From Chroococcidiopsis thermalis PCC 7203 (GTDB lineage Bacteria; Cyanobacteriota; Cyanobacteriia; Cyanobacteriales; Chroococcidiopsidaceae): a stretch of DNA of 64,000 nt. This document shows positions 1 through 64,000 of the stretch, one piece after another. Position 1 is the stretch's first letter. Every line of letters starts with the position of its first letter. The notes below the pieces were generated by a model. That model did no database searches, was not told where the DNA came from, and worked only from the letters and a program-made list of their open reading frames with translations. Position numbers and translations under genes: made by a program. The DNA is taken from NCBI RefSeq assembly GCF_000317125.1, contig NC_019695.1, positions 2,034,336 through 2,098,335 on the forward strand. The letters are read 5' to 3'.

Positions 1-44
1 ATCGAGTCTCTACAAAAAAATCATCGCGAAAAGAGCAGTATTCT

Positions 45-1496
45 ATGTCCCAGCGAATTGTTATCGATCCAGTCACGCGCCTTGAAGGTCACGCTAAAAT
101 TACCATCTACTTAGATGATGCCGGACAAGTGACCGATGCTCGGTTCCACGTCACAGAATTTCGCGGCTTTGAGAAATTCTGTGAAGGTCGTCCTTTGTGG
201 GAAATGCCAGGAATTACGGCGCGGATTTGTGGAATTTGCCCAGTGAGTCACTTGCTAGCTTCTGCTAAAGCAGGCGATCGCATTCTTTCTGTCACTATTC
301 CCGCTGCTGCTACTAAATTGCGTCGGTTGATGAATTTAGGGCAAATTATCCAATCCCATGCTTTGAGTTTTTTCCATCTCAGCGCCCCAGATTTACTATT
401 AGGCATGGATAGCGATCCTCAAAAGCGCAACATTTTTGGGTTAATTGCCGCTCAACCAGAATTAGCCAGAGGTGGAATTCGACTGCGGCAATTCGGACAA
501 GAAATTATTGAAATATTAGGGGGGCGCAAGATTCATCCATCGTGGGCAATTCCAGGTGGCGTGAGGGAACCATTATCTCAAGCAGGACGCACGCAGATTC
601 AAAGCCGCATTCCAGAAGCTAAAACCACAATATTAGATGCGCTAGACAAGTTTAAGCGCTTGCTTCAGGACTATGAAAGGGAAGCTCAAACTTTTGGTAA
701 TTTTCCCAGTTTATTTATGGGTTTGGTCACATCTGATGGTTTGTGGGAAAACTACGACGGATATATTCGGTTTGTCGATAGCGCTGGCAACATTATTGCA
801 GACAAACTCGATCCGACTCGCTTTCAAGAATTTATTGGTGAAGCAGTTGAATCTTATACTTATCTCAAGTTCCCCTATTATCGTCCTTTAGGGTATCCCG
901 ACCAAAAAGATCGCTGTCGTTTAGATAGTGGCATTTATCGAGTTGGACCTTTAGCACGATTAAATATTTGTACTCATATTGGCACTGCGATCGCAGATCG
1001 AGAATTAAGCGAATTTCGCGATCGCGGTGGTGGTACTGTACTCTCATCCTTTTTTTACCACTACGCCCGACTGATTGAAATTTTGGCATCAATCGAGCAA
1101 ATTGAATTGTTGCTTGACGATCCACAGGTGTTATCTACTAAAATCCGTGCCGAAGCTGGAATTAACCAATTAGAAGGAGTTGGTTGTAGTGAAGCACCAC
1201 GCGGGACTTTATTTCATCACTACAAAGTTGATGAAAACGGCTTAATGCAGAAGATAAATTTGATTATTGCGACGGGGCAAAATAATCTCGCAATGAACCG
1301 CACGGTGGCTCAAATTGCCCGACATTTTATTCATGGTGCAGAAATTCCTGAAGGAATGTTGAATCGTGTTGAAGCTGGAATTCGGGCTTTCGATCCTTGC
1401 TTAAGTTGTTCGACTCATGCAGCCGGACAAATGCCATTGCACGTTCAATTAGTAGGAACAGATGGAAGTGTTGTTAATGAAGTTTGGCGGGATTAG
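45..1496 (+). CDS. hoxH: HoxH, large subunit of bidirectional NAD(P)-linked [NiFe] hydrogenase
   Basis: Catalytic subunit of the cytoplasmic bidirectional [NiFe] hydrogenase, which interconverts H2 and protons together with HoxY and the HoxEFU diaphorase. The 483-residue protein shows both nickel-binding motifs: RICGIC at residues 60-65 and DPCLSC at 450-455, followed by STH. Beyond His458 is a 25-residue tail starting AAGQ that fits the C-terminal peptide removed after nickel insertion, so this is the unprocessed precursor. The matching protease gene lies 70 bp downstream, followed by hypA. The other hox structural genes must lie to the left of the window; bases 1-44 hold only leader or the end of an unseen gene. 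The ATG at 45 opens the family's usual N terminus ([16 protein letters not shown]). Function is near certain from the two motifs and context. Confidence 0.97.
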
Positions 1497-1500
1497 AGCT

Positions 1501-1528
1501 GTAGAGACGTTACATGTAACGTCTCTAC
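1501..1528. repeat. 28-bp perfect palindrome between hoxH and hoxW
   Basis: A perfect inverted repeat whose left half is GTAGAGACGTTACA. An identical 28-bp copy is at 48127-48154. It lies just after the hoxH stop and could form a stable hairpin in the hoxH-hoxW transcript, possibly affecting mRNA stability or attenuation between the genes. That role is inference; the exact repeat is seen. Confidence 0.9.
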
Positions 1529-1565
1529 AGGGAGAAGATAAAACTAAAATCAAATCGACAATCTG

Positions 1566-2045
1566 ATGGGCGAGAATTCAAAAACTATTTTGGTAATTGG
1601 CTATGGTAATGACTTACGTAGTGATGATGCTGTGGGGCAAAAAGTAGCTAATGCGATCGCCTCGAAGGAATTACCTGATGTAACATCGCTGTGCGTTCAT
1701 CAACTCACACCCGAACTAGCTACATTTTTGGCAACAGCCGACCTAGCAATTTTTATCGATGCCTGTTTTGCAAGTGTCTGCGAAGACGTGCGACTACAAG
1801 CGATCGCACCTACCAATTCCACTGTGATCGGCGGACATACAGGCGATCCGCGATCGCTATTAGCCCTGACGCAAGCGCTTTACAATCGGGTTCCGAATGC
1901 TTGGTGGGTAACGATACCGGGAACGAACTTTGAATTAGGCGATCGCCTTTCACCCAGTGCTGAACGAGGTATTCAGGTAGCGCTGGAACAAATTTACCAT
2001 TTGATTAAATTAGGCAAGGTAGAACTATGCATGAAGTTGGAATGA
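1566..2045 (+). CDS. hoxW: HoxW, HoxH-specific hydrogenase maturation endopeptidase
   Basis: Nickel-dependent endopeptidase of the HybD/HycI family that trims the C-terminal tail of HoxH once the Ni-Fe site is assembled. The 159-residue protein has the N-terminal signature VIGYGNDLRSDDAVG (about residues 10-24), an Asp in a FIDAC context near residue 65 and a His in IGGHTGDP near 96, which match the metal-ligand positions of the family. It lies directly downstream of its presumed substrate gene and overlaps hypA by 19 bp, so the three genes look like one transcription unit. Assignment to HoxH rather than an uptake hydrogenase rests on this linkage. Confidence 0.92.
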   Translation: MGENSKTILVIGYGNDLRSDDAVGQKVANAIASKELPDVTSLCVHQLTPELATFLATADLAIFIDACFASVCEDVRLQAIAPTNSTVIGGHTGDPRSLLALTQALYNRVPNAWWVTIPGTNFELGDRLSPSAERGIQVALEQIYHLIKLGKVELCMKLE

Positions 2046-2368
2046 TGCAAAACGTTCTCGCAACTGCTGTAGAACGTGCAAAACATGAAGGTGCAAGCCA
2101 TATTCGCCTGCTGCAAATGCGAGTCGGTGAGGCATCTGGGGTAGTACCAGAATCCTTACAACTGGCGTTTGATGTGGTGAAAAAGGAGACAATAGCTGAA
2201 GATGCCAGATTTCAGGTGGAGTCCGTACCAGTCGTCTGTTATTGCCCCAATTGCACTACTGAATTTCATCCCACCGATTTACTCTACGAATGTCCCGAAT
2301 GTCACCAACCATATTGTGAGGTACGACAGGGTAAAGAGTTTGAACTGGCATTTTTAGAAGTTTCCTAG
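2027..2368 (+). CDS. hypA: HypA, hydrogenase nickel incorporation protein
   Basis: Nickel metallochaperone that, with HypB, delivers Ni to the hydrogenase large subunit. The protein has 113 residues, the normal HypA length. It starts MHEVGMM, preserving the N-terminal Met-His-Glu of the nickel site, and carries the zinc site as two CxxC pairs at residues 73/76 and 89/92. The start overlaps the end of hoxW by 19 bp, implying translational coupling. No hypB follows: the next gene is on the opposite strand, so the remaining hyp genes are elsewhere. Confidence 0.95.
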   Translation: MHEVGMMQNVLATAVERAKHEGASHIRLLQMRVGEASGVVPESLQLAFDVVKKETIAEDARFQVESVPVVCYCPNCTTEFHPTDLLYECPECHQPYCEVRQGKEFELAFLEVS

Positions 2369-2397
2369 TCGATCGCTAGCTTCACAAATTACCATTC

Positions 2398-3207
2398 TCA
2401 ACCATCAACCAATTCACCCCGTAAAACTAAAACAGCTTGTCCTCCCAATAAAACCCGATCGCCTTGACAGCTAACTTTAATTACCCCACCTCTAGCAGAA
2501 GCTTGATAGGCGAGAAAATTATCTTTCCCCAAGCGATCGCGCCAGTAGGGTGCAAGGCAACAATGCGCCGAACCCGTCACCGGATCTTCGTCAATTCCGA
2601 CATTAGGCGCAAAGTAGCGAGAGACAAAATCATACTCTGAGTTTGTCCCTTGGCTGGTGACGATTACGCCTTGTACGGGCAAAGTTTTCAGTAAACTAAA
2701 ATCTGGCTGAAGATTTCTGACAATCTCCTCCGAATCTAATTCCACCAAATAATTTCTATTCGTCTCACCTACATACTTGGGTTTGGTTCCCAAAGCTTTG
2801 ATCAAATCGGCAGGTATTTCCGATGCAGCAGGAACTTGCATTGGGAAGTCTAATTCGATCCATTCTCCTATCCGTTTTGCCGTCAGCAAGCCACTGAGAG
2901 TGTGAAATCGAGCTGTTTCCTCTGGCTGCAAATAACCCTGTTCCCACAGCACATGAGCGCTAGCTAGGGTAGCATGACCGCACAGAGGAACTTCTGTAGC
3001 AGGAGTAAACCACCGCAGATTGTAGCTACCATCGTCTTGCCGGAGTAAGAAAGCCGTCTCTGATAAATTCATCTCCTTGGCAATATTTTGCATCCAACCG
3101 TCATCTCTCGATCGCGGCAGAACGCATACAGCAGCGGGATTACCTGCAAAAGGTTTATTTGTAAAAGCATCGACCTGAAAAATTTCTTGTCCCATTTCAG
3201 TTGTCAT
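2398..3207 (-). CDS. PhzF-family isomerase/epimerase
   Basis: Member of the PhzF/diaminopimelate-epimerase-fold family; the true substrate is unknown. The protein begins (M)GQEIFQVDAFTNKPFAGNP, a typical family N terminus, and has NLSETAFL with the family's catalytic Glu, the segment PLCGHATLASAHV, and a C-terminal DPVTGSAHC motif. In-frame sequence upstream of 3207 is not family-like and lies inside the preceding gene, so ATG 3207 (269 residues) is chosen; it forms an ATGA overlap with the stop of the DUF928 gene. ATG 3195 is an alternative. This is the last gene of the minus-strand operon starting with the sigma factor near 8.1 kb. Whether it belongs to that module functionally or is a rider is open. 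Confidence 0.85.
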   Translation of the reverse strand: MTTEMGQEIFQVDAFTNKPFAGNPAAVCVLPRSRDDGWMQNIAKEMNLSETAFLLRQDDGSYNLRWFTPATEVPLCGHATLASAHVLWEQGYLQPEETARFHTLSGLLTAKRIGEWIELDFPMQVPAASEIPADLIKALGTKPKYVGETNRNYLVELDSEEIVRNLQPDFSLLKTLPVQGVIVTSQGTNSEYDFVSRYFAPNVGIDEDPVTGSAHCCLAPYWRDRLGKDNFLAYQASARGGVIKVSCQGDRVLLGGQAVLVLRGELVDG

Positions 3208-3992
3208 GGCAAAAGTGGCTGAGATGACATATCGCTCAAATTGGCAGATTGTAAAAGCCCGTTCCAATTTGCCTTGAGAGCGGCATTTTCTGGCTGCTGT
3301 AAGCGCTGTTCGGCTATGGTGGCGATCGCGTCGTACCATAAGCCTTGTTGAGCGTAGAGATCGAGTCGTTGTTCGGGTGTGGCTGTCTTGAGTTTCGATC
3401 GCATCGTGGCGGTTGGCGATACGCGCTGTACCCATCCTTCGACGGAATCTTTGATCGCAATAGTAGAATCTTGGCGATCGCAACTGGCTGCTATTTCTGT
3501 TTTCAAAAACCAGTGATAGTTCTGATTGAGCTTAAGTGGCGGTTGGGTAGATGGTAAACGCACGCCGATGATGCCTGGTTTAGCTGGCAGTTCGACAGCA
3601 GAACGATAGACATCGTTATCGCGATCGTCTTGTAGGACGAATTCTACAGAACGGAGTGAAGGGTTGGCAGCAGGAATGTAAAACCAGAAAGTAGGATACT
3701 CGGCGATCGTCTGTCCCCAAACATACGTTGCTTTACCCGTGCCTACAGTCTTTTCTACGGCAGGTGCTAGCGCCGTTAGCGGCAGCTTGAAGCCGCAGTC
3801 TCCTCCTCGTCCGGCTGCGCCTCTAGTTCGTCCGGTGGGAGTGCCGGAGGTAGGAAAGGGTGGTGGCGTGTAACGGGGTTGAGTGCTGACTTGCTGGTGA
3901 GTGTGATTTTGACTGTTATTGTGGGTGGCGATCGCTGCTGTGGGTACGAGCATTGTGAAGGCGATCGCTGCTGTGGCTGCAAGCTTGTGCAT
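3204..3992 (-). CDS. DUF928 family exported protein
   Basis: A 262-residue protein with an N-terminal signal peptide (hydrophobic core about residues 5-22, Ala-rich) followed by a Pro/Thr/Gly-rich linker to about residue 65. The remaining segment, with features such as YVWGQTIAEYPTFWFYIP, VEFVLQDD and the C-terminal LAxxLYAQQGLWYDA-like region, matches the cyanobacterial DUF928 family. It is expected in the periplasm or thylakoid lumen. It starts 9 bp after the CHAT-CHASE2 stop, and its own stop overlaps the PhzF start. DUF928 genes are commonly found beside CHASE2 and DUF1822 genes in cyanobacteria, suggesting a partner role for the periplasmic CHASE2 domain; molecular function is unknown. 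Confidence 0.85.
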   Translation of the reverse strand: MHKLAATAAIAFTMLVPTAAIATHNNSQNHTHQQVSTQPRYTPPPFPTSGTPTGRTRGAAGRGGDCGFKLPLTALAPAVEKTVGTGKATYVWGQTIAEYPTFWFYIPAANPSLRSVEFVLQDDRDNDVYRSAVELPAKPGIIGVRLPSTQPPLKLNQNYHWFLKTEIAASCDRQDSTIAIKDSVEGWVQRVSPTATMRSKLKTATPEQRLDLYAQQGLWYDAIATIAEQRLQQPENAALKANWNGLLQSANLSDMSSQPLLP

Positions 3993-4001
3993 TATCTCAC
4001 C

Positions 4002-6380
4002 TCAATCTATCTTTAGTGTAGGTTTCAGCAGTAGATTGCTGCTATCGGGCAAAGAACGCTTGACGACCGCAATTCTGCCTCCCGTCACGACTAAAGCCAA
4101 AGCCGCAGGGACTAAAGGCAGCCAGCCACCTTGAAGTAGTAATATCCAACTCGAGCCATATAGAGCTGCAATTGTCAAGCAAACACTCAATCCCAATCGC
4201 GCGGGAGAACGCCAGCACCAAACAACAACTCCTCCCACCAACGACCAAGCCCAAATCCAAACAATCTCACCCCAGAGAGGCAAAACCCACAGTGGTGTCC
4301 GTCCGTCCAAAACAGCACTGAGGAGTTGACTCACCATCTGAGCTTGCAAATAAATACCTGGAATTTGTTTTTGCAGTCCCTGTCTGCCGATGCTGTAGGG
4401 AGTAGACCACGCATCACCAGTACTAGGAGCCGCTAGACCGATCAGTACAATCCTGTCTTTGAGGGTACGGGCAAGATTGGGCGGAATGCGATCGCTCAGT
4501 ATATCTCCTAGCGTCACTGCGACGGCAATATCGTCTACAGAGTCAAAGGGACGGTAATTGAGTAACAGTTGATAGCCTTTAGGATCGATTCTTTGATAAC
4601 CGCCCGTATGGAAAGGTTGCAAACGCGGAAAAACGACATTACCGAGTTGTAAGTTACCATTGGGCGTGAATCGAGTTTCAATTCCTTTCGCTGCCAAATA
4701 TTGATGAGCGAGTTGAAAACTGAGCGCGGTATTAGCACTACAACGGGATGTGAGTGGCGGATCGAAATTGAGCAAATGGCGGCGCACGATGTTGTCATCT
4801 GGATCGGCAATGACATCGCTAAAACCTATCCGTTCTGGCGCGACTTCTGGCGGGGGTTGAACGCCACGCGGATCGAATTCTGGATCGCTGACTTTACAGA
4901 TAGCAAAAAGGCGATCGCTTTTTTGGAGCCTTGACTTCAGACTTGGTAATTTCTCTACCGGAAAATCGCGGTAGATATCCAAACCGATAACTTGTGGGTG
5001 AAATTGTTCGAGTTTTTGCAACAGTTTTTCCAATGCCAAATCTGACAGAGAGCCTTTTCTCTGTTTCTGTTCTGGCAGCTGCAAATCTTCCTCTGTCACC
5101 GTCACAAGTAACAGACGCGGATCGGCTTTTTCTATAGGACGCAGCCGCATTAATTGGTCAAAAGCCTGCAATTCTATAGGTTGGAATAATCCTAATAACC
5201 TCATTCCTACCACCGCCGCCGTGACAATGGTGCTGGTGAAGAAGACGCGCCGCAGAGAAAGCCGTTGTCGTGGTGGACGTAGACGTTGCATCCACTGTTG
5301 CCAAGTTGGAGGAATTTCGGCAAGATTTTGATAAATGACTGGTAGCCAGCTAGCAGCAGGATATTCACTTTCCCATCCCTGGAGTCTTTCCCTTGCCTCT
5401 CGTACCGACAAATAGAGAGACTTTCCCCCGGCAAAAGCCTGGAGAAAACTCTTCAAAAATTCTTGCGCCACGCGATCCGGTACGGGTTCGCGCATGAATA
5501 CTACTTGGGGAATGTGCAAACTTGCCAAGTCCCGCGCCAAACCCAAGCCATCGCAAGAGTTAAAAATGGCTACGCTCAAACCATTTTCTACCGCAGTTTG
5601 TAAAGCGTGTTTGAGATCGGCAATAGTTAAACTTTCCGTTTGATTTAAATAAATTCTGCCTGTAACTTCATTCTGTGAGGCAGTTGTTTGACTGGCACTA
5701 TGTCCGGCAAAAAATAAAATATCCCATCCTTGGGTAGACCATAACTGACGGTCTAACTCTTGACGTGACGGCTCAACCAAAAACTTGACATCTGCTCCTG
5801 GCAAGGTTTCGAGCAAGTTACGGTCTGCTTGAATGTCAATTCCGGCACTACTACCTAAAATCGCTAAAATTCTGATTTGAGTGCGAGAGGATGTCGTTTT
5901 CAGCGCAATTTCTTCGTAAGCAGGGGTACTCAGGGCAATTTCTGCTTGAGGATAGCGAGCAAATAGATCGCAGCGATGCCAGGGTAGCCGCTGTAATAGT
6001 AAATCTTCAGTTTGCAAAATAACTCGAATTGCATCCGCAGGCATTAATTTTTCTAAAAACTTATCCCTTAAAGCAAGAAATGATGGAGAGGAAAGCCAAT
6101 TGTTTAGACTGCGGCTGAGGGATTCTGCGGCATTATAACAGTCTTCTAAAACACAAACATTCGTAATTTGGACGGCAGCGGCTTCCAGACGCGATCGCAA
6201 ACCCAAACTGTAGTAAGCTGATTGCCATTTTCTGTAGAGTTGCGGAATTTCCGGCTGGGGTGGTAATCTGCCAGCAAGTTCTACAGCGGGGCGATCGCCA
6301 TCCTCGCCAATTTGCAGCGTGACAGGAAATCCCTGCTCAAAGCTACCTTCGCCAAACTTCAAGACAACTAACTTACCCAC
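4002..6380 (-). CDS. CHAT-CHASE2 membrane protein (caspase-like protease fused to extracytoplasmic sensor)
   Basis: A 792-residue two-domain protein. Residues about 130-350 form a CHAT (caspase-HetF-associated with TPRs) domain with the putative catalytic dyad intact: His227 in ILFFAGHSAS and Cys276 in VAIFNSCDG. A transmembrane helix at about 378-400 leads to a CHASE2 domain (about 400-690; includes LLLVTVTEEDLQ, VIGLDIYRD and GLAAPSTGDAWSTPYS), then two or three membrane helices near 700-780. The inferred topology is a cytoplasmic protease controlled by a periplasmic sensor, the reverse of receptors in which CHASE2 precedes an output domain. It lies between the DUF1822 gene (45-bp gap) and the DUF928 gene (9-bp gap). 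Substrate and signal are unknown; architecture is confident. Confidence 0.9.
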   Translation of the reverse strand: MGKLVVLKFGEGSFEQGFPVTLQIGEDGDRPAVELAGRLPPQPEIPQLYRKWQSAYYSLGLRSRLEAAAVQITNVCVLEDCYNAAESLSRSLNNWLSSPSFLALRDKFLEKLMPADAIRVILQTEDLLLQRLPWHRCDLFARYPQAEIALSTPAYEEIALKTTSSRTQIRILAILGSSAGIDIQADRNLLETLPGADVKFLVEPSRQELDRQLWSTQGWDILFFAGHSASQTTASQNEVTGRIYLNQTESLTIADLKHALQTAVENGLSVAIFNSCDGLGLARDLASLHIPQVVFMREPVPDRVAQEFLKSFLQAFAGGKSLYLSVREARERLQGWESEYPAASWLPVIYQNLAEIPPTWQQWMQRLRPPRQRLSLRRVFFTSTIVTAAVVGMRLLGLFQPIELQAFDQLMRLRPIEKADPRLLLVTVTEEDLQLPEQKQRKGSLSDLALEKLLQKLEQFHPQVIGLDIYRDFPVEKLPSLKSRLQKSDRLFAICKVSDPEFDPRGVQPPPEVAPERIGFSDVIADPDDNIVRRHLLNFDPPLTSRCSANTALSFQLAHQYLAAKGIETRFTPNGNLQLGNVVFPRLQPFHTGGYQRIDPKGYQLLLNYRPFDSVDDIAVAVTLGDILSDRIPPNLARTLKDRIVLIGLAAPSTGDAWSTPYSIGRQGLQKQIPGIYLQAQMVSQLLSAVLDGRTPLWVLPLWGEIVWIWAWSLVGGVVVWCWRSPARLGLSVCLTIAALYGSSWILLLQGGWLPLVPAALALVVTGGRIAVVKRSLPDSSNLLLKPTLKID

Positions 6381-6425
6381 GATCTATCACCTGTAGGCAC
6401 GTCATTTTAAGTTGTAAGTCGTAAC

Positions 6426-7418
6426 TCAAATGATAAAGTGTTCGGTGATGCCAACATCCCCCAGAGCTACTTTAACGCTAAATCTTTCTCCGGTAGTACC
6501 GCTAAATTGCAACTGAATATAATTATCGGCGCGTCTGGCTTTAGCTTCCAAGAAAACTGAACCAGATTCATCCAAAACGATTAGCTGTAGCGACGGCGGT
6601 AAAAATGTCTCTCTCCCCGTCGGATGCACTTGTACGATCAGATCGGTTTTCTGCTCTGATGCAGGACGCAGTTCCATGACCAAAGCGACTGCATGACCAG
6701 CTAGCTGCATCCCTAAGTCAATTAACTTTGCCCGTCTGACAAAATTTTCAGGGCGATCCACTTCGTTTGTATTCAGTTCTTCTGTTTTACGAAAGCTAAA
6801 GGTTAAATTGTGTTCGGTTGGATTTAATAGCGAGACGACAGTTTGCCAACCTGGTTCAAACGTATTTTGGAACCACTGTCTCAAGTTAACCGTACTCGTG
6901 GGAGGATTCGCGTTAGCGAAGCTTAACGAAGTTATCGCGCTTAAGTCTTGCAAGTGGGACAATAGATCTTCCGGCGATCGCAACTGGTTAACGGTCAACT
7001 GTTCTTGGGTAACTTGCTGGACAAAACCCAGGATACAGACCTGTTTTTCTACTTCATCCAAACGCACGACAACATAACCGATCCGATCTTCCCAAACCTC
7101 CGGTGGCACGTAACAGGTAGAAGCATCAGTGGCGATCGCCCGACATTCCAGGCGACCCAAACCCAATACCTCCAAGTCTGCTGCATCCACACACGCACGC
7201 ATAAAAGGATTCCAACTATCGCACTCGTTCCAATTCACCGGAACGCCCATCATTTCCAAATAATCGCGGACGGCACACACAGCCAAGGTATTCAGTCGCA
7301 CTTGCTCTGCTTTTTGTGACGTTGGCTGCTGCTGGCTAAACTGCCAAGCAATGCTATTCGCGGCTTGAGTAATTGGTAACGGAAGGGAGCGATCGTTTTC
7401 TCGTGCTTGATAATTCAT
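6426..7418 (-). CDS. DUF1822 family protein
   Basis: A 330-residue soluble protein without signal peptide. Family hallmarks visible include the N-terminal stretch with LNTLAVCAVRDYLEMMGVPV, the segment CYVPPEVWEDRIGYVVVRLDE and the later DLGMQLAGHAVALVMELRP, typical of cyanobacterial DUF1822 proteins. Molecular function is unknown. Its ATG (7418) is 65 bp inside the 3' end of the sigma-factor gene in another frame, so the two are translationally close-coupled; the CHAT-CHASE2 gene follows. The consistent pairing suggests a regulatory partner (for example an anti-sigma-like or adaptor protein), but nothing in the sequence proves that. Confidence 0.85.
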   Translation of the reverse strand: MNYQARENDRSLPLPITQAANSIAWQFSQQQPTSQKAEQVRLNTLAVCAVRDYLEMMGVPVNWNECDSWNPFMRACVDAADLEVLGLGRLECRAIATDASTCYVPPEVWEDRIGYVVVRLDEVEKQVCILGFVQQVTQEQLTVNQLRSPEDLLSHLQDLSAITSLSFANANPPTSTVNLRQWFQNTFEPGWQTVVSLLNPTEHNLTFSFRKTEELNTNEVDRPENFVRRAKLIDLGMQLAGHAVALVMELRPASEQKTDLIVQVHPTGRETFLPPSLQLIVLDESGSVFLEAKARRADNYIQLQFSGTTGERFSVKVALGDVGITEHFII

Positions 7419-8070
7419 GATAGGTATCCTCTAAATACCCTTGCGATTCGCCGAATTTACGCAATCGTGGTAGGCATTGTCGCCGATAGAAACTACTCAG
7501 TGTCGAAACGGACAGCTTGTATTGCGCTGCTAAATCTTCCCAGCTTGTCTCTGGTGGCAGCCTTTGTAACAATAAAACTTGGCAATTCACCTTTGGATAA
7601 CCTTGAATATAAGTACGGCGGAGGTCGCCATCAGGATCGGTTTGAATCCACTTTCGTGTCGTTTCCAAAATTGGTGGGACATCGGGCGGAGCTTCCAAGG
7701 CTTCAATCGCGTCTTTCCCCAGCTCGTCAACAGAATAGACTTGTCTAGTTGTCGAGTTATTGGTAGTCTTTCTTTGCAGGTATAGGTCTTGCAGCCGTCG
7801 CCGCAAATATGCATTTAACCAAGTCGTGATACTACTACGACTGGGATCGTAGCGATCGCCTGTCGTAGCTTCACACAGGTTACGGCAGAAATACAGCCAG
7901 GTTTGTTGTAAGGCATCCTCGTAATCGGGAGTATTTTCTTTCCACAGCTTGCCAGACTTGGCAATCGAGCGGACAATTCTCGTTAAACCTCGCTGGCGAT
8001 CGAGACTACCGATCTTCTGCTGACAAGTTTCTACGACCAATTGACGCAGACTCACCTCAAATTCTTCCAT
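7354..8070 (-). CDS. Sigma-70 family (ECF-like) RNA polymerase sigma factor
   Basis: Small group-3/ECF-like sigma factor. Region 2 is recognisable in DYEDALQQTWLYFCRNL and YDPSRSSITTWLNAYLRRRL (core and -10 binding), and a region-4 helix-turn-helix in SWEDLAAQYKLSVSTLSSFYRRQ. ATG 8070 gives 238 residues; a GTG at 8139 would add 23 residues, and a GGAGGTGAG sequence lies further upstream at about 8158-8166, so the start is uncertain. It is the first gene of the operon with DUF1822, CHAT-CHASE2, DUF928 and PhzF. A sigma factor beside a membrane protease-sensor suggests regulated release or stabilisation of the sigma factor, but this is inference. Confidence 0.88.
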   Translation of the reverse strand: MEEFEVSLRQLVVETCQQKIGSLDRQRGLTRIVRSIAKSGKLWKENTPDYEDALQQTWLYFCRNLCEATTGDRYDPSRSSITTWLNAYLRRRLQDLYLQRKTTNNSTTRQVYSVDELGKDAIEALEAPPDVPPILETTRKWIQTDPDGDLRRTYIQGYPKVNCQVLLLQRLPPETSWEDLAAQYKLSVSTLSSFYRRQCLPRLRKFGESQGYLEDTYHELSSTRKRSLPSVTNYSSRE

Positions 8071-8139
8071 AACAGTATTTTTTATTTGTCTCTCCAGCAG
8101 GGGTATGTTTATTTTCGAGGAAAAATCCTCTGAAATCAC

Positions 8140-8342
8140 TACCGCACTGCTTGTTGTCTCACCTCCTAGACATAGCGTGTTTCCTCCGCTATATACTTAT
8201 CAGCTTTATAGAAGAAAATTATGCAGGTGAGTTTTATTAAGTTATGTAAGTAAAACAAGAAGAATGTCACGCAAAAGATCATGCCAGTAACGCGCAGTCG
8301 CGTTCTGGGGCGCGTCGCCAAAATGACCAATGTAGAATATGC
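8140..8342. other. Intergenic leader upstream of the sigma operon
   Basis: No gene seen. The stretch carries the presumptive promoter and leader of the minus-strand sigma operon, including a GGAGGTGAG sequence read on the minus strand at about 8158-8166. Towards 8342 it passes into degraded sequence downstream of the transposase remnant. No clear inverted repeat marking the insertion-sequence end was found. Confidence 0.5.
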
Positions 8343-8640
8343 TCAAGCCGCCAAGCTATAGGAAAGAGTCATCTGTAGAGCCATCGGCGCATCTGTGGTA
8401 GACTCAAGGGAATGAGAATCTCGCGTGGCATTGAACTGGGCGAGACTGTTGCTGTTGGAAGGCATCGTCCAGTTGTTGTGGGCATTGACCAAGGGTTCTG
8501 TCTGATGACGCAACACAACCAGAAATGCTTGAGCCGCTAATACCAACGTCATGTGGCGTAGCCAACCATGCCAAGAGCGGACTTCGTATTCACCCAAGCC
8601 TAATTGATATGAAGCAATTTTGAAACACTCGAAAATGCTT
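8343..8640 (-). pseudogene. IS701-type transposase, C-terminal remnant
   Basis: Only the C-terminal part of a DDE transposase survives. The minus-strand translation contains ECFKIASYQLGLGEYEVR, then SWHGWLRHMTLVLAAQAFL, the conserved tail of IS701/DDE_5-type cyanobacterial transposases where a Glu-containing ECF motif precedes a YEVRSW-x-G-W segment. It is cut at about 8640, exactly where the reading frame of the oppositely oriented DUF1998 helicase remnant begins, so insertion or deletion joined the two. No terminal repeats are evident. It is inactive. Confidence 0.8.
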
Positions 8641-10310
8641 TACTTGGGTTTGACCGAGCCTGCGATCGCTGGCGCAAACTCTATGGTGATGCCGTATTTC
8701 AATTGCAAGCAGCTCGACAAACTGTAGATCGTTCTACCAAAGGTGGCGTGACTCAAGAGGAACGCAAGCTAGCCCAAACGCAAGAGCGAGAAGCCCAAAG
8801 GCAAATCGATCTGCTGGTGGGGCAAGTCAGCCCGAATCAAAGTAAAACTCAGTTAGAGTTTTACCCTTACCGTTACTTTGCTGCCGAAGGCTTTCTACCA
8901 GGATATAACTTTCCCCGTCTCTCAGTCCGCGCTTACATCCCTGCTGGCGATGCAGGTAGATTTGTCTCTCGTCCCCGCGTGGTAGCAATTCGCGAATTTG
9001 CTCCTAGTAATGTCGTTTACTACGAAGGGTCGAAATTTCAAATTGCCAAAATGCGAGTTCCCGTGGGTGGAATCGAGGGTAAATACGTCCGCGTCAGCGT
9101 TTGTCCTAGCTGCGGCTACTTCCATGAGGGAGATGATTCCCTACGCGACACTTGTGAAAACTGCGGTGCAAAGATTGTCGCCGATCGCGATGGCAACCCT
9201 GGCAAACTCAATCGCGTGCTAGAAGTAGAGACGATGATAACCCGCAGGCGGGAACGGATTACTTGTGACGAGGAAGAACGGCTCAAGTACGGTTACAACG
9301 TCACGACACATTTTCGCTATGCGCCGCAAAAGCAAGAGATAGCAACAGTCATAGCAGCGGATGGAACGCAGCTATTGCAGTTAATCTATGGTGAAACGGC
9401 AAAATTGCGGCGGATCGATCGGGGCTTGAGACGCGATCGTACCGAGCGCGGATTTAAGTTAGATGCAGCAACAGGAGTGTAGGGCGATCGCTCTACGAAT
9501 GAAACATCCCAAGAGAATCTACAAACAGAAGTCAACCTGATGGTAGATGATACTTCTAATATCCTCGTAGTCGAACCAGTTAACATTCCTACTGGGAATT
9601 CTGAGGCATTTCTCGCCACTCTCCAGTTTGCTCTAGAACGAGCCATCCAAGCAGTATATAAACTCGAAGCGGACGAACTAGCCTCCGAGCGCTTGGGTCA
9701 AGGGCAACACTTACTTTTTTGGGAAGCCGCCCAAGGAGGAGCAGGCGTTCTTTCCCAAATACTCGAAGACCCTGATGCTTTCAAGCGGCTTGCAAATGCT
9801 GCGTTAGATATTTGTCACTTCTTACAAGAGAAGCAAAGCTGTACGAAAGCTTGTTATCAATGCCTGTTATCCTACCGCAATCAGTTCGATCATCCATTGT
9901 TAGATCGCTACCTAATTCGCCCTTGGTTGGATCGGCTTGGTAGCAGTACCATCACTCGTCAAGCCGCAAATGGTTCTCGTGAAGCTCAGTACCAGCAATT
10001 ATTACAGCAGACAGATCCCAACTCTAATTTTGAGCGAATTGTCTTAGCAGAGATCGATCGACGGGGGTTAAAACTACCGGATACTGCTCAAGAGTTAATT
10101 CCTGAAGCTAACTCTAAACCAGACTTTATCTACAGGAATGCCAAGGTTGCTATTTTCTGCGATGGCTCGGCTCACGATCGCCCAGAACAACAGCAACAAG
10201 ACAAAATTGAGCGCGATAATCTCAGATATGTATCTGGCTACTATGTCTTAACCCTACGACATGATGAGGATTGGCAAACCAAGTTAGAAATCTTAGCTTC
10301 TTTATTGTAA
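8631..10310 (+). pseudogene. DUF1998 helicase C-terminal part with zinc ribbon and nuclease-like tail, 5'-truncated and interrupted by TAG
   Basis: C-terminal region of a large superfamily-2 helicase of the kind found in defence islands (DISARM DrmA/DrmB-like and related). Features in order: FYPYRYFAAEGFLPGYNFPR; a zinc ribbon with CPSCGYF and CENCG; an in-frame TAG at 9480-9482; then a DUF1998 region with FWEAAQGGAGVLSQ and the Cys cluster CTKACYQCLLSYRNQFDH; finally a DUF559/Vsr-like nuclease segment (KPDFIYRNAKVAIFCDGSAH). Frame is identical before and after the TAG, so one substitution splits the gene. There is no helicase core or start: the 5' end is fused to the IS701 remnant at about 8631. 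Called a pseudogene; a separate downstream product from ATG 9540 cannot be excluded. Confidence 0.82.
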
Positions 10311-10448
10311 AACTTAGTTAAAACTTTAAATGTAGATTGGCATCTTCCAAAGCAGCTTTCGGCAGAGGACGCTCCAGGTTCACGCAAGCTGGTTAAACTG
10401 ACTGTAAATTTTGGCGATTATTGCTAGAAAACTATGATTGCTGAATAG

Positions 10449-10637
10449 AAACCAGAGCGAGCTAATCCCCAAGAAATTATCAGCAAACAATCATTTTTTG
10501 ATGTCAATCTTGAACCTAAACCCATTATGGAGCAAATATCAGAGGGGATGTTGTTAGATCTAGGTTATGCTGATCGTATTTCCCCAGTATTAACAGTACC
10601 AGAATCTCCTATCCCTAATGGCACTAGAGCTGAATAG
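10449..10637 (+). pseudogene. Coding-like remnant without start, origin unknown
   Basis: The gap 10311-10780 holds no intact gene. In it, one frame stays open for 62 codons up to TAG 10635, with protein-like composition (ANPQEIISKQSFF, then GMLLDLGYADRISP). It has no plausible start because a stop precedes it at 10446. It looks like the tail of a gene lost in the decay of this island; I do not recognise the family. Confidence 0.35.
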
Positions 10638-10780
10638 ATATTTGTCTTCGCTGCTTTGCACCCATCACGAGCGATCGTGAGCAAGCGAATCTCCAGTTAT
10701 GCTTGGTGCAAAACCACTTAATTCTAAATCCTAGAACTTTTTGTTAGCCAGCGATCGCCCGATTATTTATATACTCAACT

Positions 10781-12645
10781 ATGGAACTAGAAATCCTTCT
10801 CGAAAAACTCGATTTTATTGAAGACTACGATCTTGAATTTAAAACGTCCGAAGATAATTTACCTAAAGATATTTGGAAAACGATATCTGCTTTTGCCAAT
10901 ACTAAGGGCGGATATATTATTTTGGGAGTAACAGAGAAAAGAGGTAGTTTTTTTATCACCGGAGTCAATAACTCAATTTTGCAGAAAAAAGACTTTTGGA
11001 ATAATCACAACAATCCTCAAAAGCTAAGTTTTCCCATTTGTAATGAATCAGACTTTACGATCGCTCACATTGATGAGAAAGACGTAATTATTATTAAGGT
11101 TTCTCAAGCAAGCCGAACTCAACGTCCCGTTTATATCAATAACAATCCTATGATAGGGACATATAAACGTAACTACGATGGCGACTATCTTTGTCGTGAA
11201 GATGAAGTACGTCAAATGCTACGAGATGCGAGTAGCGAACCTCAAGACTACCGAGTATTAGACAATTTTGATCTTAACGATCTCGATCTAGAGACAATGA
11301 AAGCCTTTCGTCAACGCTTTCGATCGAGAAAACCAGATCACCCTTTCTTAGCATTAGACGATCGAGAATTACCTATAAACTAGGAGGTTGGAAAAGCGAC
11401 CGCAATACACATAAAGAAGGATTAACCCTTGCAGGTTTACTAATGTTTGGTCGAGAACGCAGTATTTTAGATGCTTGTCCTCATTATCACCTTGATTATC
11501 AAGAAAAACGTTCCTCCGATCTTGAAGAACGTTGGACATATCGTGTAACTCTCGATGGTGAATGGGAAGCTAACTTATTTAACTTTTATTATCGTGTTTA
11601 TGGACGTTTAGTAAGTGATATTGACGTTCCTTTTAAATTAGATAAAAATTCAGTACGGCAAGGAGAAACTCATGTACATGAAGCTTTAAGAGAGGCATTA
11701 TCTAATACTTTAATTCATGCAGATCACTCTTCTACAAAACCCTTGACTATTATTAAATCTAAAGATAGTTTCTTATTTTCTAATCCAGGTCGTCTAAGAA
11801 TACCTATTGATAAAGTTTATGAAGGTGGAGTTAGCGATCCACGAAATCCCAATTTACAAAAAATGTTTCAGATGGTTGGTTTAGGAGACAAAGCAGGTTC
11901 GGGGTTTCCTAAAATCTTACGAGCATGGAAAGAACAACAATGGATATATCCAAGAGTTTTGGAAAATTTAGATTTAGATATGACAACAGTTGCTCTACCA
12001 ATGATCAGCTTAATTCCTAAAGACGTTGAGAAAGAGCTACGAGAAGTTGTTGGGGATAACTATTGCAACTTATCACAATTAGATCGAATCATTTTAGTCT
12101 TAGCTCATCGTCTAGGACAAATCAGTAATAGCGATATCCAATGCTATAGCCAAAAACACCCTAGAGATATTGGTGATTGTCTCAAAAACCTAGTAGATAA
12201 TGGTTGGCTAGAAAAATCAGGACATGGTAGAGGTACATATTACACCTTACCCAATGACACTCAAACCGATTTATTCTCCTTACTTCCTCAATCAGATCAA
12301 CCAAGCTCCGATCATTTGCAACCAAGCTCCGATCATTTGCAACCAAGCTCCGATCATTTGCAACCAAGCTCCGATCCTTGGGGAAAATTAATTGCGATCG
12401 CAACCCCTGTTAGAGAAAAAGGAAAAGTATCCCAAGAGCTTATGGAGCAAACAATTCTGGAACTTTGCCAAGATCGATATTTAACTCAACAACAACTAGC
12501 AAATATCTTAAATCGTTCCCCACATACCCTAAGAACAAGTTATCTAACCAAAATGGTTAAAGAAGGAGCATTAGAGTTGAAATATCCAGATAAACCAACT
12601 CATCCAAATCAAGGCTATCAAACTCGTCAAAACCCTAAGCTATGA
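10781..12645 (+). pseudogene. AlbA_2 (Schlafen-like) / ATP-binding regulator, frameshifted
   Basis: One gene split into two frames. The 5' part (10781-11383, 200 residues) is an AlbA_2/Schlafen-type domain (YDLEFKTSEDNLPKDIWKT, then SAFANTKGGYIILGV). The 3' part, open in the +2 frame from about 11374, continues the family with LGGWKSDRNTHKEGLTLAGL, a GHKL-like region (VHEALREALSNTLIHADHS; VGLGDKAGSGFPKI), a winged-helix segment and a C-terminal helix-turn-helix. A missing base near 11372-11373 explains the break. Such proteins are usually transcriptional regulators or defence-associated factors. AT-richer and HIP1-poorer than its neighbours, it looks acquired. It ends convergently against the TniQ remnant. 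Sequencing error or programmed frameshifting are alternatives to true inactivation. Confidence 0.8.
12301..12377 (+). repeat. 21-bp in-frame tandem repeat encoding PSSDHLQ units
   Basis: Three exact copies of a 21-bp unit starting CCAAGCTCCGATCATTTGC, plus a partial fourth, encode a heptapeptide repeat (PSSDHLQ) in the linker before the last helix-turn-helix of the AlbA_2-type protein. The repeat is frame-preserving and likely prone to copy-number change by slippage. Confidence 0.9.
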
Positions 12646-12876
12646 CTTTTGGGCTAATTTTTGATTCTGTACCATTTTCCCAAACGGCAAAAAACACCGC
12701 TTACACCACGCTTCATTCCACAACGCCGGAAACGCAAATCTCGACCCACAAGTAGGACATTCCGACAGCAAAGTGAACCCATAATTGCTACAAAACTCGG
12801 TTTTCTTCAACTGCCACTCGATCTTATGACAGAGCATTTCCCCATAACACGCCCCACACAAGGTAACTTCAACACC
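12640..12876 (-). pseudogene. tniQ: TniQ remnant (zinc-finger C-terminal half), type V-K transposon-like
   Basis: A 5'-truncated TniQ. The surviving C-terminal half reads LCGACYGEMLCHKIEWQ, then ECPTCGSRF, FPALWNEAWCKRCFLPF and a QK-containing tail. The paired CxxC zinc ligands and the ACY-x(5)-CH-x-IEWQ signature match, from memory, the short TniQ of type V-K CRISPR-associated transposons (the ShCAST TniQ has an equivalent C terminus). TniQ/TnsD proteins link target recognition to TnsC. The N-terminal part is deleted and the remnant follows the TnsC remnant in the same orientation. No Cas12k gene or CRISPR array is visible nearby. Confidence 0.78.
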
Positions 12877-12884
12877 TAACGCTC

Positions 12885-13160
12885 CTAAATATCTATTGTT
12901 TGACTAAACTCATCCCCTGCTAACTTGCCAAACCGATGTCGAGCACGGAAAAGGTTGTAAACCTGCCGACTCGCTCGCTGCATCTAAGCGAGCGGCTCCC
13001 ACTAAAACCACCGCAATACCTTTTCGATCAAAAATATCCCTCGCTTCCGCAAAGGCTTTCGGTTTCAGTCGATCTGCTTCATCAATTATCAACATCTCCT
13101 TACAGCATTGCAGTACATTTAACGCCCTTTGACGTATTTCTGCTACTGTTTCCTTAGTCA
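12885..13160 (-). pseudogene. tnsC: TnsC (TniB-type AAA+ ATPase) remnant, frameshifted
   Basis: Internal fragment of the transposition ATPase TnsC. One frame gives LIIDEADRLKPKAFAEARDI, containing the Walker B motif, and ends VVLVGAARLDA. After a frameshift near 12965 the neighbouring frame continues with QVYNLFRARHRFGKLAGDEF and stops at 12885. Both parts match the order in TnsC (Walker B, sensor-1 VLVG-x-x-RLD, then YNRFR-x-x-HRFGKL). The Walker A region and N terminus are missing, as is tnsB. The remnant lies between the TniQ piece and a possible transposon end at 13205. Confidence 0.8.
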
Positions 13161-13175
13161 GATGTCACGAATCTA

Positions 13176-13205
13176 TTCAGAGGGCAAACAATTAGTTACT
13201 GTACA
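13176..13205 (-). mobile_element. Possible transposon terminus (TGTACA end) beside the TnsC remnant
   Basis: Read on the minus strand from 13205, the sequence starts TGTACAGTAACTAATTGTTT, and GTGACATC occurs about 37-44 bp inside. Ends of Tn7-like and type V-K transposons start with TGT and carry TGACA-containing repeats; the published ShCAST end as I remember it begins TGTACAGTGACAAATTA. The site lies 8 bp from the stop of the integrase gene, with transposon genes on the inner side. I found no matching opposite end, so this is tentative. Confidence 0.4.
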
Positions 13206-13212
13206 AACGTTA

Positions 13213-14391
13213 TTAGAACTCAGGCACGGACAACTCCCGTTTTATGCCTGCATAGTGACGGTAGATGATTTCAGGTGAGTTGCCCACTAATCGCGCTACA
13301 TCCTTTGCATCTAGACCATTTTCTACGGCTAGAGTGATAAATGTATGGCGGATGTTGTACTGAGGCAGATACTTTTCAACCTTGCCTGTCTTTACCAAAC
13401 CTTCTACTACAGGCTTCCAGACCCGATTCAAGAAGTTATGAGAGTCAATAACTTGTCCGCGTGAACCTGGGAAAACTAAATCATTAGGTAACGGGCTTTC
13501 AGGTTTAATGCTCCCAAGAAATTCTTGAAGCTTAGAGTTGCAGGGGAAAGTTCTTGTCTTTCCGGTTTTGGTTTGTCCGCGAATACCAGTATCGCTGGGT
13601 ATGGCTTCTTTGAATTGAATCCTTTGACAATCTGCTGAAATATGTTTCCATTGGAGTGCGATCGCTTCTTCAGGACGACAACCAGTGATGAAAAGAAACT
13701 TTACATAGGGGGCGTAGTAAGAGTGGGGTATGGGAGCAAATTTTGAACAGAAGCTATTATTCTCAAATGCTGCAATAATTGCATCCCTTTCTTCCCGACT
13801 AAATGGTTCTCTACTCGTATCCCTTACTGTTTTCTTAATATCGCTAGCCATACCGTTGAAAGGATTTTCTGAGACTAAACCTGATTTGACTGCCCAGTTG
13901 CAACAGGCATTCATTTGAATTAAAGTGCGACGTGCCACTTCACTGCTGTATTTGCCAAGTAGCCAGTCTCTGACTCCTACAGCATCTTCAACATTTTTAG
14001 GGAGAGCTTGTAGCCGCTTGGCAATCTTGCCGTAATCCCTTACTAGCGTGCTAGCAGCAACTTGAGAGGACTTATACTGCGTATACTTTTCCCACAGCTC
14101 GGCAAAAGCAATTTTTGGGGTAACAATTGGGGTAATTGGGGTAACAGCGCTGAGTACTGACTGGGACTTGTATTTGGCTAGGGTATGGTCAAACCGCTCA
14201 TAAGTAATATCAGACTCAATGATCTTAGCCTTAGCCTCTGCTGCTTTTCGATTTAGTTTATTGTCCGATAGCCCAAGCGAGAGATAGTGCCGCTTGCCAG
14301 CGTGAGTGAACGCTAGCTGCAATCGACCATTGGATACTTTAATCTGTACTGAACCCTTAGAAGCTTTATGCTGCCTGCTTTCTAATTGCAT
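13213..14391 (-). CDS. Tyrosine recombinase (site-specific integrase)
   Basis: A 392-residue phage-type integrase. The N-terminal about 80 residues look like an arm-site binding domain (QIKVSNGRLQLAFTHAGKRH, LSLGLS), followed by a core-binding SAM-like region and a catalytic domain. Visible catalytic features are the first Arg in FITGCRPEEAIALQW, the second Arg-His in YNIRHTFITLA, and LVGNSPEIIYRHYAG containing the nucleophile Tyr; the usual GH of box II is GN here. The gene reads away from tRNA-Met, whose 3' end is 157 bp from the integrase start, the classic layout of an element integrated in a tRNA. It appears intact. It probably mobilised the island now found to its left, although the far attachment site was not found. 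Confidence 0.9.
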   Translation of the reverse strand: MQLESRQHKASKGSVQIKVSNGRLQLAFTHAGKRHYLSLGLSDNKLNRKAAEAKAKIIESDITYERFDHTLAKYKSQSVLSAVTPITPIVTPKIAFAELWEKYTQYKSSQVAASTLVRDYGKIAKRLQALPKNVEDAVGVRDWLLGKYSSEVARRTLIQMNACCNWAVKSGLVSENPFNGMASDIKKTVRDTSREPFSREERDAIIAAFENNSFCSKFAPIPHSYYAPYVKFLFITGCRPEEAIALQWKHISADCQRIQFKEAIPSDTGIRGQTKTGKTRTFPCNSKLQEFLGSIKPESPLPNDLVFPGSRGQVIDSHNFLNRVWKPVVEGLVKTGKVEKYLPQYNIRHTFITLAVENGLDAKDVARLVGNSPEIIYRHYAGIKRELSVPEF

Positions 14392-14547
14392 TAGGTTAAG
14401 CTGGATAATCTTTTGGGGTAAGCGCCTATAGTCTAACCTAGCTTTACCCCAATCTTACCCCAATAATTGCTCGAAACTACTCTAAAAATACCCCAACTTT
14501 TCCGCCTAAGAATGGCGTACAAGGGCTTGCAAGGCTTGAATTTCCGA

Positions 14548-14621
14548 TGGCTCAAGGCAGATTTGAACTGCCGACCTTGGGCTTATGAGTCCCCTGCTCT
14601 AACCAACTGAGCTACTGAGCC
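14548..14621 (-). tRNA. trnM: tRNA-Met (anticodon CAT)
   Basis: Reading the minus strand: acceptor stem GGCTCAG pairing with TTGAGCC (one G-T), discriminator A, D arm GCTC...GAGC, anticodon loop CTCATAA with CAT at 14585-14587, T arm GGCAG-TTCAAAT-CTGCC. No CCA is encoded. The anticodon stem GGGGA/GCCCA pairs only in its three middle positions, with non-canonical outer (G-A) and inner (A-G) pairs, which is unusual. The loop matches elongator tRNA-Met, but a tRNA-Ile2 (lysidine-modified CAT) cannot be formally excluded. Confidence 0.9.
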
Positions 14622-14855
14622 AGATTTTTGACGCTTAACTATACTAACATAGCGATCGCACCATTGCACTTTCTGACAAAATTCTGAAGCTAGAATCGAA
14701 TTCGATCCAATCTCGATTTAAATTGAGAGGACACCGAAATTTCTCTATCTGTTAAATTGGCATGAGCATAAACACAGATGTAGCTTTTTAGCAAGTCTGA
14801 ACTATACTGTTGCTGCTCGTATTCATCCTTATGATTAAGGATTGGATTAAAAAAG

Positions 14856-15935
14856 ATGAACATCTACGGCTTCCTCCAATCTATCGGGATCGCCAGCCCA
14901 TATGGTTATGGTTGGCTATCAGTCATGTTTACCTTTGTGTTGGCATGGATAGTCACTTGGCAATTAATGCCAGAAGTGCGATCGTTCGCTTTAAAAGTAG
15001 GTTGGGCAGACCAGCCTAACGAACGACGGCTCAACCGCGAACCTTTGCCTAATGCTGGTGGTTTGGTAATTTATACTGGAGTGTTAGCTGCTTTAGTATT
15101 GGCAACGCTTTTGCGCCCCATAGTTATTGAAGGAGTGCTAGCTGAGGTACTAACAATCTTGTTAGGAGGCTCGATTTTAGTTTTAGTAGGATTCATCGAT
15201 GACCAATTTGGCTTGCCACCTTGGGTACGCTTGTCCGTACAAATTCTGACAGCTTTTTTGCTCATTGCTAGCGATATCCGCATCGAAGCTAGAATATTTC
15301 CACCAATCGATCCGTTACTTTCGACTCTGATTACCGTACTGTGGGTAGTTGGAATTACGAATGCAATTAACTTGATGGATGGAATTGACGGTTTAGTAGG
15401 AGGAGTCAGCTTTATCACTTCTATGAGCCTACTAGCGGTCTCGGCACAATTTGCCACTCGAGCCGCAGCAACTTTACTCTTAGCAGCATTGGGAGGCTCA
15501 GCACTGGGATTTCTGCGTCATAACTTTCATCCTTCCCGGATCATCATGGGAGACGCTGGAGCTTATTTTTTTGGCTACGTGCTAGCGGCTACCGCAATTT
15601 TAGGTAGCTTAAAAGTTAATACTGTATTTGCTTTAGTACCAACAATCCTATTTCTGCTGCTACCAGTCATTGACACAACTCAGGTGTTTGTCCTGCGGTT
15701 GATGGCGGGGAAAAATCCTCTTAGTACTCCTGGTAAAGACCATCTACATCACCGCTTGTTGGCTACTGGCTTATCGCAACGAGCTACGGCGATCGCATTA
15801 TGGTCTTTCACCGCAGTCGGGAATTGTTTAGCAATGAAACTCCAAGGTATGACCCCTCTCACTATCCTGATGACTATGCTCAGCATTGTCGCACTTCTAA
15901 GCTTCACCATCTGGCAAAGAATTAGGAAGGTATAA
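14856..15935 (+). CDS. MraY/WecA-family polyprenyl-phosphate sugar-1-phosphate transferase
   Basis: Integral membrane glycosyltransferase (family 4, 359 residues) that transfers a sugar-1-phosphate, probably GlcNAc-1-P, from a UDP-sugar to undecaprenyl phosphate, starting a cell-surface polysaccharide. About ten hydrophobic segments are evident. Signature motifs: FIDDQFGLPPWVR (DDxxGL type), NAINLMDGIDGLVGG with the catalytic Asp, MGDAGAYFFGY, and GKDHLHHRLLATG with the HHR motif. WecA-like rather than MraY because of the HHR-type loop and non-mur context. The ATG at 14856 follows an AAGG-containing leader. It stands alone on this strand between tRNA-Met and the convergent M23 gene. Confidence 0.88.
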   Translation: MNIYGFLQSIGIASPYGYGWLSVMFTFVLAWIVTWQLMPEVRSFALKVGWADQPNERRLNREPLPNAGGLVIYTGVLAALVLATLLRPIVIEGVLAEVLTILLGGSILVLVGFIDDQFGLPPWVRLSVQILTAFLLIASDIRIEARIFPPIDPLLSTLITVLWVVGITNAINLMDGIDGLVGGVSFITSMSLLAVSAQFATRAAATLLLAALGGSALGFLRHNFHPSRIIMGDAGAYFFGYVLAATAILGSLKVNTVFALVPTILFLLLPVIDTTQVFVLRLMAGKNPLSTPGKDHLHHRLLATGLSQRATAIALWSFTAVGNCLAMKLQGMTPLTILMTMLSIVALLSFTIWQRIRKV

Positions 15936-15949
15936 AGGGGGCTAGGGAC

Positions 15950-16045
15950 AGTTATCAGTGACCAGTGACCAGTGACCAGTTAATTTCAACTCCTGGCTCC
16001 TGACTCCTAACTCCTTTCTGCTGATAACTGATAACTGATAACTGA
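15950..16045. repeat. Short tandem repeats (STRR) between two convergent genes
   Basis: Tandem units CAGTGAC, TGACTCC and TGATAAC occur in succession, ending two bases before the stop of the minus-strand M23 gene. The same heptamer families recur at many intergenic sites. They are contiguous, without spacers. Confidence 0.85.
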
Positions 16046-16047
16046 CT

Positions 16048-17943
16048 TCATCGGGGTAAAAAAGCCATTGGATTAACTGCTTTTTTACCTAGTGGATGAA
16101 TTTCAAAGTGTAGGTGGGGACCAGTACTGAAACCAGTATTACCCATCTCGGAAATCTGCTGCCCTTGGTATACTGTTTGACCTTTATGAACGAGCAATCG
16201 CTTGTTGTGGGCATAGCGAGTGACCGTACCATCTGTGTGTTGAATATCAACCATATTGCCGTAGCCGCCAGAGTTCCAGCCTGACTTGATGACGACTCCA
16301 GCCGCAGCCGCAAAAATAGGTGTCCCCACCGGAGCAGCAATGTCAATTCCCCGATGCATCCTCCCCCAACGATAGCCATACCCGGAAGAAAGTTTCCCTC
16401 TAGCAGGCCACATGAAGCCCTTTTTGGAAATTATCGGTTTGGGTAAATAGGTATCTGCTGAATCTAAAGGTGGTAATGCTGGCGATACGTTTCGTTGCTG
16501 AATTGATTGGAGCGAATCTGTTGCATCTCTACCAATCGGTGCTGTTGCCAAGCTATCATCACTTTCATCTTCAGTTGGTTGCACTGAACGCTGCGGCTGT
16601 TTTGGTGCTTCTACTTGTAAAGTCTTGCTTGCTTGTTTGGAATTGAAGTTTCGCTCTGTTTTAAGTTCGATAGATGCAATCTGACGTAGCTTCCGCAACA
16701 AGCGATCGCCACTCGTCTTAGCAGCAGGTTGTTCTGCTGGTGTTGCTTGACTCAGCAATGGCTGGGTGCGATATCTCTGCTGTAATTTCTCGATATCACT
16801 ACGTAAATTTTGGACGTAGCGATCGCTCAACTGTGCTTGTTCTGCTTTTGCTGATTGCTGCCGCTGAATTTCTGCTATCCCTTGAGGATTGGCTTCCACA
16901 ACCGAATCATCTTCAGAAATGTTGCCACCCATACCAGCATTAGTATTGTTTTCCAGGGCTGCTGTTATTGGCTGCTGGCTCTCACTTCCCTTTGATGGCG
17001 AAATTGGCACGATCAGCTGTTGGGCGATCTGAATGCGGTTGGGATCGGCTAATTTGTTGGCGGTAATGAGAGTTGTCAGTGGTAGTCCGTGTTGTTGCGC
17101 GATCGCACTCAGCGTGTCTCCGGCTTTTACCTTGTAGCTAAGTGCCTGTAAGGGGACTAGTACCATTGGGCGATCGACCGCTATTTTTGGCAGACTTGCT
17201 GCTGTGTGCGTTTGTGCCAAAGACATGCGAGCTTCAGGCATTGCCTCCAGTACGTAAGGCATTGCCTCCCCACTTGCATTACCATGTATTGACTGTGGAG
17301 TTTGTAACTGAGGATGGAATGCTAGTAGAGATACTGCGGGTTGCAGCCCAGGATCGCTTGCTAGCGATGCCCCCATTTGTTCCTGGCTCGATGTCCCTGC
17401 CGATGCTTGCCACTCCTCAAACCCCAACTCCGCCGAACTATCTTCTTCCAAGCGATTCAATTTCTGTCTCAAGCGATCGATCGACCATCTTTGTCTGGCG
17501 ATCGCTGCTTCTCGCTCGTCTAGTTGAGATACTAACGCTGCTGTTGATACGGTAATTTTACTTGCCTTGAGCTGGCGAATCAGGCGATTGACTCGCAAAG
17601 CTTGTAAAACTTTGGCTGTTTTCTCTGTTGGTTGCTTGGCTACAGGCTCAAATAACTGTGTCGCGTTAGTATGGCTTTGAGTGAATGCTAAAGGCACGGT
17701 TGCCGCGATTCCTGTTGGCACACCAATGCTGCCAATGGTTAAGCTCGCTCTAGTTGCTATCGGCATTTGACTGAGCGAAGGCTGATTTACGGCTATGGCT
17801 GGAGCGCTATTACTGATTTGGGTCAATAGCAGATTGGACGCTCCGGCTGAGAAAATAATGCCGATCGTGGCGGCTGAAGTCCGCACTTGCCGCTTGGCTT
17901 TAGAGGCTCGATCTGCTCGATCTTTTGCCCACGTTTGTTTCAA
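16048..17943 (-). CDS. LysM and M23 peptidase-domain cell-wall protein
   Basis: Secreted or membrane-anchored peptidoglycan endopeptidase of about 631 residues. Near the N terminus is a basic stretch then a hydrophobic segment (about 25-45). Mid-protein is one LysM domain (YKVKAGDTLSAIAQQHGLPL) preceded and followed by long Gln/Ala-rich coiled-coil-like linkers. The C-terminal M23 domain (about the last 125 residues) keeps its zinc ligands: HRGIDI (HxxxD) and HLHFEI (HxH), plus GYGYRWGRMHRG. Expected activity is cleavage of peptidoglycan cross-bridges in division or remodelling. No ATG fits; AGGAGG sits 6 bp before a TTG at 17943 (3 bp before a TTG at 17946), so TTG 17943 is chosen. Confidence 0.88.
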   Translation of the reverse strand: MKQTWAKDRADRASKAKRQVRTSAATIGIIFSAGASNLLLTQISNSAPAIAVNQPSLSQMPIATRASLTIGSIGVPTGIAATVPLAFTQSHTNATQLFEPVAKQPTEKTAKVLQALRVNRLIRQLKASKITVSTAALVSQLDEREAAIARQRWSIDRLRQKLNRLEEDSSAELGFEEWQASAGTSSQEQMGASLASDPGLQPAVSLLAFHPQLQTPQSIHGNASGEAMPYVLEAMPEARMSLAQTHTAASLPKIAVDRPMVLVPLQALSYKVKAGDTLSAIAQQHGLPLTTLITANKLADPNRIQIAQQLIVPISPSKGSESQQPITAALENNTNAGMGGNISEDDSVVEANPQGIAEIQRQQSAKAEQAQLSDRYVQNLRSDIEKLQQRYRTQPLLSQATPAEQPAAKTSGDRLLRKLRQIASIELKTERNFNSKQASKTLQVEAPKQPQRSVQPTEDESDDSLATAPIGRDATDSLQSIQQRNVSPALPPLDSADTYLPKPIISKKGFMWPARGKLSSGYGYRWGRMHRGIDIAAPVGTPIFAAAAGVVIKSGWNSGGYGNMVDIQHTDGTVTRYAHNKRLLVHKGQTVYQGQQISEMGNTGFSTGPHLHFEIHPLGKKAVNPMAFLPR

Positions 17944-17946
17944 CAA

Positions 17947-18838
17947 TGACCTCCTGTCTGGAATAGCGCTTAACTACCTCTGTTCATTTGCTCTGGCGAT
18001 CGCAATTGCGATACTACTACACGATGGTTTTGAGTGCGATCGAATCCAGTTTTTCATGCTGAGATAAATATGCTGAGGCAAGCTTACTAGGCATTTTTGA
18101 TTTAAACAAGCTTACAGCCTATTGGCAAAAAAAATTAACGTTGTCTCCAGTCTGCTCAATATACTACAGTTGGGCGATTTCTACTTAAGGAGTAAGAACT
18201 GCCCAGAATATAGGCATTTTTTGTTTTGGCATATTTATTTTTTCTTTTACTGCTATTTAACATTTCTTTAGAAAAAGATTACGCCAATGTATTGAGTCAT
18301 ATTACTTATGTTCTCTATTACACATAGTCAATTTAAGTCAATTCCTGTAAGCCAACAAGTGTTGCATTTTACCAAAGCTGCGAGCTACACAGCCAAGGCT
18401 TAACTCTGAGTACAAAGACTCAAATCCTCAATTTATCTTCCTATGGGAGCTGTCAATCTTCTATAACAAGACAGATGAATGATGAAGAAAATGTATCATC
18501 GAAGAAGAGATTTTAGTCAAAAAATCTATAAAAATTTCTTATATCTATCTCAAGACTGAAAAGCTGATGATGAGAATTTATTAAAAATAGCTGTAAAAAA
18601 AAATACCTTTATTTAACTTAGAGTCAAAAAAATCAGAGAATATACGTAAGTCAGTTGTTAGTTATCAGTTATCAGTGGTAGTTGGTAGTTGGTAATTGGT
18701 GGTGCGTGGTGCGTGGTGCGTGGTGCGTGGTGCGTGAAGAAGGGGTGTAGGGTGTAGGTTGTAGTGGATTGTTGACTGGTTCCTGGTCACTGGTCACTGG
18801 TCACTGGTCCCTGGTCACTGGTCACTGGTCACTGCTCC
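17947..18838. other. Long intergenic region, AT-rich with an STRR block
   Basis: About 890 bp without a recognisable gene. The first 700 bp is AT-rich and unstructured to my reading. From about 18651 to 18838 it is dominated by tandem repeats: GTTATCAGTTATCAG, TGGTAGTTGG units, five copies of GGTGCGT, then GGTCACT/GGTCCCT units that run up to the trmL stop. A small RNA here cannot be ruled out. Confidence 0.6.
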
Positions 18839-19303
18839 CTATACCCTCAAATAGCCTAATTGCCGACGGGCTTCAAACAGACCAACGGCGACGCTGACAG
18901 AAAGGTTTAGACTGCGAACGCCAGTTTGAGCCATAGGAATGTAAACTCTGGCGTGACAAGCAGAAAGGACGGCTGGAGGTAATCCAGTTGTTTCGCTACC
19001 GAATAGCAACCAATCGTCAGCCTGAAATTGGTATTCGATGTAGTTCGATTCACCTTTAACGCTAAAGCCAACCCAGCGTCCCCCGCGCTCTAGATAATAG
19101 TTTTTGAAGCTGTCTAGAGATTCGTGGTAATGCAAGTTGACATATTGCCAGTAGTCTAAGCCAGCTCGTTTCAAATAGCGATCGCTAATTTCAAAACCCA
19201 ACGGTGCAACCAAATGTAATTCTGTCCCTGTCGCCGCACAGGTACGGGCAATGTTTCCAGTATTGGGAGGAATTTGCGGGTGAACCAAAACGAGTTGAGG
19301 CAT
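18839..19303 (-). CDS. trmL: TrmL, tRNA (cytidine/uridine-34-2'-O)-methyltransferase
   Basis: SPOUT-family methyltransferase that 2'-O-methylates the wobble base of tRNA-Leu isoacceptors. The 154-residue length fits TrmL. Motifs: N-terminal LVHPQIPPNTGNIARTCAAT, middle LLFGSETTGLPP, C-terminal RSLNLSVSVAVGLFEA, which form the trefoil knot and SAM site. It is monocistronic; its 3' end abuts a long STRR block. Confidence 0.93.
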   Translation of the reverse strand: MPQLVLVHPQIPPNTGNIARTCAATGTELHLVAPLGFEISDRYLKRAGLDYWQYVNLHYHESLDSFKNYYLERGGRWVGFSVKGESNYIEYQFQADDWLLFGSETTGLPPAVLSACHARVYIPMAQTGVRSLNLSVSVAVGLFEARRQLGYLRV

Positions 19304-19656
19304 TTAAAAAGTCAAAAGTCGAAAGTCAAAAGTCAAAACGTTGAATTGAGATGCTGTCCTTTCGATAGCACGATTTGGCTTCAGATTCATAAATATATAG
19401 TTTTTTTAAATAAATGTAAATCGAAAACAAATGATTAAAAATTCTTAACATTTATTTGTCACTTGTCACTCCTGCATGAATCAAAAAATCATGGATGTCA
19501 TTCTGTTGGCGAAGCCTTCCCGAAGGGTACGCAACGCAGTGTAGTGAAGAATCTCCCAGATGTTTCGCTTCGCGTGTGGATGACAATTCAAGTATTCACG
19601 CAGGAGGTCTATTGGTAGAACAAATGACGAGTGACAAATAACTGATGAGTAATGCC
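19304..19656. repeat. Intergenic repeats between trmL and gshA
   Basis: The spacer contains AGTCAAAAGTC/GTCGAAAGTC tandem units at about 19310-19342 and, at about 19507-19530, GGCGAAGCCTTCCCGAAGGG, a member of a palindromic family. A related copy is at 27601-27630 (minus-strand sense). No gene seen. Confidence 0.7.
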
Positions 19657-20811
19657 CTACACCATTGCCGACGAACAGAGCTTATCTTCCAGTTCTAACT
19701 CGCGATCGCTCATTGCTTGGATAGATTGCATGATAATGCTTCTTGGCTCAAAGCCGTATGCATGAAGTTTCAACCACTGCTGAGCGGTGTTCCCCTCGCG
19801 CAGAATTTTTTGTACGGGAGAAAGAAAACAATTGAAGCCGTTTTGCTTGGCGATCGCCCAGACTTCTTGATAAACTTCTTCAATCCAGTCTCTCGCTAAG
19901 ATTTTTCTGCCGTCTTGCCAATGAGTTAGCTGAGCGTCGAGGCTAGAACGGGCGACTGCGCTTTCGTTAGCAGCAGTAATTGTCAACAAATCTTCAGCGC
20001 GGGTTGTTGCTGGTAGGGTACTCATTTCTAGCGGATCGAGTTGTGGATCTGCTATGAGTTGGCACAGCCGCGCTTCCAGTAAGGCAGTAATACTTAATAA
20101 AGCAATCGGATCGGTGACGAGATCGCAGATTCTTAATTCTAAACGGTTGAGGTCGTAAGGGCGGCGATCGCCATTCGGTCTTACCGATGCCCAAAGATGG
20201 CGCACGCTCTGCATTGTCCCTGCGGCTAACTGTTCCTCAACCCAACGAATATGATGAGCGTGGCTTTCAAACAGGGGGACGTGTGCGGGAGTTTGAGGAA
20301 AAACTGCCCAACGGGTGGAGTGATAACCAGTAGGTTCGCCGTCAATAAAAGGAGAGGAGGCGCTGAGGGCGAGGTACAGAGGTGCTTCGACGCGGATCAG
20401 ACGACACGCCCGTAAAAGTACTTCTGGATCTTCAATCCCAACATTAATATGAACGCTAGCAGTAACAACTGTAGTACCGTAGGTCTTTTCAATATATTCA
20501 TGGTATGGGTTATTCGGGTCGGAACGGTAGAAGCGATCGCTCCCCCCCAAAGATAAAGTACTACCAGGAATAAACGTGTAGTTGCCCAATCGCTGGAGAT
20601 ATTCCCGTATTTTGCGCCGAGGGCGCAGTAGTTCGCACAACTGGCTTTCGTATTGAGTTGAGGGAGACGTTATATACTCTACGTTACGGCTATCTGGCTC
20701 TTTGGCAAAATTCCCCTCTAAATTTGCCACGATTTTGTCTGAAAGACCGACGACATCTCCTGACGGTGTCCCCGTGTACATTTCAATTTCAAAGCCTTTT
20801 GATAGCAGCAC
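19657..20811 (-). CDS. gshA: Glutamate--cysteine ligase, cyanobacterial type
   Basis: First enzyme of glutathione synthesis (ATP + Glu + Cys to gamma-Glu-Cys). The 384-residue protein matches the cyanobacterial/proteobacterial short GCS family: N-terminal LLSKGFEIEMYTGTPSG, conserved VTASVHINVGI and LALSASSPFIDG, then NGDRRPYDLNRLELRICD. The start is GTG at 20811, supported by GAGGAGA six bases upstream and by the family N terminus. It stands alone on the minus strand; no gshB is present here. Confidence 0.9.
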   Translation of the reverse strand: MLLSKGFEIEMYTGTPSGDVVGLSDKIVANLEGNFAKEPDSRNVEYITSPSTQYESQLCELLRPRRKIREYLQRLGNYTFIPGSTLSLGGSDRFYRSDPNNPYHEYIEKTYGTTVVTASVHINVGIEDPEVLLRACRLIRVEAPLYLALSASSPFIDGEPTGYHSTRWAVFPQTPAHVPLFESHAHHIRWVEEQLAAGTMQSVRHLWASVRPNGDRRPYDLNRLELRICDLVTDPIALLSITALLEARLCQLIADPQLDPLEMSTLPATTRAEDLLTITAANESAVARSSLDAQLTHWQDGRKILARDWIEEVYQEVWAIAKQNGFNCFLSPVQKILREGNTAQQWLKLHAYGFEPRSIIMQSIQAMSDRELELEDKLCSSAMV

Positions 20812-21235
20812 TTGATTCTCCTCGGCTTGCAGTGAGTAATTCTTCCACTAACTCAGTGTATCTAGCAGCGGCAAAACTTTGCATCTACCCGAAAGTTCAA
20901 TACCTGCGTTAGTTTGACATGACAAAGTTTCTATCCGTAGTTAGGTACACTTATATCTTTATTTCATCTTTCATCCCAGAAGGTAATGCCAGAAGGCAGC
21001 AGAGAAAACCCCCCTGGAATCGTTAGATGGCGGTTTAGCCTTGCTGTTGCCGTCGATTTAACTACCTCGCATCGACTCCTCTATAAAGAATCATATCGCT
21101 TTTCAGGAAATGAGCTGCGGATCGCTGTCAGCAGTTGATAAATAGCGCGAATAAATGAGGCTTGTCTGCCATTACTCCCGCTTTGCTTGCAAAAACTCTA
21201 GTTTGCGAGTATTCGTTAGCTCGTTGAAGAAACTT

Positions 21236-22315
21236 ATGCGAAAAACGAAACGATTTCGATGGATACGCTATGCATTAATTGTAATTATGGTTTGCGGACT
21301 TGCTATTCTACCTCAAACGGTTCTATCTCAAGAAAGACAAATTTTTACAGTTAATAGCATCTTAGATGAACCAGACGGGAATATAGGTGATGGGAACTGT
21401 ATTTCCAATCCTTCCCGCCTCTGTACGTTACGCGCCGCAGTACAAGAAGGTCAGGCAGTCAACCGTGCTGTCACCGTACCAGCAGGTTTGTACGAACTGA
21501 GTCAGGGACACTTAGATATCACCAAAAACTTAACCCTGACTGGTGCGGGTTCTGGAAAAACAAAAATAGATGGCATGTTGAAAAGTCGCGTGTTCGATAT
21601 CGCTGACACTGGCTTTGCCTACATTGGTAAAGTCACAGTACAGTGGGGTAATGCAACCCCTGGCTTTGCTAGTCACTCCCACGGTGGGGGTATTCACAAC
21701 CACGGGACGCTGATTTTAGTTGATAGTACAGTCAGAGCAAGTTCTATTAACTGGAGGTATGGTAACGTTTGGGGTGGCGGTGGACTTACTAATGCAAGTA
21801 CGGGCAAAGCAACACTCGTGAACGTAACGATCGTGGGGAACTCTACATCTGGTGCAGGTGGGGGAATTGAAAACCTCGGCACGATGGATGTGTACAATAG
21901 CACGATCGCTAACAATCAGTCTTTCCGCTCGGCAACAAGTGGTGGTGGAATTGCCAATACTGGTACGATTCAGTTAAAGAATACGCTGGTAGCAAATAAC
22001 TATGAGGGTGATAATTGCGACGGCACGATTGTCGATCTTGGTGGCAACCTATCAAGCGATGCAACCTGTGGCTTTCCTACCAGCCGAAGTAACGTTGAGA
22101 TCGTACTAGGCGGACGTGACGATCATGATATGTTGCCAATCTACGCTGAGAGTCCGGCAATCGATCGCGGGATCGACGACCAATGCCAGAGTACCGATCA
22201 ACGTGGTATGACTCGACCCCTAGACGGAAACAGAGATGGTGTTGCTACTTGCGATGTGGGTGCATACGAGTATCTCGCACCTCTATCAGAGGGAGTTGAC
22301 ACAATTACTAATTAA
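21236..22315 (+). CDS. Exported CSLREA-type beta-helix protein
   Basis: A 359-residue secreted protein from the ATG at 21236, chosen because it begins a normal signal peptide (MRKTKR, hydrophobic core, cut near VLSQE); an upstream ATG at 21155 would bury it. After the signal comes FTVNSILDEPDGNIGDGNC and CTLRAAVQE, the CSLREA domain pattern. Then follow parallel beta-helix rungs rich in Gly/Asn/Thr (GGGIHNHGTLILVDSTV, GGGIENLGTMDVYNSTI, GGGIANTGTIQLKNTLV), and a C-terminal choice-of-anchor type end (ESPAIDRG, DVGAYEY). Probably an outer-surface or periplasmic structural/adhesive protein; the ligand is unknown. It stands alone. Confidence 0.85.
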   Translation: MRKTKRFRWIRYALIVIMVCGLAILPQTVLSQERQIFTVNSILDEPDGNIGDGNCISNPSRLCTLRAAVQEGQAVNRAVTVPAGLYELSQGHLDITKNLTLTGAGSGKTKIDGMLKSRVFDIADTGFAYIGKVTVQWGNATPGFASHSHGGGIHNHGTLILVDSTVRASSINWRYGNVWGGGGLTNASTGKATLVNVTIVGNSTSGAGGGIENLGTMDVYNSTIANNQSFRSATSGGGIANTGTIQLKNTLVANNYEGDNCDGTIVDLGGNLSSDATCGFPTSRSNVEIVLGGRDDHDMLPIYAESPAIDRGIDDQCQSTDQRGMTRPLDGNRDGVATCDVGAYEYLAPLSEGVDTITN

Positions 22316-22347
22316 TAGCCGTTTCAATTGGATGAAATACCTATGAT

Positions 22348-22406
22348 GTAGGGGCGCACAGCTGTGCGCCCCTACTAATATTATGTACACAATCGAGAAT
22401 TGCTAT
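22348..22406. repeat. GC-rich 28-bp palindrome plus linked 16-mer
   Basis: 22348-22375 is a perfect palindrome with left half GTAGGGGCGCACAG. After 15 bp comes AATCGAGAATTGCTAT (22391-22406). The same 16-mer and a degenerate palindrome at the same 15-bp spacing occur in the opposite orientation at 30736-30795. Other copies of the palindrome alone are at 51619-51646 and inside trpD at 58109. Confidence 0.88.
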
Positions 22407-22453
22407 CAATAGATTGGGAATTTTGAATTAAACCCAAAATCCAAACCTACAAT

Positions 22454-23455
22454 TTATCTTCTAGAGCGTCTGCGGAGGCGATCGATTGTGACGGCAACAA
22501 TAATGACTAAACCCTTGACAACTAACTGCCAGAAGAATGACATATTCAACAAAGTTAGTCCGTTATTGAGGGTGGCAATGATTAACGCACCAAGCAGAGT
22601 TCCCCAGATAGTGCCAATCCCACCAGAGAAGCTGGTTCCGCCCAAAATTACAGCCGCGATCGCATCGAGTTCGTATCCATTCCCTAGCATTCCTGTAGCA
22701 CTGTAAAGACGGCTGGCGCTCATAATTCCCGCTAAGCCGGAGAGCAAGCCACTGACACCGTAAACAAATAAAAGTACTCGCTTGACCTTAATTCCCGTTA
22801 GCCTTGCTGCCTGTTGATTGCCACCCACTGCATAGATCTGCATTCCCAAAATAGTGCGGCGGAGAATAAACCAGCTAGCTACCACTGTAAGCAACGCAAT
22901 TACCACTAACCAAGGAACTGGTCCTAAGTAATTAATCCCGATCCAAGCAAAGTTGAGGTCGCGGTTGATCACGGTTGTACCGCTAGCAATTAAATAAGCA
23001 GCCCCTCGCAAAGCCGTGAGCGCACCTAGAGTGACAATGAAAGGTGGCAGGTCAAGAAAGGCAATTAAAGCACCGTTAATTAAGCCCAAACCCAAGCCTG
23101 CGAGTAAAGCAACGGGAACCGCCAGCCAGCCGACCCCTGGTATGAGTGATGTCAGTACGCCAACTACAGCTGTTACTCCCAGGATAGAACCAACCGAAAG
23201 ATCGATTCCGCCCGTAAGAATTACAAACGTCATCCCTGTTGCTAGCACGATGTTGATCGATGCTTGCCGGAATATATTGACTATGTTGCCTGTGGTAAGA
23301 AAGTTAGGCGTGAGTAAGGCGAAGAGAATGCAAATCAGCGCCAGAATCGGGAGAATTCCTACTATCTGAAGCAGGTTACTTGCAGATTTACGCCTACCTC
23401 CCTTGGGGCGATCGCTCGATCTGCCTCGCATTGGTTTTGATTGGATTTGACTCAT
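22454..23455 (-). CDS. rbsC: Ribose-type sugar ABC transporter permease
   Basis: Inner-membrane permease of a CUT2-family monosaccharide importer. The 333-residue protein has a basic N terminus and about eight to ten hydrophobic segments. Family motifs include [46 protein letters not shown] and [18 protein letters not shown]. The start overlaps the ATP-binding gene stop by 4 bp (ATGA). It is the last gene of the rbsB-rbsA-rbsC set; sugar specificity cannot be read from the permease. Confidence 0.93.
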
Positions 23456-24984
23456 AATTTTTCTCCCTCAATTGCTCCGGTGGCGTAAGTCATAATCTTT
23501 TCTTGCGTAATTTTCTCGCCGTTGGTACTGTTTAGTTCGCCAACTAAACGCCCTTCTCGCATCACCAAAACGCGATCGCTCATCCCGATAATTTCAGGTA
23601 GTTCGCTCGAAACCATTAGAATTGCAACTCCTTGGGCTGCTAAGTCGCTAATGATGCGATAAATTTCGCTTTTTGCGCCAATATCTACACCCCTTGTGGG
23701 TTCGTCTAACATCAAAACTTTAGGCTTAATTGCCAACCATCTTGCTAGCAGCAGTTTCTGTTGGTTGCCACCAGACAAATCTAAGGCTCTAATGCCTAGT
23801 TCTGCTAGCCGAATATTAAAGTTATCGACTGCGGCTGAGGCAATTTGGTTAATTCGTAATGGGCTGATCGTGCCTACTTTCGCTTCCCGTTTGAGCAGGT
23901 TAATTGCAATATTCTTGCGGCAGCTCATTTCGAGAAATAAGCCCTGTTCTTTGCGGTCTTCTGGCACGTAACCAATACCAGCGGCGATCGCATCGCTGGG
24001 TTGATTGATGTTGAGATGTTTACCATCTAAAATCACTTCACCACTTGTCTTGGGGTCAGCACCGAAGATTAACCGACATAATTCCGTACGTCCTGCACCT
24101 ACCAGTCCTGCCAAGCCGACAATTTCTCCTGCGTGTAGTGTTAAACTTGCAGGCTGAATTTTGCCACCATCGCTAATGTTTTTTACCTCTAGTACGACTG
24201 AACCGATGGTTTTTCCGGGCTGTTTTTCAAACAAATCTTGCAAAGGTCTGCCTACCATCATTTGTACCAGGCGCTCGCTAGAGATCTCCTGGCGTTCTAA
24301 ACTGCCTACGTACTCGCCATCTCGCAAAACGCTAATGCGATCGGCAAGCGCGTAAATTTCTTCCATGCGATGACTGATGTAGATAATGGCGATGCCGTTG
24401 TCTCGCAGCTTGCGAATTAACTCAAATAGTTGTTCTGTCTCGCGGTCTGAAAGCGCTGCGGTTGGCTCATCCATAATTAGGATGCGGCTATTGTCCTTGA
24501 GCGCCCGCGCAATCTCGACTTGTTGCTGTTCGGCAATCGAGAGGCGAGACACCGTGTCTTCTGGCTGAAAACTCGCTCCCAGACTGTTGAGGACTGCTGC
24601 TGCTTCCTGATTCATGCGATCGCGATCGAGGAAATATCCCTTAGTTAACTCGCTACCCATGAAAATGTTTTCAGCTACAGTCAAGTTGGGGGCGAGATTC
24701 AGTTCTTGATAAATCAGGGCAATTCCGGCTTGCCTAGCAGCACTAGGATCGGAAATTTTTACTGGGTCGCCGTTAATGCGAATTTCGCCTGCATCTGTTT
24801 CGTATGCCCCAGCCAGAATTTTCATCAACGTACTTTTACCCGCGCCATTCTCGCCCATCAGAGCGTGAATTTCACCTGGATAAACAGTCAAATTGACATT
24901 CTCTAAGGCAGTTACACCGTGAAATTTCTTGGTGATGCCTCGCATTTCTAACCGAGGGATGGGAGGGGATGTTGTTGTTGTCAT
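23452..24984 (-). CDS. rbsA: Ribose-type sugar ABC transporter ATP-binding protein (double cassette)
   Basis: The 510-residue protein has two tandem ABC cassettes, typical of CUT2 importers (RbsA/MglA). Cassette 1 has Walker [10 protein letters not shown], signature [15 protein letters not shown] and Walker [13 protein letters not shown]. Cassette 2 has a degenerate Walker A ([12 protein letters not shown]), [15 protein letters not shown] and [13 protein letters not shown] degenerate second nucleotide site is normal for the family. It lies between the binding-protein gene (146-bp spacer with repeat DNA) and the permease gene (4-bp overlap). Confidence 0.94.
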
Positions 24985-25008
24985 AAAAATTGCGAGAGTC
25001 GGGAGTTT

Positions 25009-25074
25009 TAGGGGCAGGTTTTTTGAGGATAGCTGTCAAACAACAGAGAGTTCTGCCATCAAACCCGTCCTTAC
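25009..25074. repeat. 66-bp imperfect hairpin repeat between rbsB and rbsA
   Basis: Starts TAGGGGCAGGTTTTTTGAGG and ends CATCAAACCCGTCCTTAC, so the ends are inverted repeats. A homologous copy lies at 34820-34887. The spacer also contains a GAATTCC tandem array (25098-25130) that runs directly into the rbsB stop codon. The hairpin might reduce rbsA/C expression relative to rbsB. Confidence 0.8.
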
Positions 25075-25097
25075 AGAAGTCAAGAGAAGTTAAAAAT

Positions 25098-25130
<33 letters not shown>

Positions 25131-26111
25131 TTACTGCCAGCCTTTATAGTCTTTGACGTTTTCTCTGGTAATTAGCCTGACAGGAATCAAAATGTCGGGA
25201 TTCTTCGGCTTCTTGCCATTGAGAATGTCGTTACCAACTCGAACGGCTGTTTGTGTCATGCCCAGTGGATCTTGAGCAGCAGTCGCAACAAAAATACTAT
25301 TGGGGTCTTCAATTGCTTGTTTTGCTTCCGGTGCGCCGTCTACGCCGACAATGAAAAACTCGTTGCGTCTGGCTTGCTTGGCTGCGAGTTCTGCACCAAC
25401 TCCGCTCGGATCGTTGATCGCAAATACGGCATCAATTTTGTTAAATGATGTCAGCAAGTCGCTCATGACCCTTAAACCACCATCTCTGCTACCTTCGGCG
25501 TTTTGGTCTTTAGAAAGTATTTTGATGTTGGGGTACTGAGCAAAGACTTGTTCGCAACCTTTGACGCGATCGAATACAGATTGTACTGGCGGACCATTCA
25601 CAATTACAACATTGCCTTTCCCTTTGAGGCGATCGGCAATATACTGACAGCTAATCTGCCCTGCTTGCAGATTATTAGAGGTGACGGTAGCATCTACGCC
25701 ACCACCCGCACCTGTATCGACTGCGATTACGGTAATGCCTGCTTGTTTGGCTTTTTCCACAGCAGCTGCAATGCCCTCACTATCGCCAGCATTTAGCAGG
25801 ATTAAGTCCGTGTTAGCGGCAATAAAGTTTTCGATTTGATTGAATTGCAAGTTGAGGTCGTAACCGCTAGAAACAACAGCAGTTCGTACCCCTTCTCCAG
25901 CAATTTTCTTAGCCTCAGATTCCGCACCTCGTCCCATCAAGACAAAGAAGGGATTGCTGAGATCGCCTACAGTAATTGCAAGCGAGCGCAGTTTTGAGTT
26001 TGGATTGATTTGTGCTGTAGAGTTATTTTGGCTATCTGGCGAGCAAGCGACAATGGCACTGCCGATCGCGCCGAATAGACCAATGGCGATCGCGGCTTTT
26101 TTCCCTTTCAT
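25131..26111 (-). CDS. rbsB: Ribose-type sugar ABC transporter substrate-binding lipoprotein
   Basis: Periplasmic sugar-binding protein (Peripla_BP_4, 326 residues). N-terminal MKGKKAAIAIG leads a signal sequence ending SAIVAC, a lipobox-like Cys at about 23. Body motifs: LAITVGDLSNPFFVLMGRGA, NQIENFIAANTDLILLN, VIVNGPPVQSVFDRVKG and FAINDPSGVGAELAAKQA. It is the first gene of the operon. The closest recognisable family is ribose/galactose-binding; the actual ligand is undetermined. The stop codon directly abuts an STRR array. Confidence 0.92.
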   Translation of the reverse strand: MKGKKAAIAIGLFGAIGSAIVACSPDSQNNSTAQINPNSKLRSLAITVGDLSNPFFVLMGRGAESEAKKIAGEGVRTAVVSSGYDLNLQFNQIENFIAANTDLILLNAGDSEGIAAAVEKAKQAGITVIAVDTGAGGGVDATVTSNNLQAGQISCQYIADRLKGKGNVVIVNGPPVQSVFDRVKGCEQVFAQYPNIKILSKDQNAEGSRDGGLRVMSDLLTSFNKIDAVFAINDPSGVGAELAAKQARRNEFFIVGVDGAPEAKQAIEDPNSIFVATAAQDPLGMTQTAVRVGNDILNGKKPKNPDILIPVRLITRENVKDYKGWQ

Positions 26112-26620
26112 TTTTTCAACCAGCTTTTAAAAATAGTCAGACCGAATCTACAGTGCGAGATGCGATCGAGATTTCAGGCAATTTTTTTAGTATGCAGAAT
26201 TATTATTTTGATTTTTTTATTAAACGTTATACATCTATCTTAAAGCTTAGATATTGAAATGGATTGAATGCGCGATCGCCCTGAAATTTGTTGAGACTCG
26301 TATGTATAAGTACCGTTTGATATCAAAATTTGCTTCAAATTATTCAAACTAGAAACAAAATTTAAATTAAAAATTGTAAATATTGAATTGACCTAATGTC
26401 TATTTATCAGAACATCTGAATGCAAGAATGCTTAAAGAGAAAAATCTATTTTATCACGGCTTGATTTGCTATATCTCTGAGTAGAGAAAAGAATTTGAAA
26501 AGGAGTGCGATCGCAGAAATAATTAATGCGAATGGAGGATTTATCATCAAATCCTATATATCAGCAATTTCTCTCGCTCAAAAAGCTAGAAGCGATTTGC
26601 GATCGCCAATTACTCATCAA
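26112..26620. other. AT-rich intergenic region upstream of rbsB
   Basis: About 510 bp with no gene seen. It must contain the rbsB promoter region on the minus strand. No strong repeat or hairpin recognised. Confidence 0.5.
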
Positions 26621-27574
26621 TTATTTCTCGTACTGCTCGTAAGCCGCAACAATTCTTTGCACTAAAGGATTGCGAACGACATCTTTTTGAGAAAACTCGC
26701 AAAAAGCAATTCCTTCGAGATGTTGCAAAATCTTCAACGCTACTGTTAACCCTGATTGTTGTTGCAAAGGTAAGTCAGTCTGAGTCATGTCCCCAGTCAC
26801 AACCATGCGCGAACGGAATCCCAACCGCGTTAACACCATTTTCATCTGGGCTGGTGTCGTGTTCTGCGCCTCATCTACAATCACAAAAGCATTATTCAGC
26901 GTGCGACCCCGCATATATGCTAGAGGAGCTACTTCAATGACTCCCCGTTCCATTAGGTTAGCCATTTTTTCTTGGTCGATAAACTCATACAATGCGTCGT
27001 AGAGGGGACGGAGAAACGGATCGACTTTTTGTTGCAAATCCCCTGGTAAAAAGCCCAGTTTTTCCCCAGCTTCCACGGCTGGACGAGTTAAAATTAACCG
27101 TTCGTACTGATTTGCTAACAAAGCTTGGGCAGCAATTACCACTGCTAAATAAGTCTTACCAGTACCAGCAGGACCAGAGCAAAATGTCAAGTCATGGGTA
27201 CGAATGTACTGAATATACTGACGCTGGCGAAAAGTTTTTGCCCTGACTTCATCGCCGCGACGGGTACGAGCGAGAACGTCTCGCTGTAATTCTTGCAGTT
27301 CGCCTTGGCGATGGGTATCTAATGCTTGACGCGCCGTCAGGATATCTGCATTTGAAATACTCTTACCCTGACTCCAAAGATCTTCGAGCGATCGCACTAA
27401 CTGCTGGCTTAGCTCAATTTGTTTTTCCGTGCCGTAAATATATAACTCTTGCCCGCGCAACACAACTGTAGCACCTGTGAGTCGCGCCAGGGTTTTCAAA
27501 TTTTCTTCATTTTCTCCGGCTAAAGCGATCGCGCCAGCTTGAGTTGGTAGCGCGATCGTTAAAGGCTCTGCCAT
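26621..27574 (-). CDS. phoH: PhoH-family ATPase
   Basis: A 317-residue PhoH-like P-loop NTPase. Walker A is FCSGPAGTGKTYLAVVIAAQ, Walker B VIVDEAQNTTPAQMKMVLTR, with RSRMVVTGDMTQTDLP as sensor motif. The N-terminal third has a KH-like/RNA-binding region typical of PhoH (VVLRGQELYIYGTEKQIE). Family members are linked to RNA metabolism and ribosome-associated processing; the exact role is not settled. Next genes on this strand upstream are khpA-like, rpsP and ffh, an RNA/translation neighbourhood. Confidence 0.93.
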   Translation of the reverse strand: MAEPLTIALPTQAGAIALAGENEENLKTLARLTGATVVLRGQELYIYGTEKQIELSQQLVRSLEDLWSQGKSISNADILTARQALDTHRQGELQELQRDVLARTRRGDEVRAKTFRQRQYIQYIRTHDLTFCSGPAGTGKTYLAVVIAAQALLANQYERLILTRPAVEAGEKLGFLPGDLQQKVDPFLRPLYDALYEFIDQEKMANLMERGVIEVAPLAYMRGRTLNNAFVIVDEAQNTTPAQMKMVLTRLGFRSRMVVTGDMTQTDLPLQQQSGLTVALKILQHLEGIAFCEFSQKDVVRNPLVQRIVAAYEQYEK

Positions 27575-27691
27575 ACCAGTTTTCTATTTGTCATTGGTCG
27601 TACCCTATGGGAAGGGCTTCGCCCTACGCCATCATTCATTTGTCCTTTCTAGCTTACTAGCTACAAACGAGCGGGAACCATCAACCAACGA

Positions 27692-28141
27692 CTAATGAGA
27701 ACGAGGTTTTTGCACGGGTTTGGGACTCTCACCTCGCTGTTCCCTCAATTTTGGCGCAGATGAACGATCTGATGAACGTCCGGTTTCTTCCCCACTCGTC
27801 GCACCATTAAAAGCTTGGCTACCGTAAATATCCAGATATACTGAATGCCCTGACATAGCAGCAGCAGCAGCAATAACCGTGCGAATATTTTGAATATTGC
27901 GTCCGCCGCGACCAAAAACTCGCCCCTTGTCTTCACCTTCAAAGGCGACTCTAAGCCAAACCTTTGCCGTACTAGGGAAGAACTCACAATCCACGCTTAG
28001 CGAGTTGGGAGACTCCAAAAACGGCTGAATCAAAAATTGCGCTAGTTTAGCGTAATCTGGTTGTCGATCTGAACTTATAGTGCGATCGCCCTTATGAGTT
28101 GGTTGATTGGCTGGCTGCGGTATTGAGCTGTTCAAAGACAT
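27692..28141 (-). CDS. khpA: KH-domain RNA-binding protein (KhpA-like)
   Basis: A small RNA-binding protein (149 residues from ATG 28141). The central KH domain contains [20 protein letters not shown] and the GxxG loop [12 protein letters not shown]- and C-terminal tails are polar and probably disordered. KhpA homologues are regularly encoded next to rpsP. ATG 28141 lies 50 bp inside the rpsP 3' end in another frame, implying coupled translation; a start at 28186 is possible but gives a non-family leader. The Ser/Arg-rich C-terminal tail is longer than in typical 75-80-residue KhpA. Confidence 0.85.
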
Positions 28142-28364
28142 TAGCTTTTTGTAAAATGTGACGCACGGTATCAGTAGGTTGAGCACCTTGTTGGAGCCGC
28201 CTTACGATTCCTGGCACATCTAGCTTAGTTTCGTCAGTTCTGGGGTTGTAGAATCCCAGCTCTTCCAAAGCACGACCTTCGCGCCGAGCGCTGCTTTTTA
28301 TCGCCACAATGCGGTAACTTGCTTCCCGCTTTTTACCGTATCGCTTCAATCGCAGTTTGATCAT
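28092..28364 (-). CDS. rpsP: 30S ribosomal protein S16
   Basis: A 90-residue small-subunit ribosomal protein. The start [20 protein letters not shown] and the following [17 protein letters not shown] are the S16 signature. It is followed by an overlapping khpA-like gene and preceded by ffh, the conserved ffh-rpsP-khpA order. Confidence 0.97.
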
Positions 28365-28427
28365 ACTGGGGTTAACTTCTCCTGTAGGCGGCTAATAGAT
28401 TGTATTCACTGAATAGATCATCATATC

Positions 28428-28494
28428 ACAGTTGACAGTGACTAGTGACTGGTGACTAGATTCTTCAAGCCACTAGCCACCAGCCACTAACCAC
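28428..28494. repeat. STRR between ffh and rpsP
   Basis: Tandem units of the type AGTGACT/GGTGACT and CCACTAGCCACCAG fill the spacer and end immediately before the ffh stop codon at 28495. Confidence 0.75.
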
Positions 28495-29958
28495 TCACAA
28501 AGTCCCAAACCCCTTTTTCTTCTTCTCTTTCTTCTTTTTCTTAGCGGGTGCGCCGCCAGCGTAGCCCCGCCAACCAGGGGGAGTAGGACGACTACCAGCA
28601 GCATAGGGATCGCCCATACCGCCGCCACCACCGAATAGATTGGGCATACCTGGGAAGCCGCCGCCTTGACCCATCTGCTGCATCATGGCTCGCATTCTCT
28701 GGAAGTCGCTCACCAGTTTGCTCACGTCGCTTTCTTTATAACCAGAACCTCTGGCAATCCGGCGGCGACGGCTGGGGGAACTAGATAATAGATCGGGGTC
28801 TTTACGTTCCTGCTTGGTCATGGAATTGATCATCGCTTCGCAGCGTTTGAGCTGGGTTTCACCCTGCTTCAGCTGGTCGTCCGACATCTTATTCATGCCA
28901 GGAATTAGCTTCATGATGCCACCCAAAGAACCCATGTTCTTCAGCAGCCGCATCTGCTTCAGAAAGTCGGTGAAGTCAAATTTTGCCGAGAGAATTTTCT
29001 CTTGCATTTTCTCAGCATCGGCAAGATCAAATTCTTCTTGGGCTTTTTCTACGAGCGTCAGCACGTCGCCCATACCTAAAATGCGCGATGCCATGCGATC
29101 GGGGTAAAAGGGTTGTAGTGCTTCTACTTTTTCCCCGACACCGACGAACTTAATCGGCTGTCCCGAGATTCGTCGAACTGAAAGCGCTGCTCCACCTCGG
29201 CTGTCACCGTCCAGCTTGGTGAGAATTGCCCCAGTAATACCGACTTGTTCGTGGAAAGTGCGGGTGAGATTGGCTGCTTCTTGACCCGTCATCGCATCCA
29301 CTACCAACAGCGTTTCGTGGGGTTGCACGGCTTCTTTAACACGAATCAACTCCGCCATCATGTCTTGGTCAATTTGCAGGCGACCAGCGGTATCGATAAT
29401 AACTGTATCTACCCCTTGTGCTTTGGCTTGTTCGACACCTTCTCGCGCAATCTCTACGGGGTCGGCATTGCTACCCATTTCAAACACGGGTACGTCAATT
29501 TGCTTACCCAGAGTCACCAACTGATCGATCGCGGCGGGACGATATACGTCTGTCGCTACCATCAAGCAACTGAGGTCTTGCTTGCGTAGATGTAATGCTA
29601 ATTTAGCCGTAGCGGTGGTTTTTCCCGTCCCCTGTAAACCTGCCATCAAAACAATGGTAGGGGCTGCGTCTGCCTGTGCGAGGGGAACGTTGGTTTCCCC
29701 CATCACTTCTACCAGTTCGTCATAAACAACTTTGATGAATTGCTGGTCGGGTCTAACCCCAGAAAGTACCTCGGCTCCTTGTGCCTTAGTTTCCACGTCA
29801 GCAATAAAATCTTTGACTACCTGCAAATTGACATCCGCCTCCAATAAGGCGCGGCGTACCTCCCGCAATGCCTCTTGAATATTGGCATGGGAAATCTTAT
29901 CTTGTCCCCGCAGCTTTTTCCAGGCAGATTCTAGGCGATCGGCAAGTGCATCAAACAT
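28495..29958 (-). CDS. ffh: Signal recognition particle protein Ffh
   Basis: SRP54 GTPase that binds signal sequences and SRP RNA for co-translational membrane targeting. The 487-residue protein has N domain, G domain (GLQGTGKTTATAKLALHL; DTAGRLQID; TKLDGDSRGG) and a C-terminal Met-rich M domain (MRLLKNMGSLGGIMKLIPGM; SSPSRRRRIARGSG; MRAMMQQMGQG), then a Gly-rich and Lys-rich tail. All GTPase motifs are intact. Confidence 0.98.
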   Translation of the reverse strand: MFDALADRLESAWKKLRGQDKISHANIQEALREVRRALLEADVNLQVVKDFIADVETKAQGAEVLSGVRPDQQFIKVVYDELVEVMGETNVPLAQADAAPTIVLMAGLQGTGKTTATAKLALHLRKQDLSCLMVATDVYRPAAIDQLVTLGKQIDVPVFEMGSNADPVEIAREGVEQAKAQGVDTVIIDTAGRLQIDQDMMAELIRVKEAVQPHETLLVVDAMTGQEAANLTRTFHEQVGITGAILTKLDGDSRGGAALSVRRISGQPIKFVGVGEKVEALQPFYPDRMASRILGMGDVLTLVEKAQEEFDLADAEKMQEKILSAKFDFTDFLKQMRLLKNMGSLGGIMKLIPGMNKMSDDQLKQGETQLKRCEAMINSMTKQERKDPDLLSSSPSRRRRIARGSGYKESDVSKLVSDFQRMRAMMQQMGQGGGFPGMPNLFGGGGGMGDPYAAGSRPTPPGWRGYAGGAPAKKKKKEKKKKGFGTL

Positions 29959-30035
29959 ATTTCATCAAGTAAAACGGCGATCGGATTTTGGGAAAGCAAA
30001 TTTTATCCACTATTCCCATTATGAGGGATAAGGAT

Positions 30036-30185
30036 GAACGGTTGACAGTTGATGGTTGATGGTTGGTAGTTGATAGTTGGTAGTTGCTCCGCAACTCTCT
30101 TCTCCCCCTGAGATGGGCGACTCTCCCTCAGCTCAAGAGCAGCTCTTTTCTTCCCCTCACTCCTCGCTCCTCACTCCTCGCTTTT
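30036..30185. repeat. STRR block upstream of ffh
   Basis: Contains GTTGATG/GTTGGTA units followed by CTCACTCCTCGCTCCTCACT-type decamers. No gene is present between ffh (29958) and the small gene at 30300. Confidence 0.75.
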
Positions 30186-30299
30186 CTGAGAACTATGTTA
30201 AGAAATATTAAAAATAGTCATTTTGTATTTTTGGATACAGAATTACCTGCTATAGTAAAAAAGTGAAAGTAAACAGAAAAATATAAAGAGGAATAAATT

Positions 30300-30497
30300 A
30301 TGTCTACTCAAGAACAAGCTCGGGCGTTGATGATGCGTCACCACCACGTAGTCAAAAACCGTCAGCAATCGATGTTGAACCGTGCAGCAGCTGAAATTGG
30401 TTTTGAAGGTACGACAGAATATTGGAATCATATTCAAGGCAAACCCCACCCCACCTTCTCGGCTAACTACGATCGCAGTGGTTCTTCTATGAGCTAG
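30300..30497 (+). CDS. Conserved small protein, 65 residues, unknown function
   Basis: Small basic His-rich protein beginning MSTQEQARALMMRHHHVVKN, followed by RQQSMLNRAAAEIG and YWNHIQGKPHPTFSANYD. It has no signal peptide or membrane segment; the first half is predicted helical. A good Shine-Dalgarno (AGAGGA) lies 6-7 bp before the ATG and a strong hairpin follows the gene, so it is a genuine single-gene transcription unit. The sequence looks like a small cyanobacterial family, but I cannot assign a function. The triple His and RQQS helix are the most distinctive features. Confidence 0.8.
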   Translation: MSTQEQARALMMRHHHVVKNRQQSMLNRAAAEIGFEGTTEYWNHIQGKPHPTFSANYDRSGSSMS

Positions 30498-30547
30498 ATG
30501 GCGATTTTTGTGTGAAGAAAGTTTGCTAAATTTGTTAAATAACATAA

Positions 30548-30592
30548 AGCTCCCCTCAAAATTGCATGGCGATCGCAGTTTTGAGGGGAGCT
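30548..30592. terminator. Long hairpin after the 65-residue gene
   Basis: Inverted repeat AGCTCCCCTCAAAATTGC with GCAGTTTTGAGGGGAGCT, 18-bp arms with one mismatch and a short loop containing a HIP1-like site. It begins about 50 bp after the stop and is followed by AAAATTTT rather than a clean T run; probably a terminator or 3' stabilising structure. Confidence 0.7.
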
Positions 30593-30735
30593 AAAATTTT
30601 GCAGTTGAGTACAGATACCGGGAATAACTATACAGAGAATTGCTAAGTCAAGATTGAGTAGTGAACCCGCTACCGATACTAAATATTCTAGTGACGAACA
30701 ACGTTCTGCTTCTCCGAAGTGCTAAAGTCACTATA

Positions 30736-30795
30736 ATAGCAATTCTCGATTGCGTGCGTGACATTTGTAGGGGCGCTTTCTCTGTGCGCCCATAC
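30736..30795. repeat. Second composite repeat: 16-mer plus degenerate GC palindrome
   Basis: ATAGCAATTCTCGATT at 30736-30751 is the exact reverse complement of the 16-mer at 22391-22406. After the same 15-bp spacing, 30767-30795 is a degraded form of the GTAGGGGCGC palindrome. This is the reverse orientation of the 22348-22406 unit. Confidence 0.85.
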
Positions 30796-31008
30796 AGAGC
30801 GTGTGTTTTACCCAATCGAAAAACCGCTATAAAATTACTTCCCACGATAGATGATAGAGTTTTCGTGATTAACATATTTTAACAATTGCCTGCAAAAAAA
30901 TAGTTGGTTGGCATGTTATCTCGCTGAAAAACGACAGGAGCCAAAAGCAAAACCAACTCGTGCATAGATGCGCTCGCAATTTGAAAAATATAGAACTCAC
31001 TAAACCTT

Positions 31009-32937
31009 ATGGAAACACTTCCCACGGTTAAAGCGACTCCTGCTCAACACGAACTGACCGATCCAAAAGTAGAAATAGATACTTTAATTACAGCACCCCA
31101 ACAAGAAACAGAGATCGATCTAGAGTTTCTTTACACCAGAGATATCGAATTTCGTCAAGAAACAATTTACTTTGTGGTAGTCGATCGCTTTTATGATGGC
31201 GATCCAAACAATAGCGAAGGTCCTAACCCAGAACTATACGATCCCAATGCTCAAGAATGGGGGAAGTATTGGGGTGGTGACTTACAAGGAATTATCGATA
31301 AACTCGATTATCTTAAAGGCATGGGAGTGACAGCAATTTGGCTGACTCCTTTATTCGAGCAAATTGAAGATTTATTTATCGAAAGTGCGGCAATTCACGG
31401 CTACTGGACGAAAGACTTCAAACGCTTGAACCCGCGATTTATCGGTCAAGATGAAGATCCATCCCTGAACAAAACTCAAGAAACTAGAAATACCACCTTC
31501 GATCGCTTGATTGACGAACTACACAAGCGAAAGATGAAGTTAATTCTCGATATTGTCTGCAACCATAGTAGCCCTGACATTAGCGGAGTCAAGGGAGAAT
31601 TGTATGACGATGGCGTAAAAATTGCCGACTTTAACGATGATAAAGATCATTGGTATCATCATTACGGTGAAGTATCCAATTGGGAAGATGAATGGCAAGT
31701 ACAGAACTGCGAACTTTCCGGTTTAGCCACATTTAACGAGAACAACAACGACTATCGTAATTACATCAAATTGGCAATTAAGCAGTGGCTAGATCGAGGC
31801 GTGGATGCTTTGCGGGTAGATACAGTCAAGCATATGCCAATTTGGTTTTGGCAAGAGTTTATCGCCGATATTCAAGCCCATAGACCAGATGTGTTTGTCT
31901 TTGGTGAATGGATTTTCAGCCATCCACTCGACGATCTCTCGGTAGAATTTGCTAACTGTTCGGGTATGTCCATGCTCGATTTTGGTCTATGCGTAGCAAT
32001 TCGAGGCGCTTTGGCACAAGGCGCTGAGGGTGGATTTCAACTAATCCAAGATGTTTTCGATCTCGATTACCGCTATAACGGGGCAACAGAGTTAGTCACG
32101 TTTATCGATAACCATGATATGCCGCGTTTTCAGTCGCTTAATGCCGACCCGGAAATGCTACGAGTGGCGATCGCCCTAATCATGACATCTCGTGGTATCC
32201 CTTGCATCTACTACGGTACGGAACAGTATCTTCACGACGATACAAATGGCGGAAACGATCCCTACAACCGACCGATGATGACGAGTTGGGACAACGACAC
32301 TGAAATCTATCGTTATATTCGCTTGCTTTCTGGCTTGCGGCGACTCAACCCAGCCGTATCAGTTGGCAGCCATCAGCAGCGATATATTACCCCAGATGTC
32401 TACTGCTATGTCAGAAGATATGGTGAGTGTACCTGCTTTGTTGCCATGACTCGGGGTGAAACCGTCACGATTGATACAGTCATGACAGACTTACCAGATG
32501 GCGAGCATACTTGCGTGTTAACGCGGCGCAAATTTACAGTGGAGAACGGCGAGATCCGCAATTTAGAACTGGGACGAAGAGATGTCATCGTTCTCAGTCA
32601 TATTGGGGAAAGGGCAAAAGCTAAAACTTTAGTTAGAGTGCAATTAAATGGGGTCAACACTCAACTCGGTGAAAGAATTGTGGTGATGGGCGATTGTCCA
32701 GAACTAGGAAACTGGGATATTGGCAAAGCTTACCCCCTAGAGTACATTAATGCCAATACTTGGTTTGCGGAAATTCCCTTCGAGGAGAGTGCTGGTAAGT
32801 TAATTACTTACAAATATGCCATGTTGCGGGAAGGGCGATCGCCATTACGAGAAAATATCGTGGCTCGACGTTGGGTTGTTGCTAGCGAAGGGACGGTTAA
32901 GTGGCGAGATCTCTGGGCATCTGGGAGAGAATCGTAG
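31009..32937 (+). CDS. GH13 alpha-amylase-family enzyme with C-terminal CBM20
   Basis: A 642-residue glucan-active enzyme. GH13 regions are all visible: I DIVCNHSS, II GVDALRVDTVKH (nucleophile Asp), III VFGEWI (acid/base Glu), IV FIDNHDMPR (transition-state Asp), so it should be catalytically competent. A beta-rich domain C follows, then a starch-binding CBM20 (about the last 110 residues: VRVQLNGVNTQLGERIVVMG, LGNWDIGKAYPL). The absence of a signal peptide suggests action on intracellular glycogen or semi-amylopectin. The N-terminal about 40 residues are acidic and probably flexible. It is a lone gene; hydrolase versus glucanotransferase cannot be decided here. Confidence 0.9.
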   Translation: METLPTVKATPAQHELTDPKVEIDTLITAPQQETEIDLEFLYTRDIEFRQETIYFVVVDRFYDGDPNNSEGPNPELYDPNAQEWGKYWGGDLQGIIDKLDYLKGMGVTAIWLTPLFEQIEDLFIESAAIHGYWTKDFKRLNPRFIGQDEDPSLNKTQETRNTTFDRLIDELHKRKMKLILDIVCNHSSPDISGVKGELYDDGVKIADFNDDKDHWYHHYGEVSNWEDEWQVQNCELSGLATFNENNNDYRNYIKLAIKQWLDRGVDALRVDTVKHMPIWFWQEFIADIQAHRPDVFVFGEWIFSHPLDDLSVEFANCSGMSMLDFGLCVAIRGALAQGAEGGFQLIQDVFDLDYRYNGATELVTFIDNHDMPRFQSLNADPEMLRVAIALIMTSRGIPCIYYGTEQYLHDDTNGGNDPYNRPMMTSWDNDTEIYRYIRLLSGLRRLNPAVSVGSHQQRYITPDVYCYVRRYGECTCFVAMTRGETVTIDTVMTDLPDGEHTCVLTRRKFTVENGEIRNLELGRRDVIVLSHIGERAKAKTLVRVQLNGVNTQLGERIVVMGDCPELGNWDIGKAYPLEYINANTWFAEIPFEESAGKLITYKYAMLREGRSPLRENIVARRWVVASEGTVKWRDLWASGRES

Positions 32938-33064
32938 AAAAGTCAAAAGTCAAAAGTCAAAAGTCAAAATAGTTAATAAGCTTCGCGATCGAACTCAAGT
33001 AATGGGATAGTGGTGGATTGCTTCTTGCCTATTACCCATTACCCATTACCCATTACCCATTACC
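32938..33064. repeat. STRR blocks after the amylase gene
   Basis: Starts with four AAGTCAAA-type units (32938-32967) right after the amylase stop and continues with five ATTACCC units at 33029-33064. No gene is seen up to 33236. Confidence 0.85.
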
Positions 33065-33236
33065 AACGATCGACAATCCCTTCCTAGTTCAGGAAATTGC
33101 GAAGACTAAAGTTCGGTTTTACGCCTGTCGCTAGTGCCAAAATCTCGATACTCTCTTATTGAGTAGCAAAAGTAGAACTATCTAGAAAAGCGGAACGGAA
33201 CGGAGAGTTGCTAGCTGTGAGAGGGGGCGATCGCTG

Positions 33237-34823
33237 GTGCAAATGTGGACTTTACCAACTATAAGGGAAATTATTACCAAGAGCAGAGCGGATGAGATTG
33301 GCTACTACACTCCAGAGTTGGAAACAGAAGTCATTCGCCATACCAGGGCTGCATCTAAACGGCTCAAAGTCGTGAAAGAGTGGAGTGGGGCGATCGCCGC
33401 ACTCGAACAGCTATTGTTAGATAGTCTTGGTTCCCCGTCAAACTCTTTAGGATTTAAAGGCGATCGAGGCATCGTTTTAGCTGGTCCAGCACCAATTTTG
33501 AGTCAAAAAGAGTTGCTGGCTAACTTTCAAACTGGAGTGTTTACCGCAGAGTGGCTGAAGTTATCTGGAGGAAGACCGTTTCAACTCCCGCCAGCTGCAA
33601 CCAAGTCTGATGTAGCCAAGTCTCAAGCAAAATCCGATCCTTTACCTGTAGCAGTAGAAATCGATCCCCCTGGCAGTACGACTATACCCTTGCTACCGGG
33701 AGATCCGCTAGCAAAGGAACAGTTTTGCTTAGTTTTGACAGATAGTTTTAGCTTGGTGATGGTTGCTGGGGTAGATGGCAATAACGACCCAGTATTTATG
33801 TTTGCATTTGAACCGGAGATAGTTGCGCAGGCATGGCAGACGCTGCGGGCGCGAGTGGCTCTCACTAGCCCCCGATATCTACTATTGCAACTCGATGCGA
33901 TCGCCCATAAATATGCTCCCGTTGCCCCAGATTACCGGATCGTGGCTCAATTTAGCCGCCTGTTACTAAAGTATTTGCCAGAACCAGAGGAAGGACAAGG
34001 GGACAATGCAAAAGTCAAAAGTCAAAAATCAAAAGTCAAGAACAACGATAATCTTCTTGACTTTCAACTCCCGACTCCCGACTCCCGACTCCCAACTCCC
34101 CATTCCCGTCCCGATTTAGAACTCCTGCAAGCATTTGCTCACGAAGTTCGCACGCCTTTGACGACAATTCGCACGCTGATTCGCCTGTTATTGAAGCGAC
34201 GAGACTTGTCTAGCGATGTGCAAAAACGCTTAGAGGCGATCGAACACGAATGTCGAGAACAAATCGATCGCATGGAGTTGATGTTTCAAGCGGCGGAACT
34301 AGAAACATCTGCTTCAGATAGCAACAATAATAATTATTTGATTGCCACATCTTTAGAACAGTTGTTGCAGCAAAGTATTCCCCGCTGGCAACACAGTGCG
34401 AAACGCCGCAACATGACTTTAGATGTGATTGTGCCGCAGCAAATGCCAACGGTGATCAGCCATCCTAGTATGCTCGATCGGGTACTGACAGGATTAATCG
34501 AGAATTTTACTCGCAGCCTACCCGCTGGTAGTCAAATTCAGGTGCAAGTCATTCCTGCTGGCGATCAACTCAAGCTACAGTTGTTTTCGCAACTTCCAGG
34601 AGAAGACGACGAAGCGACACAAAGTTTTTCTGTCACGTCGATTGGCAAATCTCTCGGTCAGTTACTCACTTTTCAACCCGAAACAGGCTGTATTAGTCTC
34701 AATCTCAATGCTACTAAGCACCTATTTCAATCGATTGGTGGCAAATTGATCGTGCGTCAGAAACCACAACAAGGAGAAGTATTGACAGTGTTTCTCCCCC
34801 TATTTGGGAGTGGGGAGTCGTAG
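33237..34823 (+). CDS. Atypical sensor histidine kinase with degenerate ATPase domain
   Basis: About 528 residues from GTG 33237 (ATG 33243 is an alternative). The N-terminal about 250 residues form a cyanobacterial sensory region, possibly DICT-like (FCLVLTDSFSLVMVAGVDG, FAFEPEIVAQAWQTL). A HisKA domain follows with the phosphoacceptor present: His302 in AFAHEVRTPLTTIRT. The C-terminal HATPase is degenerate: the N-box Asn remains (LIENFTRSLPAG), but no DxGxG box is visible and the G2 glycines are mostly lost (GCISLNLNATKHL), although the fold's last strands are recognisable (SIGGKLIV, VLTVFLP). Residues about 258-291 are translated STRR. It may lack ATP-dependent autophosphorylation. Confidence 0.8.
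   Translation: MQMWTLPTIREIITKSRADEIGYYTPELETEVIRHTRAASKRLKVVKEWSGAIAALEQLLLDSLGSPSNSLGFKGDRGIVLAGPAPILSQKELLANFQTGVFTAEWLKLSGGRPFQLPPAATKSDVAKSQAKSDPLPVAVEIDPPGSTTIPLLPGDPLAKEQFCLVLTDSFSLVMVAGVDGNNDPVFMFAFEPEIVAQAWQTLRARVALTSPRYLLLQLDAIAHKYAPVAPDYRIVAQFSRLLLKYLPEPEEGQGDNAKVKSQKSKVKNNDNLLDFQLPTPDSRLPTPHSRPDLELLQAFAHEVRTPLTTIRTLIRLLLKRRDLSSDVQKRLEAIEHECREQIDRMELMFQAAELETSASDSNNNNYLIATSLEQLLQQSIPRWQHSAKRRNMTLDVIVPQQMPTVISHPSMLDRVLTGLIENFTRSLPAGSQIQVQVIPAGDQLKLQLFSQLPGEDDEATQSFSVTSIGKSLGQLLTFQPETGCISLNLNATKHLFQSIGGKLIVRQKPQQGEVLTVFLPLFGSGES
34008..34110. repeat. STRR translated inside the histidine kinase
   Basis: AAAGTCAAAAGTCAAAAATC and CGACTCCCGACTCCCGACTC units, otherwise seen between genes, lie in frame and encode KVKSQKSKVK and LPTPDSRLPTPHSR in the linker just before HisKA. 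Confidence 0.9.
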
Positions 34824-34887
34824 GGGCGGGTTTTTTTTGAGGATACCTGTCATCACACAAATGATTCTGCGGTTAAACCCGCCCGTA
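34820..34887. repeat. Hairpin repeat, second copy of the 25009 family
   Basis: Starts GTAGGGGCGGGTTTTTTTTG, shares GAGGATA-x-CTGTCA with 25009-25074, and ends in GGTTAAACCCGCCCGTAT, so the ends form an inverted repeat. Its first bases overlap the kinase stop codon (TAG at 34821-34823). Confidence 0.8.
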
Positions 34888-34957
34888 TATATGAATCGAA
34901 GGTAATGAGTTGAAGGTAGGTATCGATCGCCAATTACACCGATCGCTTATCGATTGC

Positions 34958-36112
34958 TTAGCGATCGCTGGTTACTGGTATTTTTACCGACTTACTTTTA
35001 TTCTTATTCTCGCGGCGATGCTGCCACATGACAACGCCAGTGATGAATAGAACTAAGGGTGCAAATCCTACTAAAACGTAGAGAAAGCGCGATGGTAAAC
35101 CCCAAAATGTACCGACGTGCAGATCGAAAAATGAGTTAATAATGCGATCGCCTAACGATTTTGGCTGTCGCGAATCTTCAACTTGAAGAACTTTTCCGTT
35201 GTAGCGATCGATGTGTGCTACACCATAAGTTGACCAGCTTTCGCCATACAAGCCGTAGATTGAAATCGCTCCTGTTTCGGATCCAGGCAAATCTACAGAA
35301 TTTAGCTGCATTCCTGGTAATGCGGCTTTAGCTTGCTCGACGGCTTGAGTAAGGGTTATAGGTGCTTGTCCCGATATTGGCTTAGAAGTAACGGGATCGT
35401 CATTTGGAATTGGGCTAAATGTCACCGTCCGAATCGCCGGATAGGTAAAATCTGAAAAGTTCCAACCGAAGCCTGTAATGGCAGTTAATGAGAGAAAAAC
35501 CGCTGTTGTAATTCCAACAACTTTGTGTAAATCAAAGTTTCGTCGCTTAATATGCGCCTTCCATTTGATTTTAAATCCGGTTGAAAGTTTGCGCCAACCA
35601 GACCACAAGAAAGTGCCTGTAACTGCGGCAATTAGCAGAAACAAAGCTACAGTTCCTGTTAAAATTACTCCAGGCTGTTCGACAAACAAACGATAGTGTA
35701 GGTTGAGCAAAAAGCGATAGTAGCTGAATCTTTCCAAGCGATCGCCCATAACTTTTTCTGTATAGGGATTGACGAACACTTGATGAGCGCCATCGAGATA
35801 AATATCTGGATTTGCATTCGGTTCTTCCATCACAACATGGAAGGGGTGGCGATCGCTTTTTGGGATGGAAACGCTTACAGCTTTCCATTGCGGATGAGCC
35901 GCTTGAGCAATTTCCAGGGTGCGATCGATTGATATTGGTTGTCCTTGGGGAATAACTACCCCAAATTGTTGAGACACGATCCAATCGTCAATATCTGAGT
36001 GAAAGACAAGCAAGCTGCCTGTAATGCCAATCAGAATTAGGATTAACCCGACAGCTAAGCCGATATAACGGTGAATTGAAAATATAAGATTACGCAGTCG
36101 TTTTGCACGCAT
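34958..36112 (-). CDS. PepSY-associated membrane protein, iron-uptake linked
   Basis: Inner-membrane protein of about 384 residues from ATG 36112; in-frame sequence further upstream is not family-like. It has about four membrane helices: LIFSIHRYIGLAVGLILILI near the N terminus (with the conserved HRYIG), two in the middle (GTVALFLLIAAVTGTFLW; AVFLSLTAITGFGWN) and one at the C terminus (VLVGFAPLVLFITGVVMW), with PepSY-like periplasmic domains between. Such proteins commonly accompany TonB-dependent siderophore receptors and may act as ferric-siderophore reductases. It lies about 100 bp downstream of the receptor on the same strand, consistent with co-transcription. Confidence 0.88.
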   Translation of the reverse strand: MRAKRLRNLIFSIHRYIGLAVGLILILIGITGSLLVFHSDIDDWIVSQQFGVVIPQGQPISIDRTLEIAQAAHPQWKAVSVSIPKSDRHPFHVVMEEPNANPDIYLDGAHQVFVNPYTEKVMGDRLERFSYYRFLLNLHYRLFVEQPGVILTGTVALFLLIAAVTGTFLWSGWRKLSTGFKIKWKAHIKRRNFDLHKVVGITTAVFLSLTAITGFGWNFSDFTYPAIRTVTFSPIPNDDPVTSKPISGQAPITLTQAVEQAKAALPGMQLNSVDLPGSETGAISIYGLYGESWSTYGVAHIDRYNGKVLQVEDSRQPKSLGDRIINSFFDLHVGTFWGLPSRFLYVLVGFAPLVLFITGVVMWQHRRENKNKSKSVKIPVTSDR

Positions 36113-36213
36113 ATAGCTATAGATAATTTCAAAAATGACAGATTGCGATCGCACACAAAGCCTCACTCCGCCTGCGGTTCTCTTCTCCTTGGCAAAGCGA
36201 GGGGTTAGGGGAG

Positions 36214-38883
36214 TCAAAATTCTACCGCCACAGTTCCCAAAACTGTAAAAGGCGCACCTGGGTAAATCAAGGCGGTATTCTGAGATGATTCGTAGTATTT
36301 AGTATCAAATAAATTCTTGAAATTCAGCCCCACTCTCCAGTTATCGCGCTTGTAGAAAATACTGGCATCGGCACGCACGTAGGAGGGAAGTACGAGTTCG
36401 TTAGGTAATTCGGCTTCGCGATCGCCTACATAAAATACTCCCACACCAAAACCTAATCCTTGTAAATTGCCATGTTGAATTTCATAAGTCGTCCATAAAC
36501 TAGCTCCTTCTGCTGGAGCATTTGTGAGTACGTCATCAACAGGAAGATTGTTATCTTCAGTCACAAAAGCATCATTGATAAAAGCAGAGGCAACTAGATT
36601 CCATCCAGGTAGAATTTCTCCTCCCAGATCGAATTCAATGCCGCGACTTTTTACTTCTCCTACTCCAATTGAGAAATCTGGGTTGTCGGGATCGGGTGTC
36701 AGAATATTGGTTTTCGTAATTTCATAAGCTGCTAGAGTTGCTGAGAGATTTCCTAATTCGGCTTTAACTCCGGCTTCATATTGCGTGCCGCGAGTTGGTT
36801 CGATTAACTCTCCACTGGCTGTTATAGTATTGTTGGGGACAAAGGAACGGCTATAACTGGCATAGAGAGAAATGGGTTCAATCGGTTGATAAACTAATCC
36901 CACTCGCGGGGAAAACGCATCGTCCTCAAAATCGTTAGACCTGTCAATTCGTTCTTCTCCTACAGTTTGTTCGTAACCCCTAGATTCAAAACTTGTAAAA
37001 TCAAATCTGCCTCCTATTAGTAGTTTTAAATTAGGCAACAATGCGATTTGGTCTTGTAGATATAGCCCTACAGCGTTAGACGTAAAATCGTCTTTAAAAG
37101 AGTAATCTGAAGGTGGAATTGGTTCGCCATACACGGGGTCGAAGACATTAATGTTAGCTCCACTAGCCTCAAAGTTTTCATAGCCGTTATTGCGTTGAGA
37201 TAGCTCTAGCCCCAGTAGTAGTTGATGCTGCACTGACCCAGTGTTGAATTTAGCCACCAAATCGGTTTGCCAAGAATAAACATCGTCATATTCAGAGCCA
37301 TCTATTACACAAAATCGAGATACTTCCTGAGTTTCTGGATCGTACTCAGACACTCGACAAGCTACATCTTCCCCTTCCGAAAAAGAAGCTCCAAAAGCAG
37401 TGCGAAGACTAATATTGTCGTCAAAGCGATGGTCAAAGCTGAGGATGAGATTATTGGTAGTCTCATCAATGCGATCGCCTGGTTCTCCTAAATATCGACT
37501 AATGGGAAGCTCAAATGTAACTGGATCTATTGGCAGCCCATCATTGTACGTGCGATCGGAATATAAATATTCATACTCTAAAGTCAGAGTAGTTGCATCG
37601 CCAATTTTATAGCTAATTACAGGTGCGATCGAGAGAATTTCTCCATCAACAAAATCAATAAAACTCCCAAAGTTTTGGTAAGAGGCATTCAAGCGATATA
37701 ATAGTTTTCCATCAGCAGTCAATGATCCAGAAAAGTCAATAGATGGCTCGTAAAAGTCATAGCTTCCAGCGGTAAACTCAGCTGCATAATAGGGGTCGCT
37801 GAGAGGCTTTTTGGTAACAAAATTTATAATTCCCCCTGGCTCTACTTGACCGTACAATACTGAAGCTGGACCCTTCAAAACTTCCACTCGCTCGATGCCA
37901 CTAGGGGCAATTGTCGGCGCTTCAATACGGAATCCATTTCTCAGGGTTCTAGAATCGCTAAATCCTCGAATATTGTAGGTATACGAAAAGCCATAATCTA
38001 CTCGTGGAGTCACACCTGAAACGTTTCGCAGGGCATCTGAAATTTCTGTTACTTGCTGGTCTTCAATTACCTGGCGAGGAATGACTTGAATCGATTGGGG
38101 AATGTCCCGTAAAGGTGTATCCGTTTTGGTAGCAGTTGATGCATCTGGTGCGTTATATCCTTCTACTTCTTGCTCTCCAGTCACTACGATTTCAAGTTCT
38201 TCCCCTGGTGCTGACTGGGCTGGTTTAGTTGAGGTTGGTTCTTGTGTAACATCTTCTGATTCTGGTGGTGTTACCTCTGGTTTCGGCTGGCTTTCTGGCG
38301 CTGGCGGTGTTTGAGCTGTAGGAATTGTAGGTACAGTTAAACTAAGAACCAAGGTGCGATTCCTTGTGACTACTTCCCCTGTTGGTATTGATGTTCCCGT
38401 CACCGTGACGCGGATACTGTTAGCAGCAAGTTGACTAACGGTGACAGAAGTAATACCTGCAACTGGATTAGTCTGACGAAAAGACTTAGACTTACCTTCG
38501 GGTAGACGCAGTTGGGCGTTGATAATATTTGCTACCCAAGTCTGTTTGTAACCATAGGTCAAAACTTGGGGTGAGGTTCCATCAGCGGTTTCTAGAATCA
38601 TTTCCAAGCCGTTTGGCGTTGGATTCAGCTTGATACCTATTACTTGCACCGCATTTGACTTACCCGCCGCATCAGGCTGTGGCTGAGCCGCGACTTGAGC
38701 ACTTGTATAAAAACTTTTATTATTCTTCTTGAGATTAGCTTGCATCTGCTCGGACATCGGTGCTGCTAAATCTAGCTTAGTTTCCGCGTCAGTTTTAGCG
38801 ATCGCTGGCTGAGTGACTAACAAAACAGCAAGCAGCCAAGAAGCTTTCAAGCCTAAAATCCCATATCGCCCAGGTTGTAACAC
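36214..38883 (-). CDS. TonB-dependent siderophore receptor with AMIN domain
   Basis: Outer-membrane transporter of 889 residues (GTG start at 38883; a signal peptide ends near AIA). Layout: signal (1-29), AMIN domain (about 75-185, VQVIGIKLNPTPNGLEMILE, LTVPTIP), Pro/Glu/Ser-rich linker, TonB-box-like EIVVTG (about 232-237), plug (DIPQSIQVIPRQVIEDQQ, VEVLKGPASVLYGQVEPGG), then a 22-strand barrel ending in aromatic Phe (VAVEF). The AMIN-fused form is common in cyanobacterial siderophore receptors. Neighbours are the PepSY protein downstream and an AraC/PchR-like regulator upstream, so iron-siderophore uptake is likely. The specific siderophore is unknown. Confidence 0.94.
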   Translation of the reverse strand: MLQPGRYGILGLKASWLLAVLLVTQPAIAKTDAETKLDLAAPMSEQMQANLKKNNKSFYTSAQVAAQPQPDAAGKSNAVQVIGIKLNPTPNGLEMILETADGTSPQVLTYGYKQTWVANIINAQLRLPEGKSKSFRQTNPVAGITSVTVSQLAANSIRVTVTGTSIPTGEVVTRNRTLVLSLTVPTIPTAQTPPAPESQPKPEVTPPESEDVTQEPTSTKPAQSAPGEELEIVVTGEQEVEGYNAPDASTATKTDTPLRDIPQSIQVIPRQVIEDQQVTEISDALRNVSGVTPRVDYGFSYTYNIRGFSDSRTLRNGFRIEAPTIAPSGIERVEVLKGPASVLYGQVEPGGIINFVTKKPLSDPYYAAEFTAGSYDFYEPSIDFSGSLTADGKLLYRLNASYQNFGSFIDFVDGEILSIAPVISYKIGDATTLTLEYEYLYSDRTYNDGLPIDPVTFELPISRYLGEPGDRIDETTNNLILSFDHRFDDNISLRTAFGASFSEGEDVACRVSEYDPETQEVSRFCVIDGSEYDDVYSWQTDLVAKFNTGSVQHQLLLGLELSQRNNGYENFEASGANINVFDPVYGEPIPPSDYSFKDDFTSNAVGLYLQDQIALLPNLKLLIGGRFDFTSFESRGYEQTVGEERIDRSNDFEDDAFSPRVGLVYQPIEPISLYASYSRSFVPNNTITASGELIEPTRGTQYEAGVKAELGNLSATLAAYEITKTNILTPDPDNPDFSIGVGEVKSRGIEFDLGGEILPGWNLVASAFINDAFVTEDNNLPVDDVLTNAPAEGASLWTTYEIQHGNLQGLGFGVGVFYVGDREAELPNELVLPSYVRADASIFYKRDNWRVGLNFKNLFDTKYYESSQNTALIYPGAPFTVLGTVAVEF

Positions 38884-39020
38884 TTACTATACTCCTCACA
38901 GCAATCTTGACACAAATCACTATCAAAAAAGATTTGCAAATAAGCCAGTGAGTAGTCTACGTAATTACCGAAGCTCAAGTCTATGCCATAGAAGATAAAT
39001 TTCGATCCATAGCAGAAAAG

Positions 39021-40046
39021 TTACAACTCAGTAACAATCTTTTTGCCAGCACGACAAGCACCAGGAGTTATGCCAAACTTGCGCCGGAAGGCGTTAGCAA
39101 AATGACCTAAATGGGAATACCCAACTTTATTTACTACTGCTTCTACATTCAGCTTGCCATCTCGCAACAATAAATATGCTTGCTGCAAACGGTAGTCGCG
39201 CAAATAGCCAAATGCTGTTGTGCCGAAAATCTCGCGAAAACCTTGTTCCAACTTCATGTGGTTCAGTCCAACTTGTTGCGCCAAATCCATCAGCGCAGGT
39301 GGGTTGACGTGATTTTGGATTAAGATTTCCCTTGCCTGGTAAATTCGCTCTACGTCAGTTGGTTTGAAACTGTTAGCTTGTCTCCCATTGCTTTCGACGA
39401 GTTGAGTTAACTGCAAACATAGCAGTTCGAGTACCTTACTTTCTAGATACATCCGCTGCATCATGCCTTGATGAGGACAATCGAGAATTTGCCGCAAGGC
39501 AAGGTGCATTTGCGGGGTAATTTTTCCCACTGGAAGGTGAAACCGAGGCGGAGTGCCAGTTTCTAGCAGAAGTTGTAACGGGTCGGGTAAAGATTCCGAG
39601 TCTGTATTAAACGACCTAAAGAAATTTAAGTCAAAAGCAATTCTAATTAATATCTCAGCAGTTTCGGCTTTAGCTTGCTCGATTTCAGCGATCTGTGGTA
39701 GGTAGAATAAGTAATTTTCACCTGTTTTTTCAAGATAATCGTCTTTGATATATTTATCTTTAATTCCAGGCGTGATGGTTCTGAGATTTCCGGCAAGATA
39801 AAATTTTGCTGTTAGAGGTTCAGTGTCATCGTGTTCGACTCCTGTGCTTAAATCATGAAGCCAAGTCAAATCGAGAATCTGAAGGTTGTTTCCAGAAGGT
39901 AGCAGAATTTCGCGACAATTTTTTCTAACGTAGCGATCGCAATATTTCTCAATGCAATCGTACCCTTTAGTATTAAGAATCAACTCGTAATCTTGACAGC
40001 TTTCTAAATGCCGTTGTTCGTATTGTGCCTCATTTAACGTTTCCAT
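39021..40046 (-). CDS. AraC-family (PchR-like) transcriptional regulator
   Basis: About 341 residues from ATG 40046. The N-terminal two thirds resemble the ligand-sensing part of PchR-type regulators (FYLAGNLRTITPGI; LHLPVGKITPQMHLALRQIL-like region). The C-terminal AraC DNA-binding domain has two helix-turn-helices: MDLAQQVGLNHMKLEQGF and VEAVVNKVGYSHLGHFANAF, then RRKFGITPGACR. PchR-like regulators sense siderophores and activate receptor genes, matching the adjacent receptor. The gene starts 15 bp downstream of the DICT-kinase stop on the same strand, so both may be in one operon. Confidence 0.9.
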   Translation of the reverse strand: METLNEAQYEQRHLESCQDYELILNTKGYDCIEKYCDRYVRKNCREILLPSGNNLQILDLTWLHDLSTGVEHDDTEPLTAKFYLAGNLRTITPGIKDKYIKDDYLEKTGENYLFYLPQIAEIEQAKAETAEILIRIAFDLNFFRSFNTDSESLPDPLQLLLETGTPPRFHLPVGKITPQMHLALRQILDCPHQGMMQRMYLESKVLELLCLQLTQLVESNGRQANSFKPTDVERIYQAREILIQNHVNPPALMDLAQQVGLNHMKLEQGFREIFGTTAFGYLRDYRLQQAYLLLRDGKLNVEAVVNKVGYSHLGHFANAFRRKFGITPGACRAGKKIVTEL

Positions 40047-40060
40047 TTTCAACCCACACT

Positions 40061-41476
40061 TTACTTAGATGGAGCTATGGGTAACAAGACATTGAAAATA
40101 GAACCTTCACCGACTTTACTTTTAACCGAAATGGAACCACCACAGCGGAGTAAAAGTTGTTGAACGATTGTTAAACCAAGTCCCGCGCCGCTTAGATCTT
40201 CGCTGGAAACAGAACGCACCCGATAAAAGCGATCGAAGATTTTGGGGATCTCGTTAGGTGAAATACCAATTCCCGTATCGCGAAATTCTAATTGCACGTA
40301 TTCGCCTTGAGTACAAGCTTTAACCCACACTTGCCCGCCTGTAGGAGTAAATTTAATGCTGTTATGTAACAAATTAATAGCGATTTGCCGTAACCAATTG
40401 TTAGAGCAGAAAATAGAAGGCAAATCGGGAGAAACGGTGTAGGCAAGCATAATGCCTTTTTCTTGAGCTAGAGGTTGGTAGGTACTAACTACCCCTGGAA
40501 TAATTTCACTCAGTTTCAATGGTTGTAAAACTGTTTGTTCTGCCGTTCTGTCTAATTGAACTAATTCTAATAAACCGTTAATTAAAGAATTTTGGCGATC
40601 GCACTCGCTACTCAAAATCTGCAAATAGCGCTGTTTTTGCGGTGGTTTGAGGTGAGGAGAGTTTAAAAGACTCAACGCCGTTTTCATATGTGTCAGCGGA
40701 GTGCGGAGTTCTTCGCACATCCTACCGAACGATTCATCTTTACGAGTTAAGGTATTTGTTAAAGCTTGATTTTGCCGTTTTAAAGTGCCAGTGAGTTCAT
40801 CAAACGTACTCCGGCGAGTTGCATCTTGTTGCTGAACTTGTTTGGCAAATAATCGCTCTAATAGTACTGGATCGGGTGCAGACGGACAAGCAAACAGCGT
40901 CTCCCAATTTTTCATCACCTCTGGGGCGATCGCTGGCTGTTTGTGCTGTGCTAGCTTCCAACGCACGCTTTGAGCCACGACATGACCGATTCCCTTGAGT
41001 ACCTCCTGTAAGACTCGTCCCTCGAACGAACAAAGGCTCAGCAAGGGTAAAAATTTCTTTTGGCGATCGTTTTCCTTGGTTTTTCCCTTTTTGCGTTTCA
41101 GTCGCGATCGATGTGCCAGCACCATACAGCAGAATTGAGGCGAATGGACGATGAGAAAATAGTCCCGCCGCAAATGGCTATTTGGTAATAATTGGACTGG
41201 AACCATTGGGAAACCAGACAATTGAGCGATCGCAGTTTCCTGTCCGTAGCAAACATAGGTTTTGTCAGAGACTCTCACCTGCTCGTGATAGCGCTGAATC
41301 GAAGCATACCAGACTTTCCCTGATGGTAACTTTAACCATAGTGTTGCTGAGATTTGCTTTTCTACCAGTAATTCCATCACCGATTCTACCAAGGAAAGCA
41401 AGGTTGCCGGACTCACCAACATTGGCGATGGTGGTTGTTCTATACTCAGAGCCAGTCGATAAAGGGAGATTTCCAT
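40061..41476 (-). CDS. DICT-domain kinase-like protein lacking the phosphoacceptor His
   Basis: A 471-residue protein. The N-terminal about 180 residues match the DICT sensory domain (SPATLLSLVESVMELLVEKQ, ISATLWLKLPSGKVWY). A coiled linker leads to a HisKA-like helix reading GRMCEELRTPLTHMK, in which the position of the conserved His (as in SHELRTPL) is Glu255. The HATPase is complete: N box NLLHNSIKFTP, G1 DTGIGI, F-box region KIFDRFYR and G2 GAGLGL. It should bind ATP but not autophosphorylate at the usual site; His263 is nearby but not in the canonical position. It is followed after 15 bp by the AraC regulator, suggesting a shared role in controlling the iron-uptake genes. Confidence 0.88.
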   Translation of the reverse strand: MEISLYRLALSIEQPPSPMLVSPATLLSLVESVMELLVEKQISATLWLKLPSGKVWYASIQRYHEQVRVSDKTYVCYGQETAIAQLSGFPMVPVQLLPNSHLRRDYFLIVHSPQFCCMVLAHRSRLKRKKGKTKENDRQKKFLPLLSLCSFEGRVLQEVLKGIGHVVAQSVRWKLAQHKQPAIAPEVMKNWETLFACPSAPDPVLLERLFAKQVQQQDATRRSTFDELTGTLKRQNQALTNTLTRKDESFGRMCEELRTPLTHMKTALSLLNSPHLKPPQKQRYLQILSSECDRQNSLINGLLELVQLDRTAEQTVLQPLKLSEIIPGVVSTYQPLAQEKGIMLAYTVSPDLPSIFCSNNWLRQIAINLLHNSIKFTPTGGQVWVKACTQGEYVQLEFRDTGIGISPNEIPKIFDRFYRVRSVSSEDLSGAGLGLTIVQQLLLRCGGSISVKSKVGEGSIFNVLLPIAPSK

Positions 41477-41497
41477 TATTAGGAGTTAGGGGCTAAG

Positions 41498-41641
41498 GAG
41501 ACAAGGGGGACAAGGAAGACAAGGAAGACAAGGGAGACAAGGAAGCAATTCTACTAGTCACCAGCCACTAGCCACCAGCCGCTTACCCCACTTCCAAATT
41601 CCGAATTCCAAATTCCGAATTCCGAATTCTTAGCGCATTCC
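41498..41641. repeat. STRR blocks upstream of the DICT kinase and overlapping the murE 3' end
   Basis: ACAAGGAAGACAAGG units (about 41503-41545), CACTAGCCACCAG units (41560-41580), then AATTCCG units (41594-41631) that are inside the murE coding end. The last array is translated as RIRNSEFGIRNLEVG before the stop. Confidence 0.85.
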
Positions 41642-43115
41642 TCGCCTGTTCGCGATCGTCAAAGTGGATTTTTTCCGTACCTAAAATTTGGTAGTCTTCG
41701 TGACCTTTGCCAGCAATGAGTACGCCATCGCCGGATTGGGCTTGTTGAATTGCCGTTTGAATTGCTGTAGCGCGATCGCCAATGACAAATGGGTCTACTG
41801 TGTTGGGAATTCCAGCGAGAATATCTTGGAGAATTCTTTCAGGGTCTTCGGTGCGGGGATTGTCGGAAGTGACGTAAACGACATCTGCTAAATCGGCGGC
41901 GATTTTACCCATTTTCGGGCGCTTGGTGCGATCGCGATCGCCGCCACAGCCAAACACGCAAATCATCTTACCTGGAATAAACGGTCGAGCTGCTTTTAAC
42001 AAGTTTTCTAAACTATCTGGCGTATGGGCGTAATCGACGATCGCGCTGATATCCTGATGGGGACTCACTTGCACCCGCTCCATTCTCCCAGGGACTCCAG
42101 CAAACTGCGGCAATACGTTAGCGATGAGTTGTAAATCTACGCCCAAGTGTAAAGCGGCTGCTACTGCTGCGAGTAAATTAGCTAGATTGTACTGCCCTAC
42201 CAGAGGCGATCGAAATTCTACTTCTCCTGCGGGTGTGTGTAATTTACCGCTCACTCCCGTTGGTTCGTAACCCAAATCGCTCAAACAGAAGTCGGCTGTT
42301 CCAGCTTGGACGCTATAACTCCACACCCGTTCCGGTGGTAGTTGTTTAATTAATCTTTGTCCGTAGGGATCGTCTGTATTAATAATTGCTCGTCCTTGGA
42401 GATAATCGGGACTGAATAGCAAGGCTTTTGCCGCAAAATAGTCTTCCATATCGCGGTGGAAGTCTAGGTGATCTTGAGTCAGATTGGTAAACACCCCTAC
42501 TTCAAACGGACACCCTAAAACTCGTCCTTGTGCCAAAGCATGAGAACTGACTTCCATCACCGCTACTTGAGTCCCCGCTTGCACGGCGTTAGCTAATTGC
42601 TGTTGCAGTTCTACAGCAAATGGCGTAGTATGAGCTGCTGTTTGCTCGAAACCCGCCCAACGAGAATAAAGAGTTCCAAATAAAGCTGTAGATAACTTTG
42701 CTTGTTGGAGGAAAAATTCGATTAAATGGGTGGTGGTCGTTTTACCATTTGTTCCCGTCACCCCCACCAGCCTCATTTGCGTGGCTGGATAGCCGTAAAA
42801 AGCAGCCGCCACCCCAGCGCAAGCTCGAACCATATCCCTAGCGGCAATAATACAAGCCCCCTCAGCTCCCTGGGCTCCCTCAGCTCTCTTCAAGGCTACC
42901 TGAGAAGACACTAAAGCCGCGATCGCCCCACTCGCGATCGCGCTTTGCCAAAACTCTCCTCCATCCACCCGCGTTCCTGGCATTCCAATAAAGAGATCGC
43001 CAACTTGGCAAGCATGAGAATTTGTCGTTAAACCCTTCACCTCCAGATCTAAAGCTGGGTGCTGGGGTAGTTGTTCGATACTGTCAACTTTTGCTAACAA
43101 TTCGCCTAACTTCAT
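41583..43115 (-). CDS. murE: MurE, UDP-MurNAc-tripeptide ligase (meso-DAP adding)
   Basis: Cytoplasmic Mur ligase adding meso-diaminopimelate to UDP-MurNAc-L-Ala-D-Glu. Visible motifs: ATP site VTGTNGKTTTTHLIEFF, HTTPFAVELQQQ, VFTNLTQDHLDFH, YAHTPDSLENLL, and the DNPRTEDP motif that marks meso-DAP specificity. ATG 43115 gives 510 residues and the normal MKLGELLA start; the frame is open 21 codons upstream but this is translated tandem repeat. Two STRR-derived pieces remain inside: [12 protein letters not shown] (42858-42890) in the N-terminal domain and the last about 14 residues (RNSEFGIRNLEVG). Catalytic elements are intact, so it is probably functional and essential. Confidence 0.95.
   Translation of the reverse strand: MKLGELLAKVDSIEQLPQHPALDLEVKGLTTNSHACQVGDLFIGMPGTRVDGGEFWQSAIASGAIAALVSSQVALKRAEGAQGAEGACIIAARDMVRACAGVAAAFYGYPATQMRLVGVTGTNGKTTTTHLIEFFLQQAKLSTALFGTLYSRWAGFEQTAAHTTPFAVELQQQLANAVQAGTQVAVMEVSSHALAQGRVLGCPFEVGVFTNLTQDHLDFHRDMEDYFAAKALLFSPDYLQGRAIINTDDPYGQRLIKQLPPERVWSYSVQAGTADFCLSDLGYEPTGVSGKLHTPAGEVEFRSPLVGQYNLANLLAAVAAALHLGVDLQLIANVLPQFAGVPGRMERVQVSPHQDISAIVDYAHTPDSLENLLKAARPFIPGKMICVFGCGGDRDRTKRPKMGKIAADLADVVYVTSDNPRTEDPERILQDILAGIPNTVDPFVIGDRATAIQTAIQQAQSGDGVLIAGKGHEDYQILGTEKIHFDDREQARNALRIRNSEFGIRNLEVG
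42858..42890. repeat. STRR insertion inside murE
   Basis: CCCTCAGCTCCCTGGGCTCC followed by CTCAGCTCTCTT. The same 31-32 bases occur between genes at 47393-47424 and 56177-56207. It is in frame in murE (encodes part of [12 protein letters not shown]). Confidence 0.92.
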
Positions 43116-43120
43116 GATTT

Positions 43121-43206
43121 GGTAATTGGTAATTGGTAATTGGTAACTGGTAACTGGTAATTGGGAGTTGATGGTCACTGATAACTGATAACTGATAACT
43201 GTTAAC
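43121..43206. repeat. STRR upstream of murE
   Basis: GGTAATT, GGTAACT and TGATAAC tandem units directly preceding the murE start region. Confidence 0.85.
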
Positions 43207-43237
43207 TAGCTAGCTTAATCCCAGCTTTCAATTGCAC

Positions 43238-43519
43238 CTATTCTGCTTCATGATGATTTACATATTTCTGAAGCATTTGCTGAATTTGACTGACTGTAGC
43301 GCGAGGAGAGGGACGAGGGAGAGGGAGCGATCGCCCGTCGTCGCTACACAGAAATAAAACAGGTACTTCGTATTGATATGCTTGCCACCAATCTTCCTGT
43401 AGTGTGATATCGCGGACTTCCAGCGATAGCTCTTGGTGTGTAGATAAAATTTGTGCTAGCTTTTCCTGCAAGCCTTCACACAAATGACATTCAGGTTTGC
43501 TATAGAGAATTAAGTGCAT
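43238..43519 (-). CDS. Small thioredoxin-fold (glutaredoxin-like) protein
   Basis: A 93-residue protein from ATG 43519, beginning MHLILYSKPECHLCEGLQEKL. CHLC (residues 11-14) is a CxxC redox motif at the first helix, and VPVLFL carries the cis-Pro typical of thioredoxin folds (DUF836/glutaredoxin-like). The frame is open further upstream but that part is translated repeat. Probable thiol-disulfide oxidoreductase; partner unknown. Confidence 0.85.
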   Translation of the reverse strand: MHLILYSKPECHLCEGLQEKLAQILSTHQELSLEVRDITLQEDWWQAYQYEVPVLFLCSDDGRSLPLPRPSPRATVSQIQQMLQKYVNHHEAE

Positions 43520-43523
43520 AAAC

Positions 43524-43645
43524 TTAAGTGTAAGTCGTAAGTCGTAAGTCGAGAAAGAGAGCTGCTCTTGAGCTGGGGAAGCAATTCTAGTTCCACTAGC
43601 CACTAGTCACCAACCACTAATCACTGATAACTGATAACTGATTTC
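43524..43645. repeat. STRR between the divergent thioredoxin-fold and cysH genes
   Basis: AAGTCGT units, CCACTAGTCACCA units and TGATAAC units fill most of the spacer. Confidence 0.75.
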
Positions 43646-43687
43646 CGTTATTGTTGAATATGCAGAACTATTCACATCATTGCGCAG

Positions 43688-44410
43688 ATGACTGTTTCAA
43701 CATCTTCTATCCAAACACCTAATTTCGATCTAGATGAGCTAAATCGCAAATATGAGACAGCTCATCCTAGCAAAATTCTTGCCTGGTGTGTCGAGAACAT
43801 TCCTACAGGGTTAGTACAAACCAGCGCTTTCAACGTAGATGATATCGTCATCACCGATATTCTCTACCGCGAACTCAAGCACCGCACCCCAGTTATGTTT
43901 CTCGACACTTTACACCACTTTCCCCAGACTTTAGAGCTAGTCTCCAAAGTCAAAGACTTGTACGACTTGGATCTGCAAGTTTATAAAACTCCAGATGTGG
44001 ATACTCGGGCTGCTTTTGCTGCCAAATATGGCGAAGCCCTATGGGATAGCGACATTCAGCAATTTCACCACTTGACCAAAATCGAACCTCTGCAACGAGG
44101 ACTAGCCGAACTCAACGCTGTAGCTTGGATTACCGGACGGCGACGCGATCAGGCGCGTACCCGTTCTGATATGCCCGTTTTTGAACTCGACAGTCAACAG
44201 CGCCTCAAAGTCAATCCCATCGCTTCTTGGACGCGCAAAGAAACTTGGGCTTATGTTTTCGAGCATAACGTCATTTACAATCCGCTCCACGACCAAGGCT
44301 ATCCCAGTATCGGCGACGAACCGATTACCACACCCGTAGCCGAAGGCGAAGACGAACGCGCCGGACGCTGGAGGGGTTCTGACAAGACTGAATGCGGAAT
44401 TCATATTTGA
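43688..44410 (+). CDS. cysH: Phosphoadenylyl-sulfate (PAPS) reductase
   Basis: Thioredoxin-dependent reductase of assimilatory sulfate reduction (PAPS to sulfite). The 240-residue protein has NVDDIVITDILYR and MFLDTLHHFPQTLELV (P-loop-like PP-motif region), AWITGRRRDQARTRSDM and the C-terminal active-site motif TECGIH with the catalytic Cys. The extra Cys pairs that bind [4Fe-4S] in APS reductases are absent, so PAPS specificity is favoured. It is a lone gene. Confidence 0.93.
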   Translation: MTVSTSSIQTPNFDLDELNRKYETAHPSKILAWCVENIPTGLVQTSAFNVDDIVITDILYRELKHRTPVMFLDTLHHFPQTLELVSKVKDLYDLDLQVYKTPDVDTRAAFAAKYGEALWDSDIQQFHHLTKIEPLQRGLAELNAVAWITGRRRDQARTRSDMPVFELDSQQRLKVNPIASWTRKETWAYVFEHNVIYNPLHDQGYPSIGDEPITTPVAEGEDERAGRWRGSDKTECGIHI

Positions 44411-44441
44411 AGGAGCCAGAAGTCAGGAGTCAGGAGTCAGA

Positions 44442-44861
<420 letters not shown>

Positions 44862-44864
44862 CCT

Positions 44865-46160
44865 ATGATTAAAATCCTCCATCTTTCAGACATCCACATG
44901 GGAAGTAGCTTTTCCCACGGTCGGCTCAATCCTGAAACTGGATTGAACACACGCTTGGAAGATTTTGTCAAGACTTTATCGCGCTGTATCGATCGCGCGT
45001 TAGAAGAACCAGTGGATTTGGTGCTGTTTGGTGGGGATGCTTTTCCCGATGCCACGCCACCCCCTTATATTCAAGAAAAATTTGCCAGTCAATTTCGTCG
45101 CTTGGTTGATGCGCGGGTTCCTACCGTATTATTGGTAGGCAACCACGACCAGCATTCCCAAGGGCAAGGGGGGGCGAGTTTGTGCATTTATCGGACTTTG
45201 GGCGTACCAGGGTTTATGGTGGGCGATCGCTTGATGACCCATCACATTCAAACAAACAATGGTACAGTTCAAGTCATCACTCTTCCCTGGCTAACTCGTT
45301 CTACTCTCCTGACTCGTCCAGAAACAGAAGGTTTATCCCTCGCCGATGTCAACCAGTTATTGATCGATCGCTTGCGTGCTGCCTTAGAAGGAGAAATTCG
45401 TCGGCTCGACCCCAAGATTCCGACAGTACTTCTAGGTCATTTGATGATCGATAATGCTTCCTATGGTGCTGAGCGCTTCTTAGCTGTAGGAAAAGGTTTT
45501 ACTATTCCCCTGTCTCTTCTAACTCGTCCCGAGTTAGACTACGTTGCTCTCGGACACGTCCACCGCCATCAAAACCTCAACTCATCTAACGAACCGCCAA
45601 TTATTTACCCTGGTAGTATCGAGCGAGTCGATTTTAGCGAAGAAAAAGAAGACAAAGGCTACGTGATGATAGAACTACAGCGGGGTAGTACCAAATGGGA
45701 GTTCTGCCCGCTACCAGTCCGTGCTTTTTGCACCATTAATGTCGATGTCGCCAATGCAGCCGATCCGCAAGCAGCTTTAATCAAAGCGATCGCAAAAAAG
45801 AATATTACCGATGCAGTCGTCAGACTAATTTACAAACTTCGCTCCGATCAAATCGACTTAATTGATAATGCAGCACTTCATCAAGTTCTCAGTTCTGCTC
45901 ACAGTTATACAATTCAACCAGAGCTGATCAGTCAGCTAGCACGACCGCGTTTACCGCAATTAGACGCGAGTAGCAGTATCGATCCCCTTGATGCTTTAAA
46001 AACTTATCTAGATAATCGCGAGGACTTGAAAGATATTACCGCTCAAATGATGGTAGCTGCCCAACAATTATTAGCAGCCGATACAGAAACTTGGTTAGAA
46101 TCTACCCCAGGAACTGGAATCGATGCAAGTAATACTGACGGACAGTTACGGTTGCTGTGA
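44865..46160 (+). CDS. sbcD: SbcD-like DNA repair exonuclease subunit
   Basis: A 431-residue calcineurin-like metallophosphoesterase of the SbcD/Mre11 family. Metal motifs in order: LSDIHMGS (DxH), FGGDAFPD (GD), VGNHDQH (GNHD/E), LGHLMI (GH) and LGHVHRHQ (GHxH), then the IIYPGSIERVDFSEE segment typical of SbcD. A C-terminal extension of about 150 residues caps the nuclease. With SbcC it processes hairpin and break ends; no sbcC is present here. The ATG lies directly after an STRR array. Confidence 0.9.
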   Translation: MIKILHLSDIHMGSSFSHGRLNPETGLNTRLEDFVKTLSRCIDRALEEPVDLVLFGGDAFPDATPPPYIQEKFASQFRRLVDARVPTVLLVGNHDQHSQGQGGASLCIYRTLGVPGFMVGDRLMTHHIQTNNGTVQVITLPWLTRSTLLTRPETEGLSLADVNQLLIDRLRAALEGEIRRLDPKIPTVLLGHLMIDNASYGAERFLAVGKGFTIPLSLLTRPELDYVALGHVHRHQNLNSSNEPPIIYPGSIERVDFSEEKEDKGYVMIELQRGSTKWEFCPLPVRAFCTINVDVANAADPQAALIKAIAKKNITDAVVRLIYKLRSDQIDLIDNAALHQVLSSAHSYTIQPELISQLARPRLPQLDASSSIDPLDALKTYLDNREDLKDITAQMMVAAQQLLAADTETWLESTPGTGIDASNTDGQLRLL

Positions 46161-46165
46161 AATCA

Positions 46166-46208
46166 TGAGCAGGGAGCAGGGAGTAGGGAGCAGGGAGCAG
46201 GGAGCAGT
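46166..46208. repeat. GGGAGCA tandem array between sbcD and csaB
   Basis: Six GCAGGGA-type units between the convergent stops of sbcD and csaB. Confidence 0.85.
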
Positions 46209-46220
46209 GACCATCGACTA

Positions 46221-47276
46221 TTATTGCAAAATCTCCCGCAGCAATTCACGATGCATGTAGGCTCTGTCTACTAAAGACTGAATTTGGTCTGGACTTAAAG
46301 GGTCGCCGTTGGCATAATGCTCGATCCAAGTTTGGCTGATAATATTGGGGTCGTCGGGAATTTGAGCGACATCCCATCCAGGTATAGATAGTTCTGCCAT
46401 CAGGCGATCGACTTTTGGATCGTAGCTGATGGCAAAACAGCGGCAACCTTCCGCAGCTGCCATAATTAAGCTATGAAAGCGCATTCCAATTGCCATTTCT
46501 ACGCCGCGAAATACGCCTTTTAAACTTTTCGGATCTTCGAGGTAGAGGATTTGATTTGCCCCTGGTAATTGTGGCTGAATCGCTTGAGCGATCGCTAAGT
46601 CTTGCGATAATTGAAATGGCACTAACAAAATGCAGGTATCTGTTGCCCGTTGAAAGTCAGCTAAAGCGCGAGTCAAATTAGCAAGGCGATTGGGAGTTAA
46701 TTGTGGGTGCGATCGCAAAGTCACGGCAACTCTCGGCGCTGGTAAATCCCACAACCCAGGTGTATTTCCGGCTTCCAAAGCCCACACCGGATCGGGTGCT
46801 TGCAGATGGGGAATCTGCCAATCGGTCAGCAAACTTGCCGAACCGCGATCGCGGACGCTCACCCCCGTACATCCAGCAAATGTCTGTTTTGTCAACCACC
46901 GGGTTAGCGGACTTTTTAAAGGACCAATTCCCTGCGCCCAAGCCATAGTTTTTAACCCTAACTTTTGCGCCATAGTCATTAATCCCCCGTAGTAAAACGG
47001 GCTGATGGCACTAGTAGAATCTTGCATAATACTGCCCCCACCCCAAATAAAAGCATCAGACTGCTGCAAGGTTTTCCACACAGGAGAAAAAGCCATGCGA
47101 TCGCAAGCTTCTACTTGATAGCGCTCCTGCGTCTGCGTTGGATTACCAGACAGAATAATAGGTGTGACATGTTTAGGTAGCATTTGCAACAGTGTTGCTA
47201 GCAACGCCTCATCACCGCCATTACCTTTGCCGTAATACCCGCACAACACCACCCTTATCTGCCTCACATCCGTCAC
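46221..47276 (-). CDS. csaB: CsaB, polysaccharide pyruvyl transferase
   Basis: Transfers pyruvate from PEP to a cell-wall polysaccharide, an anchor for S-layer-type proteins in bacteria. The 351-residue protein starts near RVVLCGYYGKGNGGDEALL, the family signature, followed by WGGGSIMQDSTS, AQGIGPLKSPLTR, SVRDRGSASLL and GMRFHSLIMAAAEG. GTG 47276 is used; GTG 47267 has better Shine-Dalgarno spacing (GAGGG) and may be the real start. It is monocistronic. Confidence 0.9.
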   Translation of the reverse strand: MTDVRQIRVVLCGYYGKGNGGDEALLATLLQMLPKHVTPIILSGNPTQTQERYQVEACDRMAFSPVWKTLQQSDAFIWGGGSIMQDSTSAISPFYYGGLMTMAQKLGLKTMAWAQGIGPLKSPLTRWLTKQTFAGCTGVSVRDRGSASLLTDWQIPHLQAPDPVWALEAGNTPGLWDLPAPRVAVTLRSHPQLTPNRLANLTRALADFQRATDTCILLVPFQLSQDLAIAQAIQPQLPGANQILYLEDPKSLKGVFRGVEMAIGMRFHSLIMAAAEGCRCFAISYDPKVDRLMAELSIPGWDVAQIPDDPNIISQTWIEHYANGDPLSPDQIQSLVDRAYMHRELLREILQ

Positions 47277-47337
47277 CCCTCAATCTTGACTTAATCCAAA
47301 CTTGATAAAAACTTTATAATATATTGGCTGTATGTTG

Positions 47338-47447
47338 GCAGTTAACAGTTATCAGTTGTCAGTAGAGAGTGACATTGACAGGTGTTTTTTCTCCCTCAGC
47401 TCCCTGGGCTCCCTCAGCTCTCTTTCCCCTACTCCCTACTCCCTCAA
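47338..47447. repeat. STRR upstream of the DUF2499 gene
   Basis: AGTTATCAGTTGTCAG, then CCCTCAGCTCCCTGGGCTCC (the sequence also found inside murE) and CCCTACTCCCTACTCC. In-frame upstream extension of the next gene is only translated repeat. Confidence 0.85.
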
Positions 47448-47448
47448 A

Positions 47449-47781
47449 ATGCACGCACTCTCAATTCCTACCTGGATTATTCACGTCTCTAGTGTCATCG
47501 AATGGGCGATCGCCATTTGGTTAATTTGGAGTTATGGCGAGGTTGTGGGCAACCGCGCTTGGTATGCGGTTTCTCTGGCAATGCTACCTGCTTTAATTAG
47601 TGCCATGTGTGCCTGTACTTGGCACTTCTTTGACAATGCCAAATCCTTAGAATGGTTGGTAATGCTTCAAGCTAGTATGACTTTAATCGGAAATTTCACG
47701 TTATTAGCTGCTGGTTGGTTGCTATGGCGTTCGACGCGATCGCCAGTAATGCGATCGCACAGCAAGATTTCTTCTAAGTAG
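47449..47781 (+). CDS. DUF2499 (Ycf49-like) membrane protein
   Basis: A 110-residue protein from ATG 47449 with three hydrophobic helices. It begins MHALSIPTWIIHVSSVIEW and contains YGEVVGNRAWYAVSLAMLPAL and CACTWHFFDN. This matches the cyanobacterial/plastid DUF2499 family; function unknown. It is followed after 62 bp by a DUF3593 gene, a pairing conserved in cyanobacteria. Confidence 0.9.
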   Translation: MHALSIPTWIIHVSSVIEWAIAIWLIWSYGEVVGNRAWYAVSLAMLPALISAMCACTWHFFDNAKSLEWLVMLQASMTLIGNFTLLAAGWLLWRSTRSPVMRSHSKISSK

Positions 47782-47843
47782 AAGGATAATAATTAAACGT
47801 ACAATACATTTGCCTTCTGCCTTCTGCCTTCTGCTTATCTCTA

Positions 47844-48122
47844 ATGATTTCAAAAGAAACCCTCTTCGCGCTCTCTCTTTTTCCCTATCTAGGCTTTCTC
47901 TGGTTTATAACTCGCTCTCAACAACTGCCGCGTCTAGCATTATTCGGCTTCTACGGTACTTTGGTATTTGTCGCCGTCACTATCCCTGCTGGAATTTATG
48001 CCCAAGTCCATTACGGCGAATCTCTTGCCAATGTTGACTGGTTGCATGGTAGTGCTGAAGTATTTTTAACTCTCTCTAATATTCTGATTGTTTTGGGTTT
48101 TCGACAAGCTTTGAGGAAATGA
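47844..48122 (+). CDS. DUF3593 membrane protein
   Basis: A 92-residue protein with about three membrane helices (TLFALSLFPYLGFLWFI; FYGTLVFVAVTIPAGIYA; LTLSNILIVLGFRQAL) and the conserved HYGESLANVDWLHGSAE. It is the partner gene of DUF2499 in cyanobacteria and plants; function unknown. The spacer before it has CTTCTGC tandem units. Confidence 0.9.
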   Translation: MISKETLFALSLFPYLGFLWFITRSQQLPRLALFGFYGTLVFVAVTIPAGIYAQVHYGESLANVDWLHGSAEVFLTLSNILIVLGFRQALRK

Positions 48123-48126
48123 TTTT

Positions 48127-48154
48127 GTAGAGACGTTACATGTAACGTCTCTAC
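48127..48154. repeat. Second copy of the 28-bp GTAGAGACG palindrome
   Basis: Identical to 1501-1528 (left half GTAGAGACGTTACA) and placed five bases after the DUF3593 stop, like the other copy just after hoxH. The 3'-proximal placement suggests an RNA hairpin. Confidence 0.92.
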
Positions 48155-48183
48155 ACTGATAATCGATCACTGATAACTGACTT

Positions 48184-48957
48184 ATGAATCTTTTTCCCGC
48201 CATAGATTTACTTGAAGGTCGCTGCGTGCGACTGTATCAGGGAGATTACGATCGCTCCCAGGTTTTTCACGATAATCCGGCTGATGTTGCGCAACAGTGG
48301 ACTAGCCAAGGTGCTACGTGGCTGCATGTCGTCGATTTAGATGGCGCGAAAGCAGGTAAACCCGTTAATCTGGAGGCGATCGCGGCTATTGTAGAGGCAG
48401 TGTCAGTACCAATTCAAGTTGGTGGCGGATTGCGCGATCGCGCTAGCGTTGCCCAACTCTTAGAATTAGGCGTACAGCGAGTTATTTTGGGTACTGTAGC
48501 TGTAGAACAACCCCAGTTAGTAGCTAGTCTGTGTCAAGAATTTCCAGGGCGAATTGTTGTTGGTATTGATGCGCGTAATGGTAAGGTAGCTACACGCGGC
48601 TGGTTGGAAACTTCGGAAGTCTTAGCCGCAGATTTAGCCCAGCAAATGCAACAACTGGGTGCGGCAGCAATTATTTACACTGATATTCATCGCGATGGAA
48701 CTCTTGCTGGACCCAACTTGGATGCACTACGGGAGTTAGCTACAAGTTTATCTATTCCCGTCATCGCTTCTGGAGGTGTAAGTTCTGTCACCGACTTACT
48801 CAGCCTCCTAGCTTTAGAACCTCTTGGCGTTACGGGTGCGATCGTCGGTCGTGCCTTGTATACTGGCGATATTTCCCTCACACAAGCTATACAAGCAGTC
48901 GGACAAGGACGCTGGCAAGATATCCCTCCAGATTTAGGATCGTCGGCTTTTGCCTAA
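48184..48957 (+). CDS. hisA: HisA, phosphoribosylformimino-AICAR-P isomerase
   Basis: Fourth step of histidine synthesis. The 257-residue (beta/alpha)8 barrel starts [20 protein letters not shown], with the catalytic Asp in PAIDL, phosphate loops QVGGGLRDR and [11 protein letters not shown], and [14 protein letters not shown]. It is a lone gene, as usual for scattered cyanobacterial his genes. Confidence 0.95.
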
Positions 48958-48964
48958 TTACCTT

Positions 48965-49125
48965 ATGAGTGATGCGTGGGAAGAATTCGGAATTCGGAAT
49001 TCGGAATTAATGCGTGAATGCGTGAATGCGTGAATTGCTCCCTCAGCTCTCTTCTCCCCCTCAGCTCCCGAGAGCATCATAAGCTTCCTCAGCTCTCTTC
49101 CCCTACTCCCTGCTCCCTACCATAA
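48965..49125. repeat. STRR cluster between hisA and the small exported protein
   Basis: AATTCGG units (48983-49008), TGAATGCG units (49012-49035), then CCCTCAGCTCTCTTC and TCCCTACTCCCTGCTCC units. Confidence 0.85.
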
Positions 49126-49205
49126 CTGTATCCTGCGGTAGAAGCCTTTACCGCACCTTTCTTCGTAGGATTGCGTTCAGCTTCAAATCTTAGGAGGGTG
49201 ATTGT

Positions 49206-49556
49206 ATGCAGTCCATTTTTACCAATTTTAAGCAAAATTTACAACGCAAGGTTTTATTACTAGCCGCGATCGCGCTATTGCTCGTTTCTGGTTTGTTTGT
49301 CTCTGAGCCTAGTTATGCCGCAACTCCCAACCAAAAACTAATCCAACAAGAACAAATGGATAAAAATAGCCAAGTTGGAACTGTGGATGTCGAGCAGCGC
49401 GAACAAGCTTATGAAGAGCAAGTCGAAGCGTCCAAAGATATCGACAAAACGTACGAAGACAATCTCAAAGAGTTTAAAAAATCTCACCCTGATGAGAATA
49501 TCGTTAATAAAGCAGTAGAGGGAGCAAAAGAGGCAGTCGAGAAGGTAACTAAATAG
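49206..49556 (+). CDS. Small exported coiled-coil protein, unknown function
   Basis: A 116-residue protein with a clear signal peptide (KVLLLAAIALLLVSGLFVS, cleavage near SYAAT). The mature part is charged, Gln/Glu/Lys-rich and predicted helical (QREQAYEEQVEASKD, AVEGAKEAVEKVTK). An ideal AGGAGG lies 8-9 bp before the ATG, and a hairpin with T-rich tail follows, so it is a well-expressed single-gene unit. No family function recognised; probably a periplasmic or thylakoid-lumen stress-type protein (inference). Confidence 0.85.
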   Translation: MQSIFTNFKQNLQRKVLLLAAIALLLVSGLFVSEPSYAATPNQKLIQQEQMDKNSQVGTVDVEQREQAYEEQVEASKDIDKTYEDNLKEFKKSHPDENIVNKAVEGAKEAVEKVTK

Positions 49557-49585
49557 TAGTTACTGGTAAACCTTTCAATTATCTG

Positions 49586-49633
49586 TAACAGGAGCAATGC
49601 CAGCTTAAGTAAGATTGGCGATCGCTCCTGTTA
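49586..49633 (+). terminator. Rho-independent terminator after the small exported protein
   Basis: Perfect 10-bp arms TAACAGGAGC and GCTCCTGTTA separated by 28 bp, followed by TTTTATTGTTA. Located 30 bp after the stop at 49556. Confidence 0.75.
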
Positions 49634-49799
49634 TTTTATTGTTACGGGGTTTGGGATGAGCATCTTGCCCGTCCGCGCTCGTACATAAGCGCGAAAATAG
49701 GTATTATAGTTAGGCTTGAAGCAATATATGTAGACATCGATATTTTAATATTTCGCAAACTTTTGTGACTGGTAGCGCGATTGTGATTCAAGTTATCTC

Positions 49800-51608
49800 A
49801 TGAAATACCCAATTACTCTTTCCCAATCCTGGCGTAAATGGTTAGCAGGTATACTAGCTGTAGTCATGGCGATCGCGCTGTCTGGCTGCAATCCGGCTGA
49901 GATGAGAACCCAAGCGGCTGACGTACCGCAAATAGTAGTAAGCGTGACTACCGATCCCGATACGTTTAATTATGCTTTAGGTCATCAAGTTCCCAATATT
50001 TTTAACATGACCTTTAGAGGATTAACAACAGTTAATGGTATTACTAAAGAACTCGAACCAGAATTAGCAGAATCTTGGCAAATTTCCGAAGATAAATTAA
50101 ATATTGTTTTCACTTTAAGAGAAGGCTTAAAATGGTCTGACGGTCATTCACTGACAGCAGATGATGTCGTATTTACTTATAACGATATTGTTTTAAACAA
50201 AGCCATTCCTACAGATTTAAGAGATTACATTCAAATTGGTAAGCAAAAAGCTTATCCAAAAGTTGTCAAGTTGGACGATCGCCGCGTCGAATTTATCATG
50301 CCCGAACCTTTTTCACCATTCTTAGCTACGACGACGGGAGATCCTACGAGTGCGATCGCCATTCTACCAAAACACGCTTTACAAGAATCAGTCAAAACAA
50401 AAGACGCTAAAGGAAATCCTCGTTTTTTAAGCACTTGGGGAACGGATACAGATCCAACAAAAGTTGTTACAAACGGTCCTTTTACACTTGAAAGCTACGT
50501 ACCTGCCCAACGCTTAGTTTATCGCCGTAACCCTAATTATTGGCGTAAAGATGCACAAGGCAATTCTCAGCCTTATATTGAAAAATACATTTGGCGAATT
50601 GTTGAAAATCCAGAAACAACTTTAGTCCAGTTTCGTTCTGGTGGATTAGATATAGCTTCTGCTTCAGCAGATAATTTTTCTCTGCTCAAGCGCGAAGAAG
50701 AACGAGGTAATTTTAAAATTTACAATGGTGGACCTGCTTTCGGTATGTCCTTCATTACCTTTAATTTGAATAAAGGTAGAAGAAACGGTAAACCTTTAGT
50801 CAATCCGATTAAATCGCGCTGGTTTAACAAAGTTGAGTTTAGACAAGCAGTTGCTTACGGACTCGATCGCCAGACGATGATAAATAATTTTTTACGGGGT
50901 TTGGGAGAACTACAAAATTCGCCAATTGATACTCAAAGTTCGTATTTTCTTCCTCCTGAAAAAGGGCTGAAAGTTTACAACTACGATCCAGCTAAAGCTA
51001 AAGAATTACTGCAAAAAGTTGGATTCAAATACAACAATAAAAATCAATTATTTGATGCTCAAGGTAATCGAGTGCGTTTTACCCTCATGGTTCCTGCTGG
51101 GGGTAGAGGTAATAGTGGGAGAACGGTAGCCCAAATTCAACGAGACTTAGGCAAAATTGGAATGCAAGTCGATCTCCAATTTCTCGATTTTGGGACTTTA
51201 ATAGATAAAACTTCTAATTCTTTGGAATGGGAGTGTTATGTTGGTGGTTTTATTGGTGGTGGAATTGAACCGAATGACGGCGCAAATGTATGGTTGACAG
51301 CAGGTGGCTTGCACAATTTCAACCAATTACCCCAAGTAGGACAAGCGCCAATTCAAGGACGAGAAATTGCAGATTGGGAACAAAAGATTGAAGATCTATT
51401 TATTAAGGGAGCGCAGGAATTCGACGAAGCCAAACGCAAAGAAATTTACAATGAATTTCAACGCACTGCTCAAGAATATTTACCCTATATTACCTTATAC
51501 AATCCTTTGTCTCTAGCCGCAATTCGCGATCGCATTGAGGGAACAAAATTTTCTGCATTAGGTGGCGCATTCTGGAACATATACGAATTGAAGGTCAAAG
51601 AACAATAA
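49800..51608 (+). CDS. Peptide-type ABC substrate-binding lipoprotein (copy 1)
   Basis: A 602-residue SBP_bac_5 (DppA/OppA-like) protein. The signal peptide ends in a lipobox with Cys30 (IALSGC), so it is membrane-anchored. Family features: FTLREGLKWSDGHSLTADDV, FTYNDI, NGPFTLESYVPAQRLVYRR and NPIKSRWFNKVEFRQAVAYG. It is the first of three tandem paralogues; no permease or ATPase gene is adjacent, so it must use components encoded elsewhere or act as a receptor. Ligand class (peptide, nickel, sugar) cannot be determined. Confidence 0.92.
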   Translation: MKYPITLSQSWRKWLAGILAVVMAIALSGCNPAEMRTQAADVPQIVVSVTTDPDTFNYALGHQVPNIFNMTFRGLTTVNGITKELEPELAESWQISEDKLNIVFTLREGLKWSDGHSLTADDVVFTYNDIVLNKAIPTDLRDYIQIGKQKAYPKVVKLDDRRVEFIMPEPFSPFLATTTGDPTSAIAILPKHALQESVKTKDAKGNPRFLSTWGTDTDPTKVVTNGPFTLESYVPAQRLVYRRNPNYWRKDAQGNSQPYIEKYIWRIVENPETTLVQFRSGGLDIASASADNFSLLKREEERGNFKIYNGGPAFGMSFITFNLNKGRRNGKPLVNPIKSRWFNKVEFRQAVAYGLDRQTMINNFLRGLGELQNSPIDTQSSYFLPPEKGLKVYNYDPAKAKELLQKVGFKYNNKNQLFDAQGNRVRFTLMVPAGGRGNSGRTVAQIQRDLGKIGMQVDLQFLDFGTLIDKTSNSLEWECYVGGFIGGGIEPNDGANVWLTAGGLHNFNQLPQVGQAPIQGREIADWEQKIEDLFIKGAQEFDEAKRKEIYNEFQRTAQEYLPYITLYNPLSLAAIRDRIEGTKFSALGGAFWNIYELKVKEQ

Positions 51609-51618
51609 TTTCAGAGAT

Positions 51619-51646
51619 GTAGGGGCGCACAGCTGTGCGCCCCTAC
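51619..51646. repeat. GC-rich 28-bp palindrome between SBP copies 1 and 2
   Basis: Exact copy of 22348-22375 (left half GTAGGGGCGCACAG). It begins 10 bp after the stop of copy 1 and ends 24 bp before the start of copy 2, so it is probably transcribed as a hairpin. The linked 16-mer seen at the other sites is absent. Confidence 0.92.
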
Positions 51647-51670
51647 AATTACATATACAAATCCCAATTT

Positions 51671-53431
51671 ATGATCCGTCGAAATTTTCTAATAACACTT
51701 ATATTATTAATTGCGATCGCGCTTTCTGGCTGTAATCCTACTGAAATGAGAACGAACGCCACTCAAGTTCCGCAAATCGTGGCGAGAGTTCCAGGCGACC
51801 CGCAAACCTTTAATTATGCCTTAAATCAATCGTCACCCAATGTTTTTGGGTTTCTTTATGAAGGATTAATTACTGAAAATGGCGAAACTGGAAAGCTAGA
51901 GCCAGCATTAGCTGAGTCTTGGGAAATTTCTGAAGACAATCTCAAAATCGTTTTTACTCTAAAACCAAATTTAAAATGGTCAGATGGAGAACCGTTAACA
52001 GTTGACGATATCGTTTTTACTTATAATAATATTTACTTTAACGAGCAAATTCCCACAGATATTAGAGATATTCTGCGCATTGGCAAGAGTAAAGCTTTAC
52101 CTAAAGTTCGTAAATTAGATAGCCGCCGAGTCGAATTTACCGTTCCAGAGCCATTTGCACCTTTTTTACGATTTGCAGGTGGTATAGTCATCTTACCAGA
52201 ACACGCCCTACGTCAATCGGTAGAAACTAAAAATAAAGATGGTAGACCCCAGTTTTTGTCTACATGGGGAACTGATACAGATTTGCAAAAAATTGTGGTC
52301 AATGGTCCTTTTACACTGGAAAGCTACACTGTAAACCAGCGTATAGTCTTTCGCCGCAATCCCTACTACTGGCGGAAAGACACAAAAGGAAATGCTTTAC
52401 CTTATATTGAGCGGCTAATTTGGCAAATTGTGGAATCACCAGATACAGCTTTAATCCAGTTTCGTTCGCTAGGATTAGACATGCTAGAAATTGGTCCTAC
52501 GAGTTTTCAATTACTGAAACGGGAGGAAGACCGAGGAAATTTTAAAATCTATAGTGGTGGTCCAGACTTTGGCACAAACTTTATTTGTTTCAATTTAAAT
52601 AAAGGTCGTCGTCAGGGAAAACCTTTAGTCAATCCAATCAAATCACGCTGGTTTAATACAGTAGCATTTAGACAAGCAGTCGCTTATGGTATAAATCGCG
52701 AAGCAATGCTCAATAATGTCTATCGCGGTTTAGGAGAACTACAAAACTCGCCAATTTCTGTTCAAAGCCCTTACTATCTCTCTCCTGAAGAAGGCTTAAA
52801 AGTTTATAACTATAATCCTGAAAAAGCTAAAGAATTACTCAGGGGAGCTGGGTTTAAATATAATAACAAAGGTCAACTACTCGATGCTGAAGATAATCGA
52901 GTACGGTTTACCATGATTAGCCAAGCGGGTAATAGAACTGTTGATGCGATCGGGTCGCAAGTCAAGCGCGATCTCAGCAAAATTGGGATTCAAGTTGATT
53001 TTACTCCAATTGACTTTGCCGTCATGGTAGATAAAATTACCAATACTCTAGAATGGGAATCTTATTTTGGTTTAATTACTGGTAGTATTGAACCATATAG
53101 CGCAGCAAATGTATGGTCGCCTGACGGTGGTTTTCATCCTTTTAATCAGAAACCACAACCAGGACAACCGCCGATTGAAGGACGAGAAGTTGCAGATTGG
53201 GAAGCAGAAATCGGTCGGCTTTATATTGAGGGAGCAAGAGAACTTGATGAAACAAAGCGTAAAGAAATTTATGGAGAAACTCAGCGTTTAGCACAAGAGT
53301 ACCTCCCTTTTATTCATTTAATCAATCCTTTAGCTTTAGCAGCAATTCGCGATCGCATTGAAGGAACAAAATTCTCTGCTTTAGGCGGGACGCTTTGGAA
53401 TGTTTATGAGTTGAAAGAAGCGAAAGACTAG
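51671..53431 (+). CDS. Peptide-type ABC substrate-binding lipoprotein (copy 2)
   Basis: A 586-residue paralogue from ATG 51671; an earlier in-frame start would run through the palindrome and bury the signal. The lipobox Cys is at 21 (IALSGC). Shared with copies 1 and 3: SWEISEDNLKIVFTL, LKWSDGEPLTVDDIVFTY, NGPFTLESY, NPIKSRWFN, FRQAVAYG and NSPI. It lacks the TTTGDPTS-like segment of copies 1 and 3 (APFLRFAGGIVILP instead), a difference near the binding cleft. Confidence 0.92.
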   Translation: MIRRNFLITLILLIAIALSGCNPTEMRTNATQVPQIVARVPGDPQTFNYALNQSSPNVFGFLYEGLITENGETGKLEPALAESWEISEDNLKIVFTLKPNLKWSDGEPLTVDDIVFTYNNIYFNEQIPTDIRDILRIGKSKALPKVRKLDSRRVEFTVPEPFAPFLRFAGGIVILPEHALRQSVETKNKDGRPQFLSTWGTDTDLQKIVVNGPFTLESYTVNQRIVFRRNPYYWRKDTKGNALPYIERLIWQIVESPDTALIQFRSLGLDMLEIGPTSFQLLKREEDRGNFKIYSGGPDFGTNFICFNLNKGRRQGKPLVNPIKSRWFNTVAFRQAVAYGINREAMLNNVYRGLGELQNSPISVQSPYYLSPEEGLKVYNYNPEKAKELLRGAGFKYNNKGQLLDAEDNRVRFTMISQAGNRTVDAIGSQVKRDLSKIGIQVDFTPIDFAVMVDKITNTLEWESYFGLITGSIEPYSAANVWSPDGGFHPFNQKPQPGQPPIEGREVADWEAEIGRLYIEGARELDETKRKEIYGETQRLAQEYLPFIHLINPLALAAIRDRIEGTKFSALGGTLWNVYELKEAKD

Positions 53432-53452
53432 AAATAATTATCTAATTATACA

Positions 53453-55243
53453 ATGCGATCGCGAGTTATTGTTCTTATATTAATTCTCTGCTTTACCTGT
53501 CAAATCTTGCTTACAGGTTGCAACCCTACAGAATTTAAAACCTCAGCAGCACAATCGCAGTGGGTAACGAGTACTTTAAGAGATCCTAAAACTTTTAACT
53601 ACGCTCTCAATCAAGAATACCCTCACGTATTTTTATTTATTGCTGAAGGACTGACTACACTCAATGGTGAGACTGGAGAAGTTGAGCCAGCGTTAGCAGA
53701 ATCCTGGCAAATTTCTGAAGATAAAAAACGGATTACTTTTACCTTGCGCGAGAACTTACGCTGGTCTGATGGTGAACCTTTAACAGCAGATGATGTTATC
53801 TTTACTTATCAAGATATCATATTTAATCCGCAAATTCCTACCGACTGGAAAGACAGTTTAAAAATTGGCGAGAAAGCTGAATTTCCTCAAATTAAAAAAA
53901 TGAGCGATCGCCAAGTGGAATTTACCTTTTCTACTCCATTTGCCCCATTTCTCAGTACAACTACAGGAGCGTCAACTAATTCTGTAGGAATTTTACCCAA
54001 ACACGCTTTAGCTAAATCGATTATATCTAAAGATACTAAGGGTAATCCTTTATTTACCTCAACTTGGGGTACTGATACTGACCCAGCAAAAATTATTGTC
54101 AATGGTGCTTATAAAATAGAAAGTTTCACACCAGGTCAACGAGTTGTATTTCGTCGTAATCCTTATTATTGGCGTAAAGATAGCCAAGGAAATCAGTTGC
54201 CCTATGTAGAAAGAGTTGTTTGGCAAATTATTGAATCTACCGATACAACTACTCTCCAATTTCGTTCGGTAGGACTAGACACAATTGAAGTTACTCCCGA
54301 AGACTTTTCCCTACTCAAGCAAGAAGAAGAACGAGGAAGATTTACCGTTTATAACGGAGGTCCCAGATTTAGCCAAACATTTATTTCATTCAACCTAAAT
54401 AAAGGAAAGAGGCAAAACGGCAATCCTGTTGTCAATCCGATAAAATCGCGATGGTTTAACAACCTAGCTTTTCGTCAAGCTGTTGCTCATTCAATCGATC
54501 GCGAGAGAATGTTAAACAATGTTTTTCGTGGCGTAGGGACAGTTCAAAATTCACCTATAGAACCGCAAAACCCTTTTTATCTCTCCCCAGAACAAGGATT
54601 GAAAGTCTATGAATATAATCCTGATAAAGCTAAAAAGTTACTATTGAATGCAGGATTTAAATATAACTTTAGAAATCAGTTACTTGATGCAGACGGAAAT
54701 CGCGTGCGTTTTTCTTTAATTACCAATACTGAAAATAAAACTCGCGTAGCAATGGGGGCGCAAATTAGGCAAGATTTGAGCAAAATCGGGATTCAAGTTG
54801 ATTACAATCCTATAAACTTTAATATTTTGGTAGATAAACTCAACAGCTCTCTCGATTGGGAATGTTATTTATTAGGCTTGATTTCTGGTAGCTTAGAACC
54901 CCACGATAGTGCTAATGTATGGTTGCCTGATGGTGGTTTACACGCATTTAATTTCAAACCTCAGCCAGGACAAGAACCGCTGATCGGTAGAGAAGTTGCA
55001 GACTGGGAAGCCGAAATCGGTCGGCTATACATCCGTGGGGCGCAAGAGTTAGACGAAAATAAACGCAAAAAAATTTACCAGGAAACCCAACGTCTGACTC
55101 AGGAATACTTACCTTTCATCTACCTAGTCAATCCCTTATCCCTAGCAGCAATTCGCGATCGCATCCAAGGAGTAAAATACACCGCCCTCGGCTCACAAGC
55201 TGGGACTCTATGGAACAAATACGAACTGAAAGTGACAAAATAG
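53453..55243 (+). CDS. Peptide-type ABC substrate-binding lipoprotein (copy 3)
   Basis: A 596-residue paralogue starting 21 bp after copy 2; the ATG overlaps a HIP1 site (ATGCGATCGCG). The lipobox Cys is at 23 (LLTGC). It has the same SBP_bac_5 landmarks (LRWSDGEPLTADDVIFTY, NGAYKIESFTPGQRVVFRR, NPIKSRWFNNLAFRQAVAH). Lengths and block order match copies 1 and 2, indicating tandem duplication followed by divergence, probably of ligand specificity. The three form one likely operon. Confidence 0.92.
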   Translation: MRSRVIVLILILCFTCQILLTGCNPTEFKTSAAQSQWVTSTLRDPKTFNYALNQEYPHVFLFIAEGLTTLNGETGEVEPALAESWQISEDKKRITFTLRENLRWSDGEPLTADDVIFTYQDIIFNPQIPTDWKDSLKIGEKAEFPQIKKMSDRQVEFTFSTPFAPFLSTTTGASTNSVGILPKHALAKSIISKDTKGNPLFTSTWGTDTDPAKIIVNGAYKIESFTPGQRVVFRRNPYYWRKDSQGNQLPYVERVVWQIIESTDTTTLQFRSVGLDTIEVTPEDFSLLKQEEERGRFTVYNGGPRFSQTFISFNLNKGKRQNGNPVVNPIKSRWFNNLAFRQAVAHSIDRERMLNNVFRGVGTVQNSPIEPQNPFYLSPEQGLKVYEYNPDKAKKLLLNAGFKYNFRNQLLDADGNRVRFSLITNTENKTRVAMGAQIRQDLSKIGIQVDYNPINFNILVDKLNSSLDWECYLLGLISGSLEPHDSANVWLPDGGLHAFNFKPQPGQEPLIGREVADWEAEIGRLYIRGAQELDENKRKKIYQETQRLTQEYLPFIYLVNPLSLAAIRDRIQGVKYTALGSQAGTLWNKYELKVTK

Positions 55244-55252
55244 GGTCTAGGA

Positions 55253-55331
55253 AAAGTCAAAAGTCAAAAGTCAAAAGTTAAAATAAACTCCTTCCTTGTC
55301 CCCTCGCTCCTCACTCCTCACTCCTCGCCCC
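55253..55331. repeat. STRR between SBP copy 3 and larB
   Basis: AAGTCAA units followed by CTCACTCCTCACTCC units. Confidence 0.85.
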
Positions 55332-55335
55332 TCAA

Positions 55336-56106
55336 ATGTCCCAACCCGAAGCCTTGCGATCGCTCTTAGAATCTGTAGCAGCTGGTAACGTAAGTCCAAC
55401 TGTCGCCTTAGACAAATTGAAACATTTTACCTACGAACCAGTTGGTGAATTTGCCCGTATCGACCATCATCGCCAGCTAAGAACTGGGTTTCCTGAAACG
55501 ATTTGGGGTCAAGGCAAAACTCCCGACCAAATCGTGCAAATTATGGCAGCAATGCGCCAGCGCAATTCAGTAGTGATGGCGACGCGCATCGAACCCGATG
55601 TAGCAGAACAGCTAGAAGAGAAGGTAGAGGGACTGCGTTACTATCCGATGGCAAAAATTGCGGCGATCGCACCAGTACGGATCGAACCGCAGTACCCTGG
55701 TAAAATTGGTATTCTCTCGGCAGGGACTGCCGATTTACCCGTAGCCGAGGAAGCGGCTATAACTGCCGAACTGTCTAGTTTCCGCGTTCTCCGGTTGTGG
55801 GATGTGGGTGTTGCTGGTATTCATCGCCTGCTAGATAACCGCCACGTCATCGCTGAAGCATCTGTATTAATTGTCGTCGCGGGAATGGAAGGGGCTTTAC
55901 CCAGCGTAGTTGCAGGATTAGCTGATTGTCCCGTCATTGCCGTTCCTACCAGCGTCGGTTATGGTGCGAGTTTCGGCGGCTTAGCTCCCCTCTTGACAAT
56001 GCTCAACTCTTGTGCGGCAGGGATAGGAGTTGTCAATATAGATAACGGTTTTGGCGCAGCGATTTTAGCAGGACAAATTTTACGCACCGCAGGAAAATTA
56101 CAGTGA
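55336..56106 (+). CDS. larB: LarB, nickel-pincer cofactor biosynthesis (NaAD carboxylase-type)
   Basis: A 256-residue protein of the AIR-carboxylase-like LarB family that carboxylates and hydrolyses nicotinic acid adenine dinucleotide in synthesis of the nickel-pincer nucleotide of lactate racemase and related LarA enzymes. Motifs: LDKLKHFTYEPVGEFARIDH at the N terminus, GFPETIWGQGKTPDQIVQI, GILSAGTADLPVAEEAA, VAGMEGALPSVVAGL and PTSVGYGASFGGLAPLL. No larA, larC or larE gene is next to it. LarB homologues are widespread as lone genes in cyanobacteria, so the physiological role is uncertain. Confidence 0.9.
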   Translation: MSQPEALRSLLESVAAGNVSPTVALDKLKHFTYEPVGEFARIDHHRQLRTGFPETIWGQGKTPDQIVQIMAAMRQRNSVVMATRIEPDVAEQLEEKVEGLRYYPMAKIAAIAPVRIEPQYPGKIGILSAGTADLPVAEEAAITAELSSFRVLRLWDVGVAGIHRLLDNRHVIAEASVLIVVAGMEGALPSVVAGLADCPVIAVPTSVGYGASFGGLAPLLTMLNSCAAGIGVVNIDNGFGAAILAGQILRTAGKLQ

Positions 56107-56216
56107 CCAGTGACCAGTTATCAGTGACCAGTGAAGAAAGGGTGTGGAGACTTTAAATTTCTTCCTCCCTCAGCTTCCTCAGCTCCCTGGGCTCCCTCAG
56201 CTCTCTTCCCCCCGAC
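56106..56216. repeat. STRR between larB and the GT2 gene
   Basis: CAGTGAC units, then CCTCAGCTCCCTGGGCTCCC, the same sequence as inside murE, ending near the GT2 stop. Confidence 0.85.
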
Positions 56217-57183
56217 TCCCTAATTTTTGTTTAAAATCGGCATGACTGGAAAATCCTCCGACTTCGGCTAGGGTGTAAATTGGTCTGCCTTTGACTTCTT
56301 CGTAAATCCGCCCGACATACTCGCCTAAGATGCCAATACTAACAAGTTGAACCGCACCAAGGAAGAAAATAGCTACCAAAATCATCGTAAACCCAGTCAA
56401 AGGGGACTGAGGGACAAACAATCGCCAGTACAATACGAGTAGAGCCATGAGAACAGCGATCGCCGCAGCAAATAGACCGACATAAGTAGAGAGGCGCAAG
56501 GGGACTTTGGAGAACGACACCAACCCATTTAAAGCCAGAGCCAGAGACTTACCAAAAGTGTAATTAACCTTACCAGCAAAACGAGGCGGGCGATCGAATT
56601 GTACGGATGTTTGACGAAAACCAATCCAAGCCCGTAAGCCGCGCATGTAGCGATTGCGTTCTGGCATGGCGTTAAGGATATCTAAGACTTGCCGATCGAT
56701 CAAACAGAAATCTCCAGTGTCGGTGGGAATATCGACATCAGCCAGGTGTTGGAGCAGGCGATAAAATATGTATGCCGTACCGCGTTTGAACCAACTTTCT
56801 TTTTGGCGCTGCGTGCGTTGGGCATAAACAACTTGAAAGCCATTTTGCCATTTGGATACCATCTCTACAATCAATTCTGGCGGGTCTTGTAAGTCTGCAT
56901 CCATGACAATCGCCACTTCACCCCTGGCAAAATTAAGTCCAGCCGTCACCGCAATTTGATGTCCGAAATTGCGGGCAAGACTGAGGTAGGATACGCGAGG
57001 GTCATTTTGATGTAAGTCGCGCACGATTTGCAAAGTGCGATCGCGGCTGCCATCATTAACAAATATGAGTTCTATGGCTCCATCCAATTGTTCGCCAACC
57101 GCACTGACGCGGCGATAGAGTTCTAGGATATTTTTTTCTTCGTTGTAGACTGGAACAACCAAGGAATACTTAGGCGATACCAT
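56197..57183 (-). CDS. GT2 family glycosyltransferase (DPM1/GtrB-like)
   Basis: A 328-residue membrane-bound glycosyltransferase. The N-terminal GT-A domain has [50 protein letters not shown] and LQDPPE (DxD-type motif). Two C-terminal membrane helices follow ([40 protein letters not shown]), then [17 protein letters not shown]. Typical of enzymes making polyprenyl-phosphate-linked sugars for envelope glycans. It is monocistronic on the minus strand. Confidence 0.92.
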
Positions 57184-57235
57184 CGCTGCGTACCAACACG
57201 ATATCTTTGATTCACTACTGTAGCGCGATCGCTAA

Positions 57236-57312
57236 TAACAGTGACCAGTGACCAGTGACCAGTTAACTCTCACCCATCAACTACCAACTACCAACTACTA
57301 CTGATAACTGAT
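57236..57312. repeat. STRR between trpD and the GT2 gene
   Basis: CAGTGAC units (57239-57262), CAACTAC units (57279-57300), then TGATAAC, ending at the trpD stop. Confidence 0.85.
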
Positions 57313-58398
57313 TTAGAGGAATTGTACGAGTTGCTGTAGCTTTGCCCAAGCAGCACCACTATACAAAATTTCCCTAGCTAGGCTAATGCCAGCAGCATAT
57401 TCACCTAAAGGAATCTTTTCTCCTACTTGCAGTGCTAGCGCTGCATTTAAAGCAACAACATCTTGCTGTGCTTGAGTTCCCTTACCTTGCAATACAGCAG
57501 TGAGAATTGCTGCATTTTCATGTACGTCTCCACCCCTTAATGCTGCTGTTGGTGCGGGTGCTAAGCCTAGTTCCTGCGGATGTATAGTTGTTAACTCTAC
57601 CTGTCCGTTAGATAACACTGCTAAATCTGTAGCGTCACCTAAACCTGCTTCATCCAACTTTTCCCGTCCGTGCAGCACAATTGCCTGTTTTGTCCCTAAC
57701 TGCTGCAAGGCATGAGCGATAGTCAGTGGTAAGTTTGATTCACAAACTCCAATAACTTGTCCTGACGGGCGCAAAGGATTGACTAGGGGTCCCAAAAGAT
57801 TAAACACCGTCCGTACTTTCAGCGTTTTGCGTAACGGGGCAACCGCCTTCATAGCAGGATGCCACCCAGGGGCAAATAAAAATGTAATGCCCACTTCTGT
57901 AACAGCTGCTTGTATTCTTTCTGCGGCAGCATTGAGATTAACTCCTAGTGCTTCCAACACATCCGCAGAACCGACTCGACTAGAAGCAGAGCGATTGCCG
58001 TGTTTAGCTACTGGTACTCCCGCCGCTGCTGCGACAAAGGCAACCGCAGTAGATATATTAAAGGTTGCAGCTCCATCTCCACCAGTACCGCAGGTATCGA
58101 TTAAAGGTGTAGGGGCGCACAGCTGTGCGCCCGTGCCGTGCGCCCGCACAGATTGTAAAACTTGAGCCATCCCAGCCAGTTCTTCGGCTGATACACCTTT
58201 AGCCTGAATTGCTGCTAATATTGCTCCAGATAAGACAGGTGGAATGCTTTCGTTGAGCCATTCCTGCATGAGTTGCGCTGCTTGTGCGCCGGACAAAGAT
58301 TGACGATCCAGTAATTGCTGAAGTAATTGCGTTGCCCAGGTATTTGAAGCTTCTGGGAGAGAACTATTGCTGAGATCGATGGCTGATGTAGAGGTCAT
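57313..58398 (-). CDS. trpD: TrpD, anthranilate phosphoribosyltransferase
   Basis: Second step of tryptophan synthesis (anthranilate + PRPP). ATG 58398 gives 361 residues. Active-site motifs are present: [62 protein letters not shown] and [10 protein letters not shown]. Just before DTCGTGGDG, the protein contains about 12 extra residues ([13 protein letters not shown]) encoded by a copy of the GC-rich palindrome (58109 onward). Reading frame and catalytic loops are intact, so the enzyme probably still works. It is a lone trp gene. Confidence 0.94.
58106..58150. repeat. GC-rich palindrome embedded in trpD
   Basis: GTAGGGGCGCACAGCTGTGC at 58109-58128 is identical to the intergenic copies at 22348 and 51619. 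The right arm is altered to GCGCCCGTGCCGTGCGCCCG, which keeps the frame. It lies between the N-terminal helical domain and the PRPP-binding loop of TrpD. Confidence 0.92.
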
Positions 58399-58575
58399 TG
58401 TCAGGACAATTTTTGCAGTTAGAAGCATACTACCGCAAAAGGCTCTACTCGATCGGACTTGTCTTTCAAAAATCGTACTAGACTGTCATTTACAATGAGT
58501 TGCGGTGTATGGCAGCGATCGCGCTTAATTATTCACCAGCCCGATTTTTGGTAACAGAATGCAATACTCAGGTTT

Positions 58576-58965
58576 TTACAAAGCCAAAACTTCTCTGGCT
58601 TTCTCCGTAATCTCATCAGGATCGAACGGTTTGGTAGTATACATGTCAGCTCCAACCTCTATACTTTTTTGTCGATCGAATTCCTGACCTTTAGCTGTCA
58701 ACATAATAATATAGACATCGGAAATGCCTAGCTTATTCTTAACTGTATCGCATACATCAAAACCATTCATTTTTGGCATCATCACGTCTAAAAATACGAG
58801 CTGAGGTCGCTCGTTCTCGATCGTGTTCAGTGCTATCTCACCGTTTTCTGCAAATAGTAGTTCTACTCCTTCATCCTCCAATTCTTCTAATGTTTGCTCC
58901 ATTAAAAGTCTGACGTGAGGTTCGTCATCAACAATTAAAATTTTTAAATTCATCTCTTCACCCAT
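58576..58965 (-). CDS. Single-domain response regulator
   Basis: A 129-residue receiver domain only. It contains the acidic pair in LIVDDEPHVRLLMEQ, the phosphoacceptor Asp in PQLVFLDVMMPKMNGFDVC, LTAKGQEF and the Lys in TTKPFDPDE. ATG 58965 is preceded by AGG at suitable spacing; ATG 58953 is the alternative. It lies 108 bp downstream of the hybrid kinase stop on the same strand and probably works with it as a diffusible (CheY-like) output. Confidence 0.92.
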   Translation of the reverse strand: MGEEMNLKILIVDDEPHVRLLMEQTLEELEDEGVELLFAENGEIALNTIENERPQLVFLDVMMPKMNGFDVCDTVKNKLGISDVYIIMLTAKGQEFDRQKSIEVGADMYTTKPFDPDEITEKAREVLAL

Positions 58966-59073
58966 ATACCTAAATCTCGGTTAGCAAAATTTAAACTGAA
59001 ACTTTTGGTGCGATCGCGTACTACTCTAAGGCATAGTTATACTAACCTACAATCTATATCGTTGGATAAAGCT

Positions 59074-62000
59074 TTATACGAGTTTTTCATTTTTGATCAA
59101 AGCTCCTGGAAGTAAAATTTCATTCTGTGTAGTTAATGCTTCAGAACGATCGCCATCCTTACGGTCTGCCAGTAAGATAAAGAAAACATTTTCTAAACCT
59201 TTTTCAAAACGTAAAGTTTTAATAACTTCGGAGCGCTCCCAAAAGTTAGCGTTAGCAATAATCATGTATGGTTGAACCGACATTGCTTTTTCTCGCAATT
59301 CTTGAGCATCAATAGCTTCAACTACACTGTAACCTTTAGCTTGTAAAACTTCAGCTAAAGTTTTTACAGTAGATACATCTTCATCAACCACTAAAACTTT
59401 TTTACTAGAATTAGCTTGAGTCGTGAGTGTGCCAATTTCATGCAATAAAGTATCTGTCTCAATTGGCTTCATTAAGTAGCGTTCAATTCCCAAGCGGTAG
59501 CCCCGCTCTCTATCTTCTACAATTGATAGAATAATAATGGGAATATTCATAGTTTTGGGATCGTTTTTGAGAACGGCTGCTACATCAAAACCGCTCATTT
59601 CTGGCATCATAACATCTAGAATAATAAGGTCGGGAGCAGATTTTTTCACAAAGGCGATCGCTTCTATGCCATCTTTAGCTTCAAGAATATTGTATCCTTC
59701 AGACTCTAGCTGCTGCCGGAGCAATTGACGAATATTAGCATCGTCATCGACGACTAAAATTGTTTTTTTAGTCGTTTTAGAATTAGCAGACTTCATGACT
59801 ACATGTTCTCGCAACTGCTTGACGAGAGTATCGACATCGAAAGTTTTTGGTTTCAAGTCACAAGCAATCATGATGGGTAAGGTAAAGGAAAATTTACTAC
59901 CTGTACCTAAAGTACTTTCAACCCATATTTTACCTCCGTGATGTTCGACAATTTGTTTGCAAATTGGTAATCCTAAGCCCGTACCTTTTGGTTTGTCAGT
60001 GAGGGTATCACCCACTTGCTTGAATTTCTCAAATACTTTATCTAAATCGGCTTCAGCAATCCCTATGCCTGTATCGATAATACTAATATGGATTTGAGTT
60101 TCATTGGTTTTGACTTTGCAAGTAATTGAGCCAGTATCGGTAAATTTGACAGAGTTAGAAATTAGGTTAATGACTACTTGAATTAAGCGATCGCGATCGC
60201 CTATAATCTCTGGCACATCGGATTCACTATCTCGAATTAATTCCAGATTTTTTTGGTGAAAAAGGGCAGAAGTAGCTGCGATCGCTCTATCTATGACTTC
60301 ATTAATTTGTAGGGGAGCCATCTTCCACTCAATCTTACCCGCCTCCATTTTGGCAATATCCAAGACATCATTAATTAAATCTGTCAGTCTACCACCTTCT
60401 GATACGATAATATCCAGATTGTCTGCTATTTGTCTCACATTGCGTTGAATTTTTTTATCATCTGTTGGAATGACGGGAAAGATAACTTCTTCGAGTTTCT
60501 TCTTAATAATTTTAGCAAAACCAAGAACTGATGTTAGAGGCGTTCTAAGCTCGTGAGATACTGTAGAAATGAAATCGGTTTTCATCTGATCTACCTCTTT
60601 TTCTGACGTGATATCTCGAATCAATAGAACTGAACCAATGCACCGTTCTTTTCCATTTTGCTTATTTGTAGAATCGGCATCTTTCACAATGGCAGTTGCG
60701 ACTGCTTTTCCAGTACAACCGCTCGACAACTCTATTTCTGCAACAAAAACTTTTTTTAGATTTCTACGAGTTTCTTCTACTAGCTCGACAATCTTACGAT
60801 TAAATACAACTTGACAATCACGACCAGTTAAATCTGTCTCTTCAATTCCAAATAGAGCAAATAAGGCTGGATTGACCCGAGCAATCTTACCATTTAAATC
60901 GACGACCAATAACCCATCTGCTAAGTTATCAATCACGGCAGTTAAATAAGCCGTGCGCTCTTGAACTCGCAGTTCTAGCTCTTCAAATGATGCTTCTAGC
61001 TGGGCTGCCATCTTATTAAAAGCTTGCTCTAAAACTTCCAGTTCATCTGTATTCCTCGCTTCAGACTGCTGAAACGTATTGCTAGCAATTACTTCAGATG
61101 CTTGGTTAAGTCGGCGCGTCCTTTGCAAATCTATCTCTGCTAGGCGATCGCACTCAGCCATAATGTGTTGTAAGCGCTGATTCAGTCTGCGGATAAAGAA
61201 GGCAACAACTAAAGCCAGGATGATAGCCGCTCCCAGCGCTCCTCCCACAGTAATAGTTAACGCGGGACCCAGCACAACCCATTGAGGCACTGATGCGATC
61301 GTCAACCAGTTTGTACCTTTAACTCGCTCGTATGCCCAGTAGTGTCCCTCAGCTTGAATTAATCCAGCTTTACCATTCGATATCTTTTGCCATACAGCCT
61401 TTAATTCGGGTATATCCTTGTATGTTGACAGTGCCTTAGCCTTTTGGGGATCTGGAGGATAAGTAAGCAGGTTTCCTTTTTCACTGATAATTGCAAAGTA
61501 ACCGCCTTTCCAACCCTCAGGCGCTTGAATTTGCTCTCCTATAGCCGTGACGTTGATATCTAGTCCTGTCATACCTATCAAATGTTGGCGATCGGTGAGG
61601 ATAGGACCTGTATAAGTTGTGAGAGTCAACCCGTACCAATGATAAGGCTCGTACCACAAATCTTTTTTCTCTTTTACAACTGCTTTGTAGTATTCTTGGT
61701 TCTGATATTTGTCATCTTGGAATAACTCTGCATATCGGATGTTTTGGTGTGGTTCGGGTAAAAGCTGACCTATCTGACCAGAGCTTTTTTGGTCAACGTA
61801 AAAGTAGGGCCAATACCATTGGCGATCTGGCACAAGTTGGAAGGGAGTTTGACCCACACCAAGAGCCATAGTCAAGGATGAGCGTTGCTCAAAAAAATCA
61901 AAGACTAATTTCTTATATGTTTCAGGGTCTTTGATGCCTCGACGATTTAGAGTTTTAACTGCTGTAGACAAATCCACCATAGACTGCGTAACTCGGGCAA

Positions 62001-62175
62001 GCTCAGTCTCTATTGCCTTGACTTGAGTGCTGAGATTAACTTTAATTTCGTCTTTAGCATGATGTTCTAGCGCTTGATAGAAGAAATAGGACATACCGCC
62101 CAATCCTACAAGAGCGCTACTTAACACGTAGAAAAATAATCTCGAACCGATAGACTTACGTATGGTCTTTTTCAT
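59074..62175 (-). CDS. Hybrid sensor histidine kinase, dCache-HAMP-PAS-HisKA-HATPase-REC-REC
   Basis: A 1033-residue membrane hybrid kinase. TM helix about 12-34; extracytoplasmic dCache domain about 40-300 ([35 protein letters not shown]); TM about 302-328; HAMP about 330-400; PAS about 410-525 ([20 protein letters not shown]); HisKA with His541 in [16 protein letters not shown]; HATPase with N box [17 protein letters not shown] and GTGLGLPI. Receiver 1 (about 805-915) has Asp854 and Lys903. Receiver 2 (about 926-1033) keeps VVDED but has Asn975 at the phospho-Asp position, and its C-terminal part is eroded. A single-domain regulator follows on the same strand. Confidence 0.93.
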
Positions 62176-62250
62176 GATTTTTTTACAACACTACCCTTCT
62201 TCAGCTCTTAAAACTGGGGTCTCCATATATGATTCCCTAGTAAAACTAAA

Positions 62251-62279
62251 AACTCACACCTGACATTGCAGTGTGAGTT
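62251..62279 (-). terminator. Rho-independent terminator downstream of the NRPS gene
   Basis: Perfect 9-bp arms AACTCACAC and GTGTGAGTT with an 11-bp loop. Read on the minus strand it is followed by TTTTTAGTTTTAC. It lies 113 bp after the NRPS stop and upstream of the hybrid kinase start. Confidence 0.75.
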
Positions 62280-62391
62280 ATGAGTAGCCATTGTGAATAA
62301 ACGTAAGTTACAAGTAGAGAGCCAGAGCAGCTCAAGAGCTCGAATTATAGAGACATCTAGTCACGAGCGATCGCATATCTTTTCAAGCTGT

Positions 62392-64000
62392 TCAAGCTGT
62401 TCTCACCAACTCCGATCGCTGTAAATCGAGCTTTCTCTCTAGTATTTCCTTGGATATGAAGCGATCGGGGTTAAGATTCTCTATGGAAGCTGGGAGAAAA
62501 CCACTACGTACTAAGAAAGAAAAGTAAGCTTTTAGAAGTTGACCGCCAACCGGGGGACAAACGATAGAAGTACCTAAAAGTCCATTGATTGTGTTTTGGC
62601 AGTCATGCACCTGGGACGATAGCAAAGAGGTTTCTAAATAAGTCTGTTGTTTTTCAGACTTCTCAGTTAGAAGAGAGGATAAGGGACTCAAGGCATTTGT
62701 TTGCGAAAGTTCTGGATCGAGCAGCTTTGATTGCCACATTTCATAAGGGATCTGCTGAATTGGGTAGCCGAGAATGTGCATCACACTCACTAACTGGCTC
62801 AAATGTAAGGGGTGAGGATTGAGTAGATGAAAAGTTTTGCCTATAGATTCAGGTTGCCTGGACAAGTGAACGATAGCTTTACTTACATAGTCTACTGGAG
62901 TCATGTTAATTTTACGCTCTAACAGTGGTGCTGCATTAAGCTGAATCATGCCTTTGATCAACCGGCACATTAAATCATTTGTTTGAGAAACACCTGTTTG
63001 GCTATGACCAGTTATCATGCCTGGTCTGTAAACACAGACGGGAATTCCTCTATCTCTTGCAGCCATGACTAACTTCTCTGCAACCCATTTACTTTGAGCA
63101 TACCCATTGAAAAAACCGTCGCTGTGAGCGAGATCCTCGTCTTCTCTAATTACCTCCTTGCCAAAGTATGAAGGTGACTGGAATACATCAAGGGTAGAAA
63201 TGTAATGGACAGGAGTAACTTTGACTTGACTAGCTAATCTTAATACTTCCTGAGTACCCAGCACATTAGCTGCTCTCAGTAATGCGTACGGATAGACTAA
63301 GTTAATTAACGCACCACTATGATAAATTAGATCGAGCTTACCAGCTAACTCGCAAAATTCTTGACAAGAAAGCCCCAAATATGGTTGCGATAAATCTCCC
63401 ACTACCGGAATAATTCTACAACTCCAGTCTTCATGCCAGAGACTATAACGCTCTAGATTGCTTTGAATCCGATATCTGCCTTCTTCAAAACTAGAAGCAC
63501 GAACTAAACAATAAATACTTGCTTTGGTTTTTGATAGTAACTCATTTAGCAAGAACGCTCCAATAAAACCAGTCGCTCCAGTTAAAAATATATGCTTCGG
63601 CTCTGCTATATTAGTACATGCAGTTGCTGAATAAATTGTGAGATCTAGAATAGTATCAACCTGTAAATCAGTCTCTACTGTATCATTTATACCAGCATTT
63701 AAATGCCTTACTAAATCAATTGCCTCAACTAATCCTGCTATAGTAGGTTTCTTGAATAGGTAAAATAAAGGTACATCTATCTGGAACATTTTTTTGATTT
63801 GAGAAAGTAACTGAGCTGTTAGTAGTGAATGTCCTCCTAATTCAAAGAAATTATCATATATACCTACTTGCTCAATCTCTAAAATCTGAGACCAAACTTC
63901 GGCTAATTGCTGCTCGATCGAGGTACTGGGTGACACATAAGTTTGAGTTAAAGCAGGTCTAGTATTTTTAGGTTCGGGTAGCGAACGCCGATCTACCTTA
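62392..64000 (-). CDS. NRPS C-terminal part: adenylation end, peptidyl carrier, thioester reductase (cut by window edge)
   Basis: The 5' end lies beyond 64000. At the edge the translation reads KVDRRSLPEPKN, the A10 motif ending an adenylation domain. It continues without a stop into a carrier domain (EQQLAEVWSQILEIEQVGIY, then FFELGGHSLLTAQLLSQIKK with the phosphopantetheine Ser). The rest is a thioester-reductase domain: NAD(P)H motif FLTGATGFIGAFLLNELL, YHSGALINLVYPYALLRAAN, YAQSKWVAEKLV (YxxxK) and VYRPGMITG. This terminal domain should release the product reductively as an aldehyde or alcohol. GTG 63936 is internal, not the true start. Substrate codes lie outside the window. Confidence 0.92.
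   Translation of the reverse strand, partial: KVDRRSLPEPKNTRPALTQTYVSPSTSIEQQLAEVWSQILEIEQVGIYDNFFELGGHSLLTAQLLSQIKKMFQIDVPLFYLFKKPTIAGLVEAIDLVRHLNAGINDTVETDLQVDTILDLTIYSATACTNIAEPKHIFLTGATGFIGAFLLNELLSKTKASIYCLVRASSFEEGRYRIQSNLERYSLWHEDWSCRIIPVVGDLSQPYLGLSCQEFCELAGKLDLIYHSGALINLVYPYALLRAANVLGTQEVLRLASQVKVTPVHYISTLDVFQSPSYFGKEVIREDEDLAHSDGFFNGYAQSKWVAEKLVMAARDRGIPVCVYRPGMITGHSQTGVSQTNDLMCRLIKGMIQLNAAPLLERKINMTPVDYVSKAIVHLSRQPESIGKTFHLLNPHPLHLSQLVSVMHILGYPIQQIPYEMWQSKLLDPELSQTNALSPLSSLLTEKSEKQQTYLETSLLSSQVHDCQNTINGLLGTSIVCPPVGGQLLKAYFSFLVRSGFLPASIENLNPDRFISKEILERKLDLQRSELVRTA

Follow-up and report, generated by a model that had tools for sequence, protein, structure and literature searches.

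The genes for a divergent sigma factor, a DUF1822 protein, a CHAT protease fused to a CHASE2 sensor and a DUF928 protein stand in an order that is far beyond chance, recurring across cyanobacteria and once more within this genome. The unit may represent an alternative sigma factor under the control of a membrane-receptor caspase, with the CHAT protease cutting DUF1822 and so freeing the sigma factor; this reading is given nearly even chances of being correct.

Locus and gene content

The window (the whole stretch of DNA analysed) comprises 64,000 nt, and an ORF check of positions 2398-8139 confirmed the five close-packed minus-strand genes of the original prediction, coordinates included, while Pfam searches matched their families. 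The predicted spacings were likewise recovered (65-bp overlap of the sigma and DUF1822 genes, then a 45-bp gap, a 9-bp gap and an ATGA overlap). Two starts were revised: PhzF begins at the ATG at 3207 instead of the TTG at 3483, and the conserved part of the sigma protein begins at Met24 (ATG ~8070), so that the GTG at 8139 may lie 5' of the true start. The features are as follows.

7354..8139, minus strand: divergent ECF-like sigma factor, regions 2 and 4 (conserved part from ~8070); Sigma70_r2 5.3e-4, below the Pfam cut-off; ECF structures top-ranked in the PDB profile search
6426..7418, minus strand: DUF1822 protein, predicted sigma partner and protease substrate; PF08852 6.8e-85; AlphaFold2 model
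6750..6815, minus strand: disordered (low-confidence) linker of DUF1822, residues 202-223, pLDDT <50
6789..6791, minus strand: Arg210 codon, candidate P1 of a CHAT cleavage site (F209-R210-K211), from Arg conservation and the linker motif
4002..6380, minus strand: CHAT caspase-like protease fused to a CHASE2 sensor with flanking transmembrane helices; Pfam CHAT 9.2e-15, CHASE2 2.9e-60; hydropathy
5700..5702, minus strand: catalytic His227 codon (FFAGHS), invariant in 17 homologues
5553..5555, minus strand: catalytic Cys276 codon (FNSCDG), invariant in 17 homologues
3204..3992, minus strand: DUF928, predicted secreted periplasmic partner of CHASE2; PF06051 1.7e-58; hydrophobic residues 4-22; structural model, MtxA 4z29 Z 9.6
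2398..3207, minus strand: PhzF-family isomerase, a bystander, in ATGA overlap with DUF928; PF02567 (PhzC-PhzF) 8.6e-71

Conservation of the gene order

Absence of the neighbourhood outside this strain had been set beforehand as a refuting outcome. A survey of 172 cyanobacterial DUF1822 loci (78 clusters) found the order sigma-DUF1822-CHAT/CHASE2-DUF928 widespread beyond it, in 32 of the 78 clusters, with 2 more clusters lacking an adjacent sigma gene. All four genes are present a second time in this genome, there lacking PhzF. Throughout the survey, a divergent ECF-like sigma gene lies 5' of DUF1822 almost always, Nostoc excepted, which bears out the predicted pairing of the two; in many Nostoc the sigma gene is located elsewhere in the genome. 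Since sigma-DUF1822 pairs occur without an adjacent CHAT gene in 21 clusters (likewise at locus L014), DUF1822 is linked more closely to the sigma factor than to the protease.

The CHAT-CHASE2 protein

An N-terminal CHAT module (~1-365) is constant among proteins with different C-termini. Its His-Cys dyad is intact (H227 and C276 invariant in 17 homologues), in keeping with the predicted caspase-like protease. The CHASE2 domain (~386-718; Pfam match 204.4 bits against a cut-off of 26.3) is bounded by hydrophobic stretches at 379-397 and 731-773, and hydropathy places transmembrane helices on both sides; the predicted topology agrees with an extracytoplasmic CHASE2 and a cytoplasmic CHAT domain. 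Between loci, the C-terminal sensor is swapped (CHASE2, Peripla_BP_6/ANF receptor, nSTAND1-WD40, and weak HEAT and PsbP-like matches), and one constant module with several C-terminal domains implies interchangeable inputs feeding one output.

The CHAT domain with its His-Cys dyad is shared with HetF, a cyanobacterial CHAT protease; membership of that family is ruled out (22.5 bits against the NCBIfam CellDiv_HetF cut-off of 1200 bits). No account of HetF cleavage specificity was found in the literature collection searched. HetF is not known to be part of a sigma/DUF1822 operon.

DUF1822 and a candidate cleavage site

The AlphaFold2 model of DUF1822 comprises an alpha/beta N-domain (8-200), a disordered linker (202-223) and a C-terminal Ig-like domain (~227-330). 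No match to the PDB was obtained by sequence, and the fold search returned Ig-like matches to residues 225-330 only; neither an anti-sigma fold nor Csx30 is among the fold matches listed, which cover the common Ig-like C-domain only. The sensor domain of anti-sigma RsgI4 also appears as a weak fold match, at a middling Z common to many Ig-like proteins.

Within the linker, the Arg210 column is 98% Arg in DUF1822 proteins accompanied by CHAT-CHASE2. A hydrophobic-Arg-small motif occurs in 54 of 56 (shuffled mean 17, maximum 28) and in 16/17 DUF1822 proteins with CHAT, as against 9/21 without, the loss of motif with loss of CHAT being essentially one clade-level event, with too few events for an informative independent-pair test. 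Present almost without exception where CHAT is and mostly lacking where it is not, the hydrophobic-Arg motif is, on sequence grounds, a candidate cleavage site; because DUF1822 carries it, DUF1822 is favoured over the sigma factor as the protease target. The Arg column nevertheless stays Arg in 17/21 proteins without adjacent CHAT and it is mainly the preceding hydrophobic residue that is lost, so that Arg210 may have another role.

DUF928 as a predicted partner of CHASE2

The coupling of DUF928 to CHASE2 is strict: DUF928 follows CHAT proteins with CHASE2 in 108/113 cases and those without CHASE2 in 0/22, which upholds the predicted pairing. All 4 well-supported independent pairs on the tree show a joint change of DUF928 and CHASE2 (p 0.125, limited by the number of pairs). 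DUF928 also occurs away from CHASE2, in most of 40 sampled loci, and in addition adjoins a CHASE2 kinase gene.

The predicted DUF928 model has an N-terminal signal-like stretch, an Ig-like sandwich (78-190) and a helical C-terminus (195-249). Its best structural match is MtxA 4z29 (Z 9.6, rmsd 4.1 over 150 residues; next match Z 6.7); at 12% sequence identity, the likeness rests on fold and not on sequence homology. MtxA of Magnetospirillum is a secreted protein with Ig-like and TPR parts, and mtxA precedes a CHASE2-adenylate cyclase gene (PMC4439547). As modelled, DUF928 would likewise be a secreted Ig-like and helical (TPR-like) protein encoded beside a CHASE2 receptor. The two systems differ in gene order, the CHASE2 gene lying 3' of mtxA in Magnetospirillum whereas DUF928 here usually lies 3' of CHASE2, and the output there is a cyclase.

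The sigma factor and its promoters

A profile of 60 sigma homologues against the PDB placed ECF SigK 4nqw on top (E 0.006), followed by ECF SigE 2q1z (0.07), and among these homologues 10 match Sigma70_r4_2 and 5 match Sigma70_r2. This weak but consistent support points to an ECF-type factor with regions 2 and 4 only. The termini of the sigma factor vary, and profile comparison gave no support for the short and long sigma classes being homologous.

A search for a promoter motif in the sigma subgroup of the window itself yielded none, the motif sampler having converged on GCGATCGC repeats and on coding sequence. The sister subgroup, to which the paralogous operon belongs, has a conserved promoter 5' of sigma in 5/30 upstream regions (0.0008 expected per region). 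This motif had 0 matches upstream of 34 window-type sigma genes; in a regulon search with it across the genome of the window, only the paralogous operon stood out, other matches being at control level.

Relation to known systems

The prediction that the gene set is undescribed goes too far. Genes for ECF sigma and DUF1822 were already noted by Kaur et al. (eLife 2021; PMC8195603) as neighbours of EACC2-caspase proteins whose C-termini vary, CHASE2 being one of them, and Craspase is a proven analogue of the switch. The operon shares with the EACC2-caspase systems a constant N-terminal caspase-like module (dyad intact here), a variable C-terminus and adjoining ECF sigma and DUF1822 genes; Pfam listed no EACC2 match for its proteins. 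The part of that account available proposes autoproteolysis, describes DUF1822 as a TPR protein (here modelled as an alpha/beta N-domain and an Ig-like C-domain) and makes no mention of DUF928, a DUF1822 cleavage site or sigma-DUF1822 pairs without the protease. New here, relative to that part, are the CHASE2-DUF928 coupling, the protease-less pairs and the candidate site.

In Craspase (type III-E CRISPR; Csx29 TPR-CHAT, Csx30, CASP-sigma), CASP-sigma is set free when the CHAT protease cleaves Csx30 (PMC10028731). The likeness lies in a CHAT protease, an ECF sigma factor and a two-domain partner with a flexible linker encoded in one locus, cleavage of the partner relieving sigma inhibition there; the input is RNA in Craspase and a fused sensor here. 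Membership is rejected: the operon has no Cas gene (no Cas7-11), and none of its proteins gave a TPR match. No DUF1822-Csx30 similarity was detected among the sequence and fold matches listed, the latter confined to the C-domain.

Proposed mechanism and alternatives

Co-occurrence and fold suggest that DUF928, once exported, would assist the extracytoplasmic CHASE2 domain, either as a co-receptor or as a ligand carrier. A signal across the membrane would activate the cytoplasmic His-Cys protease. CHAT would then cut DUF1822 after the conserved Arg of the disordered linker. DUF1822, as a dedicated sigma partner, probably keeps the sigma factor inactive via its N-terminal domain, and its cleavage would release sigma to act on a regulon; in the sister subgroup, the operon of the sigma factor itself is probably among the targets.

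In an unlikely alternative, no anti-sigma protein takes part: DUF1822 would act positively, as cofactor or adaptor, bringing sigma to membrane-bound CHAT-CHASE2, whose CHAT domain would process sigma, itself or another target. The autoproteolytic activation proposed by Kaur et al. (2021; PMC8195603) and the variable sigma termini fit such a role, as does retention of Arg in most DUF1822 proteins without CHAT, so that the site may serve for binding and not for cleavage. A motif near-universal with CHAT is, however, most simply a substrate site, and cutting of sigma inhibitors has precedents in Craspase and RseA-type switches. Less probable again is an executioner or defence protease whose expression is merely controlled by sigma and DUF1822, information then flowing from sigma to protease. 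Kaur et al. assign the family to systems of conflict and apoptosis (PMC8195603), and the sister-subgroup promoter suggests possible self-regulation of the operon; but the sensors are swapped on the protease and not on sigma, no PADLOC model of a known defence system matches the operon, and 21 clusters have sigma-DUF1822 with no adjacent protease.

A single pathway of PhzF and the other four genes is suggested by the ATGA overlap of DUF928 and PhzF, but is highly improbable and runs counter to the survey: neither the paralogous operon nor any other neighbourhood examined contains PhzF, which is ruled out as a member. Of the five-gene functional unit originally predicted, the first four genes, which recur together, are retained.

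Implications

Release of sigma by cleavage of DUF1822 may, more tentatively, represent a general cyanobacterial class, in which swappable sensors on one caspase-like protease would govern cutting of a dedicated sigma inhibitor, DUF1822, at a conserved hydrophobic-Arg site. It would be a CRISPR-free counterpart of Craspase, the CHASE2 version having a secreted MtxA-like co-receptor, DUF928. If this is true, the single residue Arg210 would offer a handle on the whole model, functions would be assigned to two uncharacterised families (DUF1822 and DUF928) and the orphan CHASE2 sensor domain would gain a partner. Caspase-like proteases would then be ordinary signal transducers in cyanobacteria, their exchangeable sensors feeding a single output stage, and would not be confined to cell death or CRISPR immunity.

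Operon Organisation and Genomic Context

The arrangement proposed in the original prediction was confirmed, the five ORFs being real and their domains and spacings in agreement with it:

2398-8139, minus strand: sigma factor, DUF1822, CHAT/CHASE2, DUF928 and PhzF genes, in order of transcription

The PhzF start codon is the ATG at 3207, and conservation of the sigma protein begins at about 8070. The accompanying interpretation, an undescribed protease-gated transcription switch, was supported in part. The system is not wholly undescribed, because the family of which it is a CHASE2/DUF928 variant had been predicted in 2021, and PhzF is not retained as a member, since among the DUF1822 loci surveyed it was seen in the window only and is missing from the second operon of this genome (L015; sigma-DUF1822-CHAT/CHASE2-DUF928). 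The following features adjoin the operon:

45-2368, plus strand: probable bidirectional hydrogenase large subunit, its maturation protease and HypA, recognised by eye; convergent with the operon
8343-8597, upstream of the operon: short ORF resembling a transposase remnant by eye, with no Pfam match
8703-10310: two ORFs in different frames, resembling fragments of a single helicase C-terminus of the MrfA type (MZB Zn-binding)
10781-12645: AlbA_2/Schlafen-type regulator with a RecG-like ATPase C-terminal part, in two ORFs through a stop or frameshift

The ORF at 8343-8597 may limit or alter the promoter region of the operon, while 8703-10310 is probably a broken or truncated helicase gene.

Modular Composition of the Operon

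The same genome also carries a sigma-DUF1822 pair without a protease (L014) and, at L017, a DUF928 gene with a CHASE2-Ser/Thr kinase gene downstream of it. Owing to these arrangements, together with that of L015, the operon resolves into two separable modules, sigma with DUF1822 and CHASE2 with DUF928. A same-strand FecR-domain gene lies upstream of the protease-free pair (L014:2010-6064), recalling the FecR partners of signalling operons.

The survey covered 172 DUF1822 loci from whole genomes and named contigs, grouped into 78 clusters at 60% identity, and gene content was counted for clusters with complete downstream flanks. CHAT/CHASE2 followed by DUF928 was found in 34 clusters, CHAT without CHASE2 in 14 (DUF928 in none) and sigma-DUF1822 lacking both CHAT and DUF928 in 21. 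Counted per CHAT protein, CHASE2 occurs with DUF928 in 108 cases and without it in five (four of them Moorena, where another gene comes next), neither is present in 22, and DUF928 without CHASE2 was never seen. On the CHAT-module tree, four independent pairs are well supported, and in each of them DUF928 and the sensor changed jointly (p 0.125 by sign test, a value bounded by the small number of pairs).

In many Nostocales a TPR-CHAT gene lies between the sigma gene and DUF1822, in one case with a TPS-secretion gene; in others the sigma gene is elsewhere in the genome, sometimes still adjoining TPR-CHAT. These arrangements are represented by the following loci:

L168:4006-8945
L049:7995-15819 (TPS-secretion gene also present)
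L112:1671-8924
L251

Such genes could be targets (regulon members) or further components of the system. At L015, DUF928 and a TPR-CHAT gene point towards each other. Several Nostoc loci (L135, L137, L145, L148, L155, L165) hold two divergent DUF1822-CHAT/CHASE2-DUF928 operons with one sigma gene between, common to both.

Protease Module and Its Sensors

The His227/Cys276 dyad of the CHAT domain is intact and invariant in 17 homologues. Hydropathy indicates one transmembrane segment (379-397) N-terminal to CHASE2 and hydrophobic stretches (731-773) beyond it; because these flank CHASE2, CHAT is predicted to be cytoplasmic and CHASE2 to lie on the outer side. The CHAT module is constant over about 365 residues and is followed by CHASE2, Peripla_BP_6/ANF-receptor or nSTAND1 with WD40 repeats; some proteins instead have weak matches to HEAT or PsbP-like domains there. 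One protein adjoining a DUF1822 gene has pentapeptide repeats N-terminal to the module. At least four sensor changes fall on the module tree. This agrees, by description, with the EACC2-caspase proteins of Kaur et al. (2021; PMC8195603), whose variable C-termini include CHASE2, whose neighbourhoods mostly hold an ECF sigma factor and DUF1822, and for which autoproteolysis and transcriptional output were proposed; the term DUF928 is absent from the main text of that paper.

The DUF928 protein begins with a signal-like hydrophobic stretch (hydropathy), and its model (mean pLDDT 84, pTM 0.78) comprises an Ig-like sandwich and then four helices. Structure comparison ranks the C-terminal domain of MtxA (4z29) first, at Z 9.6 and rmsd 4.1 across 150 residues, with 6.7 for the runner-up; that domain is itself built of an Ig-like and a TPR part. 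MtxA has a signal peptide, and a CHASE2-adenylate cyclase gene comes after mtxA in magnetotactic bacteria (PMC4439547); in a Burkholderia operon, a CHASE2 histidine kinase is likewise accompanied by a periplasmic LysM/FecR protein (PMC5192318), and DUF928 and CHASE2 genes in the company of WD40 genes have been recorded earlier in one Nostoc (PMC5587647). Among the 150 DUF928 matches listed (59 cyanobacterial genomes), at least 58 lie within 4 kb of CHASE2 (chance expectation in these genomes below 1, by our own estimate); of 40 sampled from the remaining DUF928 genes, 7 also have CHASE2 nearby. Thus, DUF928 partners CHASE2 outside this operon as well, yet has further contexts.

Sigma Factor and Promoter

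The sigma protein is a divergent ECF-like factor. As a single sequence it matches Sigma70_r2 weakly (5.3e-4, under the cut-off), while the top PDB matches to a 60-homologue profile are the ECF factors SigK (4nqw, E 0.006) and SigE (2q1z, 0.07); the homologues themselves match Sigma70_r4_2 (10/60), Sigma70_r2 (5/60) and Sigma70_ECF (2/60). The sigma of the protease-free pair is longer; its region 4 is clearly recognisable (4.5e-10) and its region 2 matches weakly, and profile comparison did not show homology of the short and long classes. A motif sampler applied to the sister subgroup, to which the L015 operon belongs, recovered sites resembling GTTTTGTAAC-N15-TGTGTAAA upstream of the sigma gene; 5 of the 30 upstream regions carry the strict form, against an expectation of 0.0008 for each region:

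L003, L063, L099, L100, L181 (sister-subgroup loci), upstream of sigma: conserved TTTTGTAAC-N15-GTGTAAA-like promoter

This is a candidate autoregulated promoter; no motif of this type was found upstream of the window's own sigma subgroup.

DUF1822 and the Proposed Mechanism

In the AlphaFold2 model of DUF1822 (mean pLDDT 83, pTM 0.53), an alpha/beta domain at the N-terminus is joined through a disordered linker (202-223) to an Ig-like sandwich at the C-terminus, whose structural matches are middling (Z up to 7.6). Arg210 in the linker is 98% conserved across DUF1822 proteins accompanied by CHAT-CHASE2, the rest of the stretch varying in sequence and length. A hydrophobic-Arg-small/polar pattern occurs in 54 of 56 linkers with CHAT-CHASE2 (shuffled mean 17, maximum 28), 16 of 17 where the CHAT protein is of another kind (6.8, 13) and 9 of 21 without an adjacent CHAT (4.7, 10). 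On the tree, most protease-free proteins form one well-supported clade beside CHAT-bearing relatives retaining the motif; motif and CHAT were therefore probably lost together, in essentially one event for which a pairwise test has no power. Arg is common as the first cleaved position for caspase-fold proteases outside animals, and the Arg210 motif is a candidate CHAT cleavage site.

An experimental precedent is Craspase, whose CHAT protease cleaves Csx30, a two-domain protein, and thereby frees an ECF sigma factor from inhibition (PMC10028731). For the present system the operon anatomy, its conservation, the swapping of sensors, the DUF928-CHASE2 coupling and the linker motif are observed, while the direction of signalling and the part played by DUF928 are, like inhibition by DUF1822 and cleavage at Arg210, predicted. 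The modular logic of the loci suggests a comparable chain, in which a signal would be perceived by CHASE2 with DUF928, or by another domain, and passed to the CHAT protease; predicted cleavage of DUF1822 at Arg210 would then relieve its predicted inhibition of the sigma factor and so lead to transcription.
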